The translations under genes were made by a program, and so were the position numbers. A DNA stretch of 64,000 nucleotides. Source: Lacinutrix venerupis. Lineage in GTDB: Bacteria; Bacteroidota; Bacteroidia; Flavobacteriales; Flavobacteriaceae. Shown piece after piece: positions 1 to 64,000 of the stretch. A model generated the notes under the pieces. It was not told the DNA's origin and did no database searches. It was given only the letters and a program-made list of their open reading frames with translations. How positions within the stretch are numbered: position 1 is the stretch's first letter; the number at the start of each line of letters is the position of its first letter. The stretch covers positions 1 to 64,000 of the forward strand of contig NZ_RCCH01000005.1 in NCBI RefSeq assembly GCF_003663945.1, in the 5' to 3' direction.

Positions 1-3000
1 TAATTCGTCTTCTCGTAAACTTTTACTCCATTTCTATTAAATATAGTTAAGCTTTGAACATCGAAACTACTTAAATCAAACGTGTCATTCTTCTGATCTC
101 CGTTTGGTGAAATACCTTGTGGAATTATACATGATTCTAGTTCTATTACAGATACTGTTTGAGATGATGTACATTGTGTATTATCTCCGCTAAAAGTAAC
201 TTCTATTTCGTAATCACCAGCTAAAAGTACTGTATCTAAAGTAAGATCGTTTTGTCCCGCAATTAAATCTCCTTCATAATACCAATTTATAGTAACTTCA
301 CTCTCTGTATAATTATTAGCTATTGCAGTAATAGTTATTGGAGAGGTAGCGTTAGGGCAAACTTCGTAATCTACATTTGCATCAAATGTTGTTTCTGGAA
401 GATCCTTAACTATTAAATTAAAGGTTGTAGTCTTGTAACAATCTGATGCTGCGTTATTTTGTATTCTAGCATAAATTGTTTGAGGAGTTGATGTATTTGC
501 ATAAGGCGAAGTTAATGGGTTCGCACCAGCATCAGCATCAGCCTGAGTCTCATGATAACTAACCACAAATACTGATGGATCTTGACCATTAAGTATTGCA
601 GGTGTATTTTGTTCTAAATCAAAAAACTCAGTACCATCTCTAGATTCATCATCACATAACTCTAAATCATCTAAATCTGAAATTTCAGGAAGTGCTCCTA
701 ATACTGTTAATTCAAAAGTAGTATTAGTACTTGCACAACCAGACCCAGAACCTACAGAATCTACATCTTCTACTCTAACATATATTATAGTTCCATCTGT
801 AGCAGAATATGGCGAAGTTAATGCATTTGTTCCTGATTGAGCATCGTTTAAAGTTTCATGATATGTTACTAAAAAGTCTGCTGGATCTTGTCCTGGACTA
901 TCTAAAATTATACTAGATAATGAACTAAAATCGAATTCTTCAATACCATCTCCAGACTCATCATCACAAGTTGTAATTGATACTTCTTCATCTGGAACAG
1001 TGTTTACTGTTGGTTCTTGATACAGATTAACAATTACAGTACTTGTATCGTTACCCATACATTGGTTATCATATGCTGTTACTGTATAAGAGTTAGATTC
1101 TGTTACAGTTATAGATGTTGTTGTTAAAGTAGGATCTAAAATTCCATTAACATACCATTCTACAGTATCTGCAAAAGGAGAATCTACTTCTAAAACGATA
1201 GAATCAAAACCACATAGATTAGCTACAGGAGGTGTTGTTTCATCATTATCTTCATCTATAAAAACAGTATCATTACTAATAATTTCAGCTTCTATTTCTC
1301 CACTTAAAGTTCCAGCATTTGGATCTGGATTATTAGGATCTAAATTAGTTTGATTAATTTGAATTATTCCTGGATCTTGCTCAAAGTTTGTAATTAACAA
1401 GATATAAATATCACCTGCAACGGCATTGTTAATTATAAAGTTTTCAACTGGAGCAGCAGAATAACTACATGCTGTTACTGGAGTTGATGGGTAATCTCCT
1501 CCATTACAATAATCGTCACCTGCATTAAATGGTCCCCAAAGAGCAAAATCTACATCTAACTCATCTCCAATTGGGTTACCCATAGAATCGAAAGCTGTAT
1601 TCTGAACCATCTCGATATCAATATCTCCAGACGTTCCAATTTCGATTACACTAAAAGTTGGGTTTGGCGAAGACCCTAAACAGTCTATAGAACCAAATCC
1701 TGGAAGAACACCTACTGTATTGTAAGTATATAAATCGTCTCCACCTGGACATAAGTTTTCTGTAAGGTCACATGTTATATTTGTTGGTGCTTCGTAAGGT
1801 GTAATACACAAATCGAACGTTGTTGTTTGTGCGACACTACCATTAGAAAATATTCTAATAAAATAAGTATTTCCAATTGTTAATTGAGGTGTAATACTAG
1901 AAAGTAATGTAAATCCTGTTGTACAACTAATTTCTGTTAATGTACCACAAGTTCCTTCATAGACTGCATGATCTATATTAGTTGTTGAGCTACCTTGAAT
2001 ATTTGCTAAAGCAATTAATTGGTATTCGCTAGTAGCAACAAACTGAAACCAAATATCATCATCTGGGTCACCACCACAAGAAGGGTTTGGAACTCCAGAA
2101 GGTGTAGCTTCTGTTAATGTTCCTGGTGTACTAACTTCACATAAAAAGCTATCGTTTACAGTAGCTACTGTTGCTCCATCACAATTATCGTTAACTGGAG
2201 GACAAGCAGCTAATTGTAAAGCTGGACTTGTAATTACACAATTTACATCTTGCTCATTACTAACTGTAAAAATTATATCTGTATTAAAAGGATATGGCCC
2301 AAATGAAGTTACACCTGTTGCAGAAACAGAAACTGGTGGATTTCCTTGATTATCCTCTATTGAAAGTGATGTAGCGTCTCCTAAAGAAGTAATGTTAACA
2401 TCTACTAAAAATTGGTCTCCATTTGCACAATCATCTACAACTTGGTATGTTGCAGTTGGGTTTGTACATGTAGCACAAGATACCGTTACGTCTATTGGAT
2501 TAATTGTTGAACTACCTTGACAGTTTACAGATCCGTCTGAAGCTATTGTAAATGAAATAGTATCTCCTGTAGATTGGAAAGTTAAACCACTTAAATTCCC
2601 TCCATTGGTATCGTTAAATAGCTCTGTTCCATCGGTGTCATAAACTACTAATTCATCGCAACAAGATTCTACATTTCCAGAGTTAATAATAAAGTTTAAA
2701 GGAGAACCGTCTGTACTTGTAAATGTAAATACATTAGTTTCATTATCCTCATAACAATAAACAAGGTTTTCTGGTCCTACTGCACAGTCTACTGAAAAGT
2801 TAAGTTGCGCAGTAGTTGTAAAAGTAATTGGTCCTGCCCATTCACTAAATCCATCAACACCACAATCTGATCTTACATAAATTTCGTAAGTTGTTTGGTA
2901 ATTTAAACCTGTAGCTGAAAATCCTGTTGTAGTAGTTGCTGTTCCAGCTCCAGTTGGTTCTCCAGTTCCTGCAGGTTGTATTACATACTCCCAAGCAGTT

Positions 3001-5279
3001 TCTCCTCCACCTGCCATCCAGGTAATATCGGCTGAAGTTCCTGCTATATTATTTGCTGCTATTCCTCCTGGAATAACACATGGTGGTAATTCATCAAAAG
3101 TAACATCATCAATAGCGATATCATCATAAAAATCTCCTGGTGCTATTACTTCAGAGAAAATAAATCTTGCCTGAACATCTCCAGTAATTGTTAATGTACT
3201 TATGTCAATTATTTTTAATTCCCATCCTACAGTATTTGTATTATATGTACCCATTAAGTTCCATGCGGCACCATCCCAAACCTCTACATCTAATTGAGAG
3301 TTTGCATTTCCTTCATTATCACTAATTTCATAGAAAGATAGAGCAGGTGTTGTTAAAGTAGATACATCTACAAGAGGTGTTGTAAGAGTTATAGCTCCAT
3401 CATCTCCTGAAGCGTCTACAACCGCATAGTAATTACCTGTTGCTGTTGCTCCTGATAAAGTACCTCCATCACCTACGTGATTTGGTCCTGCGGTATTAAA
3501 CTGCCAATCTTCTCCACCATCCATTGACCAACATAATGGAATAACTCCTCCGTTTTCAAATCCTTCTGTATATGGTGCTATATAAGTTGTACACTCGGTA
3601 TCAAAAGTTAATGGTCCAATCCAGTCACTAAATTCACCTCCGCCACAATCTGCTCTTATATAATATTCGTATGTTGTTGCTGCAGTTAATCCTGTTGCAG
3701 TATATGGATTAGTTACTGCTGCATCTCCAGCTCCAGTTGGAGCTCCAGAACCAGGAGCTTGTACTACTACTTCCCAAGCTGTTTCTGTACCGTTAGAAAC
3801 CCATGATAATGTTGCAGTTGTATCTGTAGCACTATCTACAGCTAAATTTGATGGGTTTACACATGATGGTAACTCATCGAAAGTAACATCATCAATTGCG
3901 ATATCATCATAAAAATCTCCTGAATTTATTACTTCAGAAAAAATAAATCTTGCCTGTACATCTCCTGTAATAGTAAGTGTACTTATATTAATTGTTCGTT
4001 GTTCCCAACCACTTGTGTTTGTATTATAAGTACCCATTAAATTCCAAGCAGCTCCATCCCAAACCTCAACGTCTAATTGTGAATTTGAAAATCCTTCATT
4101 ATCACTAATTTCATAAAAAGTTATTGCTGGAGTTGTTAAAGTCGACACATCTACAAGAGGTGTTGTAAGAGTAGTAACTCCATCGTCTCCAGAAGCATCA
4201 ACTACTGCGTAGTAATTACCTGTAACTGTTGTTCCTGTAAGTGTTCCATTATTTCCAACATGGTTAGGTCCTGCGGTATTAAACTGCCAATCTTCTCCAC
4301 CATCCATTGACCAACATAAAGGAATTGTTCCTCCGTTTTCGAAACCTTCTGTATAAGGTGCCACAAATGTTACACATTCTGTTGCAAAATTTAAAGGTCC
4401 AACCCATATACTAAATTCTCCACCACAATCTGATCTTACATAAGCTTCGTAATTTGTCGCTGGTGTTAATCCTGTTTCTTCATATCCTGTATTTAAAGTA
4501 GTTCCTGTACCAGCTCCTGTAGGTATCCCTGTACCTTGTGGCTGCACAACAACTTCCCATGCTGTTTCTCCTCCTCCAGGAGTCCAAGATAAATTGGCTG
4601 TACTAGAAGTTGCACTAATAAAAGTTAATGCTGAAGGCTCTGGACATGTTACTTCAAATACTGTAACATCATCAAAAGCTACTCCTTCATCTGGTACAGA
4701 ACCGTCTGAACCAAATGCAAAACGTAATTGTACACTAGCTTCTCCTGCTAAACCTGTTAATGCATGACTGGCTGTAACCCAACCATTAGATCCTGATCCA
4801 TCACGCCCAGTCCATCCTTGTTGCTGACCTCCAGGATTTCCATTTATTGTACCATCTGTATACCAGTTACCCGCATCTCCTAATGCGCCAACATTTTGCC
4901 ATGTTGTTCCGCCATCAATTGAAGATTGAAGTACGGTTCCATCCCAACTAAATTCTGATTCCCACCAAATATTAAATGTTATTGCTGGTGCTAATAAAGC
5001 TGAAAAATCGAAAACTGGACTTGTAACAGATGAAGATTCTGAATTATTATATTCTCCTGTTAAATTTGTTGTCCATGAATTTGCTCCAGAAGCAGCACTA
5101 TTTATAACTGTTGCTGCAGGTGTTCCTAAAGCCCATGTGCCATTAGTTGCATTATCTGCTACCCATCCACCATCACCTGCTTCAAAATCTTCAGAGTATG
5201 GATAAGTTGTAATTTGTGCATTAACGATATGCCCTAAAAACAGTAGCATACCAGCTAATAAAAGTGTAGTTTTTCTCAT
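1..5279 (-). CDS. Giant T9SS-secreted adhesin-like protein, type B sorting domain (3' end outside window)
   Basis: The frame is open from the ATG at 5279 to the window edge, giving about 1759 residues. A signal peptide (1-22, ending HIVNAQ) leads into a jelly-roll (MAM/cleaved-adhesin-like) region and a fibronectin III-like module near 211-295. Two further jelly-roll plus Fn3 pairs follow at about 299-556 and 560-820, each carrying PLCWSMDGGEDW and then GGGETAWE or a close variant. Next come a CUB-like stretch (about 822-925), Ig/PKD-like segments, and two ~104-residue units with CDDES..DG..EFFDL. The last visible residues contain QGISPNGDQKNDTFDL and FNRNGVKVYEK, the start of the gliding-motility-associated C-terminal (T9SS type B) domain, so only about 50-60 residues are missing. 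The product is expected on the cell surface or released. The adhesin role is inferred from domain type; no ligand can be named. Confidence 0.9.
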   Translation of the reverse strand, partial: MRKTTLLLAGMLLFLGHIVNAQITTYPYSEDFEAGDGGWVADNATNGTWALGTPAATVINSAASGANSWTTNLTGEYNNSESSSVTSPVFDFSALLAPAITFNIWWESEFSWDGTVLQSSIDGGTTWQNVGALGDAGNWYTDGTINGNPGGQQQGWTGRDGSGSNGWVTASHALTGLAGEASVQLRFAFGSDGSVPDEGVAFDDVTVFEVTCPEPSALTFISATSSTANLSWTPGGGETAWEVVVQPQGTGIPTGAGTGTTLNTGYEETGLTPATNYEAYVRSDCGGEFSIWVGPLNFATECVTFVAPYTEGFENGGTIPLCWSMDGGEDWQFNTAGPNHVGNNGTLTGTTVTGNYYAVVDASGDDGVTTLTTPLVDVSTLTTPAITFYEISDNEGFSNSQLDVEVWDGAAWNLMGTYNTNTSGWEQRTINISTLTITGDVQARFIFSEVINSGDFYDDIAIDDVTFDELPSCVNPSNLAVDSATDTTATLSWVSNGTETAWEVVVQAPGSGAPTGAGDAAVTNPYTATGLTAATTYEYYIRADCGGGEFSDWIGPLTFDTECTTYIAPYTEGFENGGVIPLCWSMDGGEDWQFNTAGPNHVGDGGTLSGATATGNYYAVVDASGDDGAITLTTPLVDVSTLTTPALSFYEISDNEGNANSQLDVEVWDGAAWNLMGTYNTNTVGWELKIIDISTLTITGDVQARFIFSEVIAPGDFYDDIAIDDVTFDELPPCVIPGGIAANNIAGTSADITWMAGGGETAWEYVIQPAGTGEPTGAGTATTTTGFSATGLNYQTTYEIYVRSDCGVDGFSEWAGPITFTTTAQLNFSVDCAVGPENLVYCYEDNETNVFTFTSTDGSPLNFIINSGNVESCCDELVVYDTDGTELFNDTNGGNLSGLTFQSTGDTISFTIASDGSVNCQGSSTINPIDVTVSCATCTNPTATYQVVDDCANGDQFLVDVNITSLGDATSLSIEDNQGNPPVSVSATGVTSFGPYPFNTDIIFTVSNEQDVNCVITSPALQLAACPPVNDNCDGATVATVNDSFLCEVSTPGTLTEATPSGVPNPSCGGDPDDDIWFQFVATSEYQLIALANIQGSSTTNIDHAVYEGTCGTLTEISCTTGFTLLSSITPQLTIGNTYFIRIFSNGSVAQTTTFDLCITPYEAPTNITCDLTENLCPGGDDLYTYNTVGVLPGFGSIDCLGSSPNPTFSVIEIGTSGDIDIEMVQNTAFDSMGNPIGDELDVDFALWGPFNAGDDYCNGGDYPSTPVTACSYSAAPVENFIINNAVAGDIYILLITNFEQDPGIIQINQTNLDPNNPDPNAGTLSGEIEAEIISNDTVFIDEDNDETTPPVANLCGFDSIVLEVDSPFADTVEWYVNGILDPTLTTTSITVTESNSYTVTAYDNQCMGNDTSTVIVNLYQEPTVNTVPDEEVSITTCDDESGDGIEEFDFSSLSSIILDSPGQDPADFLVTYHETLNDAQSGTNALTSPYSATDGTIIYVRVEDVDSVGSGSGCASTNTTFELTVLGALPEISDLDDLELCDDESRDGTEFFDLEQNTPAILNGQDPSVFVVSYHETQADADAGANPLTSPYANTSTPQTIYARIQNNAASDCYKTTTFNLIVKDLPETTFDANVDYEVCPNATSPITITAIANNYTESEVTINWYYEGDLIAGQNDLTLDTVLLAGDYEIEVTFSGDNTQCTSSQTVSVIELESCIIPQGISPNGDQKNDTFDLSSFDVQSLTIFNRNGVKVYEKTN
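390..1012 (-). repeat. Diverged ~312-bp tandem repeat in the adhesin gene
   Basis: Two consecutive units are offset by 312 bp (104 codons); ACCATCT..AGA.TCATCATCACA begins at 633 and 945. Each encodes a module with CDDES..DG..E.FD, SYHET or TYHET, and a terminal TTTF.L.V strand. These look like Ig/PKD-type beta-sandwich modules just before the sorting domain. Boundaries are approximate. Confidence 0.7.
2822..4387 (-). repeat. Tandem 783-bp repeat (two 261-residue units) inside the adhesin gene
   Basis: Two head-to-tail units, about 2822-3604 and 3605-4387, are in register at exactly 783 bp (for example CCTGCGGTATTAAACTGCC starts at 3487 and 4270). The period is 261 codons, so the reading frame is kept. 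Each unit encodes one jelly-roll domain plus one Fn3-like domain. A stretch of about 50 nt around 3484-3537 is identical in both, which points to recent duplication or gene conversion. A diverged Fn3 copy precedes them at about 4390-4650. Confidence 0.9.
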
Positions 5280-5449
5280 CGTTGCTAATTTCAATTAGAT
5301 TATGTAATTTACTAAACTAAAGAAAAAAAAACACGAATGATATTTAAGTTTTAGATTATAGATTAAATACAATTATTAACGATAAAAAGTGTTAAAACAA
5401 AAAAGCATTCACTAACCTAAGACAACCTGACTGAAATTAATATAATTAT

Positions 5450-6487
5450 TTATGGAGCTGGATTTGGAATAGCATTATGAATGTTATTTATATCACTCAT
5501 TATAGTTTGATTTAAGTCTACACTAACACTACTTATATTCTCTTTAAGCTGCTCTAAGTTTGACGCCCCAATAATATTACTAGTTACAAACTCTCTTTGG
5601 TTTACAAAAGCTAAAGACATTTGGGCTAAAGACATATTATTTGCTTTGGCTAAATCCAAATATTTTTGTGTTGCTTTTGTTGCTTGCTCACTACTATATC
5701 GAGTGTACCTTGGAAATAATTTTAATCTTGAGTTTTCTGAGGCAGTATTATTTAAATATTTTCCTGAAAGCACACCAAAAGCCATAGGAGAATATGCTAA
5801 TAAACCTATATTTTCTCGCATAGATATTTCTGCTAAATCACCTTCGTAAACACGATTTAATAATGAGTATGGGTTTTGAATTGTTATTGGTCTTACTAAA
5901 TTGTTATTTTTAGATTCTTCTAAATAACGCATAGTTCCCCATGCTTTTTCGTTTGATAACCCAACATTACCTATTTTACCCTCCTTAACAATTTGACTTA
6001 AACTTTCTAATAGTTCTTTAAAATTATCTTCCCACTCGTCGTTAGGATTGTGTTTATAATCTCTTATTCCAAAAGTATTAGTTTCTCTTTCTGGCCAATG
6101 CAACTGGAATAAGTCTATATAATCTGTTTGTAGTCTTTTTAATTCGTTATTTACTGCATCGTTTATACTTTGCTTACTAAAACCTGTAGTTCTTATATGT
6201 GCTGTATAATCTCCATTACCTGCAATTTTAGAAGCTATAACTACTTTATCTCTATTATTTGTTTTTTTTAACCAATTCCCTATTGTTTTACTTGTTGCTC
6301 CTTGAGTTTCTGCTTGAGCTGGAAATGGATATAGTTCTGCGGTGTCTATAAAATTTACACCGTGATCTATGGCATAGTCTAATTGAAGATGGCCTTCTGC
6401 CTCTGTATTTTGATTTCCCCAAGTCATTGAACCTAAGCAAATTTTACTTACTTTAATATTTGTGTTTGGCAGTGTAGTATATTTCAT
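5450..6487 (-). CDS. tas: NADP(H)-dependent aldo-keto reductase, Tas-like
   Basis: A cytosolic (alpha/beta)8-barrel oxidoreductase of 345 residues, close to the 346 of E. coli Tas. It shows the family signature from the N-terminus: LGSMTWGNQN, DYAIDHGVNFIDTAELYP (Asp and Tyr of the catalytic tetrad), then KRLQTDYIDLFQLHWP with the catalytic His region. NVGLSNE and TIQNPYSLLNRVYEGDLAE precede the C-terminal NADP-binding part (ATQKYLDLA, IIGASNLEQLKENI), and the protein ends NPAP as Tas does (YPAP). The ATG at 6487 is the only sensible start. It is a single gene; a structured repeat lies 81 nt upstream. The physiological substrate of Tas-type reductases is not established. Confidence 0.88.
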   Translation of the reverse strand: MKYTTLPNTNIKVSKICLGSMTWGNQNTEAEGHLQLDYAIDHGVNFIDTAELYPFPAQAETQGATSKTIGNWLKKTNNRDKVVIASKIAGNGDYTAHIRTTGFSKQSINDAVNNELKRLQTDYIDLFQLHWPERETNTFGIRDYKHNPNDEWEDNFKELLESLSQIVKEGKIGNVGLSNEKAWGTMRYLEESKNNNLVRPITIQNPYSLLNRVYEGDLAEISMRENIGLLAYSPMAFGVLSGKYLNNTASENSRLKLFPRYTRYSSEQATKATQKYLDLAKANNMSLAQMSLAFVNQREFVTSNIIGASNLEQLKENISSVSVDLNQTIMSDINNIHNAIPNPAP

Positions 6488-6568
6488 GATTTAGATGCTT
6501 TTTGTAAATATAAAAATTGTAAAAAATAAATGCTTACCATCTTAATTTAAATATTTGTTAATATTCGC

Positions 6569-6665
6569 GCGTTAAGGATGGAGGCATTGTTGGAGCTCCT
6601 CGCAGAGAGCGACTGCCGAGAGCCTGACCAAAATAATACCTAGAAGGTATATTTTGGGAACGCCC
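6569..6665 (-). repeat. Dispersed structured element, copy A (3' UTR of the OmpA-family gene)
   Basis: It shares GCG(T)xAAGGATGGA, AGCCTGACC and ACGCCCAAA, in the same order, with 44662-44751. The ends pair (GCGTT with AACGC). An internal hairpin CCAAAATA-ATACC / GGTAT-ATTTTGG sits between the GCCTGACC and ACGCCC blocks. Read on the minus strand it begins 8 nt after the stop codon of the OmpA-family gene, so it would be the 3' end of that transcript. Confidence 0.6.
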
Positions 6666-6673
6666 AAATGAAA

Positions 6674-7633
6674 TTAAATCTCATTTAGCAATTTAGAAAT
6701 CTCGTCTAATTTAGGTGTTAGAATTATTTCAATACGTCGGTTTTTTGCTTTTCCTTGTGCTGTATTGTTACTTGCTATTGGTGCAAATTCTCCACGTCCT
6801 GCTGCAGTAAGATTTTCTGGATTAATTTTATTGTTTTGTCTTAGAATCTCCACGATTGCAGTTGCTCTTTTTGTTGATAGATCCCAATTTCCTTTTATTT
6901 CTCCTGACCCTGTATATGGAGCATTATCTGTATGGCCTTCTATTAAAATAGCTATTTCTGGATTGCTTGATAGCACACTTGCTAATTGATTTACTGCTTT
7001 TTTACCTTCTGTACCAACTGCCCAACTTCCAGAATTAAATAACAGTTTGTTTTCCATAGAGACATATACTTTACCGTTGCGTTGTTCTACGGTTAATCCT
7101 TTGCCTTCAAAATCTGTTAATGCACTTGAAATGGCATTTTTCAACTTAGTCATTGCTGCATCTTTTGCCGCTATAACGCTTTCTAATTCTGCTACTCTAG
7201 TTGACCTTGCTTCCAACTCTTTTTTTAACTGTTCTAGCCTTAAATTCTCTGATGTTAATGCTTGTTCTTTTGCTTCTAATTTTGCTAATAATTCTCTGTT
7301 TTTTTGGAAATTTTCTGCAATTGCCGAAGAACTATTTGTTACCAAAGCATCGTAAGAATCTTTTAGGTTTTTATGGTCGTTAACTAATGCTTTATAATCT
7401 GCTTCCCGTTGTTTTTTTTCTGCAATAGCATTATCATAATCTTGTTTAGTACTATTAAAGTTATTTTCTGCTTCATTTTTAGCGTTTAATAACGCATCGT
7501 ATTGGTCTTGTAAACTTCTGTTTTCTTTTTTTAATGCAGCATATTTATCTTCTAAGTTTTTATAAACTTTTGGTGAAACACACGATGTTATTGATATTAA
7601 TAATATTACTGCAATTACTATTTTATTTTTCAT
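6674..7633 (-). CDS. OmpA-family lipoprotein with coiled coil
   Basis: This is a 319-residue envelope protein. The N-terminus is a lipoprotein signal with lipobox ITSC (Cys18). Residues about 24-165 form a long Lys/Glu/Ala-rich coiled coil. Residues about 190-310 are an OmpA-like peptidoglycan-binding domain with FNSGSW, IEGHTDN (the Asp that contacts diaminopimelate), NWDLSTKRA, GRGE.AP and KNRRIEI. It probably links the outer membrane to the cell wall, the coiled coil spanning the periplasm. It lies 19 bp downstream of the exonuclease III gene on the same strand, so the two may be co-transcribed. Confidence 0.9.
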   Translation of the reverse strand: MKNKIVIAVILLISITSCVSPKVYKNLEDKYAALKKENRSLQDQYDALLNAKNEAENNFNSTKQDYDNAIAEKKQREADYKALVNDHKNLKDSYDALVTNSSSAIAENFQKNRELLAKLEAKEQALTSENLRLEQLKKELEARSTRVAELESVIAAKDAAMTKLKNAISSALTDFEGKGLTVEQRNGKVYVSMENKLLFNSGSWAVGTEGKKAVNQLASVLSSNPEIAILIEGHTDNAPYTGSGEIKGNWDLSTKRATAIVEILRQNNKINPENLTAAGRGEFAPIASNNTAQGKAKNRRIEIILTPKLDEISKLLNEI

Positions 7634-7652
7634 TTGGGAAGAGTTTTAAAAA

Positions 7653-8414
7653 TTAGTTTTCTAGTTCTAATAATATTGGGCAGTGATCGCTATGTTTTGC
7701 CTCTGTAAGTATAACGGCTCTTTTTATTTTTTCTTGTAATGGTTGTGTTACCATAGCATAATCTAAACGCCAACCTTTATTGTTTGCTCGAGCATTCGCT
7801 CTATAACTCCACCAGCTATATTCTACTTTCTCTGGATTTAAATAGCGAAATGAATCTATTAAACCACTATTTATAAAATTACCAATCCACTCACGTTCTA
7901 CTGGTAAAAAACCAGAAACGTTTTTCATTTTTGGGTTATGAATATCTATAGCTTCGTGACAAATATTATAATCGCCACAAACTACTAGATTTGGAATCTC
8001 TACTCTTAACTCATTTATATATTCTTGAACTTCTGCCATATAATTAAGTTTAAATTCTAACCTATCTATGTTTGTTCCAGATGGCAAATACATACTCATT
8101 ACAGAAACATTATCGTAATCTGCTCGAATATTTCTACCTTCAAAATCCATTGTTTCAATACCTGTACCGTACTCTACATGATTTGGTTTGATTTTACTTA
8201 AAATAGCGACACCACTATATCCTTTTTTTTGTGCGCTGTACCAATAATTATATTTATATCCAGCTTCTTCAAAGAGCGATAGGTCTAATTGTTCTTTTAA
8301 AGCTTTAATTTCTTGTAGGCAAACTACATCTGCATTAGCGCTTTTTAACCATTCTATAAAACCTTTTTTTATAGCAGCTCGTATACCATTTACGTTGTAG
8401 GAGATGATTTTCAT
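7653..8414 (-). CDS. xth: Exodeoxyribonuclease III
   Basis: An AP endonuclease and 3'-5' exonuclease of base-excision repair, acting on abasic sites in the cytoplasm. All 253 residues fit the endonuclease/exonuclease/phosphatase fold. Metal and catalytic residues are visible: N7 (SYNVNGIRAA), E35 (LQEIKA), D148 and N150 (CGDYNI), and D243-H244 (HSDHCP). GWRLDYAM and the SWWSYR loop are typical of the ExoA/XthA family. The ATG at 8414 starts directly with the conserved MKIISYNVNG. It is followed by the OmpA-family lipoprotein gene. Confidence 0.95.
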   Translation of the reverse strand: MKIISYNVNGIRAAIKKGFIEWLKSANADVVCLQEIKALKEQLDLSLFEEAGYKYNYWYSAQKKGYSGVAILSKIKPNHVEYGTGIETMDFEGRNIRADYDNVSVMSMYLPSGTNIDRLEFKLNYMAEVQEYINELRVEIPNLVVCGDYNICHEAIDIHNPKMKNVSGFLPVEREWIGNFINSGLIDSFRYLNPEKVEYSWWSYRANARANNKGWRLDYAMVTQPLQEKIKRAVILTEAKHSDHCPILLELEN

Positions 8415-8537
8415 TTATATAGGATTGTAATTTCTGCTAAAATAAATAATGCGTTACTTTTACAGCATTAAATGAATACTAAATTAATCACAAACTATTA
8501 ACAAAATATATTAGCAAATATTTAGTTTAACTACTAT

Positions 8538-11500
8538 ATGAAGTTTAAAGTTACTTTTTTATTTTTTTTCTTTACAATTACTGCTTTCTCACAAGAAAGC
8601 GATAGTAATTTTAGGCAAAAAACCGTAGCTATAAATGATAGTATTAAAGTTGATAGTGTAAGTATAAATTCTTATCGGTTTTTTATTGAGCTTAAAGACT
8701 CTACAGTTATAGACACTTCTTATTATTCTATTGATTTTGCTAAAGCCATTTTAACTTTAAAAAAGCCAATTAAAGCAGACTCTATAATTATTAATTACCT
8801 TAAATTCCCAGAATTTTTAACTAAAACCTACCAACAGTTTGATGAGACTGTGATTGTTGAAAATAACAACAAGCTCAATAAACTTTACAAAATAAAACAA
8901 CCTAATACAGATAAAGAGTTTTCTCCTTTTGACGGTTTAACAACTAGTGGAAGTATTTCGCGCGGTGTTACCATTGGCAATAACCAGAACTCGGTTTTAA
9001 ATAGTGAGTTGGATCTTCAAATTACAGGAAAATTAAACGACAAAGTGTCGCTGCGTGCTTCTATTCAAGATGCTAATATTCCTTTACAAGAAAGTGGCTA
9101 CTCGCAGCGATTAGATGAATTCGATCAAGTTTTTGTAGAAATTTTTAGCGACCAGTGGAATATTCGTGCCGGTGATGTAGATTTAGAAAACAACGACTCT
9201 TATTTTTCCGAATTTTCTAAACGCGTGCAAGGCCTTTCGCTTAAAACAAGATTAGGAGACGAAGACTCTAGAACCAATTTGTTTGCAGCTGGAGCACTAG
9301 TTCGTGGACAATTTACAACAAGTCAATTTACATCACAAGAAGGCAACCAAGGTCCATATAAATTACAAGGTCAAAATGGAGAATTATTTGTACTTATTGT
9401 TTCTGGAAGCGAAACTGTTTATGTTAATGGAGTCGCTGTAAAACGTGGAGAAAATGAAGACTACATTATAGATTATAATGCTGGAGAAATTATATTTAAC
9501 TCTACTTTTCCTATAAATAGTGAAATGCGAATTACGGTTGATTATCAATTTAGCGATAGAAATTATTCTCGTTTAGTAGCATATGGTGGCGGAAGTTACC
9601 AAACCGAAAAATTTAAAATTGGAGCTTCTGTTTATTCTGAAAATGATGCAAAAAACAACCCATTACAACAAAATCTATCTACCGAACAAGTTGGTATTTT
9701 AAGTGAAGCTGGAGATAATCGAGCTTTAATGGTTGCTCCTTCTGAAGTAGAAGAAGCTTTTAATGAAAACAGAATTTTATATAAAAAAGAAAATATAAAT
9801 GGTGTTGAAGCTTTTGTTTACTCTAACAATCCAGACGATACACTTTTTAGCGTTCGGTTTACAAATGTTGGAGACTACCAAGGTAACTACAAAATAAGCA
9901 ACATTAATGCTATTAATACTATTTATGAGTATGTGGAACCAAATACTTTAGGAGAACCACAAGGAAACTTTGAACCTGTAGTACAACTAGTTGCTCCTGT
10001 AAAATTACAAGTTGCCGTTGTTAATGGAAGCTACACTCCAACCGAAAAAACAAGTATAAATTTTGAATTTGCTGGTAGTAAAAACGATTTAAACCTATTT
10101 TCTAATATAGATGATAATAACAATAATGGCTTTGCAGGAAAATTAAACATAAACCAATCTATTATAAAACAAGATAGTTTATGGAATTTGGATGCTTTTG
10201 TAGATACCGATTATATACAAGAGGAATTTAGAAACATTGAAGGATTATATAACCCTGAGTTTAACCGAGACTGGAATATTAATGCCACTACCACAAATGG
10301 ATTAAATTCTAATTTTGGCGATCAAGTATTATTTTCGGCTGGAACACGTGCGTTTCATGACAAAAAAGGAAATGCTAATTATTTATTTGAACATCTAGGA
10401 TTTTCTAACACATTTAGCGGAAATAAACACACCGTAAATGCCAAGTTATTTCTAAATGAAAAACTAACAATTAATACAAATTCAAGTATTTTAAATAGTA
10501 ATGCTACCGAAAGTACCTCAACATTTTTTAGAACTTATAATGATGCGCGTTACAACTTTAAAAAGAGTTGGATTGGCGGAAGATTTTCTGCCGAAAACAA
10601 TGAACAAAAAGAAACCGAAACAAACAATTTTACAGACTTAAGCCAACGTTTTAACGCTTATGAAATTTATACTGGTGTAGGCGACAGTACTGGTGTTTTT
10701 GCCGAAGTTGGTTACAAGTACCGTGTAAACGATAGTGTAAGAAACAACAATTTGCAACGTGTAAACAAATCTAACACCTATTCCTTAAACTCTAGATTAA
10801 TTAAAAATGAGCGTACAAATTTATCACTATTTGCAAATTATAGAACTTTAAAAAATACAGACGTAGATGTAGAAGATGAGCAATCTTTAAATTCCAGATT
10901 ATTATACAGTCAACAATTTTTTAAAAACATGGTAAACTGGAATACGGTTTTCGAAACCAACTCTGGAACTTTAGCACAACAAGATTTTACTTATGTCGAA
11001 GTAGAATCTGGCCAAGGTGCTTATACTTGGAACGACTATAATGGTAACGGCATCCAAGAAATTGAAGAGTTTGAAATTGCACAATTTCAAGATCAAGGAC
11101 AATATATTAGAGTATTATTACCCAACCAGATTTTTATAAAAACACATCAAAATAGATTAAGTCAAGCTTTAACTTTAAATCCAGCAAACTGGATTAATGA
11201 AACGAGCAAAACCAAAAAATTCTGGTCTCATTTTTATAACCAAAGTAGTTATTTAATAGATAGAAAAATTAAACGCGAAGGCAATACATTTAACCTTAAT
11301 CCTTTTGAAGAAGACGAAGACAACCAATTAGGTTTACAACTTAATTTTAGAAATGTTTTATTCTATAATCGTGGTAAACAACACTATACCACATCTTACA
11401 CCTATTTAAACAACCAATCTCGAAATATTTTAAGCTTTGTATCTAGTACTGCAAATGCTGATGATGTAAGTTTTATAGCTAATACTTTAAAGAGTCACCA

Positions 11501-12008
11501 GCTTAATTTTAATCATAAATTTGCAACGAGCTGGCTTATTAATTTTTTAAGCAGTTTTGATGTTAACGAGAGTGTTAGTAACAATTTTGTGTCTAAAAAT
11601 TTTAAAATAGACGAAGAAAGTTTTAATCCAAAACTGTCTTATTTACTAAACGACAATGTACGTTTTGATGTTTTTTATCAATACACCAACAAAGCGAATA
11701 CCATTGGAGATTTAGAAACCTTAAACCAACAAAAATATGGCTTCTCTTTTGCTATAACTAAAAATGTAAAGTCTGCTATTTCTGGAGAGTTTAACGTTTT
11801 TGCCAATACTTTTGAAGGTAATGCCAATTCACCTGTTGGCTATCAAATGCTTGAAGGTTTGCAACCAGGAAAAAACTTAACATGGAGTGTTTTAGCACAA
11901 CAAAAGATTACTAAGTTTTTAGATTTGAATTTAACTTATTTTGGCAGAAAAACAGAGACTAGTAAAACTATTCATACTGGAAATGTGCAGTTGAAGGCTT
12001 ATTTTTAA
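8538..12008 (+). CDS. Large putative outer-membrane beta-barrel protein
   Basis: This protein has 1156 residues and a signal peptide of about 18 (ending TAFS). After a short beta-rich N-terminal domain, a region around residues 135-245 (GLTTSGSISRGVTIGNNQN, RAGDVDLENNDSYFSEFSKR) resembles parts of very large flavobacterial outer-membrane proteins such as SprA. I recognise that only as a resemblance. The rest is alternating amphipathic beta strands rich in Asn, Tyr and Phe, and the chain ends in Phe (QLKAYF), as outer-membrane barrels do. I cannot name a function. It could be a transporter-like barrel or a scaffold. Its stop overlaps that of the convergent gene by 4 bp. Confidence 0.8.
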   Translation: MKFKVTFLFFFFTITAFSQESDSNFRQKTVAINDSIKVDSVSINSYRFFIELKDSTVIDTSYYSIDFAKAILTLKKPIKADSIIINYLKFPEFLTKTYQQFDETVIVENNNKLNKLYKIKQPNTDKEFSPFDGLTTSGSISRGVTIGNNQNSVLNSELDLQITGKLNDKVSLRASIQDANIPLQESGYSQRLDEFDQVFVEIFSDQWNIRAGDVDLENNDSYFSEFSKRVQGLSLKTRLGDEDSRTNLFAAGALVRGQFTTSQFTSQEGNQGPYKLQGQNGELFVLIVSGSETVYVNGVAVKRGENEDYIIDYNAGEIIFNSTFPINSEMRITVDYQFSDRNYSRLVAYGGGSYQTEKFKIGASVYSENDAKNNPLQQNLSTEQVGILSEAGDNRALMVAPSEVEEAFNENRILYKKENINGVEAFVYSNNPDDTLFSVRFTNVGDYQGNYKISNINAINTIYEYVEPNTLGEPQGNFEPVVQLVAPVKLQVAVVNGSYTPTEKTSINFEFAGSKNDLNLFSNIDDNNNNGFAGKLNINQSIIKQDSLWNLDAFVDTDYIQEEFRNIEGLYNPEFNRDWNINATTTNGLNSNFGDQVLFSAGTRAFHDKKGNANYLFEHLGFSNTFSGNKHTVNAKLFLNEKLTINTNSSILNSNATESTSTFFRTYNDARYNFKKSWIGGRFSAENNEQKETETNNFTDLSQRFNAYEIYTGVGDSTGVFAEVGYKYRVNDSVRNNNLQRVNKSNTYSLNSRLIKNERTNLSLFANYRTLKNTDVDVEDEQSLNSRLLYSQQFFKNMVNWNTVFETNSGTLAQQDFTYVEVESGQGAYTWNDYNGNGIQEIEEFEIAQFQDQGQYIRVLLPNQIFIKTHQNRLSQALTLNPANWINETSKTKKFWSHFYNQSSYLIDRKIKREGNTFNLNPFEEDEDNQLGLQLNFRNVLFYNRGKQHYTTSYTYLNNQSRNILSFVSSTANADDVSFIANTLKSHQLNFNHKFATSWLINFLSSFDVNESVSNNFVSKNFKIDEESFNPKLSYLLNDNVRFDVFYQYTNKANTIGDLETLNQQKYGFSFAITKNVKSAISGEFNVFANTFEGNANSPVGYQMLEGLQPGKNLTWSVLAQQKITKFLDLNLTYFGRKTETSKTIHTGNVQLKAYF

Positions 12009-13090
12009 TAATACTTTATTTTTCGAGTCCAAACACAAAATGGCTCTCCATTAACTATTTTAGTGATTTTTGTCCAGTTGCCTTTACGGTCGAATTTGTA
12101 TTTGAAATCTAATGTTTTTGATTTATTATTACCTAAGACGATGGTTTTAAGTATATAATCATTTTTATTATAAAATGTTTTAATTATACTAAAAGTAGAA
12201 TCATTAGTTGTTGTTTCTTTCTCATAAGTTTTAAAACCTTTATGGTTATAATTATATACTACTTTTCTATAATTAGTTGTATCACTAATATTCCAATAAT
12301 TTTTATACTCAATTAAATAATTTCTATCATCGTATTTATAAACCTGTTTTGATTGAATGTTATTAGTGGATGTGTTATAGTTTAGCTGCTGTATTTTATT
12401 TCCTCTTTCATCATATCTATATTCACTTATATTCCTTTCTTTCTTTTGAAATTTTGATTGAGCTTTCTTAGATTTCCGTTTGTTAAGTATATATTTTATA
12501 TAGGCTCTAATTACTTTTCCTTCCTTATTAAGTTCATATAGCGTTACATAATCCTCTCCATCTTCATCTATTATTCTTCTTTCAACTACATTGTTATTTT
12601 CATCTCTAATTGAATACCAATGTACAAATTCATTAGGTTCTAAGCTATTATAATAACTCATAGCAATTGGTTTATTTAACCGGTTATAGTGATACTTAAT
12701 TAACCAAAATTCATCATCCCAATAAACTTCTTTTTCTTCAATTAAATTATTGTTTTTATCATAAGAATAATAAAAAGTTCTTTCTATTTCTTCAGAGAAA
12801 TTATACCACACCTCTTTTTCTCTTAATCCTTTTTTATTGTAAACTATTTTACAATTAACATAACTCACATTTCTATCTCCAAAAAAGCGTTCTAAATTAC
12901 CTTTCTTGTATAGACGTATATTTCTAAAACTATTATTTAGATATTCTGTATAACGTTTGGCAACTTTCGTTTTAAGAAACACAATTTTCTCACTTACAGA
13001 CTTTGGATTGCCATAAATAGTATCCATATTTCTTTGCGCAAAGACATTGAAAACAAAAAACAGAGCGAATAGTTTTATTGTAAATTTCAT
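12005..13090 (-). CDS. Secreted protein with YD/RHS-like repeats
   Basis: A 361-residue hypothetical with a signal peptide (1-18, ending NVFAQ). The body is made of ~40-residue repeats with the pattern Y-x-Y/F-D-x-x-x-N-x-I/K, for example YSYDKNNNLIEEKE, YRYDERGNKIQQ, YKYDDRNYLIEY, YNYNHKGFKTYEK and FDRKGNWTK. These resemble RHS/YD repeats and the MORN-like WxK repeats of Bacteroidota secreted proteins. No toxin domain or sorting domain is present. It is probably a periplasmic or surface beta-structure of unknown role. It is alone on its strand, between the convergent outer-membrane gene and glyS. Confidence 0.75.
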   Translation of the reverse strand: MKFTIKLFALFFVFNVFAQRNMDTIYGNPKSVSEKIVFLKTKVAKRYTEYLNNSFRNIRLYKKGNLERFFGDRNVSYVNCKIVYNKKGLREKEVWYNFSEEIERTFYYSYDKNNNLIEEKEVYWDDEFWLIKYHYNRLNKPIAMSYYNSLEPNEFVHWYSIRDENNNVVERRIIDEDGEDYVTLYELNKEGKVIRAYIKYILNKRKSKKAQSKFQKKERNISEYRYDERGNKIQQLNYNTSTNNIQSKQVYKYDDRNYLIEYKNYWNISDTTNYRKVVYNYNHKGFKTYEKETTTNDSTFSIIKTFYNKNDYILKTIVLGNNKSKTLDFKYKFDRKGNWTKITKIVNGEPFCVWTRKIKYY

Positions 13091-13177
13091 AATTCCATAA
13101 AATTAGTAATCTAAAGTTAAAAGAACTATTAAAACTCTAAAAGTAATAATGAGTGAATAGTGCTTTTGAGTGAGTAA

Positions 13178-13214
13178 AAACAAAAAACTCCCAAACAATT
13201 GATGTTTGAGAGTT
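13178..13214 (-). terminator. Rho-independent terminator of glyS
   Basis: On the minus strand, AACTCTCAAACA pairs with TGTTTGGGAGTT across a short loop (one wobble) and is followed by six T. It lies about 35 nt after the glyS stop. Confidence 0.8.
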
Positions 13215-13249
13215 ATATTTTATGAGATTCCTTCTTTGAAAGGAATTTA

Positions 13250-14794
13250 TTATTTCATTTTCATTAACCAATTTCTAACATCAACTTCTTTTTTAATGAT
13301 ATCTCTTAAGTCTTCTATTTTAACTCTAGATTGTTCCATTGTATCTCTATGGCGAATGGTAACTGTGTTATCTTCTAAAGTGTTGTGATCTACTGTAATA
13401 CAAAATGGTGTTCCGTTGGCATCTTGACGTCTGTAACGTTTTCCAACCGCATCTTTTTCGTCATAAAACACATTAAAATCCCATTTTAAATCCTCTACAA
13501 TTTGTTTTGCAACTTCTGGTAAGCCATCCTTTTTTACTAAAGGAAAAACGGCTGCTTTTACTGGTGCTAAAACTGCTGGTAATTTTAAAACGGTTCTTGT
13601 GGTGTTGTTTTCTAATTCTTCTTCTTGTAAAGCATTAGAAAAAACTGCTAAAAACATTCTATCTAAACCAATTGAAGTTTCTAAAACATATGGTGTATAA
13701 CTCGCGTTATCTTCATGATCGAAATACTGTAATTTTTTTCCTGAAAATTCTTCGTGTTGTTTTAAATCGAAATCGGTACGAGAGTGAATACCTTCTAATT
13801 CTTTAAATCCGAAAGGAAATTTAAACTCAATATCTGTTGCTGCATCGGCATAATGTGCTAATTTTTCGTGGTCATGAAAACGGTAATTGTCTTCTCCCAT
13901 TCCTAAAGAAAGATGCCATTTTAATCTGGTTTCTTTCCACTTATCAAACCATTCTTTTTGCGTTCCTGGTTTAATAAAAAACTGCATTTCCATTTGCTCA
14001 AACTCACGCATTCTAAAAATAAATTGTCTTGCTACAATTTCGTTTCTAAATGCTTTTCCTGTTTGCGCGATACCAAAAGGAATTTTCATTCTTCCTGTTT
14101 TTTGCACGTTCAAGAAGTTTACAAATATACCTTGCGCTGTTTCTGGACGTAAATATAGATCCATTGCTGTTTCTGCAGAGGCGCCAAGTTTAGTTCCAAA
14201 CATGAGGTTAAATTGCTTAACATCTGTCCAATTTCGGCTTCCACTTAATGGACAAGCTATTTCTAGTTCTTCAATTAAAGCCTTAACATCTGCTAAATCT
14301 TCTGCTTCTAGAGATTTACCTAAACGTTTTAAAATAGTATCTATTTTTTCTTGATACCCTAAAACTCTTCCATTGGTTGCAAGAAATTCTTCTTTATTAA
14401 AGGCTTCACCAAAGCGTTTTTCGGCCTTTTTTACTTCCTTCTCTATTTTAGCTTCAATTTTAGCGCAATAATCTTCTACTAAAACGTCTGCTCGATAGCG
14501 TTTTTTAGAGTCTTTATTATCTATTAAAGGATCGCTAAAAGCATCTACGTGCCCTGATGCTTTCCAGGTAGTAGGATGCATAAATATTGCGGCATCGATA
14601 CCAACAATGTTATCATGCATTTGCACCATCGCTTTCCACCAGTAGTCACGAATGTTCTTTTTTAATTCTGCTCCATTTTGTGCATAATCGTACACTGCAC
14701 TTAGTCCATCGTAGATTTCACTACTTTGGAATACGTAACCATACTCCTTTGCGTGAGAGATTACTTTTTTAAATTGATCATCTTGATTTGCCAT
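13250..14794 (-). CDS. glyS: Glycine--tRNA ligase (dimeric, class II)
   Basis: Charges tRNA-Gly in the cytoplasm. The product has 514 residues from the ATG at 14794. That start is preferred over an in-frame ATG at 14821, which lies inside the terminator hairpin of the upstream gene. MANQDDQFKKVISHAKEYG is also the usual N-terminus. Class II motifs are clear: RPETAQGIFVNF (glycyl-specific), FRNEIVARQFIFRMREFEQ (motif 2), GIHSRTDFDL, and ETSIGLDRMFLAVF (motif 3). The C-terminal anticodon-binding domain holds KLPAVLAPVKAAVFPL and RRQDANGTPFCITVD. This is the eukaryote/archaea-like single-chain form common in Bacteroidota. A TATTTTTG box ends 5 nt before the ATG. Confidence 0.95.
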   Translation of the reverse strand: MANQDDQFKKVISHAKEYGYVFQSSEIYDGLSAVYDYAQNGAELKKNIRDYWWKAMVQMHDNIVGIDAAIFMHPTTWKASGHVDAFSDPLIDNKDSKKRYRADVLVEDYCAKIEAKIEKEVKKAEKRFGEAFNKEEFLATNGRVLGYQEKIDTILKRLGKSLEAEDLADVKALIEELEIACPLSGSRNWTDVKQFNLMFGTKLGASAETAMDLYLRPETAQGIFVNFLNVQKTGRMKIPFGIAQTGKAFRNEIVARQFIFRMREFEQMEMQFFIKPGTQKEWFDKWKETRLKWHLSLGMGEDNYRFHDHEKLAHYADAATDIEFKFPFGFKELEGIHSRTDFDLKQHEEFSGKKLQYFDHEDNASYTPYVLETSIGLDRMFLAVFSNALQEEELENNTTRTVLKLPAVLAPVKAAVFPLVKKDGLPEVAKQIVEDLKWDFNVFYDEKDAVGKRYRRQDANGTPFCITVDHNTLEDNTVTIRHRDTMEQSRVKIEDLRDIIKKEVDVRNWLMKMK

Positions 14795-14799
14795 ATGTA

Positions 14800-14807
14800 C
14801 AAAAATA
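14800..14807 (-). promoter_or_regulatory. Candidate -7 box TATTTTTG of glyS
   Basis: It matches the Bacteroidota -7 consensus TAnnTTTG on the minus strand, 5 nt before the glyS ATG. It falls in the T-tract after the upstream terminator. No -33 TTG is found at the right distance, so support is moderate. Confidence 0.45.
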
Positions 14808-14837
14808 TAAAACCGTTCCAAATTTGAAACGGTTTAT
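14805..14837 (-). terminator. Rho-independent terminator of the 14860-15768 gene
   Basis: AAACCGTT and AACGGTTT pair around an inner CAAATTTG palindrome; TTATATTTTT follows on the minus strand. It starts about 23 nt after the stop codon. Confidence 0.8.
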
Positions 14838-14859
14838 TTAATAATATTGAAGTTATTTT

Positions 14860-15768
14860 TTATTTTAATACTATAGACTGTTTTGCTAAAACTTCTCCTT
14901 GATAAATAACATTTATGTAATATGTTCCTTTTTCGAGATGTTCTTTCTCATTTTTATCGATAATTACAGAAACTACAGACTCTTTTCCGTTGTAATTAAA
15001 GTTTTTCTTTTTTGAGTATATAAGCGACTTCTCTCCAAAGCTTACTGTGCCTTTAGATGCTACAACAGTCATGTTTGAGCGCAACACTTGAAAATATAAT
15101 GTTTTTGTTCCTTTAGATAAGAATTTGTTTTTAACTAACGTAAATTCAACATGAAATTTTTTAGTTCTTCGAGCATATTTAGTATCTACTACTCTACCTT
15201 TAGAGGTAATGCGCTTTGTTCCTTTTACATTTAAATTACTTATAAGGGGAATGTCTAAAGGATTAGTATTATTTTGGGATACCTTATTGTTATTTTGAAA
15301 AATCTCGTACTTGGAACTTAGTAATTTTGTTAAAGAATCTCTGGAGTTTAATATTTTTTTAAATTCTTTTTTTTCTTTTAAAAGCTTTTTAATTTCAAGT
15401 TCTTTTATACCTAATTGAGAGAGAATTTTATTATTATTTGACCTAAATATTGCTACTTTAGGTTTTAACTTATCAAATAATATATCATCAGAATTTAAAT
15501 TATTAATGGAGTCTCTTATATTTATTAACTTGTCTTTTGATTGTTTAAGCTGTAATTTAAGTGTATCGTTTAAAAGTTCCACAGTTTCATAAACGTCTAT
15601 CATTTCGGATAGTTCGTTTAACATGAGTGTTTTTTCTTGATGAAGCATACTGTTTTCATCGCTCAGCTCTAAACGGTTAAACATCATAAAAACCGTAACT
15701 AAAACCAGAGTTAAAAGTGACGCAATTATAATTAATTTAGATCTGTTAATTTTTGGGGCTATTAACAT
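14860..15768 (-). CDS. Membrane-anchored coiled-coil protein, paralogue 1
   Basis: A 302-residue protein I cannot name. It has one N-terminal transmembrane helix (about 12-31, IIIASLLTLVLVTVFMMFN) followed by a coiled coil (about 35-165). The ~115-residue C-terminal beta domain contains RITSKGRVVDTKYARRTKKF, TLYFQVLRSNMTVVASKG and KGTYYINVIYQGEVL. The architecture and C-terminal domain match the neighbour at 15870-16775 position by position, so the two are tandem duplicates. Topology suggests a short cytoplasmic tail with the beta domain in the periplasm. Automatic annotation may call such proteins SMC-like because of the coiled coil, but there is no ATPase domain. Confidence 0.8.
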   Translation of the reverse strand: MLIAPKINRSKLIIIASLLTLVLVTVFMMFNRLELSDENSMLHQEKTLMLNELSEMIDVYETVELLNDTLKLQLKQSKDKLINIRDSINNLNSDDILFDKLKPKVAIFRSNNNKILSQLGIKELEIKKLLKEKKEFKKILNSRDSLTKLLSSKYEIFQNNNKVSQNNTNPLDIPLISNLNVKGTKRITSKGRVVDTKYARRTKKFHVEFTLVKNKFLSKGTKTLYFQVLRSNMTVVASKGTVSFGEKSLIYSKKKNFNYNGKESVVSVIIDKNEKEHLEKGTYYINVIYQGEVLAKQSIVLK

Positions 15769-15869
15769 TGAAAAATAATTAAGCTATAATTTTAAGAAAT
15801 TTAAAAATGAAAAAAAACAAAATTACATCTAAAAAACTGATAAAGGTGTTTTTGTACTCAATAGAGCAT

Positions 15870-16775
15870 TTATTTTAGATAAATAGTTGTGCCTCCTAAT
15901 TTTTTACCTTGATGAAATATACTAATAAAGTAAGAACCTTTAGCTAAAGATTCTGGTCCTTTATCTATTAATGTACAAACATCAATATCTTGGTTGTTAT
16001 AATTTATGGTTTCTTTTGCAGAATATATTAAAGATGTTTTACCATAATTTATTGTGCCTTTATCTGCAACAACATTCATTTTAGAGTCTAAAACTTGAAA
16101 GTAAATATCCAAATCTCCTTTTTTTAAAAATTCGTTGTTTACTAAAGTAAAGCACACGTGAAATTTATTTGTCTTTTTAAAATTTTTAGTATTTACTATT
16201 CTACTCGAAGACGTTACTCTTTTCACTCCTTTTGCAACAATATTTGTAATATTTAATTGCTTAGCTTTTTCTAAATTTTCTTTTAAATCTAGATTATTTT
16301 CTACTAATGTTTTATTTTTTGTTTTAAGAGTGCTAACGTAAGTTTTGCTATTTGTTAAGTCTTCTTCCACTTCTTTTGCCTGTAATTTTAATGAAGTGTT
16401 TTCTGCTTCCAAATTGTCTGTTAACGCTAACAATTGGGCATTTTCTTTTCTAAGCTCTTTTAGTTGAGCTCTGTATTTAGATATTAAAGATACGTTGGCT
16501 TTTAATTGTTTTACAGAATCTAAAATAATTAAAATTTTAGATTTTGTTTCTTCTAATTGCTTCGCTAGATATTCGCTTTTAACATCTAGGTTTTCGTAAC
16601 TAGAAATCATTTCGGATAGCTCACTTTCAACAAGATATTTCTCTTGTTCTATAAACACCTGATTTTCTTTTACGGTTTTGTAATTAAAATAGCTAACAGA
16701 GCCTAAAATTACAATTGCTATAACCAATGTACCAATAATTAATCTATAGTTGAATAATTGTGTATTAATTATCAT
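15870..16775 (-). CDS. Membrane-anchored coiled-coil protein, paralogue 2
   Basis: A 301-residue protein of unknown function: one transmembrane helix (about 11-29), a coiled coil (about 33-175), then the same C-terminal beta domain as its neighbour (RVTSSSRIVNTKNFKKTNKF, DIYFQVLDSKMNVVADKG, KGSYFISIFHQGKKL). The beta domain is clearly better conserved between the two than the coiled coil, so it is likely the functional part. The genes are 101 bp apart on the same strand and may form an operon that ends at the terminator at 14805-14837. Confidence 0.8.
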   Translation of the reverse strand: MIINTQLFNYRLIIGTLVIAIVILGSVSYFNYKTVKENQVFIEQEKYLVESELSEMISSYENLDVKSEYLAKQLEETKSKILIILDSVKQLKANVSLISKYRAQLKELRKENAQLLALTDNLEAENTSLKLQAKEVEEDLTNSKTYVSTLKTKNKTLVENNLDLKENLEKAKQLNITNIVAKGVKRVTSSSRIVNTKNFKKTNKFHVCFTLVNNEFLKKGDLDIYFQVLDSKMNVVADKGTINYGKTSLIYSAKETINYNNQDIDVCTLIDKGPESLAKGSYFISIFHQGKKLGGTTIYLK

Positions 16776-17052
16776 CGTTTAGTTTAATTAATAATCTAAA
16801 CTATACAAATAGGCTATAACTAATAATTAAAATCGATGAAATGGTTATAAACTTGTTAAAACTATTGTTAACCCTTAACTCGTAAGAAATAACGCATATT
16901 TAAAACTCTTGTAATTACGATACTTAAATTACTATTTACAATAGATAATTACACCATTAACATTCTAAATTTTAAGATAAATAATAAGTTTTATTGTTGA
17001 TTTCTAAAATGTTAATGTATTTTAGATAACACATGTATAATATTTTCTTTTA

Positions 17053-17730
17053 ATGCTTAATGCGCTTGTAAATTTATTTTTTCCAAAAGTATGCTTAACA
17101 TGCTTATTCCGGCTTGCTGATAACGAAGAGTACTTATGCACGAGTTGTAGGCACAAACTTCCTTTAACAAACTACCATTTAACTAAAGATAATTTTGTAT
17201 CAAAACTATTTTACGGAAGAGCAAAAATTGAAAATGGAACAGCTTTGCTTAAATTTGAAAAAAAAGGTATTACCCAAAAGTTAATTCACCAATTAAAATA
17301 CAAAGAACAACAACAAGTTGGCACGTTTTTAGGCGCTTGGCTAGGTAAAGAATTAAACGATTGTGGAGATTACTCTACTGTAGACATCGTTATTCCTGTG
17401 CCTTTACACAAAAAAAAATTAAGAAGTCGAGGCTATAATCAAGTTTCTAAATTTGGCATAGAGATAGCAACTGCTTTAAAAGCAAATTACGTAGATAATG
17501 TTTTAATTAAAATTACAAATACAGAATCTCAAGTTACAAAAAACAGATTCTCCCGATGGGATGGCAAAAACGACTTATTTACAATACACAACCTTGATCA
17601 AATTCAAGGAAAACATATACTTTTAATAGACGACATTATTACAACAGGAGCAACACTAGAAGCCTGTATACTTGAATTAAATAAAGCAAAAAATATTAAA
17701 ATAAGTATTGCTACTATGGCAATTGCCTAA
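17053..17730 (+). CDS. comF: ComF-family phosphoribosyltransferase-like protein
   Basis: A 225-residue cytosolic protein of the ComF/GntX family, linked to DNA uptake in naturally competent bacteria and of unclear role elsewhere. The N-terminal zinc-ribbon has C14, C17, C29 and C32 (CLTC, CTSC). The type I phosphoribosyltransferase fold follows, with LKYKEQQQVG, VDIVIPVPLHKKKLRSRGYNQ and the PRPP loop LLIDDIITTGATLEAC near residue 190. The ATG at 17053 starts just before the zinc cysteines. The preceding 277 bp (16776-17052) hold only A+T-rich divergent upstream sequence; I see no gene there. Confidence 0.88.
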   Translation: MLNALVNLFFPKVCLTCLFRLADNEEYLCTSCRHKLPLTNYHLTKDNFVSKLFYGRAKIENGTALLKFEKKGITQKLIHQLKYKEQQQVGTFLGAWLGKELNDCGDYSTVDIVIPVPLHKKKLRSRGYNQVSKFGIEIATALKANYVDNVLIKITNTESQVTKNRFSRWDGKNDLFTIHNLDQIQGKHILLIDDIITTGATLEACILELNKAKNIKISIATMAIA

Positions 17731-17836
17731 GTTGCTTTACTATTTGTTAAATTCTTTATAAATACAACGTTTAATATAACGCACTTTATGTTACTTTATA
17801 AATATGTTGTTATTTTGCAATCAATTAATCAAAATT

Positions 17837-19450
17837 ATGCAAAACAGGTTTTATAATTTTTTATTCTTTATTTCAATAGTAATAATTATTGCTAGTTGCG
17901 CCAATAGAGGAACACCTAGCGGAGGAGAAAAAGATATTTTACCACCAGAAATTATAAAATCTGAACCTGAAAATTTTTCTACAAATTTTAATAAAAAGGA
18001 AATTAAAATTTATTTTAACGAGTATATAAAAACCAAAAACTTAACAAAGCAATTGGTTATATCTCCACCAATGAAAACTCAGCCAGACATTACACCTCTT
18101 GGCTCTGCTAGTAAATATATTACAATTAAAATTTTCGATACACTACAACCTAACACTACATATGCTATTAATTTTGGCAATAGTATTGTAGATAATAATG
18201 AAGAAAACCCATTTAAATACTACAGATATGTATTCTCTACAGGAGACTATATAGATTCTCTATCTGTAAAAGGAACCATTAAAGATGCTTTATCTTTTGA
18301 TGTTGACGACTATGTTTCTGTTGCTTTATATGAATTAGATTCAACTTACAACGATTCTTTAATATTTAAAAAAGAACCTAATTACATTACAAACACACTA
18401 GATACTACAACTAGTTTTAAAATTGAAAACGTAAAAGCTGGAAAATACATGCTACGCGCTTTAAAAGATAAAAATAGCGACAATAAATTTCAGCAAAAAA
18501 CCGAAAAAATAGCCTTTTACGAAAATCCTGTTATACTACCTCAAGACACAGCTAAGGTTTTTGAACTTGAGCTTTTTCAAGAAACACCAAATTACAGAGC
18601 CTCGAAACCTAGTTTAGTGGCAGGTGAAAAAATTATTTTTGGGTATGAAGGTGATTATAAAAATATAAAAATAGACCTGCTTTCTAAAGTAACCGATAGT
18701 TTTGTTGGACGTTATTATAAAGATGAAAAAACCGATTCCTTACTCTATTACTACAACCCAAAATTAAAAGTTGACTCTTTAATTTTTAAAATTTCAAACC
18801 AAAAAGTAGTTGATACTTTTACAGTAAGAATTCGTGATAAAAAAAGAGACTCTCTTATTATAACACCAAGCCCAAAAGGAACTATAGGTATTGAAAAAGA
18901 TTTTTTTATAAAATCTAACATTCCATTTACAAATATAAACCAGAGTAAAATTACTATTCGCGATAAAGATTCAGCTTTAGTAGACTTTAAAACAAAATAC
19001 GATACCTTAAAAAACAGTTATGCCCTTAAATTTGATAAAACGGTAGATAATGAGTATAAAGTACAGCTACTTCCTGAAGCTTTAACAGATTTATTTAATA
19101 ACACAAACGACTCCTTAAATTATAACTTAAAAACACAAACTCAATACAAGTATTTTAACTTTAGAGTTATATTAGAAAATGCTAAATATCCTGTTATTGT
19201 ACAATTAACAGATACTAATTTTGAGGTTATTGCAGAACAATATATTGAAACACCTCAACCTGTAGATTTTAACTTTTTAGATCCTAAACGATTTCATTTA
19301 AGGGTTATTTATGATACCAATAAAAATAAAAAATACGATACCGGAGATTACTTAAAAGGCATACAACCAGAACGTGTAAGTTACCATCCCGATATTATTG
19401 AAGGAACAGCAGGATTTGACGAAGTTTTAACGCTTAAACTATTAGACTAA
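17837..19450 (+). CDS. Ig-like domain (SbsA/Big_5) lipoprotein
   Basis: The ATG at 17837 gives 537 residues; an upstream in-frame ATG at 17804 would put 11 extra residues before the signal peptide. The lipobox is IIASC, followed by ANRGTPSGGEKD. A bacterial Ig-like domain follows: PPEIIKSEPENFSTNFNKKE, IYFNEYIKTKNL, LQPNTTYAINFGNSIVDNNE and YVFSTGDYIDSLSVKG. The rest is further beta-sandwich modules ending with DPKRFHLRVIYDTNKNKKYD. It is a common envelope lipoprotein of Bacteroidota with no assigned function. Its 3' end overlaps the convergent amidase gene by 17 bp. Confidence 0.85.
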   Translation: MQNRFYNFLFFISIVIIIASCANRGTPSGGEKDILPPEIIKSEPENFSTNFNKKEIKIYFNEYIKTKNLTKQLVISPPMKTQPDITPLGSASKYITIKIFDTLQPNTTYAINFGNSIVDNNEENPFKYYRYVFSTGDYIDSLSVKGTIKDALSFDVDDYVSVALYELDSTYNDSLIFKKEPNYITNTLDTTTSFKIENVKAGKYMLRALKDKNSDNKFQQKTEKIAFYENPVILPQDTAKVFELELFQETPNYRASKPSLVAGEKIIFGYEGDYKNIKIDLLSKVTDSFVGRYYKDEKTDSLLYYYNPKLKVDSLIFKISNQKVVDTFTVRIRDKKRDSLIITPSPKGTIGIEKDFFIKSNIPFTNINQSKITIRDKDSALVDFKTKYDTLKNSYALKFDKTVDNEYKVQLLPEALTDLFNNTNDSLNYNLKTQTQYKYFNFRVILENAKYPVIVQLTDTNFEVIAEQYIETPQPVDFNFLDPKRFHLRVIYDTNKNKKYDTGDYLKGIQPERVSYHPDIIEGTAGFDEVLTLKLLD

Positions 19451-20216
19451 AATTGTCCTTATCGTTTAAAAAACCTAAATGCTTACGGTTTTTTTCTATC
19501 TCACTTTTACTAAGCGATACAATTTCAATAGATTCTCTATCACTATTATTGCTTGTTAGTTTTTTTCCTAAAACATTATAAATAGCAGAATGCCCTGAGT
19601 ATTCATAATTATTGCCATCTAAACCTACTCTATTTACTCCTATGCAATAGCTCATATTTTCTATAGCTCTTGCTTTTAATAAAGCATCCCAAACAGCTAT
19701 TCTAACTTTTGGCCAATTAGCAACATATAACAGCACATCATAATCCTCGATATTTCTTGCCCAAACTGGAAAGCGAAGATCGTAACAAATCTGCGGACAA
19801 ATACTCCAGCCTTTATATTCTATAATTACTTTTTCTTGTCCAGCAGTAAATATTTTATCTTCTCCAGCAAGCGAGAAACTATGGCGTTTATTATACTGTA
19901 AAATCTCACCATCTGGCTTTACAAAAAGTAAACGATTATAATATTTCCCGTTTTCTTTTATTGTTAAACTTCCAACAATGGCAGTTGCTTTATGTTTAGC
20001 TATATCTAACATCCAAACAACAGTATCTCCTTCTATAGATTCTGCAACAGTTTCGGCATTCATTGTAAAACCAGAATTAAACATTTCTGGCAGGACAATT
20101 AAATCTATATTTTCTGAAATTAATTCTATTTTATTTTTGAAGTTAATACGGTTTTGCTCCGCATTTTCCCAAACTAAATCAGATTGTATTATAGCTACTT
20201 TTAAATTTTCTAACAT
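19434..20216 (-). CDS. Omega-amidase, nitrilase superfamily (YafV-like)
   Basis: Hydrolyses alpha-ketoglutaramate or alpha-ketosuccinamate to the keto acid and ammonia (YafV/Nit2 family). The protein has 260 residues with the nitrilase triad E44 (VLPEMFNSGF), K110 (YNKRHSF) and C144 (CPQICYDLRFP). The sequence LPEMFNSGFTMN and FPVWARN favour the omega-amidase branch over other carbon-nitrogen hydrolases. Directly upstream on the same strand are a small secreted coiled-coil gene (1-bp gap) and a KAT/YbdL-type aminotransferase. Together these would make the glutamine transaminase-omega-amidase salvage route for methionine-derived keto acids. Confidence 0.9.
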   Translation of the reverse strand: MLENLKVAIIQSDLVWENAEQNRINFKNKIELISENIDLIVLPEMFNSGFTMNAETVAESIEGDTVVWMLDIAKHKATAIVGSLTIKENGKYYNRLLFVKPDGEILQYNKRHSFSLAGEDKIFTAGQEKVIIEYKGWSICPQICYDLRFPVWARNIEDYDVLLYVANWPKVRIAVWDALLKARAIENMSYCIGVNRVGLDGNNYEYSGHSAIYNVLGKKLTSNNSDRESIEIVSLSKSEIEKNRKHLGFLNDKDNFSLIV

Positions 20217-20217
20217 T

Positions 20218-20700
20218 TTAAAAACGTTTTAACCGTTTCTCTGTTTTTTCAATATTACTTCGTAATTTTTCAAATTTCTTCTCCCATTTTTCATGGTCAT
20301 CTGGAGAGAGTTTTCCTTTGTTTTTAAGTTTTTCAAATTTCTTATATTCAGATGCATATTTGTTTTCTGCTTTGCTTAAACTCTTTTTTGCATCTTTAAG
20401 CTTTTTCTCTGCCTTTTCCTTCTTTTTTAGCTCTTTTTCAGACTGTTTTTTCTCTTTTTCGGCTTTTTTTAAAGCTTTTTCATTTTTTCTAGTTTGCTTA
20501 GCTTGTTTTTCAATATGCTTTAATCGCGTTTTAATTTCATTTTGAGCTTCTGGAGATAAAATTTCAGACATATCTTCTCCATTTTTATAAACGGTTTTTC
20601 CTTTTACATTGTAAATTTCATTATTATAAATGACCTCTTGTGCAAAAGAAAAATTTGCTGTTATAAATATTAAAAATACTATTACTTTTATTGTTTTCAT
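20218..20700 (-). CDS. Small secreted Lys/Glu-rich coiled-coil protein
   Basis: A 160-residue protein with a signal peptide (1-20, ending NFSFAQ). A short region with YNNEIYNVKGKTVYKNGEDM follows, then an extremely charged coiled coil (about 55-160) of KKAEKEKK-type repeats ending KRLKRF. Not recognised beyond that. It lies in a row with the aminotransferase (30-bp gap) and the amidase (1-bp gap), so it is probably co-transcribed, although a secreted coiled coil has no obvious role in keto-acid salvage. Confidence 0.75.
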   Translation of the reverse strand: MKTIKVIVFLIFITANFSFAQEVIYNNEIYNVKGKTVYKNGEDMSEILSPEAQNEIKTRLKHIEKQAKQTRKNEKALKKAEKEKKQSEKELKKKEKAEKKLKDAKKSLSKAENKYASEYKKFEKLKNKGKLSPDDHEKWEKKFEKLRSNIEKTEKRLKRF

Positions 20701-20730
20701 TATTTAAATTATTATTTACAATATACTATT

Positions 20731-21873
20731 TTATATACTATTTAATATAGCTGCTGCTTTTTTTATTGTTTCGTCTGTTTTTGCAAAGCAAAAGCGCAAC
20801 ACTTTATCATCTCTATTATTATTGTTAAATACCGATAATGGTATTGATGCTAAACCATACTCTACTGTTAATTGCTTTGCAAACTCCACATCACCTACTT
20901 GTGTAATTTCAGAAAAATCTAATACTTGAAAATAGGTTCCTTTTGCAGGTTTAAATTTAAAACGAGAATGTTTTATTAAACTTAAAAATAAATCTCTTTT
21001 GGCTTGATAAAATTCTGATAAATTCAGATAATTACTTGGTTCTTTTAAATAATCGGCTAACGCTTTTTGCATGGGAGAATTAACACTAAACACGTTAAAT
21101 TGATGTACTTTTCTAAACTCGCTCATTAATGTTTTTGGAGCGCAACAATAACCAACTTTCCAACCCGTGTTATGAAATGTTTTACCAAAAGATGCTGTTA
21201 TAAAACTTCTTGATTTTAAATTAGAAAACCTACATACACTTTGGTGTTGTAAACCATCATAAATAATATGTTCGTAAACCTCATCACTTAACACAATACA
21301 GTTAGAGTCTTGAGTTAATTTTTGTAGCGCTAACATATTTGCATTAGAAAAAACAGTTCCGCTAGGATTTTGTGGTGTATTTATAATTATCATTTTAGTT
21401 TTAGAACTAAATTTACTTTCCACCTCATCCCAATCTATTGTATAATTTGGAGCCGTTAATTGTATAGAAATGGTTTTTCCTCCATTTATTTCTATTGCTG
21501 GTTCGTAACAATCGTAAGCAGGACGAAAAATTATTACTTCGTCTTTTGGTTTTATAAAAGCAGAAATTATAGTATAGATAGCTTGTGTTGCTCCTGCAGT
21601 AATCGTGATTTCATCTTCTGGATTATAAGTAGAATTATAAAGCAAATCCATTTTTTTAGCAATTGCCTCCCTTAATTCCATATTTCCAGGCATTGGTGCA
21701 TATTGGTTATAGCCAGAACACATGGCTTGCGATACTAAATCTATTAGATTTTTATCACTTTTAAAATTTGGAAAACCTTGAGACATATTAATTGCATCGT
21801 GCTTATTGGCCAGCGCACTCATTACCGAAAAAATAGTAGTCCCTACATTTGGGAGTTTAGATAGATGTTTCAT
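20731..21873 (-). CDS. Methionine/glutamine aminotransferase (YbdL/KAT-like)
   Basis: A PLP-dependent class I aminotransferase of 380 residues. The PLP lysine is K231 in SFGKTFHNTGWKVGYC. Also visible are INMSQGFPNF at the N-terminus, NQYAPMPGNMELREAIA, the TINTPQNPSGT-type loop (INTPQNPSGTVF) and SDEVYEHIIYDG. YbdL-type enzymes use methionine or glutamine with keto acids, in line with the omega-amidase gene downstream. The ATG at 21873 is at the expected distance from the SQGFP motif. Confidence 0.88.
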   Translation of the reverse strand: MKHLSKLPNVGTTIFSVMSALANKHDAINMSQGFPNFKSDKNLIDLVSQAMCSGYNQYAPMPGNMELREAIAKKMDLLYNSTYNPEDEITITAGATQAIYTIISAFIKPKDEVIIFRPAYDCYEPAIEINGGKTISIQLTAPNYTIDWDEVESKFSSKTKMIIINTPQNPSGTVFSNANMLALQKLTQDSNCIVLSDEVYEHIIYDGLQHQSVCRFSNLKSRSFITASFGKTFHNTGWKVGYCCAPKTLMSEFRKVHQFNVFSVNSPMQKALADYLKEPSNYLNLSEFYQAKRDLFLSLIKHSRFKFKPAKGTYFQVLDFSEITQVGDVEFAKQLTVEYGLASIPLSVFNNNNRDDKVLRFCFAKTDETIKKAAAILNSI

Positions 21874-21930
21874 ACCCTAAATATAAATAGAAAATAGATA
21901 GATTTTAACAAATTTTAGCGCTCGATTTTT

Positions 21931-21938
21931 TATATTTG
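21931..21938 (+). promoter_or_regulatory. Candidate -7 box TATATTTG of the S46 peptidase gene
   Basis: A perfect TAnnTTTG, 30 nt before the ATG at 21969. It overlaps the in-frame TTG at 21936, which argues against that codon being the start. Confidence 0.55.
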
Positions 21939-21968
21939 AAGCTACTCAAAAAAAAAAACAATTCGACT

Positions 21969-24059
21969 ATGAAATTTCTAAAGTTCATTTTACTTTTTAT
22001 TACAATTAACGTTTCGGCACAACAAGGTGGTATGTGGATTCCTTCACTTTTAGAAGGCATGAACGAAGACGAAATGACTAATCTTGGCAGTAAACTAACA
22101 GCTAAAGATATTTACAATGTTAACAACTCTAGTTTAAAAGATGCAATTGGTCATTTTAATGGTGGTTGTACTAGTGAAGTTATTAGCGATCAAGGTTTGA
22201 TTTTAACTAATCACCATTGTGGTTTCTCTCAAATACAATCGCACTCATCATTAGAAAATGATTATTTAAAAGATGGATTTTGGGCAATGAATCTTGAAGA
22301 CGAATTACCAAACGAAGGTCTTTTTATAGAGTTTATTGTAAGTATTAAAGATGTTACTTCTCAAGTTTTAGCAAATGTAACGGATGCTATGACAGAGAAA
22401 GAACGTCAATCTCAAATTAGCAAAAATAGCAATGCCATAGAAGGAGCTACAACAAAAGAAGCATGGCAAGACACTAAAATTAAAGCATTTTATAATGGTA
22501 ATCAGTATTTTTTATTTGTTACAGAACGTTTTGAAGATATACGCTTAGTAGGAGCACCACCAAGTAGTATTGGTAAATTTGGTAGTGATACAGATAATTG
22601 GGTTTTCCCAAGGCATACTGGCGATTTTTCTATGTTTAGAATTTATGCAGATGAAAACAACAGGCCTGCAAAATACAGTAAAAATAACAAGCCATATAAA
22701 CCAAAACACTTTTTACCAATATCTTTAGATGGTATAGAAGAAGGTGATTTTACACTTGTTTTTGGTTTTCCAGGAACTACAAACGAATACTTACCTGCTG
22801 TAGCAATAGAGCATATTACAAAAGAATTTAATCCTAGCAATATTGCTATTCGTGAAGCTGCATTAAAAGTAATTGATGCTGCTATGAAATCTAGTGATGA
22901 TGTAAGAATTAAATATGCATCTAAACAAGCAAGAATTGCAAATGCTTGGAAAAAATGGATAGGTGAAAATTTAGGAATTGAAAAAAGTAATGCTGTCGCA
23001 AATCGTCGTGATTTTGAAAACGAGTTTACTGCTGCATTAAAGGATAAAAACTTAGTAAATAAATACGGTAATATTCTTCCAGAATTCGACAAACTATATA
23101 CAGATTTTTCTAGTACAAACATTAAAAGAAGAAACTTTATAGAAGTATTTATTGTTACTAATGAGCTTATGCAAATGATATTTAGATCATACCAAATGGA
23201 AGCTGCTATTACTGCTAATGAAGACAATTTTGAACGTGCAAAAAATGCAACAATTTCGAGATTAAAAGGTATACACAAAGATTTTAACGCAAACGTAGAC
23301 AAAGGAGTTTACCAAGCTGTAATGCCAATGTATACAGATAATGTAGATGCTTCAATTTACGAAAAAACTGCATTTACAAATTTAGAATCTACTCTTGCTT
23401 TATTTGAAGGCGAGCCAAAAGACGTATTAAAAAAGTTAAACAAGGATGCTGCATACAAATATGCTAAACCAATAATTGAAGAATTTAACAATATTATTAA
23501 CCCAGAATTTCAGCAAAAAAACGAAGTGATTTCGGCATTACAAACTAAATACATGACTGCGTTAATGGAGGCTTTACCAGATGCACGTTATTTTCCAGAC
23601 GCAAATAGTACACTACGTGTAACTTATGGTCAAGTTCGTGGATATTCGCCAAGAGACGCTGTTTACTACGAACCTGTAAGTTATCTAGAAGGTGTTATAG
23701 AAAAATTTATTCCTGGAGATTACGAGTTTGATGTACCAAAAAAATTACGCGACTTATACAACGCTAAAGATTATGGGCAATATGCTGATAAAAACGGAAA
23801 AGTGCCTGTTTGCTTTTTAGGAACAAACCACACCACTGGCGGAAACTCTGGAAGTCCTGCAATTGATGCGCATGGAAACCTTGTTGGTTTAAACTTTGAT
23901 CGTGTTTGGGAAGGTACAATGAGCGATATGAATTATGATCCTGAAATTTGCAGAAACATTATGGTAGATGCACGCTATATTTTATTTATAGTAGATAAGT
24001 TTGCAGGTGCAACTAGATTAATAGATGAAATGAAATTAGTGCATCCAAAAACAAAGTAA
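21969..24059 (+). CDS. S46 dipeptidyl-peptidase, DPP11-type (Asp/Glu-specific)
   Basis: A periplasmic serine peptidase that removes dipeptides from the N-terminus of peptides. From the ATG at 21969 it has 696 residues with a signal peptide ending NVSAQ. Catalytic His is in TNHHCGF (about residue 83), Asp in TGDFSMFRIYAD, and Ser in TTGGNSGSPA (about 627). The residue 18 positions after the Ser is Arg (NFDRVWEG). In the S46 family this matches Arg673 of Porphyromonas DPP11, which gives specificity for acidic P1 residues; DPP7 has Gly there. Substrate choice is therefore inferred with good support. It probably feeds Asp/Glu dipeptides to the cell together with the M28 and M24 peptidases nearby. 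Confidence 0.93.
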   Translation: MKFLKFILLFITINVSAQQGGMWIPSLLEGMNEDEMTNLGSKLTAKDIYNVNNSSLKDAIGHFNGGCTSEVISDQGLILTNHHCGFSQIQSHSSLENDYLKDGFWAMNLEDELPNEGLFIEFIVSIKDVTSQVLANVTDAMTEKERQSQISKNSNAIEGATTKEAWQDTKIKAFYNGNQYFLFVTERFEDIRLVGAPPSSIGKFGSDTDNWVFPRHTGDFSMFRIYADENNRPAKYSKNNKPYKPKHFLPISLDGIEEGDFTLVFGFPGTTNEYLPAVAIEHITKEFNPSNIAIREAALKVIDAAMKSSDDVRIKYASKQARIANAWKKWIGENLGIEKSNAVANRRDFENEFTAALKDKNLVNKYGNILPEFDKLYTDFSSTNIKRRNFIEVFIVTNELMQMIFRSYQMEAAITANEDNFERAKNATISRLKGIHKDFNANVDKGVYQAVMPMYTDNVDASIYEKTAFTNLESTLALFEGEPKDVLKKLNKDAAYKYAKPIIEEFNNIINPEFQQKNEVISALQTKYMTALMEALPDARYFPDANSTLRVTYGQVRGYSPRDAVYYEPVSYLEGVIEKFIPGDYEFDVPKKLRDLYNAKDYGQYADKNGKVPVCFLGTNHTTGGNSGSPAIDAHGNLVGLNFDRVWEGTMSDMNYDPEICRNIMVDARYILFIVDKFAGATRLIDEMKLVHPKTK

Positions 24060-24103
24060 TTAAAACAAATTACTTCTTGATATAGTTTTATTCTATATCA
24101 AAT

Positions 24104-24172
24104 AAAATCACTCAAAAAGACAAATTGTAGCTTTATTTGCAATATGTAAGTCTATTTGAGTGATTTTTTTTT
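24104..24172. terminator. Bidirectional terminator between the S46 peptidase and the LytTR regulator
   Basis: The arms AATCACTCAAAaAGAC and GTCtATTTGAGTGATT pair, with a T-run on the plus strand and a T-rich stretch on the minus strand. A second small hairpin (GATATAG/CTATATC) precedes it at about 24078-24099. Confidence 0.75.
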
Positions 24173-24174
24173 AT

Positions 24175-24870
24175 CTAATCAATTTTCAATTTAGCTAACA
24201 ATTCCTGCTTATATGTCCTGCCAATAGGTAGCCTGTTTTCCAAAATATAAATCTCGTTACCAGCAATTTTATTAACATAGTTTTTATTAACTATAAACGA
24301 TTTATGAACTTGAATAAAATTGGTTTCTGGTAATTTTTGCTTCCAATTTTTAAGAGATTCAATATAAGATAGCTTTTGTTTTTTGGTAACAACTGTAATG
24401 TAATTTCTATCGCTTTCTATAAATAGAATATCATTAATTATTATTTTATGATGAGTTTTATCTACATTTAAAAACAAGCTGTCGTTACTATTTTCTTTAA
24501 ATGCGTTTTGTTGTTTATTAGTAAATGTTTCTGCTTTATTAATTGCTTTTAAAAACCTATCAAACGAAAAAGGTTTTACTAAATAATCTACAATTGTATC
24601 TAACGAAAAACTTTCTACTGCATAATCTGGATAAGCAGTAGTTATTATTATAGCTGGTGGATTTTTTATCGTTTTAATAAAATCTATTCCAGAAATATCT
24701 GGTAAATTAATATCTAAAAAAACAAGATCAACAGTTTCACTTTTTAAAAAAACATGTGCCTCTATAGCTGCTTGAAAAGTGCCTTTTAATTCTATATTAG
24801 GAAATTTACCTAAAAAGTTTTTAAGAATATTTTGAGCAGGAATTTCATCTTCTATAATAATGCAAGTCAT
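24175..24870 (-). CDS. LytTR-family response regulator
   Basis: A 231-residue two-component regulator. The receiver domain (1-120) has IIIEDE, the phospho-acceptor D53 (VFLDINLPDISG) and DYLVKPF with the conserved Lys. A LytTR DNA-binding domain occupies about 130-231 (IESDRNYITVVTKKQKL, SFIVNKNYVNKI, LPIGRTYKQELL). Its start overlaps the kinase stop by 4 bp, so the pair is translationally coupled. Likely targets are the divergent thioredoxin-fold lipoprotein genes upstream; this is inference from position only. Confidence 0.93.
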   Translation of the reverse strand: MTCIIIEDEIPAQNILKNFLGKFPNIELKGTFQAAIEAHVFLKSETVDLVFLDINLPDISGIDFIKTIKNPPAIIITTAYPDYAVESFSLDTIVDYLVKPFSFDRFLKAINKAETFTNKQQNAFKENSNDSLFLNVDKTHHKIIINDILFIESDRNYITVVTKKQKLSYIESLKNWKQKLPETNFIQVHKSFIVNKNYVNKIAGNEIYILENRLPIGRTYKQELLAKLKID

Positions 24871-25844
24871 GATAAATTTAGTTTTAAAGTCACTATAAAT
24901 TGTTCGGCTTTTACAATATTTAATTTATAATTGCCTCTATAAATTAATTGCAATCGCTTTTCTAAATTTTGTAACCCAATTTTAAAAGCGCTTGAACTTA
25001 CTCTATCTTTGTTATAATCGTTACTACAAACACATTCTAACACACCATTTGTTTCAATAATAGAAATAGAAATATCACTATTTAAAGCACTATGTTTAAA
25101 AGCATTTTCTATTATTGTAATTAATAATAAAGGTGCTATTTTTTTACCAGTAGATTGTATTTGCGTTTTATAAAATATTTGTTTTACTCCTTCTGTTCTA
25201 ATGCGTTGAAACTTAATATAATTATCTAAAAATTGAAGCTCTTTTTCTAGTAAAATTGTTTTAGTATTACTTTCGTATAAAATATGTTTTAAGTTATCTG
25301 AAAGCATTAAAATAAGTTCTGGCGTTTCAGATGGTTTTTCAATTGAATACGAATAAATTGTATTTAAATTATTAAATAATACATGCGGATTTATTTGCGA
25401 TTTTAGAAACTTAAGTTCCATTTCTGCATGATCCTTTTTAACCTTTTCTACTTCTGCTTGTTTTTCTATAAAACGATACAAAACCCAAACAAAAGAAAAG
25501 AAAATAAGTGGTACTAAGGTTTGCCAAAGGTAATCGCTAAGACACTTCATTACAGAACAACCACATTTTGTAAATACATTACAATATAGCTGTGTAGCAA
25601 AAAATGAAATAATTGCAAATACAAACACGTATGGTATGTACCATTTTTTCTTAACAAAAAATGGTAATAACATAAAATTGTTAGCATAAACAATTACTAC
25701 AAGTATAGATAAATACTGCAAAAAAGGATTTTCTTTCCAATAATATTTTGAAAAGACCGACAATGATACAAACACGAAAAGCATCCAAAATAAGATGTGT
25801 ACTAAAATTTGCGAACCGTGTTTTTTAATAAATTTTTCTTTCAC
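24867..25844 (-). CDS. LytS-type sensor histidine kinase with Cys-rich periplasmic loop
   Basis: A 325-residue kinase with a GTG start at 25844. Four transmembrane helices (about 13-31, 42-64, 69-87, 106-124) precede a short coiled coil and a His_kinase domain with H154 in KSQINPHVLFNNL. The usual form is PHFLFN; Val replaces Phe here. IIENAFKHS is the N box and GLQNLEKRL the last G-box remnant. With a positive N-terminus inside, the loop between helices 3 and 4 faces the periplasm. It carries four cysteines (C88, C94, C96, C101; YCNVFTKCGCSVMKCL), unusual for this family and suggestive of thiol or metal sensing. Confidence 0.9.
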   Translation of the reverse strand: MKEKFIKKHGSQILVHILFWMLFVFVSLSVFSKYYWKENPFLQYLSILVVIVYANNFMLLPFFVKKKWYIPYVFVFAIISFFATQLYCNVFTKCGCSVMKCLSDYLWQTLVPLIFFSFVWVLYRFIEKQAEVEKVKKDHAEMELKFLKSQINPHVLFNNLNTIYSYSIEKPSETPELILMLSDNLKHILYESNTKTILLEKELQFLDNYIKFQRIRTEGVKQIFYKTQIQSTGKKIAPLLLITIIENAFKHSALNSDISISIIETNGVLECVCSNDYNKDRVSSSAFKIGLQNLEKRLQLIYRGNYKLNIVKAEQFIVTLKLNLS

Positions 25845-26028
25845 AAAAGTAAAGTAGTTAGAAATATTTTAAACATCAAAAAACAAGGTATAAAAACCAT
25901 ATTTAGCAATACAAACAACATGCAGCATAAAATTTTTGTAAAAAAATTTTAATAATTCTTCATTTTTTTAAAGTTATAATTAAACCATTTCAATAACTAT
26001 AACTCTAACTAAAAATATATTTTGCTAA

Positions 26029-26568
26029 ATGCTTACAATTGCACAAAAAAATATTGTTTTTCTAGTTGCTACGCTTCTATTCTGTATTAGTTGTAAAGAA
26101 AACAAAGAAGAACAAACAACTGAAATTATAACCAGTAACTATATAGAAACAGAAATTCCTGTTTATAATTTTAACGACTTAGAGCCTTTATTATATACAA
26201 ATAAAGATAAAATATACATTGTAAACTTTTGGGCAATGTGGTGCGCTCCATGTGTGAAAGAGTTGCCTTATTTACAACAACTACAAGCTAAAAATCCAGA
26301 TATAGAAATTCTATTAGTAAGTCTAGATTTTCCTAAAGATATAGACACCAAACTAAAACCATTTTTAAAAGAAAGAAATATTAGCTCTAAAGTTGTTTTA
26401 TTGGATGACCCTGATGCTAATAGTTGGATTGACAAAATTAATCCTGAATGGTCTGGCGCGATACCGTTTACCATTATTTTTAATAACGAAACGCGTAAAT
26501 TTTACGAACGCTCTTTTGAAAATTTAGAAGATATTGAAAACGAAATAAGTAAAAATTTTAAACAATAA
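26029..26568 (+). CDS. TlpA-family thioredoxin-like lipoprotein
   Basis: A 179-residue periplasmic thiol-disulfide oxidoreductase. It has a lipoprotein signal with lipobox FCISC (Cys22) and a thioredoxin fold with the active site WAMWCAPC (C72, C75). The cis-Pro region is SGAIPFTIIF and the chain has the AhpC/TSA-like LVSLDFPKD. It probably reduces disulfides in the envelope, for example apocytochromes or cysteine-rich partners. The thioredoxin-like gene at 26582 follows after 13 bp, so they are likely one operon. The two-component system is divergent, and the 184 bp between them (25845-26028) hold only promoter-type A+T-rich sequence. Confidence 0.9.
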   Translation: MLTIAQKNIVFLVATLLFCISCKENKEEQTTEIITSNYIETEIPVYNFNDLEPLLYTNKDKIYIVNFWAMWCAPCVKELPYLQQLQAKNPDIEILLVSLDFPKDIDTKLKPFLKERNISSKVVLLDDPDANSWIDKINPEWSGAIPFTIIFNNETRKFYERSFENLEDIENEISKNFKQ

Positions 26569-26581
26569 ATTAATTATAAAA

Positions 26582-27336
26582 ATGAAAAAAATTAGTGTAT
26601 TAATAGTAGCCATTATATGTTTATCTGCAGGTGTTTTAACCTCTTGTAAAGATAATAAAGAAGAAAAAGGAGAACATTCTGAAATGAAAACGACAAAAGA
26701 ATGCGTCCAGAACATGGCGATAGAAAAGGACCTCCACCACATGGTGAAAATGGAGAACGCAAAGGACCTCCGAGAGGTGGTTTACCTGAAGAAACAAGAA
26801 CTTTAGAGGAAATTGGAGGTTACATGATAGGTGATACTGCCGAAGATTTTTCACTTAAAAATGTAGATGGCTCTATGGTTTCTTTATCAGACTATAAAGA
26901 TGCTAAAGGATATATAGTTACTTTTACATGTAACGAATGTCCATTTTCTAAATTATACGAAGACCGCTTAATTGCATTAAATAATACGTATGCTCCTAAG
27001 GGATATCCTGTAATTGCTATTAATAGTAATAATCCTTCAAATGAAAAAGAAGGCTTTGAAGCGATGCAAAAACGTGCAGAAGAAAAAGGATTTACATTTC
27101 CATACTTAGTAGACGAAGGTCAAAAACTATATACTAAATATGGAGCCGTTAGAACACCTAACGTCTTTTTATTAGACCAAGATTTAAAAGTACAATATAT
27201 TGGTACAATTGATGATAATTCTAAATCTCCAGAAGACGTAAAAGTAAAGTATGTTGAAAACGCAATTGCTGCTTTAGAAAAAGGCGAAAAACCAAATCCT
27301 AGCACTACAAAAGCTATTGGTTGCCCAATAAAATAA
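26582..27336 (+). pseudogene. Thioredoxin-like (peroxiredoxin-like) lipoprotein, frameshifted
   Basis: Two reading frames together make one normal protein. Frame 1 (26582-26806) gives a lipoprotein signal (MKKISVLIV..., lipobox LTSC) and an acidic linker. The frame one nucleotide back (an ATG at 26701, open from 26683 to 27336) gives a Gly/Pro-rich linker (DRKGPPPHGENGERKGPP), then a redoxin domain with IGDTAEDFSLKNVDGSMVSL, FTCNECPFSK and AINSNNPSNEKEGFE. Adding one A to the A4 run at 26687-26690 would join them in frame, so a one-base deletion or a sequencing error is the simplest cause. If real, only a cytoplasmic form starting at 26701 could be made. The fold matches the PRX-like CNxCP redoxins of Bacteroidota. 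Confidence 0.8.
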
Positions 27337-27359
27337 TTTTTTTTACTTAAATATAATTT

Positions 27360-27394
27360 AATGCAAGAACTATAGTTAGTTCTTGCATTTTATT
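27360..27394. terminator. Bidirectional terminator
   Basis: AATGCAAGAACTA (27360-27372) pairs perfectly with TAGTTCTTGCATT (27377-27389), with T-rich flanks on both sides. It sits between the convergent redoxin and MutS-like genes. Confidence 0.8.
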
Positions 27395-29164
27395 TTATAC
27401 TATTTCCATTTTTTTAAGTAGAAAACTAGCATTCATATTTTTACAAATTCCTTTTTTAAAAGTGTAATCAAAATACAATTCGTCATTTATAATTTGTGCA
27501 TCGAAATAATAGTTTTTAACTTCTTCTAGTTCTTTTTCAATTTCGCATAAACTTAAATCGTGTGTTGCAATAATTCCTGTAGCATTACTTGCTACTAACT
27601 TTTCTACAAACCTTCTAGAACCTATAGCTTTGTCTGTACTATTTGTACCTTTTAATATTTCGTCTAAAATAATAAAATAGTTATCTGTTTTAATTGCATC
27701 GACAATGTATTTTAGGCGAGTTAATTCACTAAAAAAGTAAGAACTATCATCTGTTAAAGAGTCGCTTGTACGCATACTTGTAATAAGTTTTACTGGTACA
27801 TAATCACTAGATTTTGCGCAAACTGGTAAACCTACATTTGCCATTACAATATGTAAAGAAACAGTTCTTAAAAATGTGCTTTTTCCTGCCATATTTGCGC
27901 CTGTAATAATAAAAAACTGCTCTGTTTTAATATTAAAATTATTGTCTACTCGCTTTTCTGTTTTTAATAATGGATGGCCCAGATCTGTAATATTTGTTTG
28001 TTTTCCATCTTCTAAAATTTGAGGATATATATAATGTTTATAATTAAAAGCATAGTTTCCAAAACTATTATAAGCATCAAAAAAAGTTACTACCTGAAAC
28101 CAATCTTCTACTTTGTCTTTATAGGTTTCTATCCATTTTTCAATTTTATAACTATTTTTTATATCTATTAAAAAATAACCGTTTCCAAATATGGCCGATA
28201 TTAAATTATTTCTATTATCTAATGCATCCATTGCCTTAGATAAATGGGTTAAAATAGCTGATGCCGTTTTTCCTTCTAATTGGATTCTTTGCTGTTTTTT
28301 AATAAGTAATGTTGAAGAAAATGTTGCATTTTCTATAGCATTTAAAAGTTGTGCATATTGTCTAAATGTGTCTCTAATTTTATCTGTATTTGCAGCTAAA
28401 TCATTAATTTTCTTTAAATACTTTCCTGTTATTGCTAAGCCTATTAACAACCAATAGCCAAAAAATTCTATCGAGATTATTTTTGTTATTCCTAAAACTA
28501 AAAGTATTGCCGAAATACCAATAAAAAATAATGGGAGATACTTTATACTTTTAGGTAAAAACGACTTGTGATTATGTAGCCATGAAGTAATTTGATCTGG
28601 TTTAGTTTCTACATTTATTAAATTAGCTGTAGCCTGAAATTTTTGTCTCCATTCTGGCTTTAAAGACAATTCTTTTATAGCCTCTTGTCTTTCTTCTATA
28701 TTTAAAGTATTATTAGCTTTAAGTGCATTTGATAAAGCTAAAGCACCTGTTTTGGTTGCTGTTCTATCTATAAATTGAAAAAAAGAACCACGGCCAAATA
28801 AATCTATATCTAATGCATAATTATGCAATGGATCTTGAAATTCTAAACCTTCATTTCTATGAAAAAAATCTCCTGAACCTATTTTAAGCTCTTCTTTATT
28901 TATTTCTACTAATGCTTTTTTTAAGTTATACGTTGCTTTTAAATTGCTATGTTTCGATAATAAATATATAAATAGAATTACACCTAACAACGCAACAATA
29001 ACTGCTATTTGCCAGTTATTAAATGTAAAATAAACACCTACAGCTGTAGATAGAAAAACAAATAACCTTGCTGTACTTAAAAATGTTAATTGCTTATATA
29101 ATTTAGAAACTTCTTCTTGATAGATTTTAAGTTGCTCTTGATAATATGTAATTGAATCTTGCAT
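27395..29164 (-). CDS. Membrane-associated MutS-family ATPase
   Basis: This 589-residue protein has the MutS core and ATPase domain but no mismatch-recognition domain. Two hydrophobic stretches lie at about 28-68 and two more near 210-245, which would place it at the inner membrane. ATPase motifs are intact: Walker A GANMAGKSTFLRT, SMRTSDSLTDDSSYFFSELT, Walker B YFIILDEILKGT, and IATHDL. Such short MutS relatives are widespread in Bacteroidota; their role is not established and canonical mismatch repair is unlikely. The next gene on the strand (M28 peptidase) ends 5 bp before its start, so the two may share a transcript. Confidence 0.85.
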   Translation of the reverse strand: MQDSITYYQEQLKIYQEEVSKLYKQLTFLSTARLFVFLSTAVGVYFTFNNWQIAVIVALLGVILFIYLLSKHSNLKATYNLKKALVEINKEELKIGSGDFFHRNEGLEFQDPLHNYALDIDLFGRGSFFQFIDRTATKTGALALSNALKANNTLNIEERQEAIKELSLKPEWRQKFQATANLINVETKPDQITSWLHNHKSFLPKSIKYLPLFFIGISAILLVLGITKIISIEFFGYWLLIGLAITGKYLKKINDLAANTDKIRDTFRQYAQLLNAIENATFSSTLLIKKQQRIQLEGKTASAILTHLSKAMDALDNRNNLISAIFGNGYFLIDIKNSYKIEKWIETYKDKVEDWFQVVTFFDAYNSFGNYAFNYKHYIYPQILEDGKQTNITDLGHPLLKTEKRVDNNFNIKTEQFFIITGANMAGKSTFLRTVSLHIVMANVGLPVCAKSSDYVPVKLITSMRTSDSLTDDSSYFFSELTRLKYIVDAIKTDNYFIILDEILKGTNSTDKAIGSRRFVEKLVASNATGIIATHDLSLCEIEKELEEVKNYYFDAQIINDELYFDYTFKKGICKNMNASFLLKKMEIV

Positions 29165-29169
29165 TTATT

Positions 29170-30117
29170 CTATAATTCTAAAGCATCATATTTTATAAAA
29201 ACCTGAATAATTGTTTCTACTGCATCTTTATAAAATTGTTTATCAATTTTTTCGAAATCATCAGTTGGTTTGTGGTAATCGTCGTGGTCTGCTACACCAA
29301 AATAAACAAAAGGAATTTTAGCTTTATGAAAAGCTGCATGATCGCTAGAATTTGTCCAATTATCTTTAGCATCTAAACCTTCGTGGCCAATTACTAAATC
29401 TACCATTCCTATATTTTTAAAGTTTTCAATGGCAGGTTTTAAGTGTGGATAATAGCGTGTTCCAACAGCAAATAATTCGTGCCTATCACTTCTACTAATC
29501 ATATCCATATTTAGGTTTAATACAATATTTCTTTGTTTAATAACATTATCATTTACAAAATGATATGCTCCTTTTAAACCTAATTCTTCGCCATCAAAAG
29601 CTGCTAAAATAACATTATGTTTTGGTGGATTATTTTTTAAATATTCTGCAAAAGCAAATAAAGCACTAATACCCGAAGCATTATCGTCTGCACCGTTATA
29701 AGTTTCTCCATTCTTTATACCTTCATGATCGTAATGAGCCGATAATACTATATATTTATTATTACTAGCAGTACCTTCTATTAATCCTAATATATTATTT
29801 GCATTATATTGTTTACCAGCTGTAAAAGAAAAACTTTGTCTATAACCTGAGTTTAAAGGTTTCACTTTTAATTGAGAAAATCTTTCAATAATATAATCTT
29901 CAGCTAATTTAGCACCTTTTGTTCCAGTACGTCTACCTTGATATGCGTTGGAAGATAAAATTTTAACATCCTCTAATAAATCTGAAGTATTAAAACTATA
30001 AATTTCAATAGCTTTCTCATTTATCTCTTTAGTTATCGTGTTGTTTTTTTGCGTTTTACAAGCCTGCAAAAACAATGTTATAAAAAGCAAAAAAAGTAAA
30101 GGTTTATTATTTTTCAT
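29170..30117 (-). CDS. M28-family zinc metallopeptidase (lipoprotein)
   Basis: From the ATG at 30117 it has 315 residues; the TTG at 30123 lies in a -7 promoter box. The lipobox is FLQAC. The M28 aminopeptidase domain has its five zinc ligands in order: H in SAHYDHEG, D in GADDNASG, E in FDGEELGLKG, D in LNMDMISR and H in SSDHAAFHK. It should cleave N-terminal residues from peptides in the periplasm or at the cell surface. It lies directly upstream of the MutS-like gene on the same strand. Confidence 0.9.
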   Translation of the reverse strand: MKNNKPLLFLLFITLFLQACKTQKNNTITKEINEKAIEIYSFNTSDLLEDVKILSSNAYQGRRTGTKGAKLAEDYIIERFSQLKVKPLNSGYRQSFSFTAGKQYNANNILGLIEGTASNNKYIVLSAHYDHEGIKNGETYNGADDNASGISALFAFAEYLKNNPPKHNVILAAFDGEELGLKGAYHFVNDNVIKQRNIVLNLNMDMISRSDRHELFAVGTRYYPHLKPAIENFKNIGMVDLVIGHEGLDAKDNWTNSSDHAAFHKAKIPFVYFGVADHDDYHKPTDDFEKIDKQFYKDAVETIIQVFIKYDALEL

Positions 30118-30120
30118 ATT

Positions 30121-30128
30121 CAAATATA
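30121..30128 (-). promoter_or_regulatory. Candidate -7 box TATATTTG of the M28 peptidase gene
   Basis: A perfect TAnnTTTG on the minus strand, ending 3 nt before the ATG at 30117. No clear -33 TTG was found. Confidence 0.45.
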
Positions 30129-30323
30129 ACCAAGTTTAATATAGTTTTCTTTATCACAATAACTTATTGTTTCATTCTAAATAAAAAACAATATACTTGT
30201 AAGATATTTCATACAAAATTTATCTTCTAAATTAAAAGAAATTTCAAAAAATAAACTTTATTTGCGCCTTAATCAATAATCCTTATAAAATATAAAAAAA
30301 CTACCCTCTCAATTTTAGCTATA

Positions 30324-30965
30324 TTGCTATGCGCTATAACATTTGCTCAAATTGCTGAAACAGAACCTAACAATTCTAGAGATGCTTCAGGTACATTTAC
30401 CTTTTCTGCTACGACACCTCAAACTGGAACGGGTGTATTAACTGGTAACGATCCCGATTTCTGGAATTTTCCTGCACAAATATATAATGTATTAGAATTT
30501 ACTCTAAATATTAATGGTAACTCGCCAAATACAGTGGCTTATTTTAAAACTTACCAATTAGATGGCTCTTTAATAAGTAGTATAGAATCTCCTCTTTCTC
30601 AAGGTGCTAATATGTTTTCTGAAAGTGTACAGTCTGATAGGTTATATTCTTTATCATTTGTTAGAAATAATTTAAATGGTAGTGTTGCTTATTCTTTAGA
30701 GTTAACGACTGCAACTGTTGATCCTTCTCTTTCTACTAATACATTTGAATTAGAGCCTTCAGATTTTATTTACTACAATACATTAAAGCAAATTACTACG
30801 TCTAATAAAATTTCTAATGTTGCTATTTATAATTTATTAGGCCAAAACATATTAAACTCTAATAATTCTAAAATTTCTTTAAACACTTTTAAAACTGGTG
30901 TTTATGTTGCTAGGATTCAATCTATAAAAGGTGCAATTTCTACTAGAAAATTTATTGTGAATTAA
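30324..30965 (+). CDS. T9SS type A sorting-domain protein with missing ATG
   Basis: A 213-residue protein if started at TTG 30324, which would cut the signal peptide in half (MLCAITFAQ). The frame is open upstream to 30273 and encodes a complete signal peptide (KKTTLSILAILLCAITFAQ), but no ATG, GTG or TTG lies before it; the best-placed codon is ATA at 30285. The mature part begins ETEPNNSRDASGTFTF, like the pre-peptidase (PPC-type) domain, with GNDPDFWNF. The C-terminus (SNVAIYNLLGQNILN, FKTGVYVARI, STRKFIVN) is a T9SS type A sorting domain. Either the start codon is lost by mutation or an unusual codon is used. Function unknown; secreted or surface-attached by family knowledge. Confidence 0.75.
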   Translation: MLCAITFAQIAETEPNNSRDASGTFTFSATTPQTGTGVLTGNDPDFWNFPAQIYNVLEFTLNINGNSPNTVAYFKTYQLDGSLISSIESPLSQGANMFSESVQSDRLYSLSFVRNNLNGSVAYSLELTTATVDPSLSTNTFELEPSDFIYYNTLKQITTSNKISNVAIYNLLGQNILNSNNSKISLNTFKTGVYVARIQSIKGAISTRKFIVN

Positions 30966-30988
30966 ATAAATAATTATAGTTGTAAAAC

Positions 30989-31018
30989 AAAAAAACCAAG
31001 CAAATGCTTGGTTTTTTT
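30989..31018. terminator. Bidirectional terminator
   Basis: A perfect 14-bp stem: AAAAAAACCAAGCA, loop AA, TGCTTGGTTTTTTT. It serves the T9SS gene on the plus strand and sdhB on the minus strand. Confidence 0.9.
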
Positions 31019-31038
31019 GTTTATAAAATGAATAATTT

Positions 31039-31788
31039 TTATCCTTTTAAAGAAGCTGCTAAATACTCACGATTCATACGTGCAATGTTTTCTAAAGAAA
31101 TTCCTTTAGGACATTCTACCTCACAAGCACCAGTGTTGGTACAGTTACCAAAACCTTCTTCATCCATTTGTTTTACCATATTTAAAACACGGTCTGTAGC
31201 TTCTACTTTACCTTGTGGTAATAATGCAAATTGCGACACCTTAGCTCCTACAAATAACATTGCAGAAGAGTTTTTACAAGAAGCAACGCAAGCACCACAA
31301 CCAATACATGTAGCAGCTTCGAAAGCCTTATCTGCATCATGTTTGTTTACAGGAATTGCATTTGCATCAATAGTATTACCAGAAGTATTTACAGAAATAA
31401 AACCTCCTGCGTGTTGTATTCTATCAAAAGAACTTCTATCTACAATTAAATCTTTTACTACTGGAAATGCTGTTGCTCTAAATGGCTCGATAGTAATTGT
31501 ATCTCCATCTTTAAACATACGCATGTGTAACTGACAAGTGGTTACACCACGATCTGGACCGTGGGCTTCTCCATTTATATATAAAGAACACATACCGCAA
31601 ATTCCTTCACGACAATCGTGATCGAAGGCTACTGGCTCTTCGTTATTATTAATTAATTGTTCGTTTAAAACGTCTAACATTTCAAGGAAAGACATATCTG
31701 GTGAGATATCGCTGACTTTATAATCAACCATACTCCCTTTATCACTTGCGTTTTTTTGACGCCAAATCTTTAGTGTTAAATTCATCAT
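31039..31788 (-). CDS. sdhB: Succinate dehydrogenase/fumarate reductase iron-sulfur subunit
   Basis: Electron-transfer subunit of respiratory complex II on the cytoplasmic face of the inner membrane; 249 residues. The N-terminal [2Fe-2S] domain has [15 protein letters not shown] and a fourth Cys in GVTTC. The C-terminal domain has [13 protein letters not shown] ([4Fe-4S]) and [15 protein letters not shown] ([3Fe-4S] and the last cluster ligand). It is the last gene of sdhCAB, 9 bp after sdhA, and is closed by the perfect terminator at 30989-31018. Confidence 0.97.
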
Positions 31789-31797
31789 AGCTATCCT

Positions 31798-33810
31798 TTA
31801 TTTGTAACTTCTTTGTTTTAATTCAATATCATTAAACTCTAGTTGCTCTTTGTGTAAAACAGCATCACTAGGCTCTCCTTTATATTCCCAAGCGGCAACG
31901 TAAGCAAAGTTTTCGTCATCACGTAAAGCTTCACCTTTTTGCTCTCCATCAAGCTCTACAGAGTCTTCTCTAAAGTGTCCTCCACAAGATTCTTCTCTAT
32001 TAAGAGCATCTTTAGCAAATAACTCACCAAGTTCTAAGAAATCTGCAACACGTCCAGCTTTCGCTAATTCTTCGTTATATTCTTCATTTGTTCCAGGAAC
32101 TTTAACTTCTTTCCAAAATTGCTCTCTTAAAGCTTTAATTTCTGAAATAGCTTCTGTTAAACCTTGAACATTTCTAGACATCCCTACTTTGTTCCACATA
32201 ATTTTTCCTAATCTCTTATGGAAATAATCTACAGAATGTTTTCCTTCGTTAGTTACAAAGAAATTTAGTTTTTCACGAACCTCTTTTTCAGCCTCTTCAA
32301 ATTCTTTGCTTTCTGTAGAAATTGGTCCTGTACGAATATCATTAGATAAATAATCACCAATAGTATAAGGTAAAACAAAATAACCATCTGCTAAACCTTG
32401 CATTAAAGCAGAAGCTCCAAGCCTGTTTGCTCCATGATCTGAGAAATTAGCTTCTCCAATACAGTATAAACCAGGAACGGTTGTCATTAAGTTGTAATCT
32501 ACCCAAATACCACCCATTGTGTAGTGTACTGCAGGATAAATCATCATTGGTGTATTGTATGGATCTTGATCTACAATCTTCTCATACATTTGGAATAAGT
32601 TTCCGTATTTATTTTTAACTACTTCTTGTCCTAATTTAGTAACAAGTGCAGCATCATTTTCGTTTAATCCTTTAACGTGAGCTTGCTCTTTTCCGTAACG
32701 TTGAATTGCCGAAGCAAAATCCAAGAAAACAGCTTCACCAGTAGCATTTACACCAAAACCAGCATCGCAACGTTCTTTTGCTGCACGAGAGGCAACATCA
32801 CGAGGTACTAAGTTACCAAAGGCAGGATAACGACGTTCTAAGTAGTAATCTCTATCTTCTTCTGCTAGATCTTTTGGTTTTAAAGTTCCTGCTTTAATAG
32901 CCTCAACATCTTTCATATGTTTTGGTACCCAAATACGTCCATCATTACGTAAAGACTCAGACATTAATGTTAGTTTAGACTGATGGTCTCCAGAAACAGG
33001 GATACAAGTTGGGTGAATTTGTGTGTAACATGGATTTGCAAAGTAAGCACCACGTTTGTGAGCTTTCCATGCTGCAGTTACGTTACTTCCCATCGCGTTT
33101 GTTGATAAGAAGAATACATTACCATAACCACCGGTTCCTAAAACAACAGCGTGTGCTGAGTGTCTTTCAATTTCACCAGTAATTAGGTTACGTGTTATAA
33201 TACCACGAGCTTTTCCATCAACTTTTACAACGTCTAACATTTCGTGACGGTTGTACATTTTAATTTTACCACGACCAATTTGACGGTTCATAGCAGAATA
33301 CGCTCCTAATAATAATTGTTGTCCAGTTTGTCCTGCTGCGTAAAAAGTACGAGATACTAATACTCCTCCAAAAGAACGGTTATCTAATAATCCACCATAC
33401 TCTCTTGCAAAAGGAACACCTTGAGCAACACATTGGTCAATAATATTTGCAGACACCTCAGCTAAACGGTAAACGTTTGCCTCACGTGAACGATAATCTC
33501 CACCTTTTACAGTATCGTAAAATAAACGGTACGTTGAGTCTCCATCACCTTGGTAGTTTTTTGCTGCGTTAATTCCTCCTTGTGCTGCAATAGAGTGCGC
33601 ACGACGTGGAGAATCTTGAAAGCAAAATGCTTTTACGTTATATCCTAATTCTGCTAAAGTAGCAGCTGCAGAACCTCCTGCTAATCCTGTACCAACAACG
33701 ATAACATCAATGTTTCTTTTGTTTGCTGGATTTACAAGATCTATCTTATTTTTATAATTAGTCCATTTATCTTTAATTGGACCTTTTGGTACTTTTGAAT
33801 CTAAAGCCAT
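31798..33810 (-). CDS. sdhA: Succinate dehydrogenase/fumarate reductase flavoprotein subunit
   Basis: Catalytic subunit that oxidises succinate to fumarate; 670 residues, the usual size for the Bacteroidota type B enzyme. The FAD-binding [17 protein letters not shown] starts near residue 41. [12 protein letters not shown] holds the FAD-linking His. Substrate-binding residues lie around QIHPTCIP and in the region [30 protein letters not shown] and [18 protein letters not shown] complete the family pattern. It lies between sdhC (15 bp) and sdhB (9 bp). Confidence 0.97.
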
Positions 33811-33825
33811 TTTTAGATGTTTTTT

Positions 33826-34500
33826 TTAGTGAGTAAAGTGATGAAATAATGCAATAAAAATAAATCCTAATGGAATAATTATTGCATACGCTTTTCCAAA
33901 ACTTTGTAAACCTTTGCTGTATTTATTATTCATTCCTGTTGATTGGAATGCTGAACTAAACCCATGTAATAAGTGAAGTGCTAAGAAGATAAAAGCAATA
34001 CAATACAGTACTACTCTCCAAATATCTACAAACTTATGCTGTAGCTCTTCAAAGTATCTAAACTCACCATTAGCAAGTAAACCAGACATATCTCCCTGAA
34101 TGTACTTTGTGTTAATTTCTGGTAACCAAAAATCGTAAAAGTGAAGACCAATAAATGCTAAAATTGCTAATCCGCTCCAAATCATGTTTCTGCTCATCCA
34201 AGATGAATTTGCAGCACCATTGTTTTTTGCATAGCTTACTTGTCTTGCATTTCTGTTTCTTATTTCTAAAACAAATCCCATTATAAAGTGAAAAATTACA
34301 CCAAAAATTAAAACAGGTTGTAATACATATTGAATTAACCAAAATGTACCCATAAAATGAGAAACTTCGTTAAAAGCATCAGCACTAAATACAGATAGTA
34401 AGTTAATTGTAAAATGTTGTAATAAGAAAATCATAAGAAAGAGTGCCGAAAGTGCCATAGCAAACTTTCTTCCTATTGAAGAATTTAAAATTCCGCTCAT
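33826..34500 (-). CDS. sdhC: Succinate dehydrogenase cytochrome b subunit
   Basis: Membrane anchor of complex II; 224 residues from the ATG at 34500. An upstream in-frame ATG at 34539 lies 5' of the -7 promoter box and is rejected. Five transmembrane helices are visible, with histidines in LLQHFTINL, IFHFIMG, FIGLHFYDF and LALHLLHGFSS that can serve as ligands for two haems. MSGILNSSIGRKFAMALSAL is the standard N-terminus of the b558 family. There is no sdhD, consistent with the single-anchor type B enzyme that passes electrons to menaquinone. Confidence 0.95.
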   Translation of the reverse strand: MSGILNSSIGRKFAMALSALFLMIFLLQHFTINLLSVFSADAFNEVSHFMGTFWLIQYVLQPVLIFGVIFHFIMGFVLEIRNRNARQVSYAKNNGAANSSWMSRNMIWSGLAILAFIGLHFYDFWLPEINTKYIQGDMSGLLANGEFRYFEELQHKFVDIWRVVLYCIAFIFLALHLLHGFSSAFQSTGMNNKYSKGLQSFGKAYAIIIPLGFIFIALFHHFTH

Positions 34501-34528
34501 TATATTTGTAGTTAAAGTATAGTTACCA

Positions 34529-34559
34529 CAAAGATACAACGCAAACGCTTTCGCAACAA
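34529..34559 (-). promoter_or_regulatory. sdhCAB promoter
   Basis: On the minus strand: TTG (34559-34557 or 34556-34554), spacer 20 or 17 nt, then TATCTTTG (34536-34529), an exact Bacteroidota -33/-7 pair. The ATG follows after 28 nt. This fixes the sdhC start. Confidence 0.8.
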
Positions 34560-34604
34560 ATTTTAAAACTTTTTTGTACTATTTAGAATGGGTTTAAGTA
34601 ATAG

Positions 34605-36302
34605 CTAATCAATTTCAAAATTAATAGCATTTATCCAGAGCTGATTTGAATCTAAAGTGTTTTCCCAAGTCTTCAATAAAAAGGATTTATTAAAGTTTAA
34701 AGTATCATTAAAATGCAATTTATTATTTATATAAACTTTAACTGGATTTTTTAAATCAATCATTTCTGGAGAAATATTAATTGTGAACGCTTTTAAGCAT
34801 GACGTTTTTATTTCAAATTTATTATTATCGTAATTTGCTATAATTTTTCCAGACTGCCTTGGAAAATCGAAGGCTTTCTTGTTAACATCTACAGCAATTA
34901 GACTATCATTTTTACTGTATTTTAACCACTTATTAATTTCAAAATTTAATGTTTTATGCCAACTTTCTTTTTGCTTTAGGGTGTCTAATTTAATATCACT
35001 AATCCAATCTATATTACCATTAGCGTTATCGTCTAATTCCCACTCTATTGTTTTAGGAAACGGATTTCTTTTTCGCTTTAATATATCATCAAATAATATT
35101 TTGTGTGCTGGTTCAGATTCGTCAAATTCCGGGAACCAATGCGGAAAACCATTATAGCGATAATCTTTATAATCAGCTTTTATGTTAGCCATTAAAACAT
35201 TTAAACTATCATTGGCATTTGGAGGATAATAATAATCTTGATCTGTAGAAAAATTCACAAAAGATCTAGCTAGTACATTTTGTATAAAAGTACCTCCCGT
35301 ATAAACTTTTGGTTGTGTATTAAAACCATAAAAACCGGCAAAAGGTGAAGGTTGTTTTACTAAATATGAAAATGAGCCTGTTGCTCCATTAGAATGTCCT
35401 GATACGAAGACTTTATTATTATCAATATTTAAAACAGTTTTAATTTGTTTTACAATTTTTGGCACCATAAAGAAACCAGCATCGTTAAGCATCCAATTGA
35501 AATTTTTATCTGCTTTTGGAAATACTAAAATTACATTATTTATATCTGCATATTTGGTGTAAAACCTATTAAAATATTTTAGATTACTAACTGTTTCGTA
35601 TTCTGAAAGCGATGTGCCTCTTACTGCACCATGTAACACAACTAGAACCGAATACTTGTTTTCTGGTTTGTAGTTTTTTGGTAAGTGAATAAAATACGAA
35701 GTATTAACCGTATCATTTATTTTAAATGAAATGGAATAGTTTTGTTTTTTCTTAGGCAAATAGTTATTTGAAGTTTTTAAATAATGATATAACTCTTCGG
35801 CCTCAAAAGCATTTAAATCTTTACTTTTTTTTTTAATATTGAAAAACTCTTTTTCGTCTTCTTTTAAATTTTCAAAAAACTGTTTTTTATCAATTAAGGC
35901 TTTACTATACAAAACCTCCCACCTTTTATCTTGTTTTAAATTTTTATAATCTTCTTCTGCATATTCATCTAAAATATAACTCCATCCAGGATAACCTTCT
36001 TCATCCTCATACAAGCCTGCTAAATATTTTAATTCTCTAAAAGCTAAATCAAATTTCTTGTATTTACTAGCTATTAAACTTACATCGTATCTTGAATATT
36101 CGTCTATACTATCTGGAAATTTATTAAACGCTTTTTCATAAAGCTGCAATGCCTCTAATTGCTTAATAGAATCTCCTGTGTTAGATAAGCTTAATGCTTT
36201 TTCTTGTATTTTTTTATAAGATGTGTTAGCGTTTATATTATCATTTTTACACCCAAAAAATATTAAACAAAAAACGGTTAGAGTAATTGCAATTGGCTTC
36301 AT
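34605..36302 (-). CDS. Alpha/beta-hydrolase (esterase-like) lipoprotein
   Basis: A 565-residue protein with lipobox FFGC (Cys18). Residues about 25-150 look helical and TPR-like (ALQLYEKAFNKFPDSIDEY). The esterase/polyhydroxybutyrate-depolymerase-like hydrolase domain begins near 195: oxyanion turn VVLHGAVRGTS (about 224) and nucleophile S304 in VFVSGHSNGATGS. A beta domain occupies the last ~130 residues. Substrate unknown; feruloyl-esterase-like or peptidase activity are both possible. It is alone, 103 nt downstream of the sdhC start on the same strand but before its promoter. Confidence 0.8.
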   Translation of the reverse strand: MKPIAITLTVFCLIFFGCKNDNINANTSYKKIQEKALSLSNTGDSIKQLEALQLYEKAFNKFPDSIDEYSRYDVSLIASKYKKFDLAFRELKYLAGLYEDEEGYPGWSYILDEYAEEDYKNLKQDKRWEVLYSKALIDKKQFFENLKEDEKEFFNIKKKSKDLNAFEAEELYHYLKTSNNYLPKKKQNYSISFKINDTVNTSYFIHLPKNYKPENKYSVLVVLHGAVRGTSLSEYETVSNLKYFNRFYTKYADINNVILVFPKADKNFNWMLNDAGFFMVPKIVKQIKTVLNIDNNKVFVSGHSNGATGSFSYLVKQPSPFAGFYGFNTQPKVYTGGTFIQNVLARSFVNFSTDQDYYYPPNANDSLNVLMANIKADYKDYRYNGFPHWFPEFDESEPAHKILFDDILKRKRNPFPKTIEWELDDNANGNIDWISDIKLDTLKQKESWHKTLNFEINKWLKYSKNDSLIAVDVNKKAFDFPRQSGKIIANYDNNKFEIKTSCLKAFTINISPEMIDLKNPVKVYINNKLHFNDTLNFNKSFLLKTWENTLDSNQLWINAINFEID

Positions 36303-36386
36303 AGTTTGTGATTTATATAATTTAAGAGATAAAGTTTTTCTTTTTGTTACACCTTTAAATATTTAAAACAAACAACTTTATAACAT

Positions 36387-39227
36387 CTATTCTATCTCGA
36401 AGCCTTTTGTTACACCATCAATTGAAATTATATAATTTCCTTTAGGCAGGTAATATTTTTCATTTTTTGCTTTTACTATATCTATTGCTGTGTTTTCCTT
36501 TAATAGTTTTTTGCGTCCTTTTTCGGTTAAAGTAATATCGTACTCAACATAATTAAATCCTTTATTTACATCGACATCTATAGTTTGTAATACTGAGTTT
36601 TTATCACTTCTTATTTCTATTATTTTTTTAGATTCTTCATTTGAATAAAACGTTAAGGTAATTGAAGGCTCATAAGGTTGCATCCATTTACTCCAACTGT
36701 TTCCCCAACGGCGACTACTTCTGGTTTTTTCTATATTAAAAATAGTTAATGATTGATTTTTTACAGAAGCATTCATCTCTTGCAATGGCTCGACATTTGT
36801 TTTATAAATGCTTCTACCATGAGTTCCTAACAACAAGTCGTTAGACTCTTCGTGTAACACAATATCATGCACTGCTACTGCTGGTAAATTTTTAGAAAAG
36901 GCTTCCCAATTTTCACCTTTATTAAACGACACGTAAGCACCATTATCTGTACCTAAATACAAGATGTTTTCGTTTTTATAATCTTCACGAATAACGTTTA
37001 CTGGAGATGTTGGAATATTTGCTGAAATTGACGACCATGTTTGCCCATAATCATCAGATTTATAGACATAACTTGTAAAATCGTCCCAACGGTAACCGTT
37101 TAAGGTTAAATAAACACGTTCTTTTTTATGTTTTGATGCCACTACTCTACTTACCCATAAATCTTTTGGTAATCCAGCAGAAATATTAATCCAATTTCCT
37201 CCTCCATTTTTAGTAACATGCACTAAACCATCATCACTACCAACATAAATTAATCCAAATTCAAATGGTGATTCGCTAATAGAAGTTAATGTTCCATAAG
37301 CTACGTTTCCTTTTTTTCCACCATTAGTTAAATCGTTAGAAATGGCTTTCCAGCTATCGCCTTTATCTAATGATCTCATTAATTTATTACCGCCTAAGTA
37401 TAATATATCTTGATTATGACGTGATAAATGTATTGGTGTTTGCCAATTAAACCTATAAGGACTTTCGCCTAACTCATGTTTTGGCTGTATGTATTTTTGC
37501 TCTCCTGTTTCTCTATTAATTCTATAATAATTTCCAAATTGATAACCTGTATACACAATATTTGCATTACGGTTATCGATTTCTATTTGCATACCATCGC
37601 CACCCATAATAGATTCCCAAGGATATTGACCGTTTTGATGCCAAGCTCTATCTTGTGGTGCATTATGAGCACCAACCCAAACACCATTGTCTTGCAAGCC
37701 ACCATAAACGCGATATGGTTTTTGATTGTCTACATTTATAGCATAAAACTGCCCAACGCTATTAACGTTTAGTTTTTCCCAAGTTTCACCATCATCGTAA
37801 GACATGTTTAAACCACCATCGTTACCGTTTATTAAATGTCCAGCTACTTTTGGGTTTACCCATAAAGCTTGATGGTCTGCATGCACGTTTTCTTTACTAA
37901 TAGATGTAAATGTTTTTCCGCCGTCTTTAGATTTTAAAATAGGAACTCCCATAATATAAATACCGTTTTCATCTTGAGGATCGACTCTAATTTCTCCAAA
38001 ATAGTAGCCATAAGAATAGTATACATCGTCTAAATAATCGTCGTGGGTTTTCTTCCATGTTTTTCCGCCATCTGTACTCTTGTATACCTCAGCTCCAATT
38101 ACAGGTGTATTAAACAACATCGAGTTTGCATCTTCAAGATAGTTGGATAAATCAACAGGTTTTACGTTTCCGCTTCGTACCATTTGCTTTACATTTTCAG
38201 TGCGATACTTTTCTTGAAAGCCATTCATTTTTAAAAATCCGTTTAACTTTTTATCATCTAAAGCTAAAAAGGTTTCTGTACTCATGGTTTTAAACTCTTC
38301 TTTTTTTAGACCACGTGTTTCTTCTTTTTTTCCTTCTTCTTTTCTTCTAAATTGGCTATCGTGAAAAGCATATAAAACATTATCGTTTGATACTGCTAAG
38401 CCTATTCTCCCAACGCCATTTCCTGTTGGAAATCCACTTTTTTTAGTTGACATTCTCTGCCAAGTTTCTCCTGCATCTGTACTTTTAAATATTGCAGAAT
38501 TATTTCCGCTGCCATCAAAACTCCAAGCTTTTCTGTCTCTTGTCCATGATGAAGCATAAAGAGTATTAAAGTTATTTGGTGATTGTTGCACATCTATAAT
38601 GCCACTATTCTCATCTACAAACAACGTTTGCTGCCATGTTTTACCACCATCTTTTGTTTTATAAATGCCGCGTTCCTGGTTTGATGAATATAAATGACCT
38701 GTTACACCAACCACAACTTCATTAACATTATTTGGGTTTATTAAAATACGCCCAATATGGTGAGAATCTGGCAAGCCAACATGTTCCCAAGTCTCACCAT
38801 TGTTTGTGGATTTTAAAACACCTATTCCAGCGTAAGATGAGCGTGAACTGTTATTTTCTCCTGTACCAACCCAAATGGTTCTAGATTTCCAATCTACTGC
38901 AATATCACCAACATTTTGAGTTTGTGCACTATCTAAAATTGGTGTAAAAGACGACCCATTATTTGTTGTATGCCACAATCCTCCAGAGGCATAACCAACA
39001 TAAAACTCTGAAGTATTATTTGGGTTAACATCTATATCTACAACACGACCACTCATTACGGTTGGTCCTATATTTTTAAAGGCTACATTTTTAACTAATG
39101 ACGCTTCTGCCATTAACTTCTTTTTCGCAAGAGCTTCTTTTATAGTATTAGAATTTGTTGCTGGCTGTTGCGCTTGTACATTTAGAAAAAAAAGAAAAGC
39201 AGAAGTGAAAAGAAATTTAAATTTCAT
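36387..39227 (-). CDS. Sortilin/VPS10-type BNR beta-propeller protein
   Basis: From the ATG at 39227 it has 946 residues with a signal peptide ending NVQAQ; an in-frame start at 39278 would add 17 residues before it. The body contains many Asp-box (BNR) motifs: STNNGETWEHV, KTKDGGKTWQQ, KSTDAGETWQRM, KSTDGGKTWKKT, SYDDGETWEKL and KSDDYGQTWSSI. These imply one or two large beta-propellers, as in sortilin-like glycosyl-hydrolase-fold proteins. A C-terminal beta domain (YNYVEYDITLTEKGRKKL type) follows. There is no T9SS sorting domain. It is exported and may bind or cleave glycans or peptides; catalysis cannot be judged from the sequence. Confidence 0.87.
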   Translation of the reverse strand: MKFKFLFTSAFLFFLNVQAQQPATNSNTIKEALAKKKLMAEASLVKNVAFKNIGPTVMSGRVVDIDVNPNNTSEFYVGYASGGLWHTTNNGSSFTPILDSAQTQNVGDIAVDWKSRTIWVGTGENNSSRSSYAGIGVLKSTNNGETWEHVGLPDSHHIGRILINPNNVNEVVVGVTGHLYSSNQERGIYKTKDGGKTWQQTLFVDENSGIIDVQQSPNNFNTLYASSWTRDRKAWSFDGSGNNSAIFKSTDAGETWQRMSTKKSGFPTGNGVGRIGLAVSNDNVLYAFHDSQFRRKEEGKKEETRGLKKEEFKTMSTETFLALDDKKLNGFLKMNGFQEKYRTENVKQMVRSGNVKPVDLSNYLEDANSMLFNTPVIGAEVYKSTDGGKTWKKTHDDYLDDVYYSYGYYFGEIRVDPQDENGIYIMGVPILKSKDGGKTFTSISKENVHADHQALWVNPKVAGHLINGNDGGLNMSYDDGETWEKLNVNSVGQFYAINVDNQKPYRVYGGLQDNGVWVGAHNAPQDRAWHQNGQYPWESIMGGDGMQIEIDNRNANIVYTGYQFGNYYRINRETGEQKYIQPKHELGESPYRFNWQTPIHLSRHNQDILYLGGNKLMRSLDKGDSWKAISNDLTNGGKKGNVAYGTLTSISESPFEFGLIYVGSDDGLVHVTKNGGGNWINISAGLPKDLWVSRVVASKHKKERVYLTLNGYRWDDFTSYVYKSDDYGQTWSSISANIPTSPVNVIREDYKNENILYLGTDNGAYVSFNKGENWEAFSKNLPAVAVHDIVLHEESNDLLLGTHGRSIYKTNVEPLQEMNASVKNQSLTIFNIEKTRSSRRWGNSWSKWMQPYEPSITLTFYSNEESKKIIEIRSDKNSVLQTIDVDVNKGFNYVEYDITLTEKGRKKLLKENTAIDIVKAKNEKYYLPKGNYIISIDGVTKGFEIE

Positions 39228-39327
39228 ATAAATTGATTTATAAAGTTTCAAGGTAGTCATTCTGTTAAAATTGAGCAAAACCGAAATGCTTTTTAGTAAT
39301 TAAATGTTATTTTTGACACTCCGACAA

Positions 39328-39406
39328 GCTTAATTCAAGCCTCTTAGTTTTTCCGCTTGACGGAGAAAAATTAAAACACTAATTATATTCCCGTTTTCAA
39401 GGGAAT
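39328..39406. repeat. Three successive hairpins in the 5' region of the pepP gene
   Basis: GCTT-AATTC-AAGC (39328-39340), TTTTTCCG / CGGAGAAAAA (39348-39370) and ATTCCC / GGGAAT (39387-39406) follow each other between the divergent BNR-protein and aminopeptidase genes. They may be a leader structure or a decayed REP-like element. No standard promoter box is visible here. Confidence 0.4.
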
Positions 39407-39420
39407 AAAAATATTTTTTC

Positions 39421-40713
39421 ATGAAATACCACAAAATAGACAGCAGCCTTTTTATAAAAAATCGTAAGAATTTTGCAAAACAAATGCAACCAAACAGTCT
39501 TGCTGTTTTTAACTCTAACGATATTTATCCTATAAGTGCAGATAGCACTTTACCTTTTCAGCAACACAGAGATATCTTTTATTTAAGTGGTGTTGATCAA
39601 GAAGAAAGTATTTTGGTATTATATCCAGACTGTCCAAACCCAAAAAATCGTGAAATTTTATTTTTAAAAGAAACAAACGAGCACATTGCTATATGGGAAG
39701 GCGAAAAATTAACCAAAGAAGCTGCTTTAGAAACTAGCGGAATAAAAACAGTTTACTGGCTACAAGACCTTGAAAAAGTTCTGGCCGAAATTATGTCTCA
39801 AGCAGATACTGTTTACATAAACACTAACGAGCATTATCGTGCAAATGTTGAAACCGAAACTCGCGAAGCACGGTTTGTAAAATGGTTAAAAGATAAATAT
39901 CCTGCGCATCGTGTGGCAAAAAGCAACCCAATATTACAGCGTTTACGATCTGTAAAAGATCAAATTGAAATAGATTTAATACAAACCGCTTGTAATATTA
40001 CTAATAAAGGTTTTAGAAGAGTTTTAGACTTTGTAAAACCAGGTGTAATGGAATACAATATTGAAGCCGAATTTATGCATGAGTTTTTAAATAACCGCTC
40101 TAAAGGATTCGCCTATACACCAATTGTAGGTTCTGGAAATAATGCAAATGTTTTACATTATATTGAAAATAATCAAGAGTGTAAAGCAGGCGATTTAATT
40201 TTAATAGATGCAGGTGCAGAATACGCTAACTACGCAAGTGACATGACACGTACTATTCCTGTTTCTGGAAAATACAACGAAAGACAAAAAGCTGTTTACA
40301 ACGCTGTACTTAGAGTTAAAAATGAAGCTACAAAAATGTTAGTACCTGGAACAATTTGGGCAGATTACCATGTTGAAGTTGGCAAGTTAATGACTAGTGA
40401 ACTTTTAGGCTTAGGATTACTTGATAAAGCTGATGTTAAAAATGAAAATCCAGATTGGCCAGCTTATAAAAAATACTTTATGCATGGTACAAGTCACCAT
40501 ATGGGACTAGATACGCATGATTATGGTATTTTAACAGAACCTATGCAAGCAAATATGGTATTTACTGTTGAGCCAGGTATTTATATTCCTGATGAAGGTT
40601 TTGGAATTAGATTAGAAGATGATGTTGTCGTTCAAGAAAAAGGAGAACCTTTTAATTTAATGAGAGACATTCCTATTGAAATTGAAGAGATCGAAGATTT
40701 AATGAATAAATAA
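39421..40713 (+). CDS. pepP: Xaa-Pro aminopeptidase (aminopeptidase P family, M24B)
   Basis: Cytosolic enzyme that releases N-terminal residues linked to proline. It has 430 residues with the aminopeptidase P N-terminal domain (HRDIFYLSGVDQEESILVL) and a pita-bread catalytic domain. Metal ligands are the two Asp in LIDAGAEYANYASDMTRT, His in HGTSHHMGLDTHD, and Glu in FTVEPGIYIPDEGFGIRLED. YTPIVGSGNNANVLHY is typical of the family. The ATG at 39421 follows an unusual hairpin-rich leader. It ends with a strong terminator. Confidence 0.95.
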   Translation: MKYHKIDSSLFIKNRKNFAKQMQPNSLAVFNSNDIYPISADSTLPFQQHRDIFYLSGVDQEESILVLYPDCPNPKNREILFLKETNEHIAIWEGEKLTKEAALETSGIKTVYWLQDLEKVLAEIMSQADTVYINTNEHYRANVETETREARFVKWLKDKYPAHRVAKSNPILQRLRSVKDQIEIDLIQTACNITNKGFRRVLDFVKPGVMEYNIEAEFMHEFLNNRSKGFAYTPIVGSGNNANVLHYIENNQECKAGDLILIDAGAEYANYASDMTRTIPVSGKYNERQKAVYNAVLRVKNEATKMLVPGTIWADYHVEVGKLMTSELLGLGLLDKADVKNENPDWPAYKKYFMHGTSHHMGLDTHDYGILTEPMQANMVFTVEPGIYIPDEGFGIRLEDDVVVQEKGEPFNLMRDIPIEIEEIEDLMNK

Positions 40714-40730
40714 AAAAATTATATACTTAA

Positions 40731-40760
40731 AAAAAAGCCTCTTAAACAAGAGGCTTTTTT
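40731..40760. terminator. Bidirectional terminator
   Basis: AAAAAAGCCTCTT, loop AAAC, AAGAGGCTTTTTT: a perfect 13-bp stem between the convergent pepP and aspartate kinase genes. Confidence 0.9.
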
Positions 40761-40806
40761 ATTCAATTATATTGACATAATACTATTATATGATGTACTA
40801 ATATTT

Positions 40807-42135
40807 TTAAACCAAAACACCATCACTTTCAAAAACATAGCGCTGTAATTTTTGAAGTGTTTCAATTTTATCGCTAGTGTTTATTAACAGTGATATATTG
40901 TTATTACTACCTCCATAAGAAATCATTCTCACGTTAACATCTTGTAATACTTGAAATAAATTTGGTGTATCTGGATGGTATATAATAGCATTTCCAACTA
41001 AGCAAACAATACTCATATAATTGTCTACCTCAACTGTTGCAAAACGGTCTAACTCTTCTACTATTGCAGATAAATGCGTAGTATTATCTACTGTTAAAGA
41101 CACAGCAATCTCAGATGTTGTAATCATATCTATAGCTGTTTCATAGCGTTCAAAAATCTCGAATACTTTTTTTAAAAAACCATGAGCCAGCAACATTCTA
41201 GCAGATTTTATTTTTATGGCTGTAATACCATCTTTTGCTGCTATTGCTTTTATACCTTCTCCATGAATTTGATTTGTAATTAATGTACCGTGCGCTTTAG
41301 GAGCCATTGTGTTTTTTAGACGTACAGGAATATCTAATGCTCTAACAGGCATTACCGTTTGTGGATGTAATATTTTGGCTCCAAAATAAGCCAACTCTGC
41401 AGACTCATCGAAAGATAGATTAGAAATAGCATTAGTATTATCTACAAAACGCGGATCGTTATTATGGAAACCATCAATATCTGTCCAGATTTGTACTTCT
41501 TCTGCATTAACTACAGCACCAATTATTGTTGCCGTATAATCGCTACCACCTCGCTGCAAATTACTTATGTCTCCTTCTGCATTTCGGCAAATAAATCCTT
41601 GCGTAATATAAATATCTGCATTTGGAGTTTCGTCCATAATTCTATTTAAATTTTGCTGGATATAAAAATTATCAGGCTCATTAGTTTTATCAATTCGCAT
41701 AAAATCTAAAGCAGGCAATAATGCTGTTTTAATACCTTCTTGCATTAAATATTTACTAAATATATAAGTAGATAGTAGTTCGCCTTGAGCAACTATTTGG
41801 TTATATAATAAGCTATTATATTCCTTATTCACCAAGGACTCTAAAGTATTAAACACATCGTTTACATAAACAAAAACTGTTTTGTAAAACTGTTGATTTG
41901 TTATAAGGTTTTTAATAGTTGTATTATAACTATTCCTAAGATCGTTAACAACTATTAAAGCCTCATCTTTATTTTGGTTTTTTATATGCTCTGAAATTTT
42001 AACTAGCGCATTAGTGGTACCAGACATTGCAGATAATACTACTATTTTTCTTTGCTCATTATTAATAATTTCTTTTACATGAATCATATTCTCAATAGAC
42101 CCAACAGATGTTCCTCCAAATTTTAATACTAACAT
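40807..42135 (-). CDS. lysC: Aspartate kinase
   Basis: First enzyme of the aspartate pathway (Lys, Met, Thr, diaminopimelate). It is a monofunctional enzyme of 442 residues. The amino-acid kinase domain starts MLVLKFGGTSVGS and has QGFICRN, TLQRGGSDYTA-type LQRGGSDYTATIIGA and IWTDIDGFHNNDPRFV. Two ACT-type regulatory domains follow (about 295-442; ITAIKIKSARML, MITTSEIAVSLTVD, CLVGNAI, ISYGGSNNNISLLI), implying feedback control. The adjacent divergent gene also encodes an ACT-type domain. No homoserine dehydrogenase is fused. Confidence 0.93.
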   Translation of the reverse strand: MLVLKFGGTSVGSIENMIHVKEIINNEQRKIVVLSAMSGTTNALVKISEHIKNQNKDEALIVVNDLRNSYNTTIKNLITNQQFYKTVFVYVNDVFNTLESLVNKEYNSLLYNQIVAQGELLSTYIFSKYLMQEGIKTALLPALDFMRIDKTNEPDNFYIQQNLNRIMDETPNADIYITQGFICRNAEGDISNLQRGGSDYTATIIGAVVNAEEVQIWTDIDGFHNNDPRFVDNTNAISNLSFDESAELAYFGAKILHPQTVMPVRALDIPVRLKNTMAPKAHGTLITNQIHGEGIKAIAAKDGITAIKIKSARMLLAHGFLKKVFEIFERYETAIDMITTSEIAVSLTVDNTTHLSAIVEELDRFATVEVDNYMSIVCLVGNAIIYHPDTPNLFQVLQDVNVRMISYGGSNNNISLLINTSDKIETLQKLQRYVFESDGVLV

Positions 42136-42204
42136 TTCTATTTATTTTATTGTACGAAACTACCTCGCAAGCGTTAATTAAACATAAAAATGAAAAATAT
42201 ATAC

Positions 42205-42212
42205 TACATTTG
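42205..42212 (+). promoter_or_regulatory. Candidate -7 box TACATTTG
   Basis: An exact TAnnTTTG, 26 nt before the ATG at 42239. No TTG is visible at the -33 position. Confidence 0.5.
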
Positions 42213-42238
42213 CACAAATTGTTAAATAATTAACAAAA

Positions 42239-42889
42239 ATGAAAACTATTGCTACTTGTGTTGAAGAGATTTTAGTAACACAACCGTTTCTCGAGGAAGC
42301 ATTATCACGAAGTATTATTAATTTTTCTGCCTTAGCAGAAGAATTACAAGCGCCTATTGGCGCTATGCTACGAAAACCAGTAAAAACGGGTGCTATAATG
42401 ATGGCATTACGTCGCTACAATCCTCCTAAAGATTTAAGACATTCTAATCAGTTAAAATTAGTTTTAAAAAATTTAGGAGACATTACTGTACGTTCAAATT
42501 TGGTTGATTTTACATTTAAAAATTCCAAAACTTTAATTAACAGTCACAGTAAGCTATTAGAAACCATAGATAGTAATATCTTTTATGGTTTCTCACGTGG
42601 TATTTACGAAAGTAATTTGGTGATTTCAGCTTCAGAAAAACAGAAAACACAAAATTATTTTAAAAATGAATTTATGATTGGGTTACAAGAAAATCTATCT
42701 GCAATAAGTATTCGTTTACCTGAAAATAATTCTAAAATTTCTGGGTTATACTACCAAATATTTAAACGCTTTGCTTGGGAAGGTATTTCGTTATATGAAG
42801 TAATTTCTACTACGAATGAATTTACAGTTTTAGTTGAAAACGAAAATGTAGAAAAAGCTTTTTCTGCTATAAAAAGGTTGAATAATTAA
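42239..42889 (+). CDS. ACT-domain protein, divergent from aspartate kinase
   Basis: A 216-residue cytosolic protein. The N-terminal ~75 residues look like a helical, possibly winged-helix, module (INFSALAEELQAPIGAMLRK, KTGAIMMALRRY). The middle has ITVRSNLVDFTFKNSKTL. The C-terminus (about 160-216) has the ACT pattern of LSAISIRLPENNSKISGLYY, WEGISLYEVISTTNEFTVLV and VEKAFSAIKRL, close in style to the ACT domains of aspartate kinase. It may be a stand-alone amino-acid sensor or regulator. The family is conserved in Bacteroidota, but I know of no tested function. It is 10 bp from the next gene on the same strand. Confidence 0.8.
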   Translation: MKTIATCVEEILVTQPFLEEALSRSIINFSALAEELQAPIGAMLRKPVKTGAIMMALRRYNPPKDLRHSNQLKLVLKNLGDITVRSNLVDFTFKNSKTLINSHSKLLETIDSNIFYGFSRGIYESNLVISASEKQKTQNYFKNEFMIGLQENLSAISIRLPENNSKISGLYYQIFKRFAWEGISLYEVISTTNEFTVLVENENVEKAFSAIKRLNN

Positions 42890-42899
42890 TATTTAATTT

Positions 42900-43367
42900 A
42901 TGAATAATAAAGAATTAATAGAAAAATTTTACACTGCTTTTTCCAGTTGCAATGCAGAAGAAATGATTAGCTGTTACCATGAAGATGTACTATTTAAAGA
43001 TCCTGCATTTGGAACATTAAAAGGGAACAATGTTTTTAATATGTGGAGAATGTTGCTCTCTAAAAAAAGTAATACTACCAAAATTACTTTTACAAACATA
43101 ACAACAGAAGGAAATAAAGGCGCTGTTAACTGGACTGCAAAGTATCTTTATGGCAATAAAAACAGAAAAGTAGTTAATAATATTACTGCAAATTTCACCT
43201 TTAAAAATGGCAAAATAATAAAACATATAGACACTTTTAATTTATGGAACTGGTCTAGACAAGCACTTGGCTTTACAGGATTATTATTAGGATGGACTCC
43301 TTTTATGAAAACTAAAATTCAAAAAACCACTAGAAAAAAATTAGATAATTTTATAAGTAAAAAATAA
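42900..43367 (+). CDS. NTF2-like (SnoaL-type) protein
   Basis: A 155-residue protein with the cone-shaped NTF2-like fold: KELIEKFYTAFSSCNAEEMI, CYHEDVLFKDPAFGTLKG, MWRMLL, VNWTAKYLYG..KVVNNITANFTFKNGKI and HIDTFNLWNWSRQALG. The family covers limonene-epoxide hydrolase- and ketosteroid-isomerase-like enzymes and non-catalytic ligand binders, so activity cannot be assigned. It is probably co-transcribed with the ACT-domain gene (10-bp gap) and ends at a terminator. Confidence 0.87.
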   Translation: MNNKELIEKFYTAFSSCNAEEMISCYHEDVLFKDPAFGTLKGNNVFNMWRMLLSKKSNTTKITFTNITTEGNKGAVNWTAKYLYGNKNRKVVNNITANFTFKNGKIIKHIDTFNLWNWSRQALGFTGLLLGWTPFMKTKIQKTTRKKLDNFISKK

Positions 43368-43369
43368 AC

Positions 43370-43399
43370 AAAAAGCGAGCCTCTACAAGCTCGCTTTTT
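43370..43399. terminator. Bidirectional terminator
   Basis: AAAAAGCGAGC pairs with GCTCGCTTTTT across an 8-nt loop, between the convergent NTF2-like and cupredoxin-like genes. Confidence 0.85.
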
Positions 43400-43420
43400 T
43401 ACTTAAAAACTAATTATTAA

Positions 43421-43801
43421 TTACTCCACTACTAAAGTATACTGTGGTGTTTTATTAAAAGGACAAAAATATTTATATGTGCCTTTTGTAAGTGTCACTT
43501 CTTTTGAAGATTGTGTTTCTCCATGCTTTACCATTTTTGTTACGTAAGCATCTGCAATATGGTTTTTAGCGTTATTTGCATCTTTTCCTGCTTCTACTAA
43601 AACTAATCCTACTTCTGGCGCGGCATTTGTGTTTGTTACATTAAACACATAAGTTCCTTCTTTTAATGTTAAAGATTGTTGTGTAAATTCTCCTAACGTT
43701 TGTTCTAAGGCAACGGTTTTAACGGTTTTGTTCATTTTGTCTTGAGCTGTTGCTGTAATAGAGAATGCTACTAAAAAAATGGCGATAAATAAATTTTTCA
43801 T
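43421..43801 (-). CDS. Small secreted cupredoxin-like protein
   Basis: A 126-residue protein with a signal peptide (1-19, ending ATAQ). The beta-sandwich pattern FTQQSLTLKEGTYVFNVTN... and KGTYKYFCPFNKTPQYTLVV resembles plastocyanin-like folds. Of the type 1 copper ligands only C113 is in place; the His and Met that normally follow (CxxHxxxGM) are absent, so copper binding of the usual kind is doubtful. H81 and H93 could still bind metal. It is the last gene of a group with an AhpD-like protein (32-bp gap) and a 31-residue zinc-ribbon-like protein. Confidence 0.8.
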   Translation of the reverse strand: MKNLFIAIFLVAFSITATAQDKMNKTVKTVALEQTLGEFTQQSLTLKEGTYVFNVTNTNAAPEVGLVLVEAGKDANNAKNHIADAYVTKMVKHGETQSSKEVTLTKGTYKYFCPFNKTPQYTLVVE

Positions 43802-43833
43802 GATTTTGTGTTTTTACTGTTTATTGTATTAAA

Positions 43834-44394
43834 TTAATTATTTGTTACTGTAAATTTTCCTGCTTCTACACTTGGGAAATCTACTTCGGTTTCCGCAATG
43901 TGATTTACATAATTTGTTAATGTGTTTGATACTACATTAAGCACTATTTCTAAAATGTCTTCATCGTTATAACCTGCTGCTTTTACTTCTTGTATAGCTT
44001 GTGCAGAAACTTTTCCTCTATTTTTTGTTACTGTTTGCGCAAATTGTAAACCTGCTTGTGTTTTGGTATCTGCCACAATTGCTTGTCTACTTAATTCTGT
44101 TTGCTCTTCTGTTAAACCATTCATTTTTCCTATTGCTGTGTGCGCTGATAAACAGTAATTACATGAGTTTTCTTCTGCAATTGCTAATGCTAATTGTTCT
44201 CTAAATTTGTTATTAAAGTTTCCACTAGCTGTTAATTCGCCTAAACTTAAATAGGTTTGTAAGGTTGCTGGAGAGTTTCCGAATACTTTTATTAGGTTTG
44301 GTATGAAACCTAATTTGCTTTGTACTGCATTAAATAGCTCTTTAGATTTTCCTGTTGTTGTTTCTGGGTTTAGTGTTTGAATTCTTGTGCTCAT
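43834..44394 (-). CDS. AhpD-like carboxymuconolactone decarboxylase family protein
   Basis: A 186-residue all-helical protein with the AhpD redox motif EENSCNYCLSAH (C78, C81, H85). This supports a peroxidase or thiol-redox role rather than decarboxylase activity. The rest fits the family: FIPNLIKVFGNSPATLQTYL, GNFNNKFREQLALAIAE and NTLTNYVNHIAETEVDFP. No lipoyl partner gene is present. It is flanked by a 31-residue CxxC protein upstream and a cupredoxin-like protein downstream, so this appears to be a small oxidative-stress operon. Confidence 0.88.
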   Translation of the reverse strand: MSTRIQTLNPETTTGKSKELFNAVQSKLGFIPNLIKVFGNSPATLQTYLSLGELTASGNFNNKFREQLALAIAEENSCNYCLSAHTAIGKMNGLTEEQTELSRQAIVADTKTQAGLQFAQTVTKNRGKVSAQAIQEVKAAGYNDEDILEIVLNVVSNTLTNYVNHIAETEVDFPSVEAGKFTVTNN

Positions 44395-44436
44395 AATTTT
44401 TAATTTTTTATTTATTTGTTTATTTGTTTTTTATTT

Positions 44437-44532
44437 CTATTTACAATCGCAAATTTTATTATCTGGTTGCGCTTCGTCGTATTCTTGAAATCCCCAACAA
44501 TTTGGGCATTGTGTGTTTTGTGCTTCGCTCAT
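44437..44532 (-). CDS. 31-residue zinc-ribbon-like microprotein
   Basis: An ATG at 44532 opens a frame of 31 codons: MSEAQNTQCPNCWGFQEYDE, then AQPDNKICDCK and TAG. Four cysteines in CPNC and CDC are arranged like a minimal zinc knuckle. The CPNCWGxQEY pattern is, as I recall, seen in small flavobacterial proteins next to AhpD-like genes. It is 42 nt upstream of the AhpD-like gene on the same strand and probably co-transcribed with it. Function unknown; a zinc-binding or redox-sensitive partner of the AhpD-like protein is a guess. Confidence 0.7.
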   Translation of the reverse strand: MSEAQNTQCPNCWGFQEYDEAQPDNKICDCK

Positions 44533-44661
44533 AATTTGTTTTATTTTAATTACAATGCAAAGATGCGACGAGAAGAGACCTTAAAAAATGGACAAAAGTT
44601 CCTTATGCTTGGACTTACTTGTTTTTTTGGGTTTTTACAGAGTGTTGAACCTGTAATTATT

Positions 44662-44751
44662 GCGTGAAGGATGGAAATGGCATCCTTTTTTTTGCTGCCA
44701 TATATGGCAAAAAAAAGATATAATGTACAGCCTGACCTTTAGGTCACGCCC
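44662..44751 (-). repeat. Dispersed structured element, copy B (3' UTR of the AraC gene)
   Basis: Related to 6569-6665. The ends GCGTGA and TCACGC are perfectly complementary. Inside are GGATG/CATCC, TGCCA-TA-TGGCA flanked by T- and A-runs, and GACC-TTTA-GGTC hairpins. On the minus strand it begins 6 nt after the stop codon of the AraC-family gene. The remaining intergenic stretch (44533-44661) holds only upstream sequence of the 31-residue gene. Confidence 0.65.
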
Positions 44752-44757
44752 AAAATA

Positions 44758-45597
44758 TTAATATTCTTTTTTAAATTGAAGTGGTGATTTTAATGTTGCT
44801 TTTTTAAAGAACCTGGTAAAATAGGCTGCATCATTAAAACCTAATTTGTAGGCTATTTGCTTTACTGAATCGTTAGAGTAAATGAGTTGTCTTTTGGCTT
44901 CTAGGATAATTCTATTTTTAATAAAATCGCTAGGTGTTTGATTTCCTATTTTATTAAAATGTTTAGTTAAGGATTTTGGTGAAAGCCCTAACCTATTTGC
45001 ATATTCTGTTACAGTATGAAGTGTTTTAAAGTTTTGTTCTACTAATACACTAAAGTCCTTAAAAAGCTTAGTTTCTTCGTCTTTTTTTATTGTATGATGT
45101 TCTTTTTGTACGCGAACTGCATGGATAATAAATTGCTTTAAATAAGTTTGAAGCATATCGTATTGTGCTGCCTCGCTAGTTTTAAACTCTTCTATTAAAC
45201 CTTCTAATATTAATTGTAATTTTTGCGTATCGCTTTTACAAGGTTTTACAAAAGGCGTTTTGTAAACGTTATTAAATAGTACGCCATTACAAGCAACCTC
45301 CTTATCATGTGTTTGAATACAATAAAAGTCACGAACAAATGTAATTTTATATGCTGTATTAATTTTTTCGGTATCTATAGAAAACACTTGTCCTGGAGAG
45401 AGAAAAAACAAAATATTATCTTGAAAATCATAACTTTCAAAATCTATATTATATGTGCCTTTTCCTTTTTGTATCCAATAAATACTATATGCATCTACCT
45501 GTTCTGGTTTATTAAAAACACAAGCTTTTTCAAACTGTACAACACTAAGTGAAAATATATTTTTATAAGCGTATTTTTTAATGTCTTGCTCTGCCAT
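44758..45597 (-). CDS. AraC-family transcriptional regulator
   Basis: A 279-residue regulator with an N-terminal cupin-like sensor domain (YSIYWIQKGKGTYNIDFESY, NILFFLSPGQVFSIDTEK) and a C-terminal double helix-turn-helix. The latter shows TVTEYANRLGLSPKSLTKHF, NRIILEAKRQLIYSNDSVKQ and AYKLGFNDAAYFTRFFKK. The effector is unknown. It starts 10 bp after the BrnQ stop, suggesting co-transcription. On the same strand downstream lies the microprotein/AhpD/cupredoxin group, a plausible target. Confidence 0.93.
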   Translation of the reverse strand: MAEQDIKKYAYKNIFSLSVVQFEKACVFNKPEQVDAYSIYWIQKGKGTYNIDFESYDFQDNILFFLSPGQVFSIDTEKINTAYKITFVRDFYCIQTHDKEVACNGVLFNNVYKTPFVKPCKSDTQKLQLILEGLIEEFKTSEAAQYDMLQTYLKQFIIHAVRVQKEHHTIKKDEETKLFKDFSVLVEQNFKTLHTVTEYANRLGLSPKSLTKHFNKIGNQTPSDFIKNRIILEAKRQLIYSNDSVKQIAYKLGFNDAAYFTRFFKKATLKSPLQFKKEY

Positions 45598-45607
45598 ATT
45601 GCAAATA

Positions 45608-46909
45608 TTAATTAGATATAGCTTTAGTCGTAAAAGTTTTAAAATTTAACAAAATAAACCCAATAAAAGCTGGCAAGACCCAACCTAAACTATGTTTTGC
45701 AAATGGAATAACATCTATAACACTACTTAATTCTTTAGATGGCGTTAAAAAGCCTAAAACATCTGGAATACTAAAAACAAATGTTAGCAAAACAACAATA
45801 CGAAACACTAATTTTGATGCATATTTATCTGGAAGTGCATTGAGTAAAATAAGCACAATTGTTATTGGATAAATAAATAACAAAACGGGTAACGCTATTA
45901 CTATAATAGAATTAAAATCTAATTGACCTATTATTACTCCAAAAACACTAGCAATTATAGCTGTTACTACATAAACTGTTTGCGAATTATTAATTAAACC
46001 TTTAAAATAATCTGCAGTTCCTGTTACAATACCTACAGCAGTTGTAAAACATGCTAATGCTATTAATATACTTAAAACGGTATTACCAAAAGTTCCTAGT
46101 GCTTGTTTGGTAATACCTGTTAATAAATTTGCGCGTTGCATATCGCTACTTAAAGCGCTATTTACATCTATTTCTGAGCCATAAAAAGCACCAACAGCAA
46201 TTAATCCAGCATAAATAATAAATAGTGCTAATCCTGCTATAAGCCCAGCTTTTTTTATAAGGTTTTTTTTCTCTTTAAAAGGAGCCTTTGTCTTTAAATT
46301 TATAGAGATTATTATTACGGCTCCCACTACTACAGCTCCTATAGCATCGAAAGTTTGATAACCTTCTAAAACACCACTTACAACAGGTGCTTTAAATTGA
46401 GTTACATTTGTTACCATTTGAGTAGAGTACAAACCTATTCCTATAACCAAAAGTAACATTAACACTATAAAAGGTGTTAAGTATTTACCTATAAGGTCTA
46501 ATATTTTTGATCTATTGAGTGCAAAAATTAGCACCAAAACAAAATAGATACTACTTGTTAATAAAGGTGAAGTACCAAAATTGGGATGTATAGCTATTTC
46601 ATGAGTAGCTGCAGCTGTTCTTGGAGATGGAATGGAAACAGCAATTACATATATTAAAACACAATATACTAAACTAAAAAAAGGTGATACTTTTTTACCA
46701 AAATCGTATAAAGTGCCTTGCAACTTAGCATGCGCATAAATACCAATTATTGGAATAGCAACTGCTGTTATTATAAAACCCAAAGTAACCCAAAACCAAT
46801 TTTCACCAGCATTATATCCTAAAAGTGGAGGCAACAATAAATTTCCTGCTCCAAAAAATAAAGAAAATAAAGCAAAACTAGTAACAAGTAAATTTTTAGT
46901 GTTTATCAT
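45608..46909 (-). CDS. brnQ: Branched-chain amino acid transporter (LIVCS family)
   Basis: Sodium- or proton-coupled symporter for Leu, Ile and Val in the inner membrane; 433 residues and about 12 helices. The family signature FALFSLFFGAGNLLLPPLLG is at the N-terminus. IPIIGIYAHAKL, GYQTFDAIGAVVVGA and LACFTTAVGIVTGTADYF follow. A near-palindrome lies 13 nt before the ATG and may control translation or transcription. The AraC-type gene follows 10 bp downstream. Confidence 0.93.
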   Translation of the reverse strand: MINTKNLLVTSFALFSLFFGAGNLLLPPLLGYNAGENWFWVTLGFIITAVAIPIIGIYAHAKLQGTLYDFGKKVSPFFSLVYCVLIYVIAVSIPSPRTAAATHEIAIHPNFGTSPLLTSSIYFVLVLIFALNRSKILDLIGKYLTPFIVLMLLLVIGIGLYSTQMVTNVTQFKAPVVSGVLEGYQTFDAIGAVVVGAVIIISINLKTKAPFKEKKNLIKKAGLIAGLALFIIYAGLIAVGAFYGSEIDVNSALSSDMQRANLLTGITKQALGTFGNTVLSILIALACFTTAVGIVTGTADYFKGLINNSQTVYVVTAIIASVFGVIIGQLDFNSIIVIALPVLLFIYPITIVLILLNALPDKYASKLVFRIVVLLTFVFSIPDVLGFLTPSKELSSVIDVIPFAKHSLGWVLPAFIGFILLNFKTFTTKAISN

Positions 46910-46921
46910 TTATTTTTAAAA

Positions 46922-46949
46922 AATTAAGCATTGGCAATGCTCTTAATTA
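46922..46949 (-). promoter_or_regulatory. Palindrome in the brnQ leader (operator or attenuator hairpin)
   Basis: AATTAAG-CATTG-G-CAATG-CTCTTAATT, a near-perfect inverted repeat. Read toward brnQ it is followed by TTTTTT, 13 nt before the ATG. It could be an operator shared by the divergent genes or an intrinsic attenuator. Confidence 0.45.
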
Positions 46950-46955
46950 TATTTG
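46948..46955 (+). promoter_or_regulatory. Candidate -7 box TATATTTG of the hydrolase gene
   Basis: An exact TAnnTTTG, 17 nt before the ATG at 46973. It touches the brnQ leader palindrome, so a factor bound there could affect both genes. Confidence 0.5.
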
Positions 46956-46972
46956 TCTAATATACTTTAAAA

Positions 46973-47752
46973 ATGATTTTAGATTACAAAGGAATACCCG
47001 TTTTTTATTCGGACACAGGCAAAGGTCAAGTTGTTGTTTTGCTTCATGGTTTTTTAGAAGACAGCTCGATGTGGGACACATTAACACCTGTATTAGCACA
47101 AAAAAACAGAGTAATTACAATAGATTTATTAGGACACGGCAAAACAGCATGTTTGGGTTACATACATACAATGGAAGATATGGCAAATGCTGTTTATTTT
47201 GTTTTAAAAACATTAAAACTTCGTAAATACATTTTTATAGGTCATTCTATGGGTGGTTATGTAGCTTTAGCTTTTGCAAAAAAACACTTAGAAAGCGTTA
47301 AAGGCTTATGTTTATTAAACTCTACATATCAAGAAGATAGTATTGAAAGAAAACAACTAAGAGCTCGCGCTAACAAAATGGCACAAAACAATTATGAAAA
47401 TATGGTACGCATGAGTTTTGCCAATCTTTTTAGTGCCGAAAGTAAATTAAAATATAACGAAGTTTATAATGAAGCTTTAAAAACAGCACTTAAAACACCT
47501 ATTCAAGGTTATATGTCTGCAAATGAAGGTATGCGATTAAGAGAAGATTCTTCTACTTTTTTTACTGAAGCATCATTTAAAAAAATAGTATTATTAGGTA
47601 AAAAAGATACTATTCTTGATGTTGAAAACATTCTAAAATTTACCAAAAAACACAATATTGAAAGTTATATTTTTTCAGAAGGACATATGAGCCATATCGA
47701 AAACAAAATAGATTTTATTAAACAAATTATGCTTTTTGTCGAAAAAATATAA
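46973..47752 (+). CDS. Alpha/beta-fold hydrolase
   Basis: A 259-residue cytosolic hydrolase with the oxyanion motif LLHGFLEDSSMWD, nucleophile elbow IGHSMGGYVALAF (Ser about residue 96), an acid in LLGKKDTILDVEN and the catalytic His in SEGHMSHIENK. This places it with the esterase/lipase branch (RsbQ- or BioH-like). The natural substrate is unknown. It is a single gene divergent from brnQ. Confidence 0.9.
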   Translation: MILDYKGIPVFYSDTGKGQVVVLLHGFLEDSSMWDTLTPVLAQKNRVITIDLLGHGKTACLGYIHTMEDMANAVYFVLKTLKLRKYIFIGHSMGGYVALAFAKKHLESVKGLCLLNSTYQEDSIERKQLRARANKMAQNNYENMVRMSFANLFSAESKLKYNEVYNEALKTALKTPIQGYMSANEGMRLREDSSTFFTEASFKKIVLLGKKDTILDVENILKFTKKHNIESYIFSEGHMSHIENKIDFIKQIMLFVEKI

Positions 47753-47843
47753 CTTTTAAACGATGATATTATTTTTTTATATATATTTAACTGCCTATTA
47801 ATCAAAGTTCAAAGTCAAAATCATCTTAAAAACTTAATTAACC

Positions 47844-48086
47844 ATGTCTGTATTTTGTAATCTATTTGGCCATAAATACGAAGTTTCAAAAAAAGTAACG
47901 TATCACGTAAAAGAGTATAAATGTTGTAATTGTAATAAGCAATTAACTACTAATGGCAATGGACAATTAGTAGAGCTTACACCAAAATATCAAGAAATTA
48001 ATTCTATTCTTTCTCGAATACACAATAAAAGGCAAGCAAGATTACGTAGAGAAGAACTACATATTGCTTATAAAATGACATCTTAA
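47844..48086 (+). CDS. Small zinc-finger-like protein
   Basis: An 80-residue protein. The N-terminus MSVFCNLFGHKY plus CCNCNK gives putative zinc ligands C5, H10, C27 and C30, like the CxxxxH...CxxC pattern of DUF1660-type proteins. The rest is basic and helical (SRIHNKRQARLRREELH), possibly nucleic-acid binding. Its stop is 3 bp from the convergent thiL stop, with no terminator between them. Role unknown. Confidence 0.75.
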   Translation: MSVFCNLFGHKYEVSKKVTYHVKEYKCCNCNKQLTTNGNGQLVELTPKYQEINSILSRIHNKRQARLRREELHIAYKMTS

Positions 48087-48089
48087 ATT

Positions 48090-49136
48090 TTAGCTATTAA
48101 AATTCTTCCAACCTTGTGCTTGCAATGGTATTTTTGTATCACCTCTAGTTACTAGATTTGCTCCAACACTTTCATCTGTTATATAACCTATAACAGTTAA
48201 ATTAGGATTTGCTTTTATTTTTGGAAAATCTTTTTGAGAAATAGTCATTAATAACTCATAATCCTCACCTCCATTTAGCACAACAGTTGTACTATCTATA
48301 TTAAATTCTTCGCAAGTAGAAATAACCTGAGGATCAAGTGGTAATTTATCTTCATATAAATCGCATCCTACCTTACTAGCTTTACAAATATGTAAAATTT
48401 CTGAAGAAAGACCATCGCTTACATCAATCATAGATGTTGGTTTTACATCTAAATCTTTAAGAAGTTTTACAATATCTTTTCTAGCTTCAGGTTTTAATTG
48501 ACGCTCCATAATATAAGTATAAGCATCTAAATCTGGTTGGTTATTTGGGTTCACTTTAAATACTTCTTTTTCACGCTCCAAAACTTGAAGTCCCATATAA
48601 GCACCACCTAAATCTCCGGTTACAACAAGCAAATCGTTAGGTTTTGCACCTGTTCTATATACTGCATCTTCAGGATTTACTTCTCCAATTGCTGTAACAG
48701 AAATTAATAAACCAGAAGTTGAAGAGGTAGTATCTCCACCAACAACATCAATATTATATATTTTAGATGCTAAAGCAACACCTTCGTATAAAGCTTCTAA
48801 AGCCTCTAAAGGAAAACGATTTGAAACTGCTATAGAAACTGTTACCTGAGTTGCTTGAGCATTCATAGCGTAAACATCAGATAAATTTACAATTACAGAC
48901 TTATATCCTAAATGCTTTAAAGGAACATAGCTTAAATCGAAATGTACACCTTCTACCAACATATCTGTAGTTACTACAATTTGTTTATTACTAAACTCTA
49001 AAACTGCAGCATCATCTCCAATACTTTTTACTGTAGATGTGTGTTTAATTTCAAATTGTTTGGTTAAGTGATCTATAAGTCCAAATTCTCCTAATTCACT
49101 TAATGGTGTACGTGCTTGATTTTTATCTTCTATCAT
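48090..49136 (-). CDS. thiL: Thiamine-phosphate kinase
   Basis: Phosphorylates thiamine monophosphate to the active cofactor diphosphate; 348 residues in the PurM/AIR-synthase-like fold. Motifs: GEFGLIDHLTKQF, SIGDDAAVLEF, TTDMLVEGVHFDLSYVPLKHLG, NLSDVYAMNAQ, VGGDTTSSTSGL, VVTGDLGGAYMGL, MIDVSDGLSSE and VLNGGEDYELLMT. The Asp-rich motifs are those that bind Mg-ATP in ThiL. It is a single gene; a TATTTTTG box ends 4 nt before the ATG. No other thiamine gene is in the window. Confidence 0.95.
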   Translation of the reverse strand: MIEDKNQARTPLSELGEFGLIDHLTKQFEIKHTSTVKSIGDDAAVLEFSNKQIVVTTDMLVEGVHFDLSYVPLKHLGYKSVIVNLSDVYAMNAQATQVTVSIAVSNRFPLEALEALYEGVALASKIYNIDVVGGDTTSSTSGLLISVTAIGEVNPEDAVYRTGAKPNDLLVVTGDLGGAYMGLQVLEREKEVFKVNPNNQPDLDAYTYIMERQLKPEARKDIVKLLKDLDVKPTSMIDVSDGLSSEILHICKASKVGCDLYEDKLPLDPQVISTCEEFNIDSTTVVLNGGEDYELLMTISQKDFPKIKANPNLTVIGYITDESVGANLVTRGDTKIPLQAQGWKNFNS

Positions 49137-49140
49137 AATG

Positions 49141-49148
49141 CAAAAATA
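49141..49148 (-). promoter_or_regulatory. Candidate -7 box TATTTTTG of thiL
   Basis: An exact TAnnTTTG ending 4 nt before the ATG, so the transcript would be leaderless or nearly so. No TTG is found at -33. Confidence 0.45.
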
Positions 49149-49306
49149 AGAAGATGAATTAATAAGTAATGTAAAATTTACTTTGTTTTTTCTGCATAAA
49201 AAATAACATCCAAACTTTACAACCCTGTATTTTCATACTATAAACCAACATTTTATCTTTATTTTTCGTTAATTTCGCAAACCATCTTTAATTAAGATTA
49301 AGCCTC

Positions 49307-50836
49307 ATGTTTAAAAATTACTTTTTATTTCTACTTGTTTTTACTTCTTATTCATTGCTTTCGAATGCCCAAACTCCTTGCGAATCTGGTATGGCAGATA
49401 TTTATCCTTGTAATGATTATGATTTAATGTCTAGAATACCAATTTCCACACTTGCAACAACTTCTGGAAACCCAGAAGGTAGTGACATTTGGGGATGGAC
49501 AGATCCATTAGACGGAAAAGAATATGCCATAATTGCAACAACAAATAGTACGGCTTTTGTAGATATTACAAATCCTATTAATCCTGTATTTTTAGGACGT
49601 ATAGAAACTGCAAATGGAAACAATTCATTTTGGAGAGACGTTAAGGTGTATAACAACCATGCTTTTATTGTTGCAGATAACGTTGGAAATCACGGTATGC
49701 AAATATTTGATTTAACAATTTTAAGAAATGGTGTTGATGCAGATCTAACCTATGATGGCAACCAAGTTTTAAGATTTCAAGGAAATGGAGGCGAAGGAGA
49801 AATTACTATTGGTAGCTGCCACAACATTGTTATAAATGAATTTGAAGGTATTGCTTACTTAGTAGGTTGCGGTTCTGCAAATGGAGGAGGTCCAATTTTT
49901 GTAGATATTTCCAACCCATCAAATCCAAATGTTATTGGAGATTATACTGCTGGCGGATATTCTCACGATGCACAAGTAGTTACATACACAGGTCCAGATA
50001 CAGATTATTACGATCCTGCAAATGGCATAACTGGAAGACAAATTTACATAGGAAGTAATGGAAACTCGGATACTGTAGTAATTTTAGATGTTACAAACAA
50101 AAACAATATTATTCCAATAGGAACTTTCTCTTATCCTCAAATATCTTATGCGCATCAAGGTTGGTTTACAGACGATCAACGTTATTTTATTTTGGGAGAT
50201 GAAACCGATGAACAATCTTTTGGGAACAATACGCGTACTTTAATTTTCGATTTCCAAGATTTAGATGCTAATTTTAACAATCCTGCTTTAAATTTAATTA
50301 ATGATTATTATGGACCAACTGCTGCTATAGACCATAATGGGTATGTTAACGGAAATAAATTTTATATGGCAAACTATAGAGCTGGTTTACGTGTTTTAGA
50401 TGTACCAACATTAATATCGACTAATAATTCTAATGCCGAAATTGGTTATTTTGACACTTTCCCGTCAAGCAATAGCGCTAACTTTAATGGTGCATGGAGT
50501 GTTTATCCTTATTTTTCAAGTGGAAATATTATTATTAGCGATATAGAAAGTGGCCTATTTATAGTAAGAAAAAGTGGTACTTTAAATACAGCTAATTTTA
50601 AATTACAAGAAAATTTTCATTTATCTCCAAATCCTACAACTTCGACTTCGACTTTAAAAGGTGATAAAAATAATATTATTAAATCTATTGAAATCTATAC
50701 TATTCTTGGCCAAAAAGTATATAAAAAGAACAATATTAACAGTCAAGAATTCGTTTTACCTGTAAGCGATTATTCAGCAGGAGTTTATTTAATAAAAATT
50801 AATAATACAATTACCAAAAAACTGGTAATTGAATAA
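49307..50836 (+). CDS. Choice-of-anchor B (LVIVD-repeat) protein with T9SS type A sorting domain
   Basis: A 509-residue protein with a signal peptide ending LSNAQ. The beta-propeller-like body has LVIVD-type repeats: GMADIYPCNDYDLMSRI, DIWGWTDPLDGKEYAIIATT, TAFVDITNPINPVFLGRI, DVKVYNNHAFIVADN and GPIFVDISNPSNPNVIGDY. GGYSHDAQVV and DYAHQGWFTDD-like YAHQGWFTDDQRY carry conserved histidines. The C-terminal ~80 residues (NFHLSPNPTTS, IKSIEIYTILGQKVYKK, YSAGVYLIKI) are the sorting domain, so it is exported by T9SS. It opens a five-gene same-strand cluster and is 11 bp from its paralogue. Confidence 0.9.
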   Translation: MFKNYFLFLLVFTSYSLLSNAQTPCESGMADIYPCNDYDLMSRIPISTLATTSGNPEGSDIWGWTDPLDGKEYAIIATTNSTAFVDITNPINPVFLGRIETANGNNSFWRDVKVYNNHAFIVADNVGNHGMQIFDLTILRNGVDADLTYDGNQVLRFQGNGGEGEITIGSCHNIVINEFEGIAYLVGCGSANGGGPIFVDISNPSNPNVIGDYTAGGYSHDAQVVTYTGPDTDYYDPANGITGRQIYIGSNGNSDTVVILDVTNKNNIIPIGTFSYPQISYAHQGWFTDDQRYFILGDETDEQSFGNNTRTLIFDFQDLDANFNNPALNLINDYYGPTAAIDHNGYVNGNKFYMANYRAGLRVLDVPTLISTNNSNAEIGYFDTFPSSNSANFNGAWSVYPYFSSGNIIISDIESGLFIVRKSGTLNTANFKLQENFHLSPNPTTSTSTLKGDKNNIIKSIEIYTILGQKVYKKNNINSQEFVLPVSDYSAGVYLIKINNTITKKLVIE

Positions 50837-50847
50837 TAAATCTAAAA

Positions 50848-52206
50848 ATGAAAAACACTACATCATACATAATAGTTTGTATTATTGTATTATTTACATT
50901 AAATAACTGTTCAAACGATGATACAGGTAATTCCATTATTCAAATTAGTGATGTAGACGGCGATGGAATACCAGATGCACAAGATAATTGTTTAAACACT
51001 CCTAATCCTAACCAAGAAGATGCTAACAATAACGGTATAGGAGATGCTTGCGAATCTAGCATTACCGCTTTAACTCCTTGTGTAAATGGTATGGCAGGCA
51101 TATATCCTTGTAATGGCATAGATTTGTTATCTGCTATAAGCGCAGAGGTTTTAGGCGGAAGCGCAGGTATAAATGGCGCAGATATTTGGGGATGGACGGA
51201 CCCAACTAATAACAATGAATACGCTATAATAGCTTTAACAAATAGTACTGCCTTTGTAGATGTTACAGATCCTGTAAATCCTCTTTTTTTAGGACGTTTA
51301 AACACCAACGCTGGTACAAACGCTTGGAGAGACGTTAAAGTCTATAACAACCATGCTTTTATAGTTGCAGATAATGTCGGAAATCATGGTATGCAGGTTT
51401 TTGATCTAACTAGATTAAGAAATGTACCAAATGCTCCCGAAAGTTTTACTGCAGATACTGTTTATACAGGAGTTGGTAGCTGCCATAACATTGTTATTAA
51501 CGAAAGTGAAGCTGTTGCCTATTTAGTAGGCTGTACTTCAACAAATGGCGGAGGTCCTATTTTTGTAGACATTTCCAATCCTCTTAATCCAACTTTTTTA
51601 GGCGATTATTCAGCTGGAGGTTACTCTCACGACGCTCAAGTAGTTACATATAACGGGCCAGATTTAGATTATACTGGCAGACAAATATATGTTGGAAGCA
51701 ATGGTAACACAGACAAAGTTGTTATACTTGATGTTACAGATAAAAATAATGTAATTCCAATTAGCGACTTTACATACCCACAAATAGATTACGCACATCA
51801 AGGTTGGTTTACAGACGATCATGCCTACTTTGTTTTAGGTGACGAGTTAGATGAAGATGAATTTGGATTCAACACAAAAACTTTAATCTTTAATTTAACA
51901 GATTTAGATAATCCATCATTATCATCAACTTTTTTTGGACCAACAACTGCTATAGATCATAATGGTTATATTAAAGGAAACGAATTCTACCTTGCTAATT
52001 ATAGAGCTGGATTAAGAATATTAGATATTACTAATATTTCTGCATCATCAAACGCAATGGTAGAAACCGCATTTTTTGACACTTTTCCGGACAATGATAA
52101 TGCAAATTTTAATGGTGTTTGGAGTGTATACCCTTATTTTGAAAGCGGAAATATTATTGTTAGTGATATTGAAGGTGGATTATTTGTATTAAGAAAAAGT
52201 AATTAA
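50848..52206 (+). CDS. Choice-of-anchor B lipoprotein with thrombospondin type 3 repeat
   Basis: A 452-residue paralogue of the preceding gene. It has a lipobox (LNNC, Cys21) followed by SNDD, an acidic start typical of surface-exposed Bacteroidota lipoproteins. A Ca2+-binding thrombospondin type 3 repeat comes next (DVDGDGIPDAQDNC, NNNGIGDAC). The same LVIVD propeller follows: GMAGIYPCNGIDLLSAI, DIWGWTDPTNNNEYAIIALT, TAFVDVTDPVNPLFLGRL and YAHQGWFTDDHAYF. It lacks the C-terminal sorting domain of its paralogue, so the two copies reach the surface by different routes. The next gene starts 7 bp downstream. Confidence 0.9.
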   Translation: MKNTTSYIIVCIIVLFTLNNCSNDDTGNSIIQISDVDGDGIPDAQDNCLNTPNPNQEDANNNGIGDACESSITALTPCVNGMAGIYPCNGIDLLSAISAEVLGGSAGINGADIWGWTDPTNNNEYAIIALTNSTAFVDVTDPVNPLFLGRLNTNAGTNAWRDVKVYNNHAFIVADNVGNHGMQVFDLTRLRNVPNAPESFTADTVYTGVGSCHNIVINESEAVAYLVGCTSTNGGGPIFVDISNPLNPTFLGDYSAGGYSHDAQVVTYNGPDLDYTGRQIYVGSNGNTDKVVILDVTDKNNVIPISDFTYPQIDYAHQGWFTDDHAYFVLGDELDEDEFGFNTKTLIFNLTDLDNPSLSSTFFGPTTAIDHNGYIKGNEFYLANYRAGLRILDITNISASSNAMVETAFFDTFPDNDNANFNGVWSVYPYFESGNIIVSDIEGGLFVLRKSN

Positions 52207-52213
52207 TTTTTAA

Positions 52214-53575
52214 ATGAACTATAATAAAAACGTACTATTTTATCTATCTCTTATTGGAATTACTATCATATCAATAAGCTGTAAAAACGATGATGGAGAT
52301 ATTGCTGTAATTACAGAAAATAATACTTCTGCTACCGGTCTAGTTACTGCTGTAAAAACATTTGGAGGCTCTATTAACGACAGCGCTCAAGAAATTGTAA
52401 GTACCAGCGACGGAGGTTATGCTGTTTTAGGCTTTACACAAAGCATGGATGGCGATATTATAGATAAACAACATGAAAGTTATAATTTTTGGGTTTTAAA
52501 GTTTAATCAAGATAATGAAATAGAATGGAATAAAACCTATGGTGGAACGGGCGATGATAAAGGAGAAGACATTATTCAAACTAATGATGGCGGTTATGCC
52601 ATTTTAGGAGAAAGTTTTAGCAATAATGAAGATGTTTCTAGCAACAATGGTCAAAATGATTTTTGGTTTGCAAAGCTAGATGCTTCAGGAAATATTTTAT
52701 GGCAAAAGTCTTTTGGATACCAAGGTGCAGATTACGGAATTTCAGTTATTCAAACTAATGATTCCGGCTACTTAATTACCGGAGTATTAGATGTTACAGC
52801 CTCCAATGGAGAAGGCAATACAAAGCAAAATAATACAAATCATGCAGGAGGAGATTATTGGGCAATAAAATTAGATAATTCTGGTACTTTACAATGGAGT
52901 AAATATTATGGTGGCTTACTTTCCGATACACCACAAAATGTAGTACAAACAGAAGACAATGGCTATATTATGGTGGGAAGCTCAGATAGCGACGATACTG
53001 ATATTTCTAACAATATTGGCTCTTATGATTTTTGGGTTGTTAAAATTTCTGAAACAGGCAATATTGAATGGGAAAAATCTTTTGGAGGAGAAGAAATAGA
53101 CGATGCCTGGTCTATAGTTAAGTCTAGCGATGGAAATTACTTAATAGCAGGAGACACTAGAAGTAATAATGTAGATATTTCAAATAATATTGGTGCGGCA
53201 GATTTATGGCTAATTAAAATTTCTCCTTCAGGCGAATTACTTTGGGAAAAAACCTTAGGAGGAACAAGTTTTGATGCCGCAAGAGATATTTCTGCAACAC
53301 AAGATGGCGGATTTTTATTAGCCGGAAGCTCAAGAAGTAGCGACGGAGATGTTTCGCAAAATAAAGGACAAAACGATGTTTGGGCACTTAAAATAAACAG
53401 TGTTGGCAACATAGAGTGGGAAGCTACAATTGGAGGAACCAACATAGATTATGGTTATGGCATTACCGAATTAAACAATAAAAAAGTTGTTGTAGTTGGT
53501 GACACCTACAGTAACGATGAAGATATTACTGAAAACAAAGGATTCTCAGACTTACTAATTATTAACATTGATTAA
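52214..53575 (+). CDS. Repeat beta-propeller lipoprotein
   Basis: A 453-residue protein with lipobox ISISC (Cys23) followed by KNDDGD. The body is about seven repeats of ~55-60 residues, each with GG..D.A..I..T.DGGY...G, SND.D...N.G..DFW..K.. and G.I.W.K..GG. Examples are TYGGTGDDKGEDIIQTNDGG, NDFWFAKLDASGNILWQKSF and SFGGEEIDDAWSIVKSSDG. This is the T9SS-associated delta-60/PQQ-like propeller family, probably a seven-bladed surface propeller. The MbnP-like gene follows with a 1-nt gap. Ligand unknown. Confidence 0.87.
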   Translation: MNYNKNVLFYLSLIGITIISISCKNDDGDIAVITENNTSATGLVTAVKTFGGSINDSAQEIVSTSDGGYAVLGFTQSMDGDIIDKQHESYNFWVLKFNQDNEIEWNKTYGGTGDDKGEDIIQTNDGGYAILGESFSNNEDVSSNNGQNDFWFAKLDASGNILWQKSFGYQGADYGISVIQTNDSGYLITGVLDVTASNGEGNTKQNNTNHAGGDYWAIKLDNSGTLQWSKYYGGLLSDTPQNVVQTEDNGYIMVGSSDSDDTDISNNIGSYDFWVVKISETGNIEWEKSFGGEEIDDAWSIVKSSDGNYLIAGDTRSNNVDISNNIGAADLWLIKISPSGELLWEKTLGGTSFDAARDISATQDGGFLLAGSSRSSDGDVSQNKGQNDVWALKINSVGNIEWEATIGGTNIDYGYGITELNNKKVVVVGDTYSNDEDITENKGFSDLLIINID

Positions 53576-53576
53576 A

Positions 53577-54341
53577 ATGAAAAAAACATTCATCTTATTA
53601 TTATCTACCTTTTTAATTTTTGCTTCTTGCGCAGAGGATAACGATGATAATTTAGTTGCTAATGCAAATGTAAATTTTACGTTTTCTCATACTTGGGACA
53701 ATACAATAATAAATAATAACAATCTAACTACAGAAACAGTAGTAAATGCCAATGGTGAATCTATAAACATTACAAGACTAAGGTATCTTGTTTCAAGGTT
53801 ACAATTAACAAATACTGCTGGAGAAACGTATAGCTTTGATGGATATAAATTTACAGATTTAGAAGCACCAAACACCTATAATTTTACACCAGTAAACAAT
53901 ACTATTCCAACTGGAACTTACACCTTAAAATTTGTTTGGGGATTTAATGAAGAAGATAATATTGACGGTACTTATTTAGATTTAAATAGCGCTTCTTGGA
54001 ATTGGCCAACAATGTTAGGTGGTGGTTATCACTTTTTACAGTTTGATGGTATGTATAATGTAGACACCTCACCTAGCCCGTTTAATTTCCATAACGGAAC
54101 CGCTCGTGTAGACACAGATAACTTCGAACAAAATTTTGCAATTATTGAATTAGAAACACCTATTGTAATAACAAATAATACTACAATAAATGTAAACATG
54201 AATATTGCAGAATTTTTTAAAAACCCAAACACGTGGGATTTAAATGTTTTAGACACACCATTAATGCCTAATTATACTGCTCAAAAAATGATACAAGAAA
54301 ATGTTTTAAGTGTATTTAGCATAACAAATGTTACACAGTAA
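53577..54341 (+). CDS. MbnP-like lipoprotein
   Basis: The ATG at 53577 gives 254 residues; a start at 53568 would overlap the previous gene. The lipobox is FASC (Cys18) followed by AEDNDD. The MbnP family pattern is visible: VNFTFSHTWDN, NITRLRYLVSRLQL, GTYTLKFVWGFNEE, ASWNWPTMLGGGYHFLQFDG and FNFHNGT. In characterised relatives a tryptophan is oxidised to kynurenine by a partner di-heme enzyme and contributes to copper binding. Here H38, W40, W121, W141, W143, H152 and H172 are candidates. The di-heme gene follows 8 bp downstream, as in MbnP/MbnH pairs. Copper binding is inference. Confidence 0.85.
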   Translation: MKKTFILLLSTFLIFASCAEDNDDNLVANANVNFTFSHTWDNTIINNNNLTTETVVNANGESINITRLRYLVSRLQLTNTAGETYSFDGYKFTDLEAPNTYNFTPVNNTIPTGTYTLKFVWGFNEEDNIDGTYLDLNSASWNWPTMLGGGYHFLQFDGMYNVDTSPSPFNFHNGTARVDTDNFEQNFAIIELETPIVITNNTTINVNMNIAEFFKNPNTWDLNVLDTPLMPNYTAQKMIQENVLSVFSITNVTQ

Positions 54342-54349
54342 ACTAATTT

Positions 54350-55417
54350 ATGAAAAATTGGTTTATATATATAATATTAATTATTTCTATTTCGGCTTGC
54401 TCTAAAGAGAGCGAACCAGATACAGAAACTTATGAGCCTACTCCACTTTCATTAGATATTCCTGAAATATTTAAAAACAACATCATCCCACCAGTAATAC
54501 CAATTAACAATCAACTAACAGTTCAAGGTGTTGCATTAGGTAAAAAGTTATTTTATGATAAAAAACTTTCGGGAGACCAAACTATGGCTTGTGCCTCTTG
54601 TCATTCTCCACAACACGCATTTACAGACAATACATCTACAAGCGCTGGAATAGATGGCACTTTTGGAGACAGAAACTCTATGCCATTATTTAATTTAGCT
54701 TGGAATTATAACGAGCGCTTTACTTGGGATGGAGAGGAGCTAAGCCTAGAACGTCAAGCATTAGAACCTGTTCAAAACCCTATAGAAATGCATAGTGATT
54801 GGGACAACGTAGTAGATAGGCTGCAAAGCGATGCAGAGTATCCAGAATTATTTCGTTTAGCATTTAAAACTTCAATAATTACAAAAGAGCTCACCACCAA
54901 AGCTATAGCTCAATTTGAGCGCACACTTATTTCGGCAAATTCAAAATTCGATAAATTTTCATTAGGTCAAGCAACGCTTACACCTCAAGAACAAAATGGC
55001 TTAAATGTTTTTATGGACGAAGATAGAGGAGATTGCCTCCATTGTCATGGAAACCCAAATAATCCGCTATGGACAGATAATTCTTTTCATAACAATGGCT
55101 TAGATGCCACATTTACAGATTTAGGTTTAGGAAGTGTTACTGGAGATGAAAACGATAATGGCAAATTTAGAAGCCCGTCGCTTAGAAACCTTGCCTATAC
55201 AGCTCCTTATATGCATGATGGCAGATTTGAAACTTTAGACCAAGTTATAGAATTTTACAGCACAGGACTACAAGATTCTGAAACCATAGATCCACTTATG
55301 AAAAAAGTAGAATTTGGTGGTGTTAATCTTTCAGAAGGAGACAAAGCAGATTTAAAAGCTTTTTTATTATCACTTTCAGACCCATCATTTCTTACCAACC
55401 CTGACTTTCAAGAGTAA
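54350..55417 (+). CDS. Di-heme cytochrome-c peroxidase/MbnH-like lipoprotein
   Basis: A 355-residue protein with lipobox ISAC (Cys17) followed by SKESEPD. Two haem c sites are present: CASCH (C81, C84, H85) and CLHCH (C229, C232, H233). The cytochrome-c peroxidase family pattern is clear: LGKKLFYDKKLSGDQTMACA, FGDRNSMPLFNLAWN, LEPVQNPIEMH, GKFRSPSLRNLAYTAPYMHD and ETLDQVIEFYSTG. Position after the MbnP-like gene favours an MbnH-type role, oxidising a Trp of the partner, over simple peroxide detoxification; both remain possible. It is the last gene of the surface cluster. Confidence 0.92.
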   Translation: MKNWFIYIILIISISACSKESEPDTETYEPTPLSLDIPEIFKNNIIPPVIPINNQLTVQGVALGKKLFYDKKLSGDQTMACASCHSPQHAFTDNTSTSAGIDGTFGDRNSMPLFNLAWNYNERFTWDGEELSLERQALEPVQNPIEMHSDWDNVVDRLQSDAEYPELFRLAFKTSIITKELTTKAIAQFERTLISANSKFDKFSLGQATLTPQEQNGLNVFMDEDRGDCLHCHGNPNNPLWTDNSFHNNGLDATFTDLGLGSVTGDENDNGKFRSPSLRNLAYTAPYMHDGRFETLDQVIEFYSTGLQDSETIDPLMKKVEFGGVNLSEGDKADLKAFLLSLSDPSFLTNPDFQE

Positions 55418-55508
55418 GAAAACACAAAGAAAAAAGGCTATAAAAAACACCTATTTAACCATATGCTAATATAATGTTAGGTTGTATGGTAAACACAGAC
55501 CAATATTG

Positions 55509-55516
55509 TATCTTTG
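55509..55516 (+). promoter_or_regulatory. -7 box TATCTTTG of the sufA operon
   Basis: An exact Bacteroidota -7 element, 30 nt before the sufA ATG. The nearest upstream TTG (55482-55484) is 24 nt away, longer than usual. Confidence 0.6.
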
Positions 55517-55546
55517 CAACCTATTTAGATAATTCTATATAAGAAT

Positions 55547-55876
55547 ATGATTAAAGTTTCTGATACAGCTAAAAAGAAAGTCGTTGAACTCATGACAGAT
55601 GACGGCTTTAATCCAAACGAACATTTCGTTCGTGTTGGTGTTAAAAGTGGAGGTTGCTCTGGTTTATCTTACGATTTAAAGTTTGATAAAATCAAGGAAG
55701 AAGATGATAAAGTTTTTGAAGATAATGATGTAAAAATCATAGTCGATAAAAAAAGCTTTTTATATCTTATTGGCACCACTTTAGAATACTCTGGAGGTTT
55801 AAACGGAACAGGTTTCGTGTTTAATAATCCAAACGCAAACCGTACCTGTGGTTGTGGAGAATCATTTTCATTATAA
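55547..55876 (+). CDS. sufA: Iron-sulfur assembly A-type carrier
   Basis: A 109-residue HesB/IscA-family protein that carries and delivers Fe-S clusters. The three conserved cysteines are C37 (SGGCSGLSYDL), C101 and C103 (RTCGCGESFSL). It is the first gene of the SUF group, 18 bp before sufB, and has its own -7 box. Whether it is SufA or an ErpA-like carrier cannot be decided from sequence; the operon position favours SufA. Confidence 0.93.
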   Translation: MIKVSDTAKKKVVELMTDDGFNPNEHFVRVGVKSGGCSGLSYDLKFDKIKEEDDKVFEDNDVKIIVDKKSFLYLIGTTLEYSGGLNGTGFVFNNPNANRTCGCGESFSL

Positions 55877-55894
55877 AAATTGAAAGAACGTATT

Positions 55895-57343
55895 ATGTCG
55901 AAGTACACTGAAGACGATTTAAGAGAAGAATTAAAAACAAAGGAATACGAGTACGGTTTCTATACCGATATAGAATCTGAAACTTTTCCTATTGGTTTAA
56001 ACGAAGATATTGTTCGTGCTATTTCTAAGAAAAAAGAAGAGCCAGAGTGGATGACCGCATGGAGACTAGAAGCTTTTAGAGTTTGGGAATCTATGGAAGA
56101 ACCAGATTGGGCAAATGTTAATTACACCAAACCAGATTTTCAAGCTATTGCTTATTATTCTGCTCCAAAATCTATAGACCCAAACAAAACATTAGACGAT
56201 GTAGATCCAGATTTACTAGCAATGTATAAAAAGTTAGGAATCTCTGTAGACGAACAAAAGAAAATGAACAATATTGCTATGGATATTGTTGTAGATTCTG
56301 TTTCTGTAGCAACAACCTTTAAAAAAACTCTCGCAGAAAAAGGTATTATTTTCATGCCAATTTCTGAAGCCATACAAGAACACCCAGAATTGGTTAAAAA
56401 ATATATTGGTACAGTTGTTCCAACTAAAGACAATTTTTATGCAGCATTAAACTCTGCAGTATTTAGTGATGGTTCTTTCTGTTATATTCCAAAAGGCGTA
56501 AAATGCCCAATGGAGTTGTCTACATATTTTAGAATTAACCAAGCAGGAACAGGACAATTTGAGCGTACATTAGTAATTGCAGACGAAGGTAGTTATGTTT
56601 CTTACCTAGAAGGCTGTACAGCTCCTAGTCGTGATGAAAACCAATTACACGCTGCAGTTGTAGAGCTTATTGCGCTTGACGATGCAGAAATAAAATACTC
56701 AACAGTACAAAACTGGTTTCCAGGAAATGCAGAAGGAAAAGGTGGTGTTTATAACTTTGTAACCAAAAGAGGTTTATGCGAAAAAAATGCTAAAATCTCA
56801 TGGACTCAAGTTGAAACAGGAAGTGCTGTAACATGGAAATATCCAAGTTGCGTTCTAAAAGGAGATAATTCTGTAGGTGAATTTTATTCTATTGCTGTAA
56901 CAAATAATTATCAACAAGCAGATACAGGAACAAAAATGATTCATTTGGGAAAAAACACCAAATCAACCATTATTTCTAAAGGTATCTCAGCTGGAAAATC
57001 TCAAAATTCATATCGTGGATTAGTACAAGTAAGCTCTCGTGCAGAAAACGCACGTAACTTTAGCCAATGTGATAGTTTACTTATGGGTAACGAGTGTGGT
57101 GCACACACATTCCCATATATAGAAGCAAATAACAAAAGTGCTATGATAGAGCACGAAGCTACAACAAGTAAAATTGGTGAAGACCAAATTTTCTATTGTA
57201 ACCAACGTGGTATCGATACCGAAAAAGCAATAGCATTAATTGTAAATGGCTTTAGTAAAGATGTATTAAACAAATTACCAATGGAATTTGCAGTAGAAGC
57301 ACAAAAACTATTAGAAATTAGCCTTGAAGGTTCTGTAGGATAA
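55895..57343 (+). CDS. sufB: Fe-S cluster scaffold subunit SufB
   Basis: Scaffold of the SufBC2D complex on which new Fe-S clusters form. From the ATG at 55895 it has 482 residues ([13 protein letters not shown]), the usual length. Family hallmarks: [80 protein letters not shown] and the C-terminal [19 protein letters not shown] with the His/Glu at the SufD interface. A lipoprotein gene separates it from sufC, which is unusual. Confidence 0.96.
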
Positions 57344-57383
57344 AAGTTACACCAAATAGCAAGTTGTTTTTAAATAAATAAAA

Positions 57384-57788
57384 ATGAAAAAAATATTAAC
57401 CTTACTGCTTATGTTTTCCATTTTTACAAATTGTAAAAATGATGCAAAAACAGAAACACCAATAGACGATACAAATAAAACAGTAGAACAAAACGATGGT
57501 TTAACCACATTAAATGGTGAGTTTTCTTATTATGAAGACGCTGCAGTTTTACAAGTTGGAAACAGCGCTATATACGGTGTTGTATTAAATGAAAAAATGC
57601 ACGAATTACATAAAATGGGAAAACCATTTAGAACAGAAGATACAGATGGTGTACTTGTTCAAGTTCGTGGTAAAATAATACCAAAACCAGAAGGTGAAGA
57701 AGGATGGCCATATAGTATTGATATTAAAGAAATTATTAGTGTTAAAGAACCATCTGTAAAAAAAGAAGTGATTAAAATTGGAAAATAA
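57384..57788 (+). CDS. Small lipoprotein of unknown function inside the suf operon
   Basis: A 134-residue protein with lipobox FTNC (Cys17) followed by KNDAKTETP. The compact C-terminal domain (about 40-120) has GEFSYYEDAAVLQVGNSAIY, VVLNEKMHELHKMGKPFRTE and VLVQVRGKIIPKPEGEEGWP; it is a small beta-rich domain I do not recognise. The stop codon is 4 bp before the sufC ATG, so it is translationally close to the Fe-S genes, although the product would act in the envelope. Confidence 0.82.
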   Translation: MKKILTLLLMFSIFTNCKNDAKTETPIDDTNKTVEQNDGLTTLNGEFSYYEDAAVLQVGNSAIYGVVLNEKMHELHKMGKPFRTEDTDGVLVQVRGKIIPKPEGEEGWPYSIDIKEIISVKEPSVKKEVIKIGK

Positions 57789-57792
57789 AACT

Positions 57793-58545
57793 ATGTTACA
57801 AATAAATGATTTACACGCAAGTGTTGACGACAAATCTATTTTAAGAGGTATTAACCTTGAAGTAAAAGCAGGCGAAGTTCATGCAATTATGGGACCTAAT
57901 GGTTCAGGTAAAAGCACTTTAGCTTCTGTAATAGCTGGAAAAGAAGAATACGAAGTCGAGAAAGGACAAATTGTTTTAAATGGAGAAGATTTAGAAGACT
58001 TAGCTGCCGAAGAACGTGCACACAAAGGTATTTTCTTATCATTTCAATATCCTGTAGAAATACCTGGAGTCTCTGTAACAAACTTTATAAAAACAGCAAT
58101 AAACGAAACTCGTAAAGCAAAAGGCTTAGAAGATATGCCTGCAAAAGATATGCTTAAACTTATTCGTGAAAAATCCGAATTATTAGAAATAGATAGAAAA
58201 TTCTTATCGCGTTCTTTAAACGAAGGTTTTTCTGGAGGAGAAAAGAAACGTAACGAAATTTTCCAAATGGCAATGCTTGAGCCAAAGTTAGCCATCTTAG
58301 ACGAAACAGATTCTGGTTTAGATATTGATGCACTTCGTATTGTTGCCAATGGAGTAAACAAATTAAAATCTAAAGACAATGCTGTTGTAGTAATTACACA
58401 TTACCAGCGTTTATTAGATTATATAGTTCCAGATTTTGTACATGTTTTATTAGATGGACGTATTGTTAAATCTGGTGGAAAAGAATTAGCGCACGAACTT
58501 GAAGAAAAAGGTTACGACTGGATTAAAGAAGAAGTGAACGCATAA
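57793..58545 (+). CDS. sufC: Fe-S cluster assembly ATPase SufC
   Basis: The ABC-type ATPase of the SufBC2D complex, with 250 residues from the ATG at 57793. An upstream in-frame ATG at 57778 overlaps the lipoprotein gene. Walker A is GPNGSGKSTLASVIAG, the Q-loop lies in FLSFQYPVEIPGVS, the signature is SGGEKKRNE, Walker B is LAILDETDSGLD and the switch is VVITHYQRLLDY. LRGINLEVKAGEVHAIMG is the typical start region. It is followed by a 145-bp gap with repeats before sufD. Confidence 0.97.
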   Translation: MLQINDLHASVDDKSILRGINLEVKAGEVHAIMGPNGSGKSTLASVIAGKEEYEVEKGQIVLNGEDLEDLAAEERAHKGIFLSFQYPVEIPGVSVTNFIKTAINETRKAKGLEDMPAKDMLKLIREKSELLEIDRKFLSRSLNEGFSGGEKKRNEIFQMAMLEPKLAILDETDSGLDIDALRIVANGVNKLKSKDNAVVVITHYQRLLDYIVPDFVHVLLDGRIVKSGGKELAHELEEKGYDWIKEEVNA

Positions 58546-58556
58546 AATAGTAAGCA

Positions 58557-58599
58557 GTAATCAAATTAAGTAGGCAGTTACTTACTAAAATTTGATTAC
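58557..58599 (+). other. Intercistronic hairpin between sufC and sufD
   Basis: GTAATCAAATT (58557-58567) pairs with AATTTGATTAC (58589-58599), with a weaker inner AAGTA/TACTT stem. No T-run follows, so it is more likely an mRNA-stability or partial-attenuation element than a terminator. Confidence 0.5.
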
Positions 58600-58651
58600 C
58601 CATGTTTAATTATAAGTAGGCAGAAAACAGAAACAGTATACCAAAAAGTAA

Positions 58652-58686
58652 ACTGAAAACTGAAAACTGAGTACTGAAGACTTAAA
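58652..58686 (+). repeat. Five in-phase ACTGAAA-like heptamers upstream of sufD
   Basis: ACTGAAA, ACTGAAA, ACTGAGT, ACTGAAG and ACTTAAA start at 58652, 58659, 58666, 58673 and 58680, a strict 7-nt phase. They end 4 nt before the sufD ATG. Such ACTGAAA runs look non-coding; their function is unknown. Confidence 0.7.
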
Positions 58687-58690
58687 AATA

Positions 58691-60004
58691 ATGAGTTTAA
58701 AAGAAAAATTAGTATCATCCTTTTTAGCATTCGAAAATGAAGTCGATGTTGATTCGCATATACACAATATTCGAAATGAAGCTATTAAAACATTTGAAGC
58801 CAAAGGTTTTCCATCAAAAAAAGAAGAAGCATGGAAGTACACATCGCTTAATAGTGTTTTAAAACACGATTATAGTGTATTCCCGAAGCAAGAGAATGCT
58901 ATAGATTATAAAGACATAAAAAAGTATTTTATTCACGATATAGATACTTATAAAATTGTATTTATCGATGGAAAATATTCTTCTCATTTATCACAAGTAA
59001 CACACGATGGTATAGATGTATGCTTAATGTCTGCTGCTTTAAATAAGCCAAAGTATAGATTAGTTATCGAAAATTATTTTAATAAAATTGCAACTAAAGA
59101 TAGCTTATCTTCACTAAACACAGCATTTTCTAACGAAGGAGCTTACATACATATTCCAAAAAACAAATTGGTAGAAAAACCAATTCAAATTATACACTTT
59201 TCTACAGGAAACGAGGCTGCATTATTGCTTCAACCTAGAAATTTAATTGTTGTAGACGAGAATTCTCATGTACAAATAATTGAGCGTCACCAAAGTTTAA
59301 CAGATAATCCTGTTTTAACCAATAGTGTTACAGAAATTTTTGCTAATAAGCGTGCAATTGTAGATTACTACAAAATCCAAAACGATAATAAAAATGCTTC
59401 TTTAATAGATAGCACTTTTGTAAACCAAAAAGACCAAACTAACTGTTTTGTCCATACTTTTTCTTTTGGAGGTAAATTAACACGTAACAACCTTAACTTT
59501 TACCAAAATGGTGAACGTATGGACTCTACCATGAAAGGTATTACCATTATTGGAGATAAGCAACATGTAGACCACAACACATTAGTACATCATATTGAGC
59601 CAAATTGCGAAAGTCACCAAGATTATAAAGGTATTTTTGCAGACAGTGCAACTGGTGTTTTTAATGGTAAAGTAGTTGTTGAAAAAGAAGCGCAAAAAAC
59701 TAACGCATTCCAGTCTAATAATAATATTTTATTAAGCGATAAAGCATCGATAAACACAAAACCTCAATTAGAGATTTTTGCTGATGATGTTAAATGTTCT
59801 CACGGTTGTACCATTGGACAATTAGATGAAAGTGCACTGTTTTACATGAAACAACGTGGTATTCCAGAGAAAGAGGCAAGAGCCTTATTAATGTTTGCTT
59901 TTAGTAATAACGTTTTAAGTTCTGTAAAAATTCCAGAATTAAAACAACGTATTACTAAAATAATAGCAAACAAGTTAGGTGTTAATATAGGTTTCGATTT
60001 GTAG
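58691..60004 (+). CDS. sufD: Fe-S cluster assembly protein SufD
   Basis: A paralogue of SufB that completes the SufBC2D scaffold and is needed for iron entry; 437 residues. The N-terminal helical part has FPSKKEEAWKYTSLNSVLKH. The beta-helix core has THTFSFGGKLTRNNLNFYQN-type FVHTFSFGGKLTRNNL and DHNTLVHHIEPNCESHQDYK. The C-terminus is DDVKCSHGCTIGQLDESALF, MKQRGIPEKEARALLMFAF, both family signatures. It ends at a strong terminator, after which the strand switches to the PadR operon. Confidence 0.96.
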   Translation: MSLKEKLVSSFLAFENEVDVDSHIHNIRNEAIKTFEAKGFPSKKEEAWKYTSLNSVLKHDYSVFPKQENAIDYKDIKKYFIHDIDTYKIVFIDGKYSSHLSQVTHDGIDVCLMSAALNKPKYRLVIENYFNKIATKDSLSSLNTAFSNEGAYIHIPKNKLVEKPIQIIHFSTGNEAALLLQPRNLIVVDENSHVQIIERHQSLTDNPVLTNSVTEIFANKRAIVDYYKIQNDNKNASLIDSTFVNQKDQTNCFVHTFSFGGKLTRNNLNFYQNGERMDSTMKGITIIGDKQHVDHNTLVHHIEPNCESHQDYKGIFADSATGVFNGKVVVEKEAQKTNAFQSNNNILLSDKASINTKPQLEIFADDVKCSHGCTIGQLDESALFYMKQRGIPEKEARALLMFAFSNNVLSSVKIPELKQRITKIIANKLGVNIGFDL

Positions 60005-60028
60005 ACTACAAAAAGCTTTATATTAGAT

Positions 60029-60064
60029 AAAAAGCCTCAAACTTAATATGTGTTTGAGGCTTTT
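60029..60064. terminator. Bidirectional terminator after sufD
   Basis: AAAAGCCTCAAAC and GTTTGAGGCTTTT form a 13-bp stem with a 9-nt loop. It also serves the convergent PadR operon. Confidence 0.85.
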
Positions 60065-60069
60065 ATATT

Positions 60070-60249
60070 TTAGTTCCTAGCGAGTTTATATTTTTGATAA
60101 AAATACATTGGTATTAAACCAAAATTTAAAAATATAAAACCAATGAAAACTATAATACCTCTATAAGGCCAAGTTAAAAATTCGAACATAGCTCCTATTC
60201 CTAAAGTAAAAAAGGTTAAAAAGCCAATAACATAAAATGATTTTTTCAT
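60070..60249 (-). CDS. 59-residue membrane microprotein
   Basis: An ATG at 60249 opens 59 codons to a TAA at 60072-60070. The product has two transmembrane helices: VIGFLTFFTLGIGAMFEFL (about 7-25) and GIIVFIGFIFLNFGLIPMYF (about 31-50), then a basic tail YQKYKLARN. It starts 11 nt after the stop of the HAAS-like membrane gene and is the last gene of the padR operon. The phrase LTWPYRG echoes MHWPYAN of its neighbour, so the two may share an origin. Function unknown. Confidence 0.7.
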   Translation of the reverse strand: MKKSFYVIGFLTFFTLGIGAMFEFLTWPYRGIIVFIGFIFLNFGLIPMYFYQKYKLARN

Positions 60250-60260
60250 ACTAAAAGTTA

Positions 60261-60689
60261 TTAAGAGAATTTGTAGCGTATTTTTTTATGTTTAGAGTAA
60301 AACAAAAGTGGTATTAATAGAAACGCAAATAGTAATATTGCAACAATTAACATTGCATTTGCATAAGGCCAATGCATTATCTTAAAAAGAAAACCAATTA
60401 CCAGCAAGATAACCATTGTTAAGCCTACTATAAACTTTAAGATATTAACAACTTTAGCTTTTTTAGAAAATTTTTGAAAATTAGTTTCTAATTGTAAGTT
60501 TTGAAAACTAGAATAACCACCAAATTTTTGTATTGCTTCTTTATATAATTCATTAAAATTATTAGACTCTCTACTTTCAACATAACTACAAATATGGTCT
60601 ACTAAATCTTCTTTTAAATCTTGAGAATTAATACCATAAAGTTTTAAACTGTTTTCTATAAATCTTATATGTTCCTCTTCAATTTGCAT
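60261..60689 (-). CDS. PadR-associated membrane protein (HAAS/DUF1700-like)
   Basis: A 142-residue protein. The N-terminal ~75 residues are a helical HAAS-like signalling module (IRFIENSLKLYGINSQDLKE, DLVDHICSYVESRE, YKEAIQKFGGYSSF), followed by two transmembrane helices (about 83-103 and 108-131). Such genes are commonly paired with PadR regulators and sense membrane stress in characterised Gram-positive examples; that role here is inference. Its ATG overlaps the padR stop (shared base at 60689), so the two are translationally coupled. Confidence 0.82.
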   Translation of the reverse strand: MQIEEEHIRFIENSLKLYGINSQDLKEDLVDHICSYVESRESNNFNELYKEAIQKFGGYSSFQNLQLETNFQKFSKKAKVVNILKFIVGLTMVILLVIGFLFKIMHWPYANAMLIVAILLFAFLLIPLLFYSKHKKIRYKFS

Positions 60690-61024
60690 TATACAATAGG
60701 TTTTGGGTTAAATATTAAATTTAATGTTGCTATAAAATTATTAATCTCTTCAGTCACTTCCTCTACAACTTTTTTTCCTTCAGGAGTTACTTTATAATAC
60801 TTTCTTACTCGTTTACCAATAAATACTTTTTCAGTTTTTAATGTCCCTTTAGCTTCTAATTTATGTAAAATTGGATACAGTGCTCCTTCAGAAATATCAA
60901 TCTTATTAAGAGTTATTTTTTTTACCTCTTGTGTTATTTCATAACCATACATTTGGTTACGCTCACTTATAAGCTTTAAAATAATAGGTTGCAACGTTCC
61001 TTTTGTTAATTCTTTACTATACAT
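60689..61024 (-). CDS. PadR-family transcriptional regulator
   Basis: A 111-residue winged-helix repressor of the short PadR type: LTKGTLQPIILKLISERNQM, YGYEITQEVKKIT, SEGALYPILHKLEAKGTLKT and KRVRKYYKVTPEGKKVVEEV. The ligand is unknown. A TATACA-N17-TGTATA inverted repeat just before the gene overlaps its -7 box and is the likely autoregulatory operator. It is first in a three-gene operon with two small membrane proteins. Confidence 0.93.
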   Translation of the reverse strand: MYSKELTKGTLQPIILKLISERNQMYGYEITQEVKKITLNKIDISEGALYPILHKLEAKGTLKTEKVFIGKRVRKYYKVTPEGKKVVEEVTEEINNFIATLNLIFNPKPIV

Positions 61025-61028
61025 ATTT

Positions 61029-61061
61029 CAAATATACATTTTATTTAAATGCATTTGTATA
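61029..61061 (-). promoter_or_regulatory. padR -7 box and candidate PadR operator
   Basis: TATATTTG (61036-61029, minus strand) ends 4 nt before the padR ATG. The arms TATACA (61033-61038) and TGTATA (61056-61061) form an inverted repeat overlapping it, in line with autorepression. Confidence 0.5.
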
Positions 61062-61100
61062 AAATTTAAATATTTTTATCATTTATATTTTTCTTTACAC

Positions 61101-61129
61101 TTGTTTTTATCAAACAAACCTTAAATTTG
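61101..61129 (+). promoter_or_regulatory. sufS promoter
   Basis: TTG (61101-61103), an 18-nt spacer, TAAATTTG (61122-61129): a full -33/-7 pair. The sufS ATG follows after only 4 nt, so the mRNA is probably leaderless. Confidence 0.75.
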
Positions 61130-61133
61130 TATT

Positions 61134-62348
61134 ATGTTAGATTGGAAAAAAATAAGAGCAGATTTCCCAATACTTAATCGTAAAGTAAATGGTAAACCTT
61201 TGGTGTATTTTGACAATGCTGCAACCTCGCAAACTCCAAAACAAGTAATTGATGTTATTGTGGATTATTACAGTAATTATAATGCTAATATTCACAGAGG
61301 TGTGCATTCATTAAGTCAAGAAGCTACAGATAAATATGAAGCTGCAAGACACACTATTCAGCATCATTTTAATGCAAAACATGCTTACGAGATTATATTA
61401 ACTTCTGGCACAACAGAAAGTATTAATTTAGTAGCTCATGGCTTTGCTTCACTCTTAGAAAAAGACGATGAAGTTATCGTATCGGCTTTAGAGCATCATA
61501 GTAATATTGTGCCTTGGCAAATGCTATGCGAAAAAACTGGAGCCATTTTAAAAGTTATACCAATGAACCAAAATGGTGAGTTGGAAATGGATAGCTACTC
61601 TAAATTGCTTTCAAATAAAACAAAACTAGTATTTGTCAATCATATTTCTAATGCATTAGGTACTATAAATCCTATCGAAAAAATTATAGAGCAAGCGCAT
61701 AATGTTGGTGCTGCAGTTTTAATAGATGGAGCACAATCTTGCCCACATGTAAAACCAGACGTGCAAGCATTAAATGTAGACTTTTACGTTGCTTCGGCAC
61801 ATAAAATGTGTGGTCCAACAGGTGTTGGCATGTTATACGGAAAAGAAGAGTGGCTTAATAAACTACCGCCTTATCAAGGTGGCGGAGAAATGATAGACCA
61901 AGTAAGTTTTACAAAAACAACTTATGCAGGTTTACCGCATAAATTTGAAGCAGGAACGCCAAATATTTGCGGCGGTATAGCTTTTGGAGCTGCATTAAAT
62001 TATATGAATGCTATTGGGTTTAATAATATTGCTGCTTACGAAAAAGAACTTTTAGATTATGGAACTAAAAGACTTTTAGAAATTGAAGGTTTAAAAATAT
62101 ATGGCACTTCAATAAACAAAACATCTGTTATTAGTTTTAATCTTAAAGGTATTCATCCATACGATGTTGGTACACTATTAGACAAAATGGGAATTGCCGT
62201 AAGAACAGGACACCACTGCGCACAACCAATTATGGATTATTATAAAATTCCAGGAACTATACGCGCTTCTTTTGCTTTTTACAACACTAAAGCAGAAATA
62301 GATACCTTAATAGAAGGTGTTAAAAAAGCAAAAATGATGTTGTCATAA
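61134..62348 (+). CDS. sufS: Cysteine desulfurase SufS
   Basis: PLP enzyme that takes sulfur from cysteine for Fe-S assembly; 404 residues, group II type. PLP-binding K224 is in ASAHKMCGPTG, D198 in LIDGAQS and H121 in EHHSNIVPW. The persulfide cysteine is C362 in RTGHHCAQPIM, in the short active-site loop that needs SufE. VYFDNAATSQTPKQV and INLVAHGFA are typical. It is separated from sufABCD by the convergent PadR operon and has its own promoter. A META-domain lipoprotein and sufE follow. Confidence 0.97.
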   Translation: MLDWKKIRADFPILNRKVNGKPLVYFDNAATSQTPKQVIDVIVDYYSNYNANIHRGVHSLSQEATDKYEAARHTIQHHFNAKHAYEIILTSGTTESINLVAHGFASLLEKDDEVIVSALEHHSNIVPWQMLCEKTGAILKVIPMNQNGELEMDSYSKLLSNKTKLVFVNHISNALGTINPIEKIIEQAHNVGAAVLIDGAQSCPHVKPDVQALNVDFYVASAHKMCGPTGVGMLYGKEEWLNKLPPYQGGGEMIDQVSFTKTTYAGLPHKFEAGTPNICGGIAFGAALNYMNAIGFNNIAAYEKELLDYGTKRLLEIEGLKIYGTSINKTSVISFNLKGIHPYDVGTLLDKMGIAVRTGHHCAQPIMDYYKIPGTIRASFAFYNTKAEIDTLIEGVKKAKMMLS

Positions 62349-62402
62349 TTACTTTGGCTTCTTTTTTGTAATATTATACTATAAATAATTAACTATTATA
62401 TT

Positions 62403-63206
62403 ATGAAAACAATTACAATGTTACTCTTTGCTATTATATTAAATGCTTGTGGAGCCAGTAATAAAGCCACTACAAATTTAGTAGATAGTGACACAAATAA
62501 AACCCAACAAACATTAAATGGCACATTTAATGTTATAAATACAAACTCAAAAAATCTTACGATTACTTTTGATGAAACAACCAATCGTGTCTCTGGTTTT
62601 TCAGGTTGCAATAATTTTTTTGGAAATTATACTTTAAATAAAAACAGTCTTGTTTTTAGCGGTTTAGGTTTAACTAGAAAAATGTGCGAAGAGCAAAATA
62701 ATTTAGCTGAACAACAGATGATAACTGCTTTAAACGAAACTACTAGTTTTGAAATTAAAGACAATAAAATCATATTTAAAAAAGCAGAAAAAGAACTACT
62801 TTCTGCTATAAAAAATACAGATGCCAAAATAATGCAAGACCATAATATTAGTATAGAATATAGTACTTCAACTAGAGCTGCGTCAAAAAAAATAACTTTA
62901 GAAGATAAAACAGTAAGTGTACAAAATAGAAACGACAATACACCTAAGACAACTAATTGTTCAAACGAGAATTGGGCTAAAGTAATGGCTATGGTTTCAA
63001 ATTTAAATTTAAAAACTCTTACAACTTTAGAGCCTCCAAGCAAAGCTCACCAATACGATGGTGCTCCATTAGCATATTTTTCTATCACAAAAGATGGAGA
63101 AACATATAAAACTCCAGCTTTTGATGCCGGAAAACCTAATAAAGAAATTGAACCTTTGGTTAGTATGCTAATAAATATTGCCAAGTCTACAACAGAAAAG
63201 AACTAA
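62403..63206 (+). CDS. META-domain (HslJ-like) lipoprotein
   Basis: A 267-residue protein with lipobox LNAC (Cys16). The META domain at about 38-120 has LNGTFNVINTNSKNLTITFD, SGFSGCNNFFGNYTLNKNSL and GLGLTRKMCEE, the form found in HslJ-type proteins linked to heat shock or antibiotic tolerance. The second half (about 145-265) is a separate domain with ISIEYSTSTRAASKKITLED, TNCSNENWAKVMAMVSNLNL and AFDAGKPNKEIEPLVSMLIN. The gene lies between sufS (54 bp) and sufE (40 bp), another envelope protein embedded among Fe-S genes. Confidence 0.85.
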   Translation: MKTITMLLFAIILNACGASNKATTNLVDSDTNKTQQTLNGTFNVINTNSKNLTITFDETTNRVSGFSGCNNFFGNYTLNKNSLVFSGLGLTRKMCEEQNNLAEQQMITALNETTSFEIKDNKIIFKKAEKELLSAIKNTDAKIMQDHNISIEYSTSTRAASKKITLEDKTVSVQNRNDNTPKTTNCSNENWAKVMAMVSNLNLKTLTTLEPPSKAHQYDGAPLAYFSITKDGETYKTPAFDAGKPNKEIEPLVSMLINIAKSTTEKN

Positions 63207-63246
63207 AGAATTTAGTAAATTTGTAGTAGAAAAATTAACTTGATAA

Positions 63247-63672
63247 ATGCAAAGTATTAAAGAGATACAAGACGAAATTATAGACGAGTTTTCAATGTTT
63301 GAAGATTGGGAGGAACGCTATCAATATATGATAGATTTAGGTAAAGACCTACCTTTAATTGATGAACAATTTAAAACCGAAGACAATATTATTAAAGGAT
63401 GCCAAAGTAAAGTTTGGGTACATGCAGAATTAAAAAATAATGCATTGGAATTTACAGCAGATAGTGATGCTATAATTACAAAAGGTATTATTGCTATCTT
63501 AATTAGAGCATTCTCTAATCAACATCCAAAAGATATAATTGAAGCTAACACAGATTTTATAGACAAAATTGGTTTAAAAGAGCATTTGTCTCCAACAAGA
63601 GCAAATGGTTTGGTTAGCATGATAAAACAAATTAAAATGTATGCCATTGCGTACCAAACTCAATTAAGTTAA
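63247..63672 (+). CDS. sufE: Sulfur acceptor protein SufE
   Basis: Accepts persulfide sulfur from SufS and passes it to SufB; 141 residues. The acceptor cysteine is C52 in IKGCQSKVWVHAEL. The family pattern IQDEIIDEFSMFEDWEERYQ, MIDLGKDLP, DAIITKGIIAILIRAFS and LKEHLSPTRANGLVSMIKQI is complete. The sufT-like gene follows 63 bp downstream. Confidence 0.96.
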   Translation: MQSIKEIQDEIIDEFSMFEDWEERYQYMIDLGKDLPLIDEQFKTEDNIIKGCQSKVWVHAELKNNALEFTADSDAIITKGIIAILIRAFSNQHPKDIIEANTDFIDKIGLKEHLSPTRANGLVSMIKQIKMYAIAYQTQLS

Positions 63673-63735
63673 GTGGTTTTTTATAAAAATAATTTTATAA
63701 CAACAAAAAAACACATTAACAAAAAACAGTAAATT

Positions 63736-64000
63736 ATGAGTGATACAACAATAGACACCACAGCATTAGGAGAAAAAATAGTTGCCGTTATAAAAACCAT
63801 CTATGACCCAGAAATTCCTGTAGATATATACGAATTAGGTTTAATTTACGACGTTTTTGTAAACGAAGACTACGATGTTAAAATTTTAATGACATTAACA
63901 ACACCTAATTGTCCAGTGGCAGAAACACTTCCTTTAGAGGTAGAAGAAAAAGTAAAATCAATTAAAGACGTTAATGATGCTGAAGTTGAAATTACTTTCG
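63736..64000 (+). CDS. sufT: SufT/MIP18-family (DUF59) Fe-S protein, 3' end outside window
   Basis: The first 88 codons are visible from the ATG at 63736. The DUF59 domain has VIKTIYDPEIPVDIYELGLI, YDVKILMTLTTPNCPVAETL with its conserved Cys, and EVEEKVKSI. Proteins of this family help mature or deliver Fe-S clusters. Position after sufE supports the SufT assignment, which is by family and context rather than test. Confidence 0.88.
   Translation, partial: MSDTTIDTTALGEKIVAVIKTIYDPEIPVDIYELGLIYDVFVNEDYDVKILMTLTTPNCPVAETLPLEVEEKVKSIKDVNDAEVEITF

What the first reader, a model, noticed from the sequence alone, without database searches (positions are those of the whole stretch)
49307..55417. 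Five-gene surface cluster: paired choice-of-anchor B proteins, propeller lipoprotein, MbnP-like protein and di-heme partner
Five genes lie head to tail with gaps of 11, 7, 1 and 8 bp. Three of the four lipoproteins have acidic residues within four positions of the lipobox Cys (SNDD, KNDD, AEDND) and the fourth has SKESEPD, a pattern linked to surface display in Bacteroidota. The first protein instead uses a T9SS sorting domain. The MbnP-like and MbnH-like genes suggest that a Trp is oxidised on the MbnP-like protein to build a copper site. No methanobactin, TonB receptor or copper transporter is next to it, so the whole may be a surface metalloprotein assembly with no described function.
Basis: partly seen in the sequence, partly recalled or inferred. 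Interest (0 to 1): 0.72.

Follow-up and report, generated by a model that had tools for sequence, protein, structure and literature searches.

The report
Surface operon with swapped MbnP cassette
A conserved cluster of cell-surface genes in flavobacteria carries a copper-type protein and its usual di-heme partner, but the copper site looks rebuilt and the protein has been swapped between two old versions many times, so it probably does not work the textbook way.

Summary
The five genes, gaps and anchors are as described. Across Flavobacteriaceae they form one operon: 1-5 choice-of-anchor-B propellers (cB), a second propeller lipoprotein (PROP), then MbnP and MbnH. Of 41 sampled genomes with both cB and MbnP, 39 have cB just upstream of MbnP on the same strand. 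MbnP-MbnH is the optional part. The cluster lies between thiL and SUF genes in 113 of 132 loci, so shared ancestry explains part of the adjacency.

The copper/kynurenine mechanism is not general here. The window MbnP keeps the MbnP fold, WxW and the ligand-type His. But the Met of canonical M-x-W-x-W is absent in 0 of 108 operon-type rows kept, i.e. lost in all, while 25 of 25 MbnPs checked outside the operon have it. The oxidisable Trp is Phe in 40 of 106 rows; 36 of those loci keep an MbnH.

New: operon-type MbnP comes in two types, about 41% identical, that split once on the MbnP tree but need at least nine switches on trees of neighbouring genes. MbnP alone has been exchanged in place.

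The parts
49307..50836 (+). cB1: choice-of-anchor B propeller, 509 aa, T9SS C-terminal sorting domain
   Evidence: TIGR04312 464 bits, TIGR04183 4e-10; variable extra copy in relatives
50848..52206 (+). cB2: choice-of-anchor B propeller lipoprotein, 452 aa, TSP3 repeat before the propeller; seven blades with invariant W114, W160, H213, H261, H317, H371, W425
   Evidence: TIGR04312 525 bits; TSP_3; invariants in 59 of 59 rows; model pLDDT 90, pTM 0.81
52214..53575 (+). PROP: beta-propeller-type lipoprotein, 453 aa, found directly after cB in relatives
   Evidence: sub-threshold match to LipL53-type propeller model; directly after cB in 38 of 38 linked and 13 of 13 unlinked loci fetched and in 78 of 80 named loci
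53577..54341 (+). MbnP, operon type I: lipoprotein, 254 aa, W141-N-W143, H172, new invariants H152, W220, M230; no Met before WxW
   Evidence: PF20243 90 bits; model matches 7l6g; site residues; type I
54350..55417 (+). MbnH-like di-heme lipoprotein, 355 aa: C81xxC84H85, C229xxC232H233, W126, Y303
   Evidence: PF03150 200.8 bits; TIGR04039 271 bits, below cut-off; best PDB match 6e1c; residue conservation

Best explanation
A flavobacterial outer-surface operon made of two modules. Core: cB, a seven-bladed propeller with an invariant W-W-H-H-H-H-W series (one residue per blade), delivered as a lipoprotein and/or by T9SS, with a second propeller, PROP, as partner. Accessory: an MbnP-MbnH pair. 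I think cB is the metal-dependent working unit (enzyme or binder); MbnP is a metal-binding lipoprotein that captures or loads metal, most likely copper; and MbnH, a MauG/MbnH-type di-heme enzyme, oxidises an aromatic residue of MbnP. In most of the family that residue cannot be part of the textbook M-x-W-x-W site; invariant W220, with new invariant H152 and M230, is my candidate. MbnP exists as two old types that have been exchanged as a single-gene cassette between genera. Shown: the operon, its fixed site, the residue losses and gains, the MbnP fold match, the exchange of types. Inferred: which metal, direction of transfer, MbnH target, and cB activity.
For: Order cB-PROP-MbnP-MbnH in 38 of 38 linked loci fetched and 67 of 80 named loci; cB-PROP without MbnP in 13 of 13 unlinked loci fetched. 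Small or negative gaps. In L069-L072 the same slot before sufA holds an MbnP and MbnH of canonical type. Operon-type MbnP: Met 0 of 108, H152 106 of 106, W220 and M230 105 of 105, H172 106 of 106. MbnH heme and relay residues kept in W-type and F-type loci. cB ring residues invariant in 59 of 59 rows and at or near the first strand of each blade. Best fold match of cB2 is a metal-dependent propeller phosphotriesterase. MbnP types: 1 change on own tree, 10 (9 forced) on PROP+MbnH, 14 (9 forced) on thiL+sufB; identity dip confined to MbnP in four cross-type pairs and absent in two same-type pairs.
Against: The locus is at a fixed syntenic site, so adjacency is partly inheritance. cB-PROP occurs without MbnP-MbnH, so MbnH is not needed for cB. 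L203 has cB without PROP; L174, L191 and L198 have MbnP without MbnH. Outside the window's family I saw no linkage (read by eye, list cut). The cB fold match is distant (14% identity, TM 0.57) and 975 PDB chains reach E 0.001, mostly ordinary propellers among the 50 shown. No residue of PROP or MbnH was seen to track MbnP type in the columns tested (output partly cut). No metal, modification or activity was measured.
Confidence: 0.35

Rival explanations
1. One reading: MbnH oxidises the first Trp of WxW (W141) of this MbnP to kynurenine and a copper site forms as in Methylosinus MbnP.
For: Window MbnP keeps W141, W143 and H172, matches 7l6g in fold and has an MbnH with intact heme and relay residues. 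Canonical-type pairs fill the same slot in four genera.
Against: The Met two places before WxW, which 7l6g and 25 of 25 MbnPs outside the operon have, is absent in 108 of 108 operon-type rows. W141 is Phe in 40 of 106 rows and 36 of those loci keep MbnH. The MbnP_like_WxW model TIGR04052 gives no match to the window protein.
Confidence: 0.2
2. MbnH here is chiefly a peroxidase or redox partner at the surface and MbnP a scaffold; no residue is modified.
For: Trp target lost in 36 loci that keep MbnH; the protein belongs to the di-heme peroxidase family PF03150.
Against: Tyr303 where peroxidases have another ligand (my reading of the alignment with 1iqc, where a Met aligns) points to the MauG/MbnH side; MbnH accompanies MbnP in nearly all loci.
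Confidence: 0.2
3. The operon is a variable surface structure (phage receptor or recognition protein); exchange of MbnP types reflects selection for diversity and metal chemistry is secondary.
For: Repeated single-gene exchange of MbnP at a fixed locus; lipoboxes with acidic residues after Cys in most MbnPs by a rough pattern.
Against: Only two types were seen, and both keep invariant H152, H172, W220 and M230, which suggests a chemical role.
Confidence: 0.12
4. The five genes are neighbours by inherited gene order only and have no joint function.
For: thiL-like and SUF genes, with no expected link, are also conserved neighbours (126 and 117 of 132 loci).
Against: Small or negative gaps on one strand; a different MbnP-MbnH lineage occupies the same slot; the 32 lowest-scoring MbnPs (under 115 bits) of the 120-genome sample all lie in this operon and 25 of the 26 MbnPs outside it were checked and are canonical.
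Confidence: 0.1

Closest known systems
MbnP-MbnH pair (PDB 7l6g MbnP, 6e1c di-heme enzyme; PF20243, TIGR04052, TIGR04039)
   Same: Fold of MbnP, di-heme partner next door with both hemes, W and Y aligned to 6e1c, His of the HxG motif
   Different: No M-x-W-x-W Met; first Trp often Phe; new invariant H152, W220, M230; embedded in a two-propeller surface operon
MopE/SACCP and CorA/CorB of methanotrophs (PMC3912023, abstract and passages; PMC3621798, passages)
   Same: Surface copper protein next to a di-heme cytochrome c peroxidase family partner; kynurenine near copper
   [quoted passage not shown] not compared here; no propeller operon described in the passages seen
mtoX-SCO1-mauG operons (SBP56 methanethiol oxidase; PMC5739008, passages)
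   Same: Propeller protein with conserved His and Trp beside a MauG-like gene
   Different: No SCO1 gene among the five genes or the annotated neighbours; cB is TIGR04312, not shown to be related to SBP56; here MbnP replaces SCO1
Sphingobium TCM1 phosphotriesterase (PDB 5hrm, 5ioj)
   Same: Best fold match of cB2, E 2e-13; weak LVIVD-type sequence match in which a His of 5hrm aligns with cB H213; that this His is a metal ligand is recalled only
   Different: 14% identity, TM 0.57; sequence E 0.04-0.7; activity of cB unknown

Membership tests
MbnP copper proteins | Pfam MbnP model PF20243 above its cut-off | tested here: met
   90.2 bits, cut-off 27
MbnP copper proteins | NCBIfam MbnP_like_WxW (TIGR04052) above its cut-off | tested here: not met
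   No match for the window protein; the canonical paralogue scores 61.6 against 140, so the cut-off is strict for Bacteroidota
MbnP copper proteins | Fold of solved MbnP | tested here: met
   7l6g chains are the only matches with E <= 0.001, TM 0.52-0.54
MbnP copper proteins | WxW motif | tested here: met
   W141-N-W143 in the window; both Trp in 25 of 106 operon-type rows only
MbnP copper proteins | Met two places before WxW (taken by me as the Met ligand) | tested here: not met
   Ala in the window; 0 of 108 operon-type rows; present in 7l6g and 25 of 25 checked outside the operon
MbnP copper proteins | His of the HxG motif | tested here: met
   H172, 106 of 106 rows covering it
MbnP copper proteins | Kynurenine and bound copper | not testable with these tools
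   Needs mass spectrometry and metal analysis
MbnH/MauG di-heme enzymes | CCP_MauG domain and two CXXCH motifs | tested here: met
   PF03150 200.8 bits; both motifs kept
MbnH/MauG di-heme enzymes | Inter-heme Trp and axial-type Tyr aligned with 6e1c | tested here: met
   W126 and Y303 align; kept in all linked rows that cover them
MbnH/MauG di-heme enzymes | TIGR04039 above its cut-off | tested here: not met
   271.1 against 362.85 bits; 0 of 120 genomes sampled pass it
Choice-of-anchor B family | TIGR04312 above its cut-off | tested here: met
   464 and 525 bits, cut-off 100
T9SS cargo (gene 1) | C-terminal type A sorting domain | tested here: met
   TIGR04183 39.5 bits, cut-off 23
mtoX-SCO1-mauG type operon | SCO1 gene beside the propeller and the MauG-like gene | tested here: not met
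   No SCO1 match among the five genes and annotated neighbours

The most novel reading that the evidence does not exclude
In a fixed flavobacterial surface operon a single metalloprotein gene, MbnP, is a two-type cassette shared across genera: its di-heme maturase and propeller partners stay put while MbnP is exchanged. In type II the maturase's known target Trp has become Phe in about half of the rows, and in both types the site has been rebuilt around new invariant His, Trp and Met residues, so MbnH must act on a different residue or partner. That would be a protein-derived cofactor system that changed its target.
Probability: 0.35. Interest if true: 0.75.

Novelty: new variant of a known kind. 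Interest (0 to 1): 0.58.

Why it matters
As I recall it, MbnH is known for one reaction on one Trp of MbnP. A natural set in which MbnH is kept while that Trp is Phe (36 loci) lets one ask directly what else the enzyme does. The two MbnP types in close relatives of one genus (window and Lacinutrix algicola) are a ready-made natural swap experiment on metal choice or surface recognition. The operon also gives a lead on choice-of-anchor B propellers: 'choice-of-anchor B' found no paper in the library, nor did 'LVIVD repeat' with 'Bacteroidetes'; 'LVIVD' alone found 19 papers, 15 listed, none opened.

Tried and rejected
Considered and lowered: (a) kynurenine-copper site as the general mechanism, because of residue losses with MbnH kept. 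(b) MbnH as a maturase needed by cB, because cB-PROP occurs without MbnP-MbnH. (c) Hidden tandem paralogues as the cause of the two MbnP types: no locus in the maps shows two MbnPs. (d) Co-occurrence as sole proof of function: weakened by the fixed thiL-SUF site. (e) Tracking of MbnP type by residues of PROP or MbnH, or by cB copy number: nothing significant in the part of the output I saw; six columns per protein were put to the pair test and the output was cut.

Limits and dropped rows: trees are FastTree with local support; one search warned of a long branch (L123) and of long branches that meet. Rows L170 and L178 are truncated and lack the site columns; L138, L170 and L178 were left out of the tree; L140 and L195 out. 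After removal the 36 Phe loci with MbnH are 33. Lipobox and T9SS calls rest on rough patterns. One of the 26 MbnPs outside the operon (in G087) had no locus and was not checked.

On recount one number was mended: the MbnPs under 115 bits are 32, not 35.
Full report
OBSERVATION. Families: choice-of-anchor B twice, a beta-propeller-type lipoprotein, MbnP, and an MbnH-like di-heme protein. The genome has a second MbnP-MbnH pair of canonical type on another contig. Choice-of-anchor B occurs twice in this genome, both copies here.

CONSERVATION. In 120 genomes drawn from the window's family (119 genera), choice-of-anchor B (cB) occurs in 63 (96 copies) and MbnP in 57 (65 copies). 41 genomes have both. 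In 39 of these a cB lies upstream of an MbnP on the same strand with a gap of 1414-2455 bp, room for gene 3. I fetched the 38 linked loci other than the window; 38 of 38 read cB(1-5)-PROP-MbnP-MbnH. Of the 24 genomes whose cB is not linked to MbnP I fetched 13; 13 of 13 have PROP directly after cB. A scan of named genomes with a cB alignment kept the best 80 loci (more existed), nearly all titled Flavobacteriaceae or its genera. Of the 80, 67 have the full order, 6 have cB-PROP-MbnP without MbnH (three cut by contig ends), 5 have cB-PROP (three cut) and 2 cB alone (one cut). L174, L191 and L198 have MbnP without MbnH although the contig goes on; L203 has cB without PROP. So cB-PROP is the near-invariant core and MbnP-MbnH the optional pair. 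In a phylum-wide sample of 247 genomes (cB in 77, MbnP in 66), comparing listed places by eye, I saw linkage within 5 kb only in the window's own family (the match list was cut).

CAVEAT: ONE LOCUS. Of 132 loci (window included, six genomes counted twice) 126 hold the thiL-like gene and 117 SUF genes near the cluster; 113 hold both (neighbours). Adjacency is thus partly inherited gene order. Three facts argue for joint function nevertheless. Gaps are small or negative in most loci. The 32 MbnPs under 115 bits in the 120-genome sample are all in this operon, while the 26 MbnPs outside it score 115.5-165.3, and 25 of these 26 were checked and carry canonical M-x-W-x-W and HxG motifs (25 of 25). 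In four genera (L069-L072) the slot between PROP and sufA holds an MbnP of canonical type with an MbnH that does not group with the operon-type MbnHs.

THE MbnP SITE. The window MbnP model (pLDDT 93.2, pTM 0.85) has as its only PDB matches with E <= 0.001 the six chains of 7l6g, MbnP of Methylosinus trichosporium. A profile search aligns 7l6g as GMAWNW...VHVGS. From the published MbnP work (not held) I recall a site of one His, one Met and a kynurenine from the first Trp of WxW; that the Met is the one two places before WxW is my inference. In the operon-type rows the Met is present in 0 of 108. Of the 106 rows that cover the site, W141 is W in 66 and F in 40; W143 is W in 25 and V in 81; H172 is H in 106. 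Of the 40 F loci, 36 hold an MbnH (33 after removing genomes counted twice). MbnH in these keeps both CXXCH motifs, W126 and Y303 wherever the row covers them. The F state needs 5 changes, at least 3 by starred branches, on an approximate tree. New near-invariant residues appear instead: H152 (106 of 106), W220 and M230 (105 of 105), W40 (104 of 108), H38 (90 of 108). A mechanism that needs W141 cannot be general; W220 is my candidate for a new target. Distances could not be measured.

TWO MbnP TYPES, EXCHANGED SINGLY. Operon-type MbnPs fall into type I (WxW, 25 rows) and type II ([W/F]xV, 81 rows). On the MbnP tree the split is one change. On a tree of PROP+MbnH from 94 loci it needs 10 changes, 9 forced by starred branches. 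On a tree of the outer flanks thiL+sufB from 89 loci it needs 14, 9 forced. In 2131 pairs with flank identity of 82% or more, PROP and MbnH identity does not depend on type (same/different medians 59/58 and 68/69), while MbnP goes from a median of 56 (range 36-93) within types to 41 (range 33-50) between types. Window against Lacinutrix algicola: cB 83, PROP 79, MbnH 85, MbnP 45 percent identity. In DNA the dip lies within the MbnP gene in four cross-type pairs and is absent in two same-type pairs. No locus map shows both types, so replacement by recombination in conserved flanks fits better than loss of hidden paralogues. No residue in PROP or MbnH, nor cB copy number, was seen to follow the type.

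THE PROPELLERS. The cB2 model (pLDDT 90.0, pTM 0.81) shows, by my reading of its strand list, seven four-stranded blades. W114, W160, H213, H261, H317, H371 and W425, invariant in 59 of 59 rows, fall in or just before the first strand of successive blades. I infer a ring at the mouth of the axis and a metal or substrate site. The best fold match is the Sphingobium TCM1 phosphotriesterase 5hrm (E 2e-13, TM 0.57), ahead of many ordinary propellers; sequence matches to it are weak (E 0.04-0.7), and in one of them a His of 5hrm aligns with H213. That this His is a metal ligand I only recall. Of 27 loci with two cB copies, 15 read T9SS then lipoprotein and 7 the reverse by a rough pattern test: the same propeller is sent out by both routes.

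LITERATURE. [quoted passage not shown] PMC3912023 (passages including part of the abstract): kynurenine near copper in CorA. PMC5739008 (passages): mtoX-SCO1-mauG operons. PMC11656708 (passages) gave no metal-ligand data on the phosphotriesterase. 'metallo-mystery pair' found no paper. I found no paper on this operon in searches; only open-licence papers are held, and no search was made for the operon as such.

VERDICT. A real, conserved, surface-directed operon and a new variant of the MbnP-MbnH pair. The copper-kynurenine reading remains possible for type I members such as the window's, but is not the general rule. The strongest new results are the repeated single-gene exchange of MbnP and the loss of the known target Trp while an intact-looking MbnH is kept.

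Noticed in passing
L008:8237-11108 (own genome, contig C4): Second MbnP-MbnH pair with canonical M-x-W-x-W and HxG motifs, followed by a 330-aa protein with a Cys-rich start that has no Pfam or NCBIfam match.
   Followed up: partly
window 57384-57788: Small lipoprotein between sufB and sufC, NlpE_C match at 23.5 bits (cut-off 22); relatives of it were found in 86 of 130 loci. NlpE is a copper-linked lipoprotein in E. coli (recalled).
   Followed up: no
window 48090-49136 and 55547-62348: The cluster sits between a thiL-like gene and the SUF operon across Flavobacteriaceae: 113 of 132 loci have both.
   Followed up: yes
L203, L174, L191, L198: Partial operons: cB without PROP (L203) and Phe-type MbnP without MbnH (L174, L191, L198).
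   Followed up: partly
L081 (G090), L092 (G078): Tandem cB arrays: five cB copies before one PROP in L081 and three in L092; both genomes have six cB copies in all.
   Followed up: no
window 47844-48086: 80-aa ORF at the cut-off of DUF1660, a prophage-linked Pfam family (21.4 bits).
   Followed up: no
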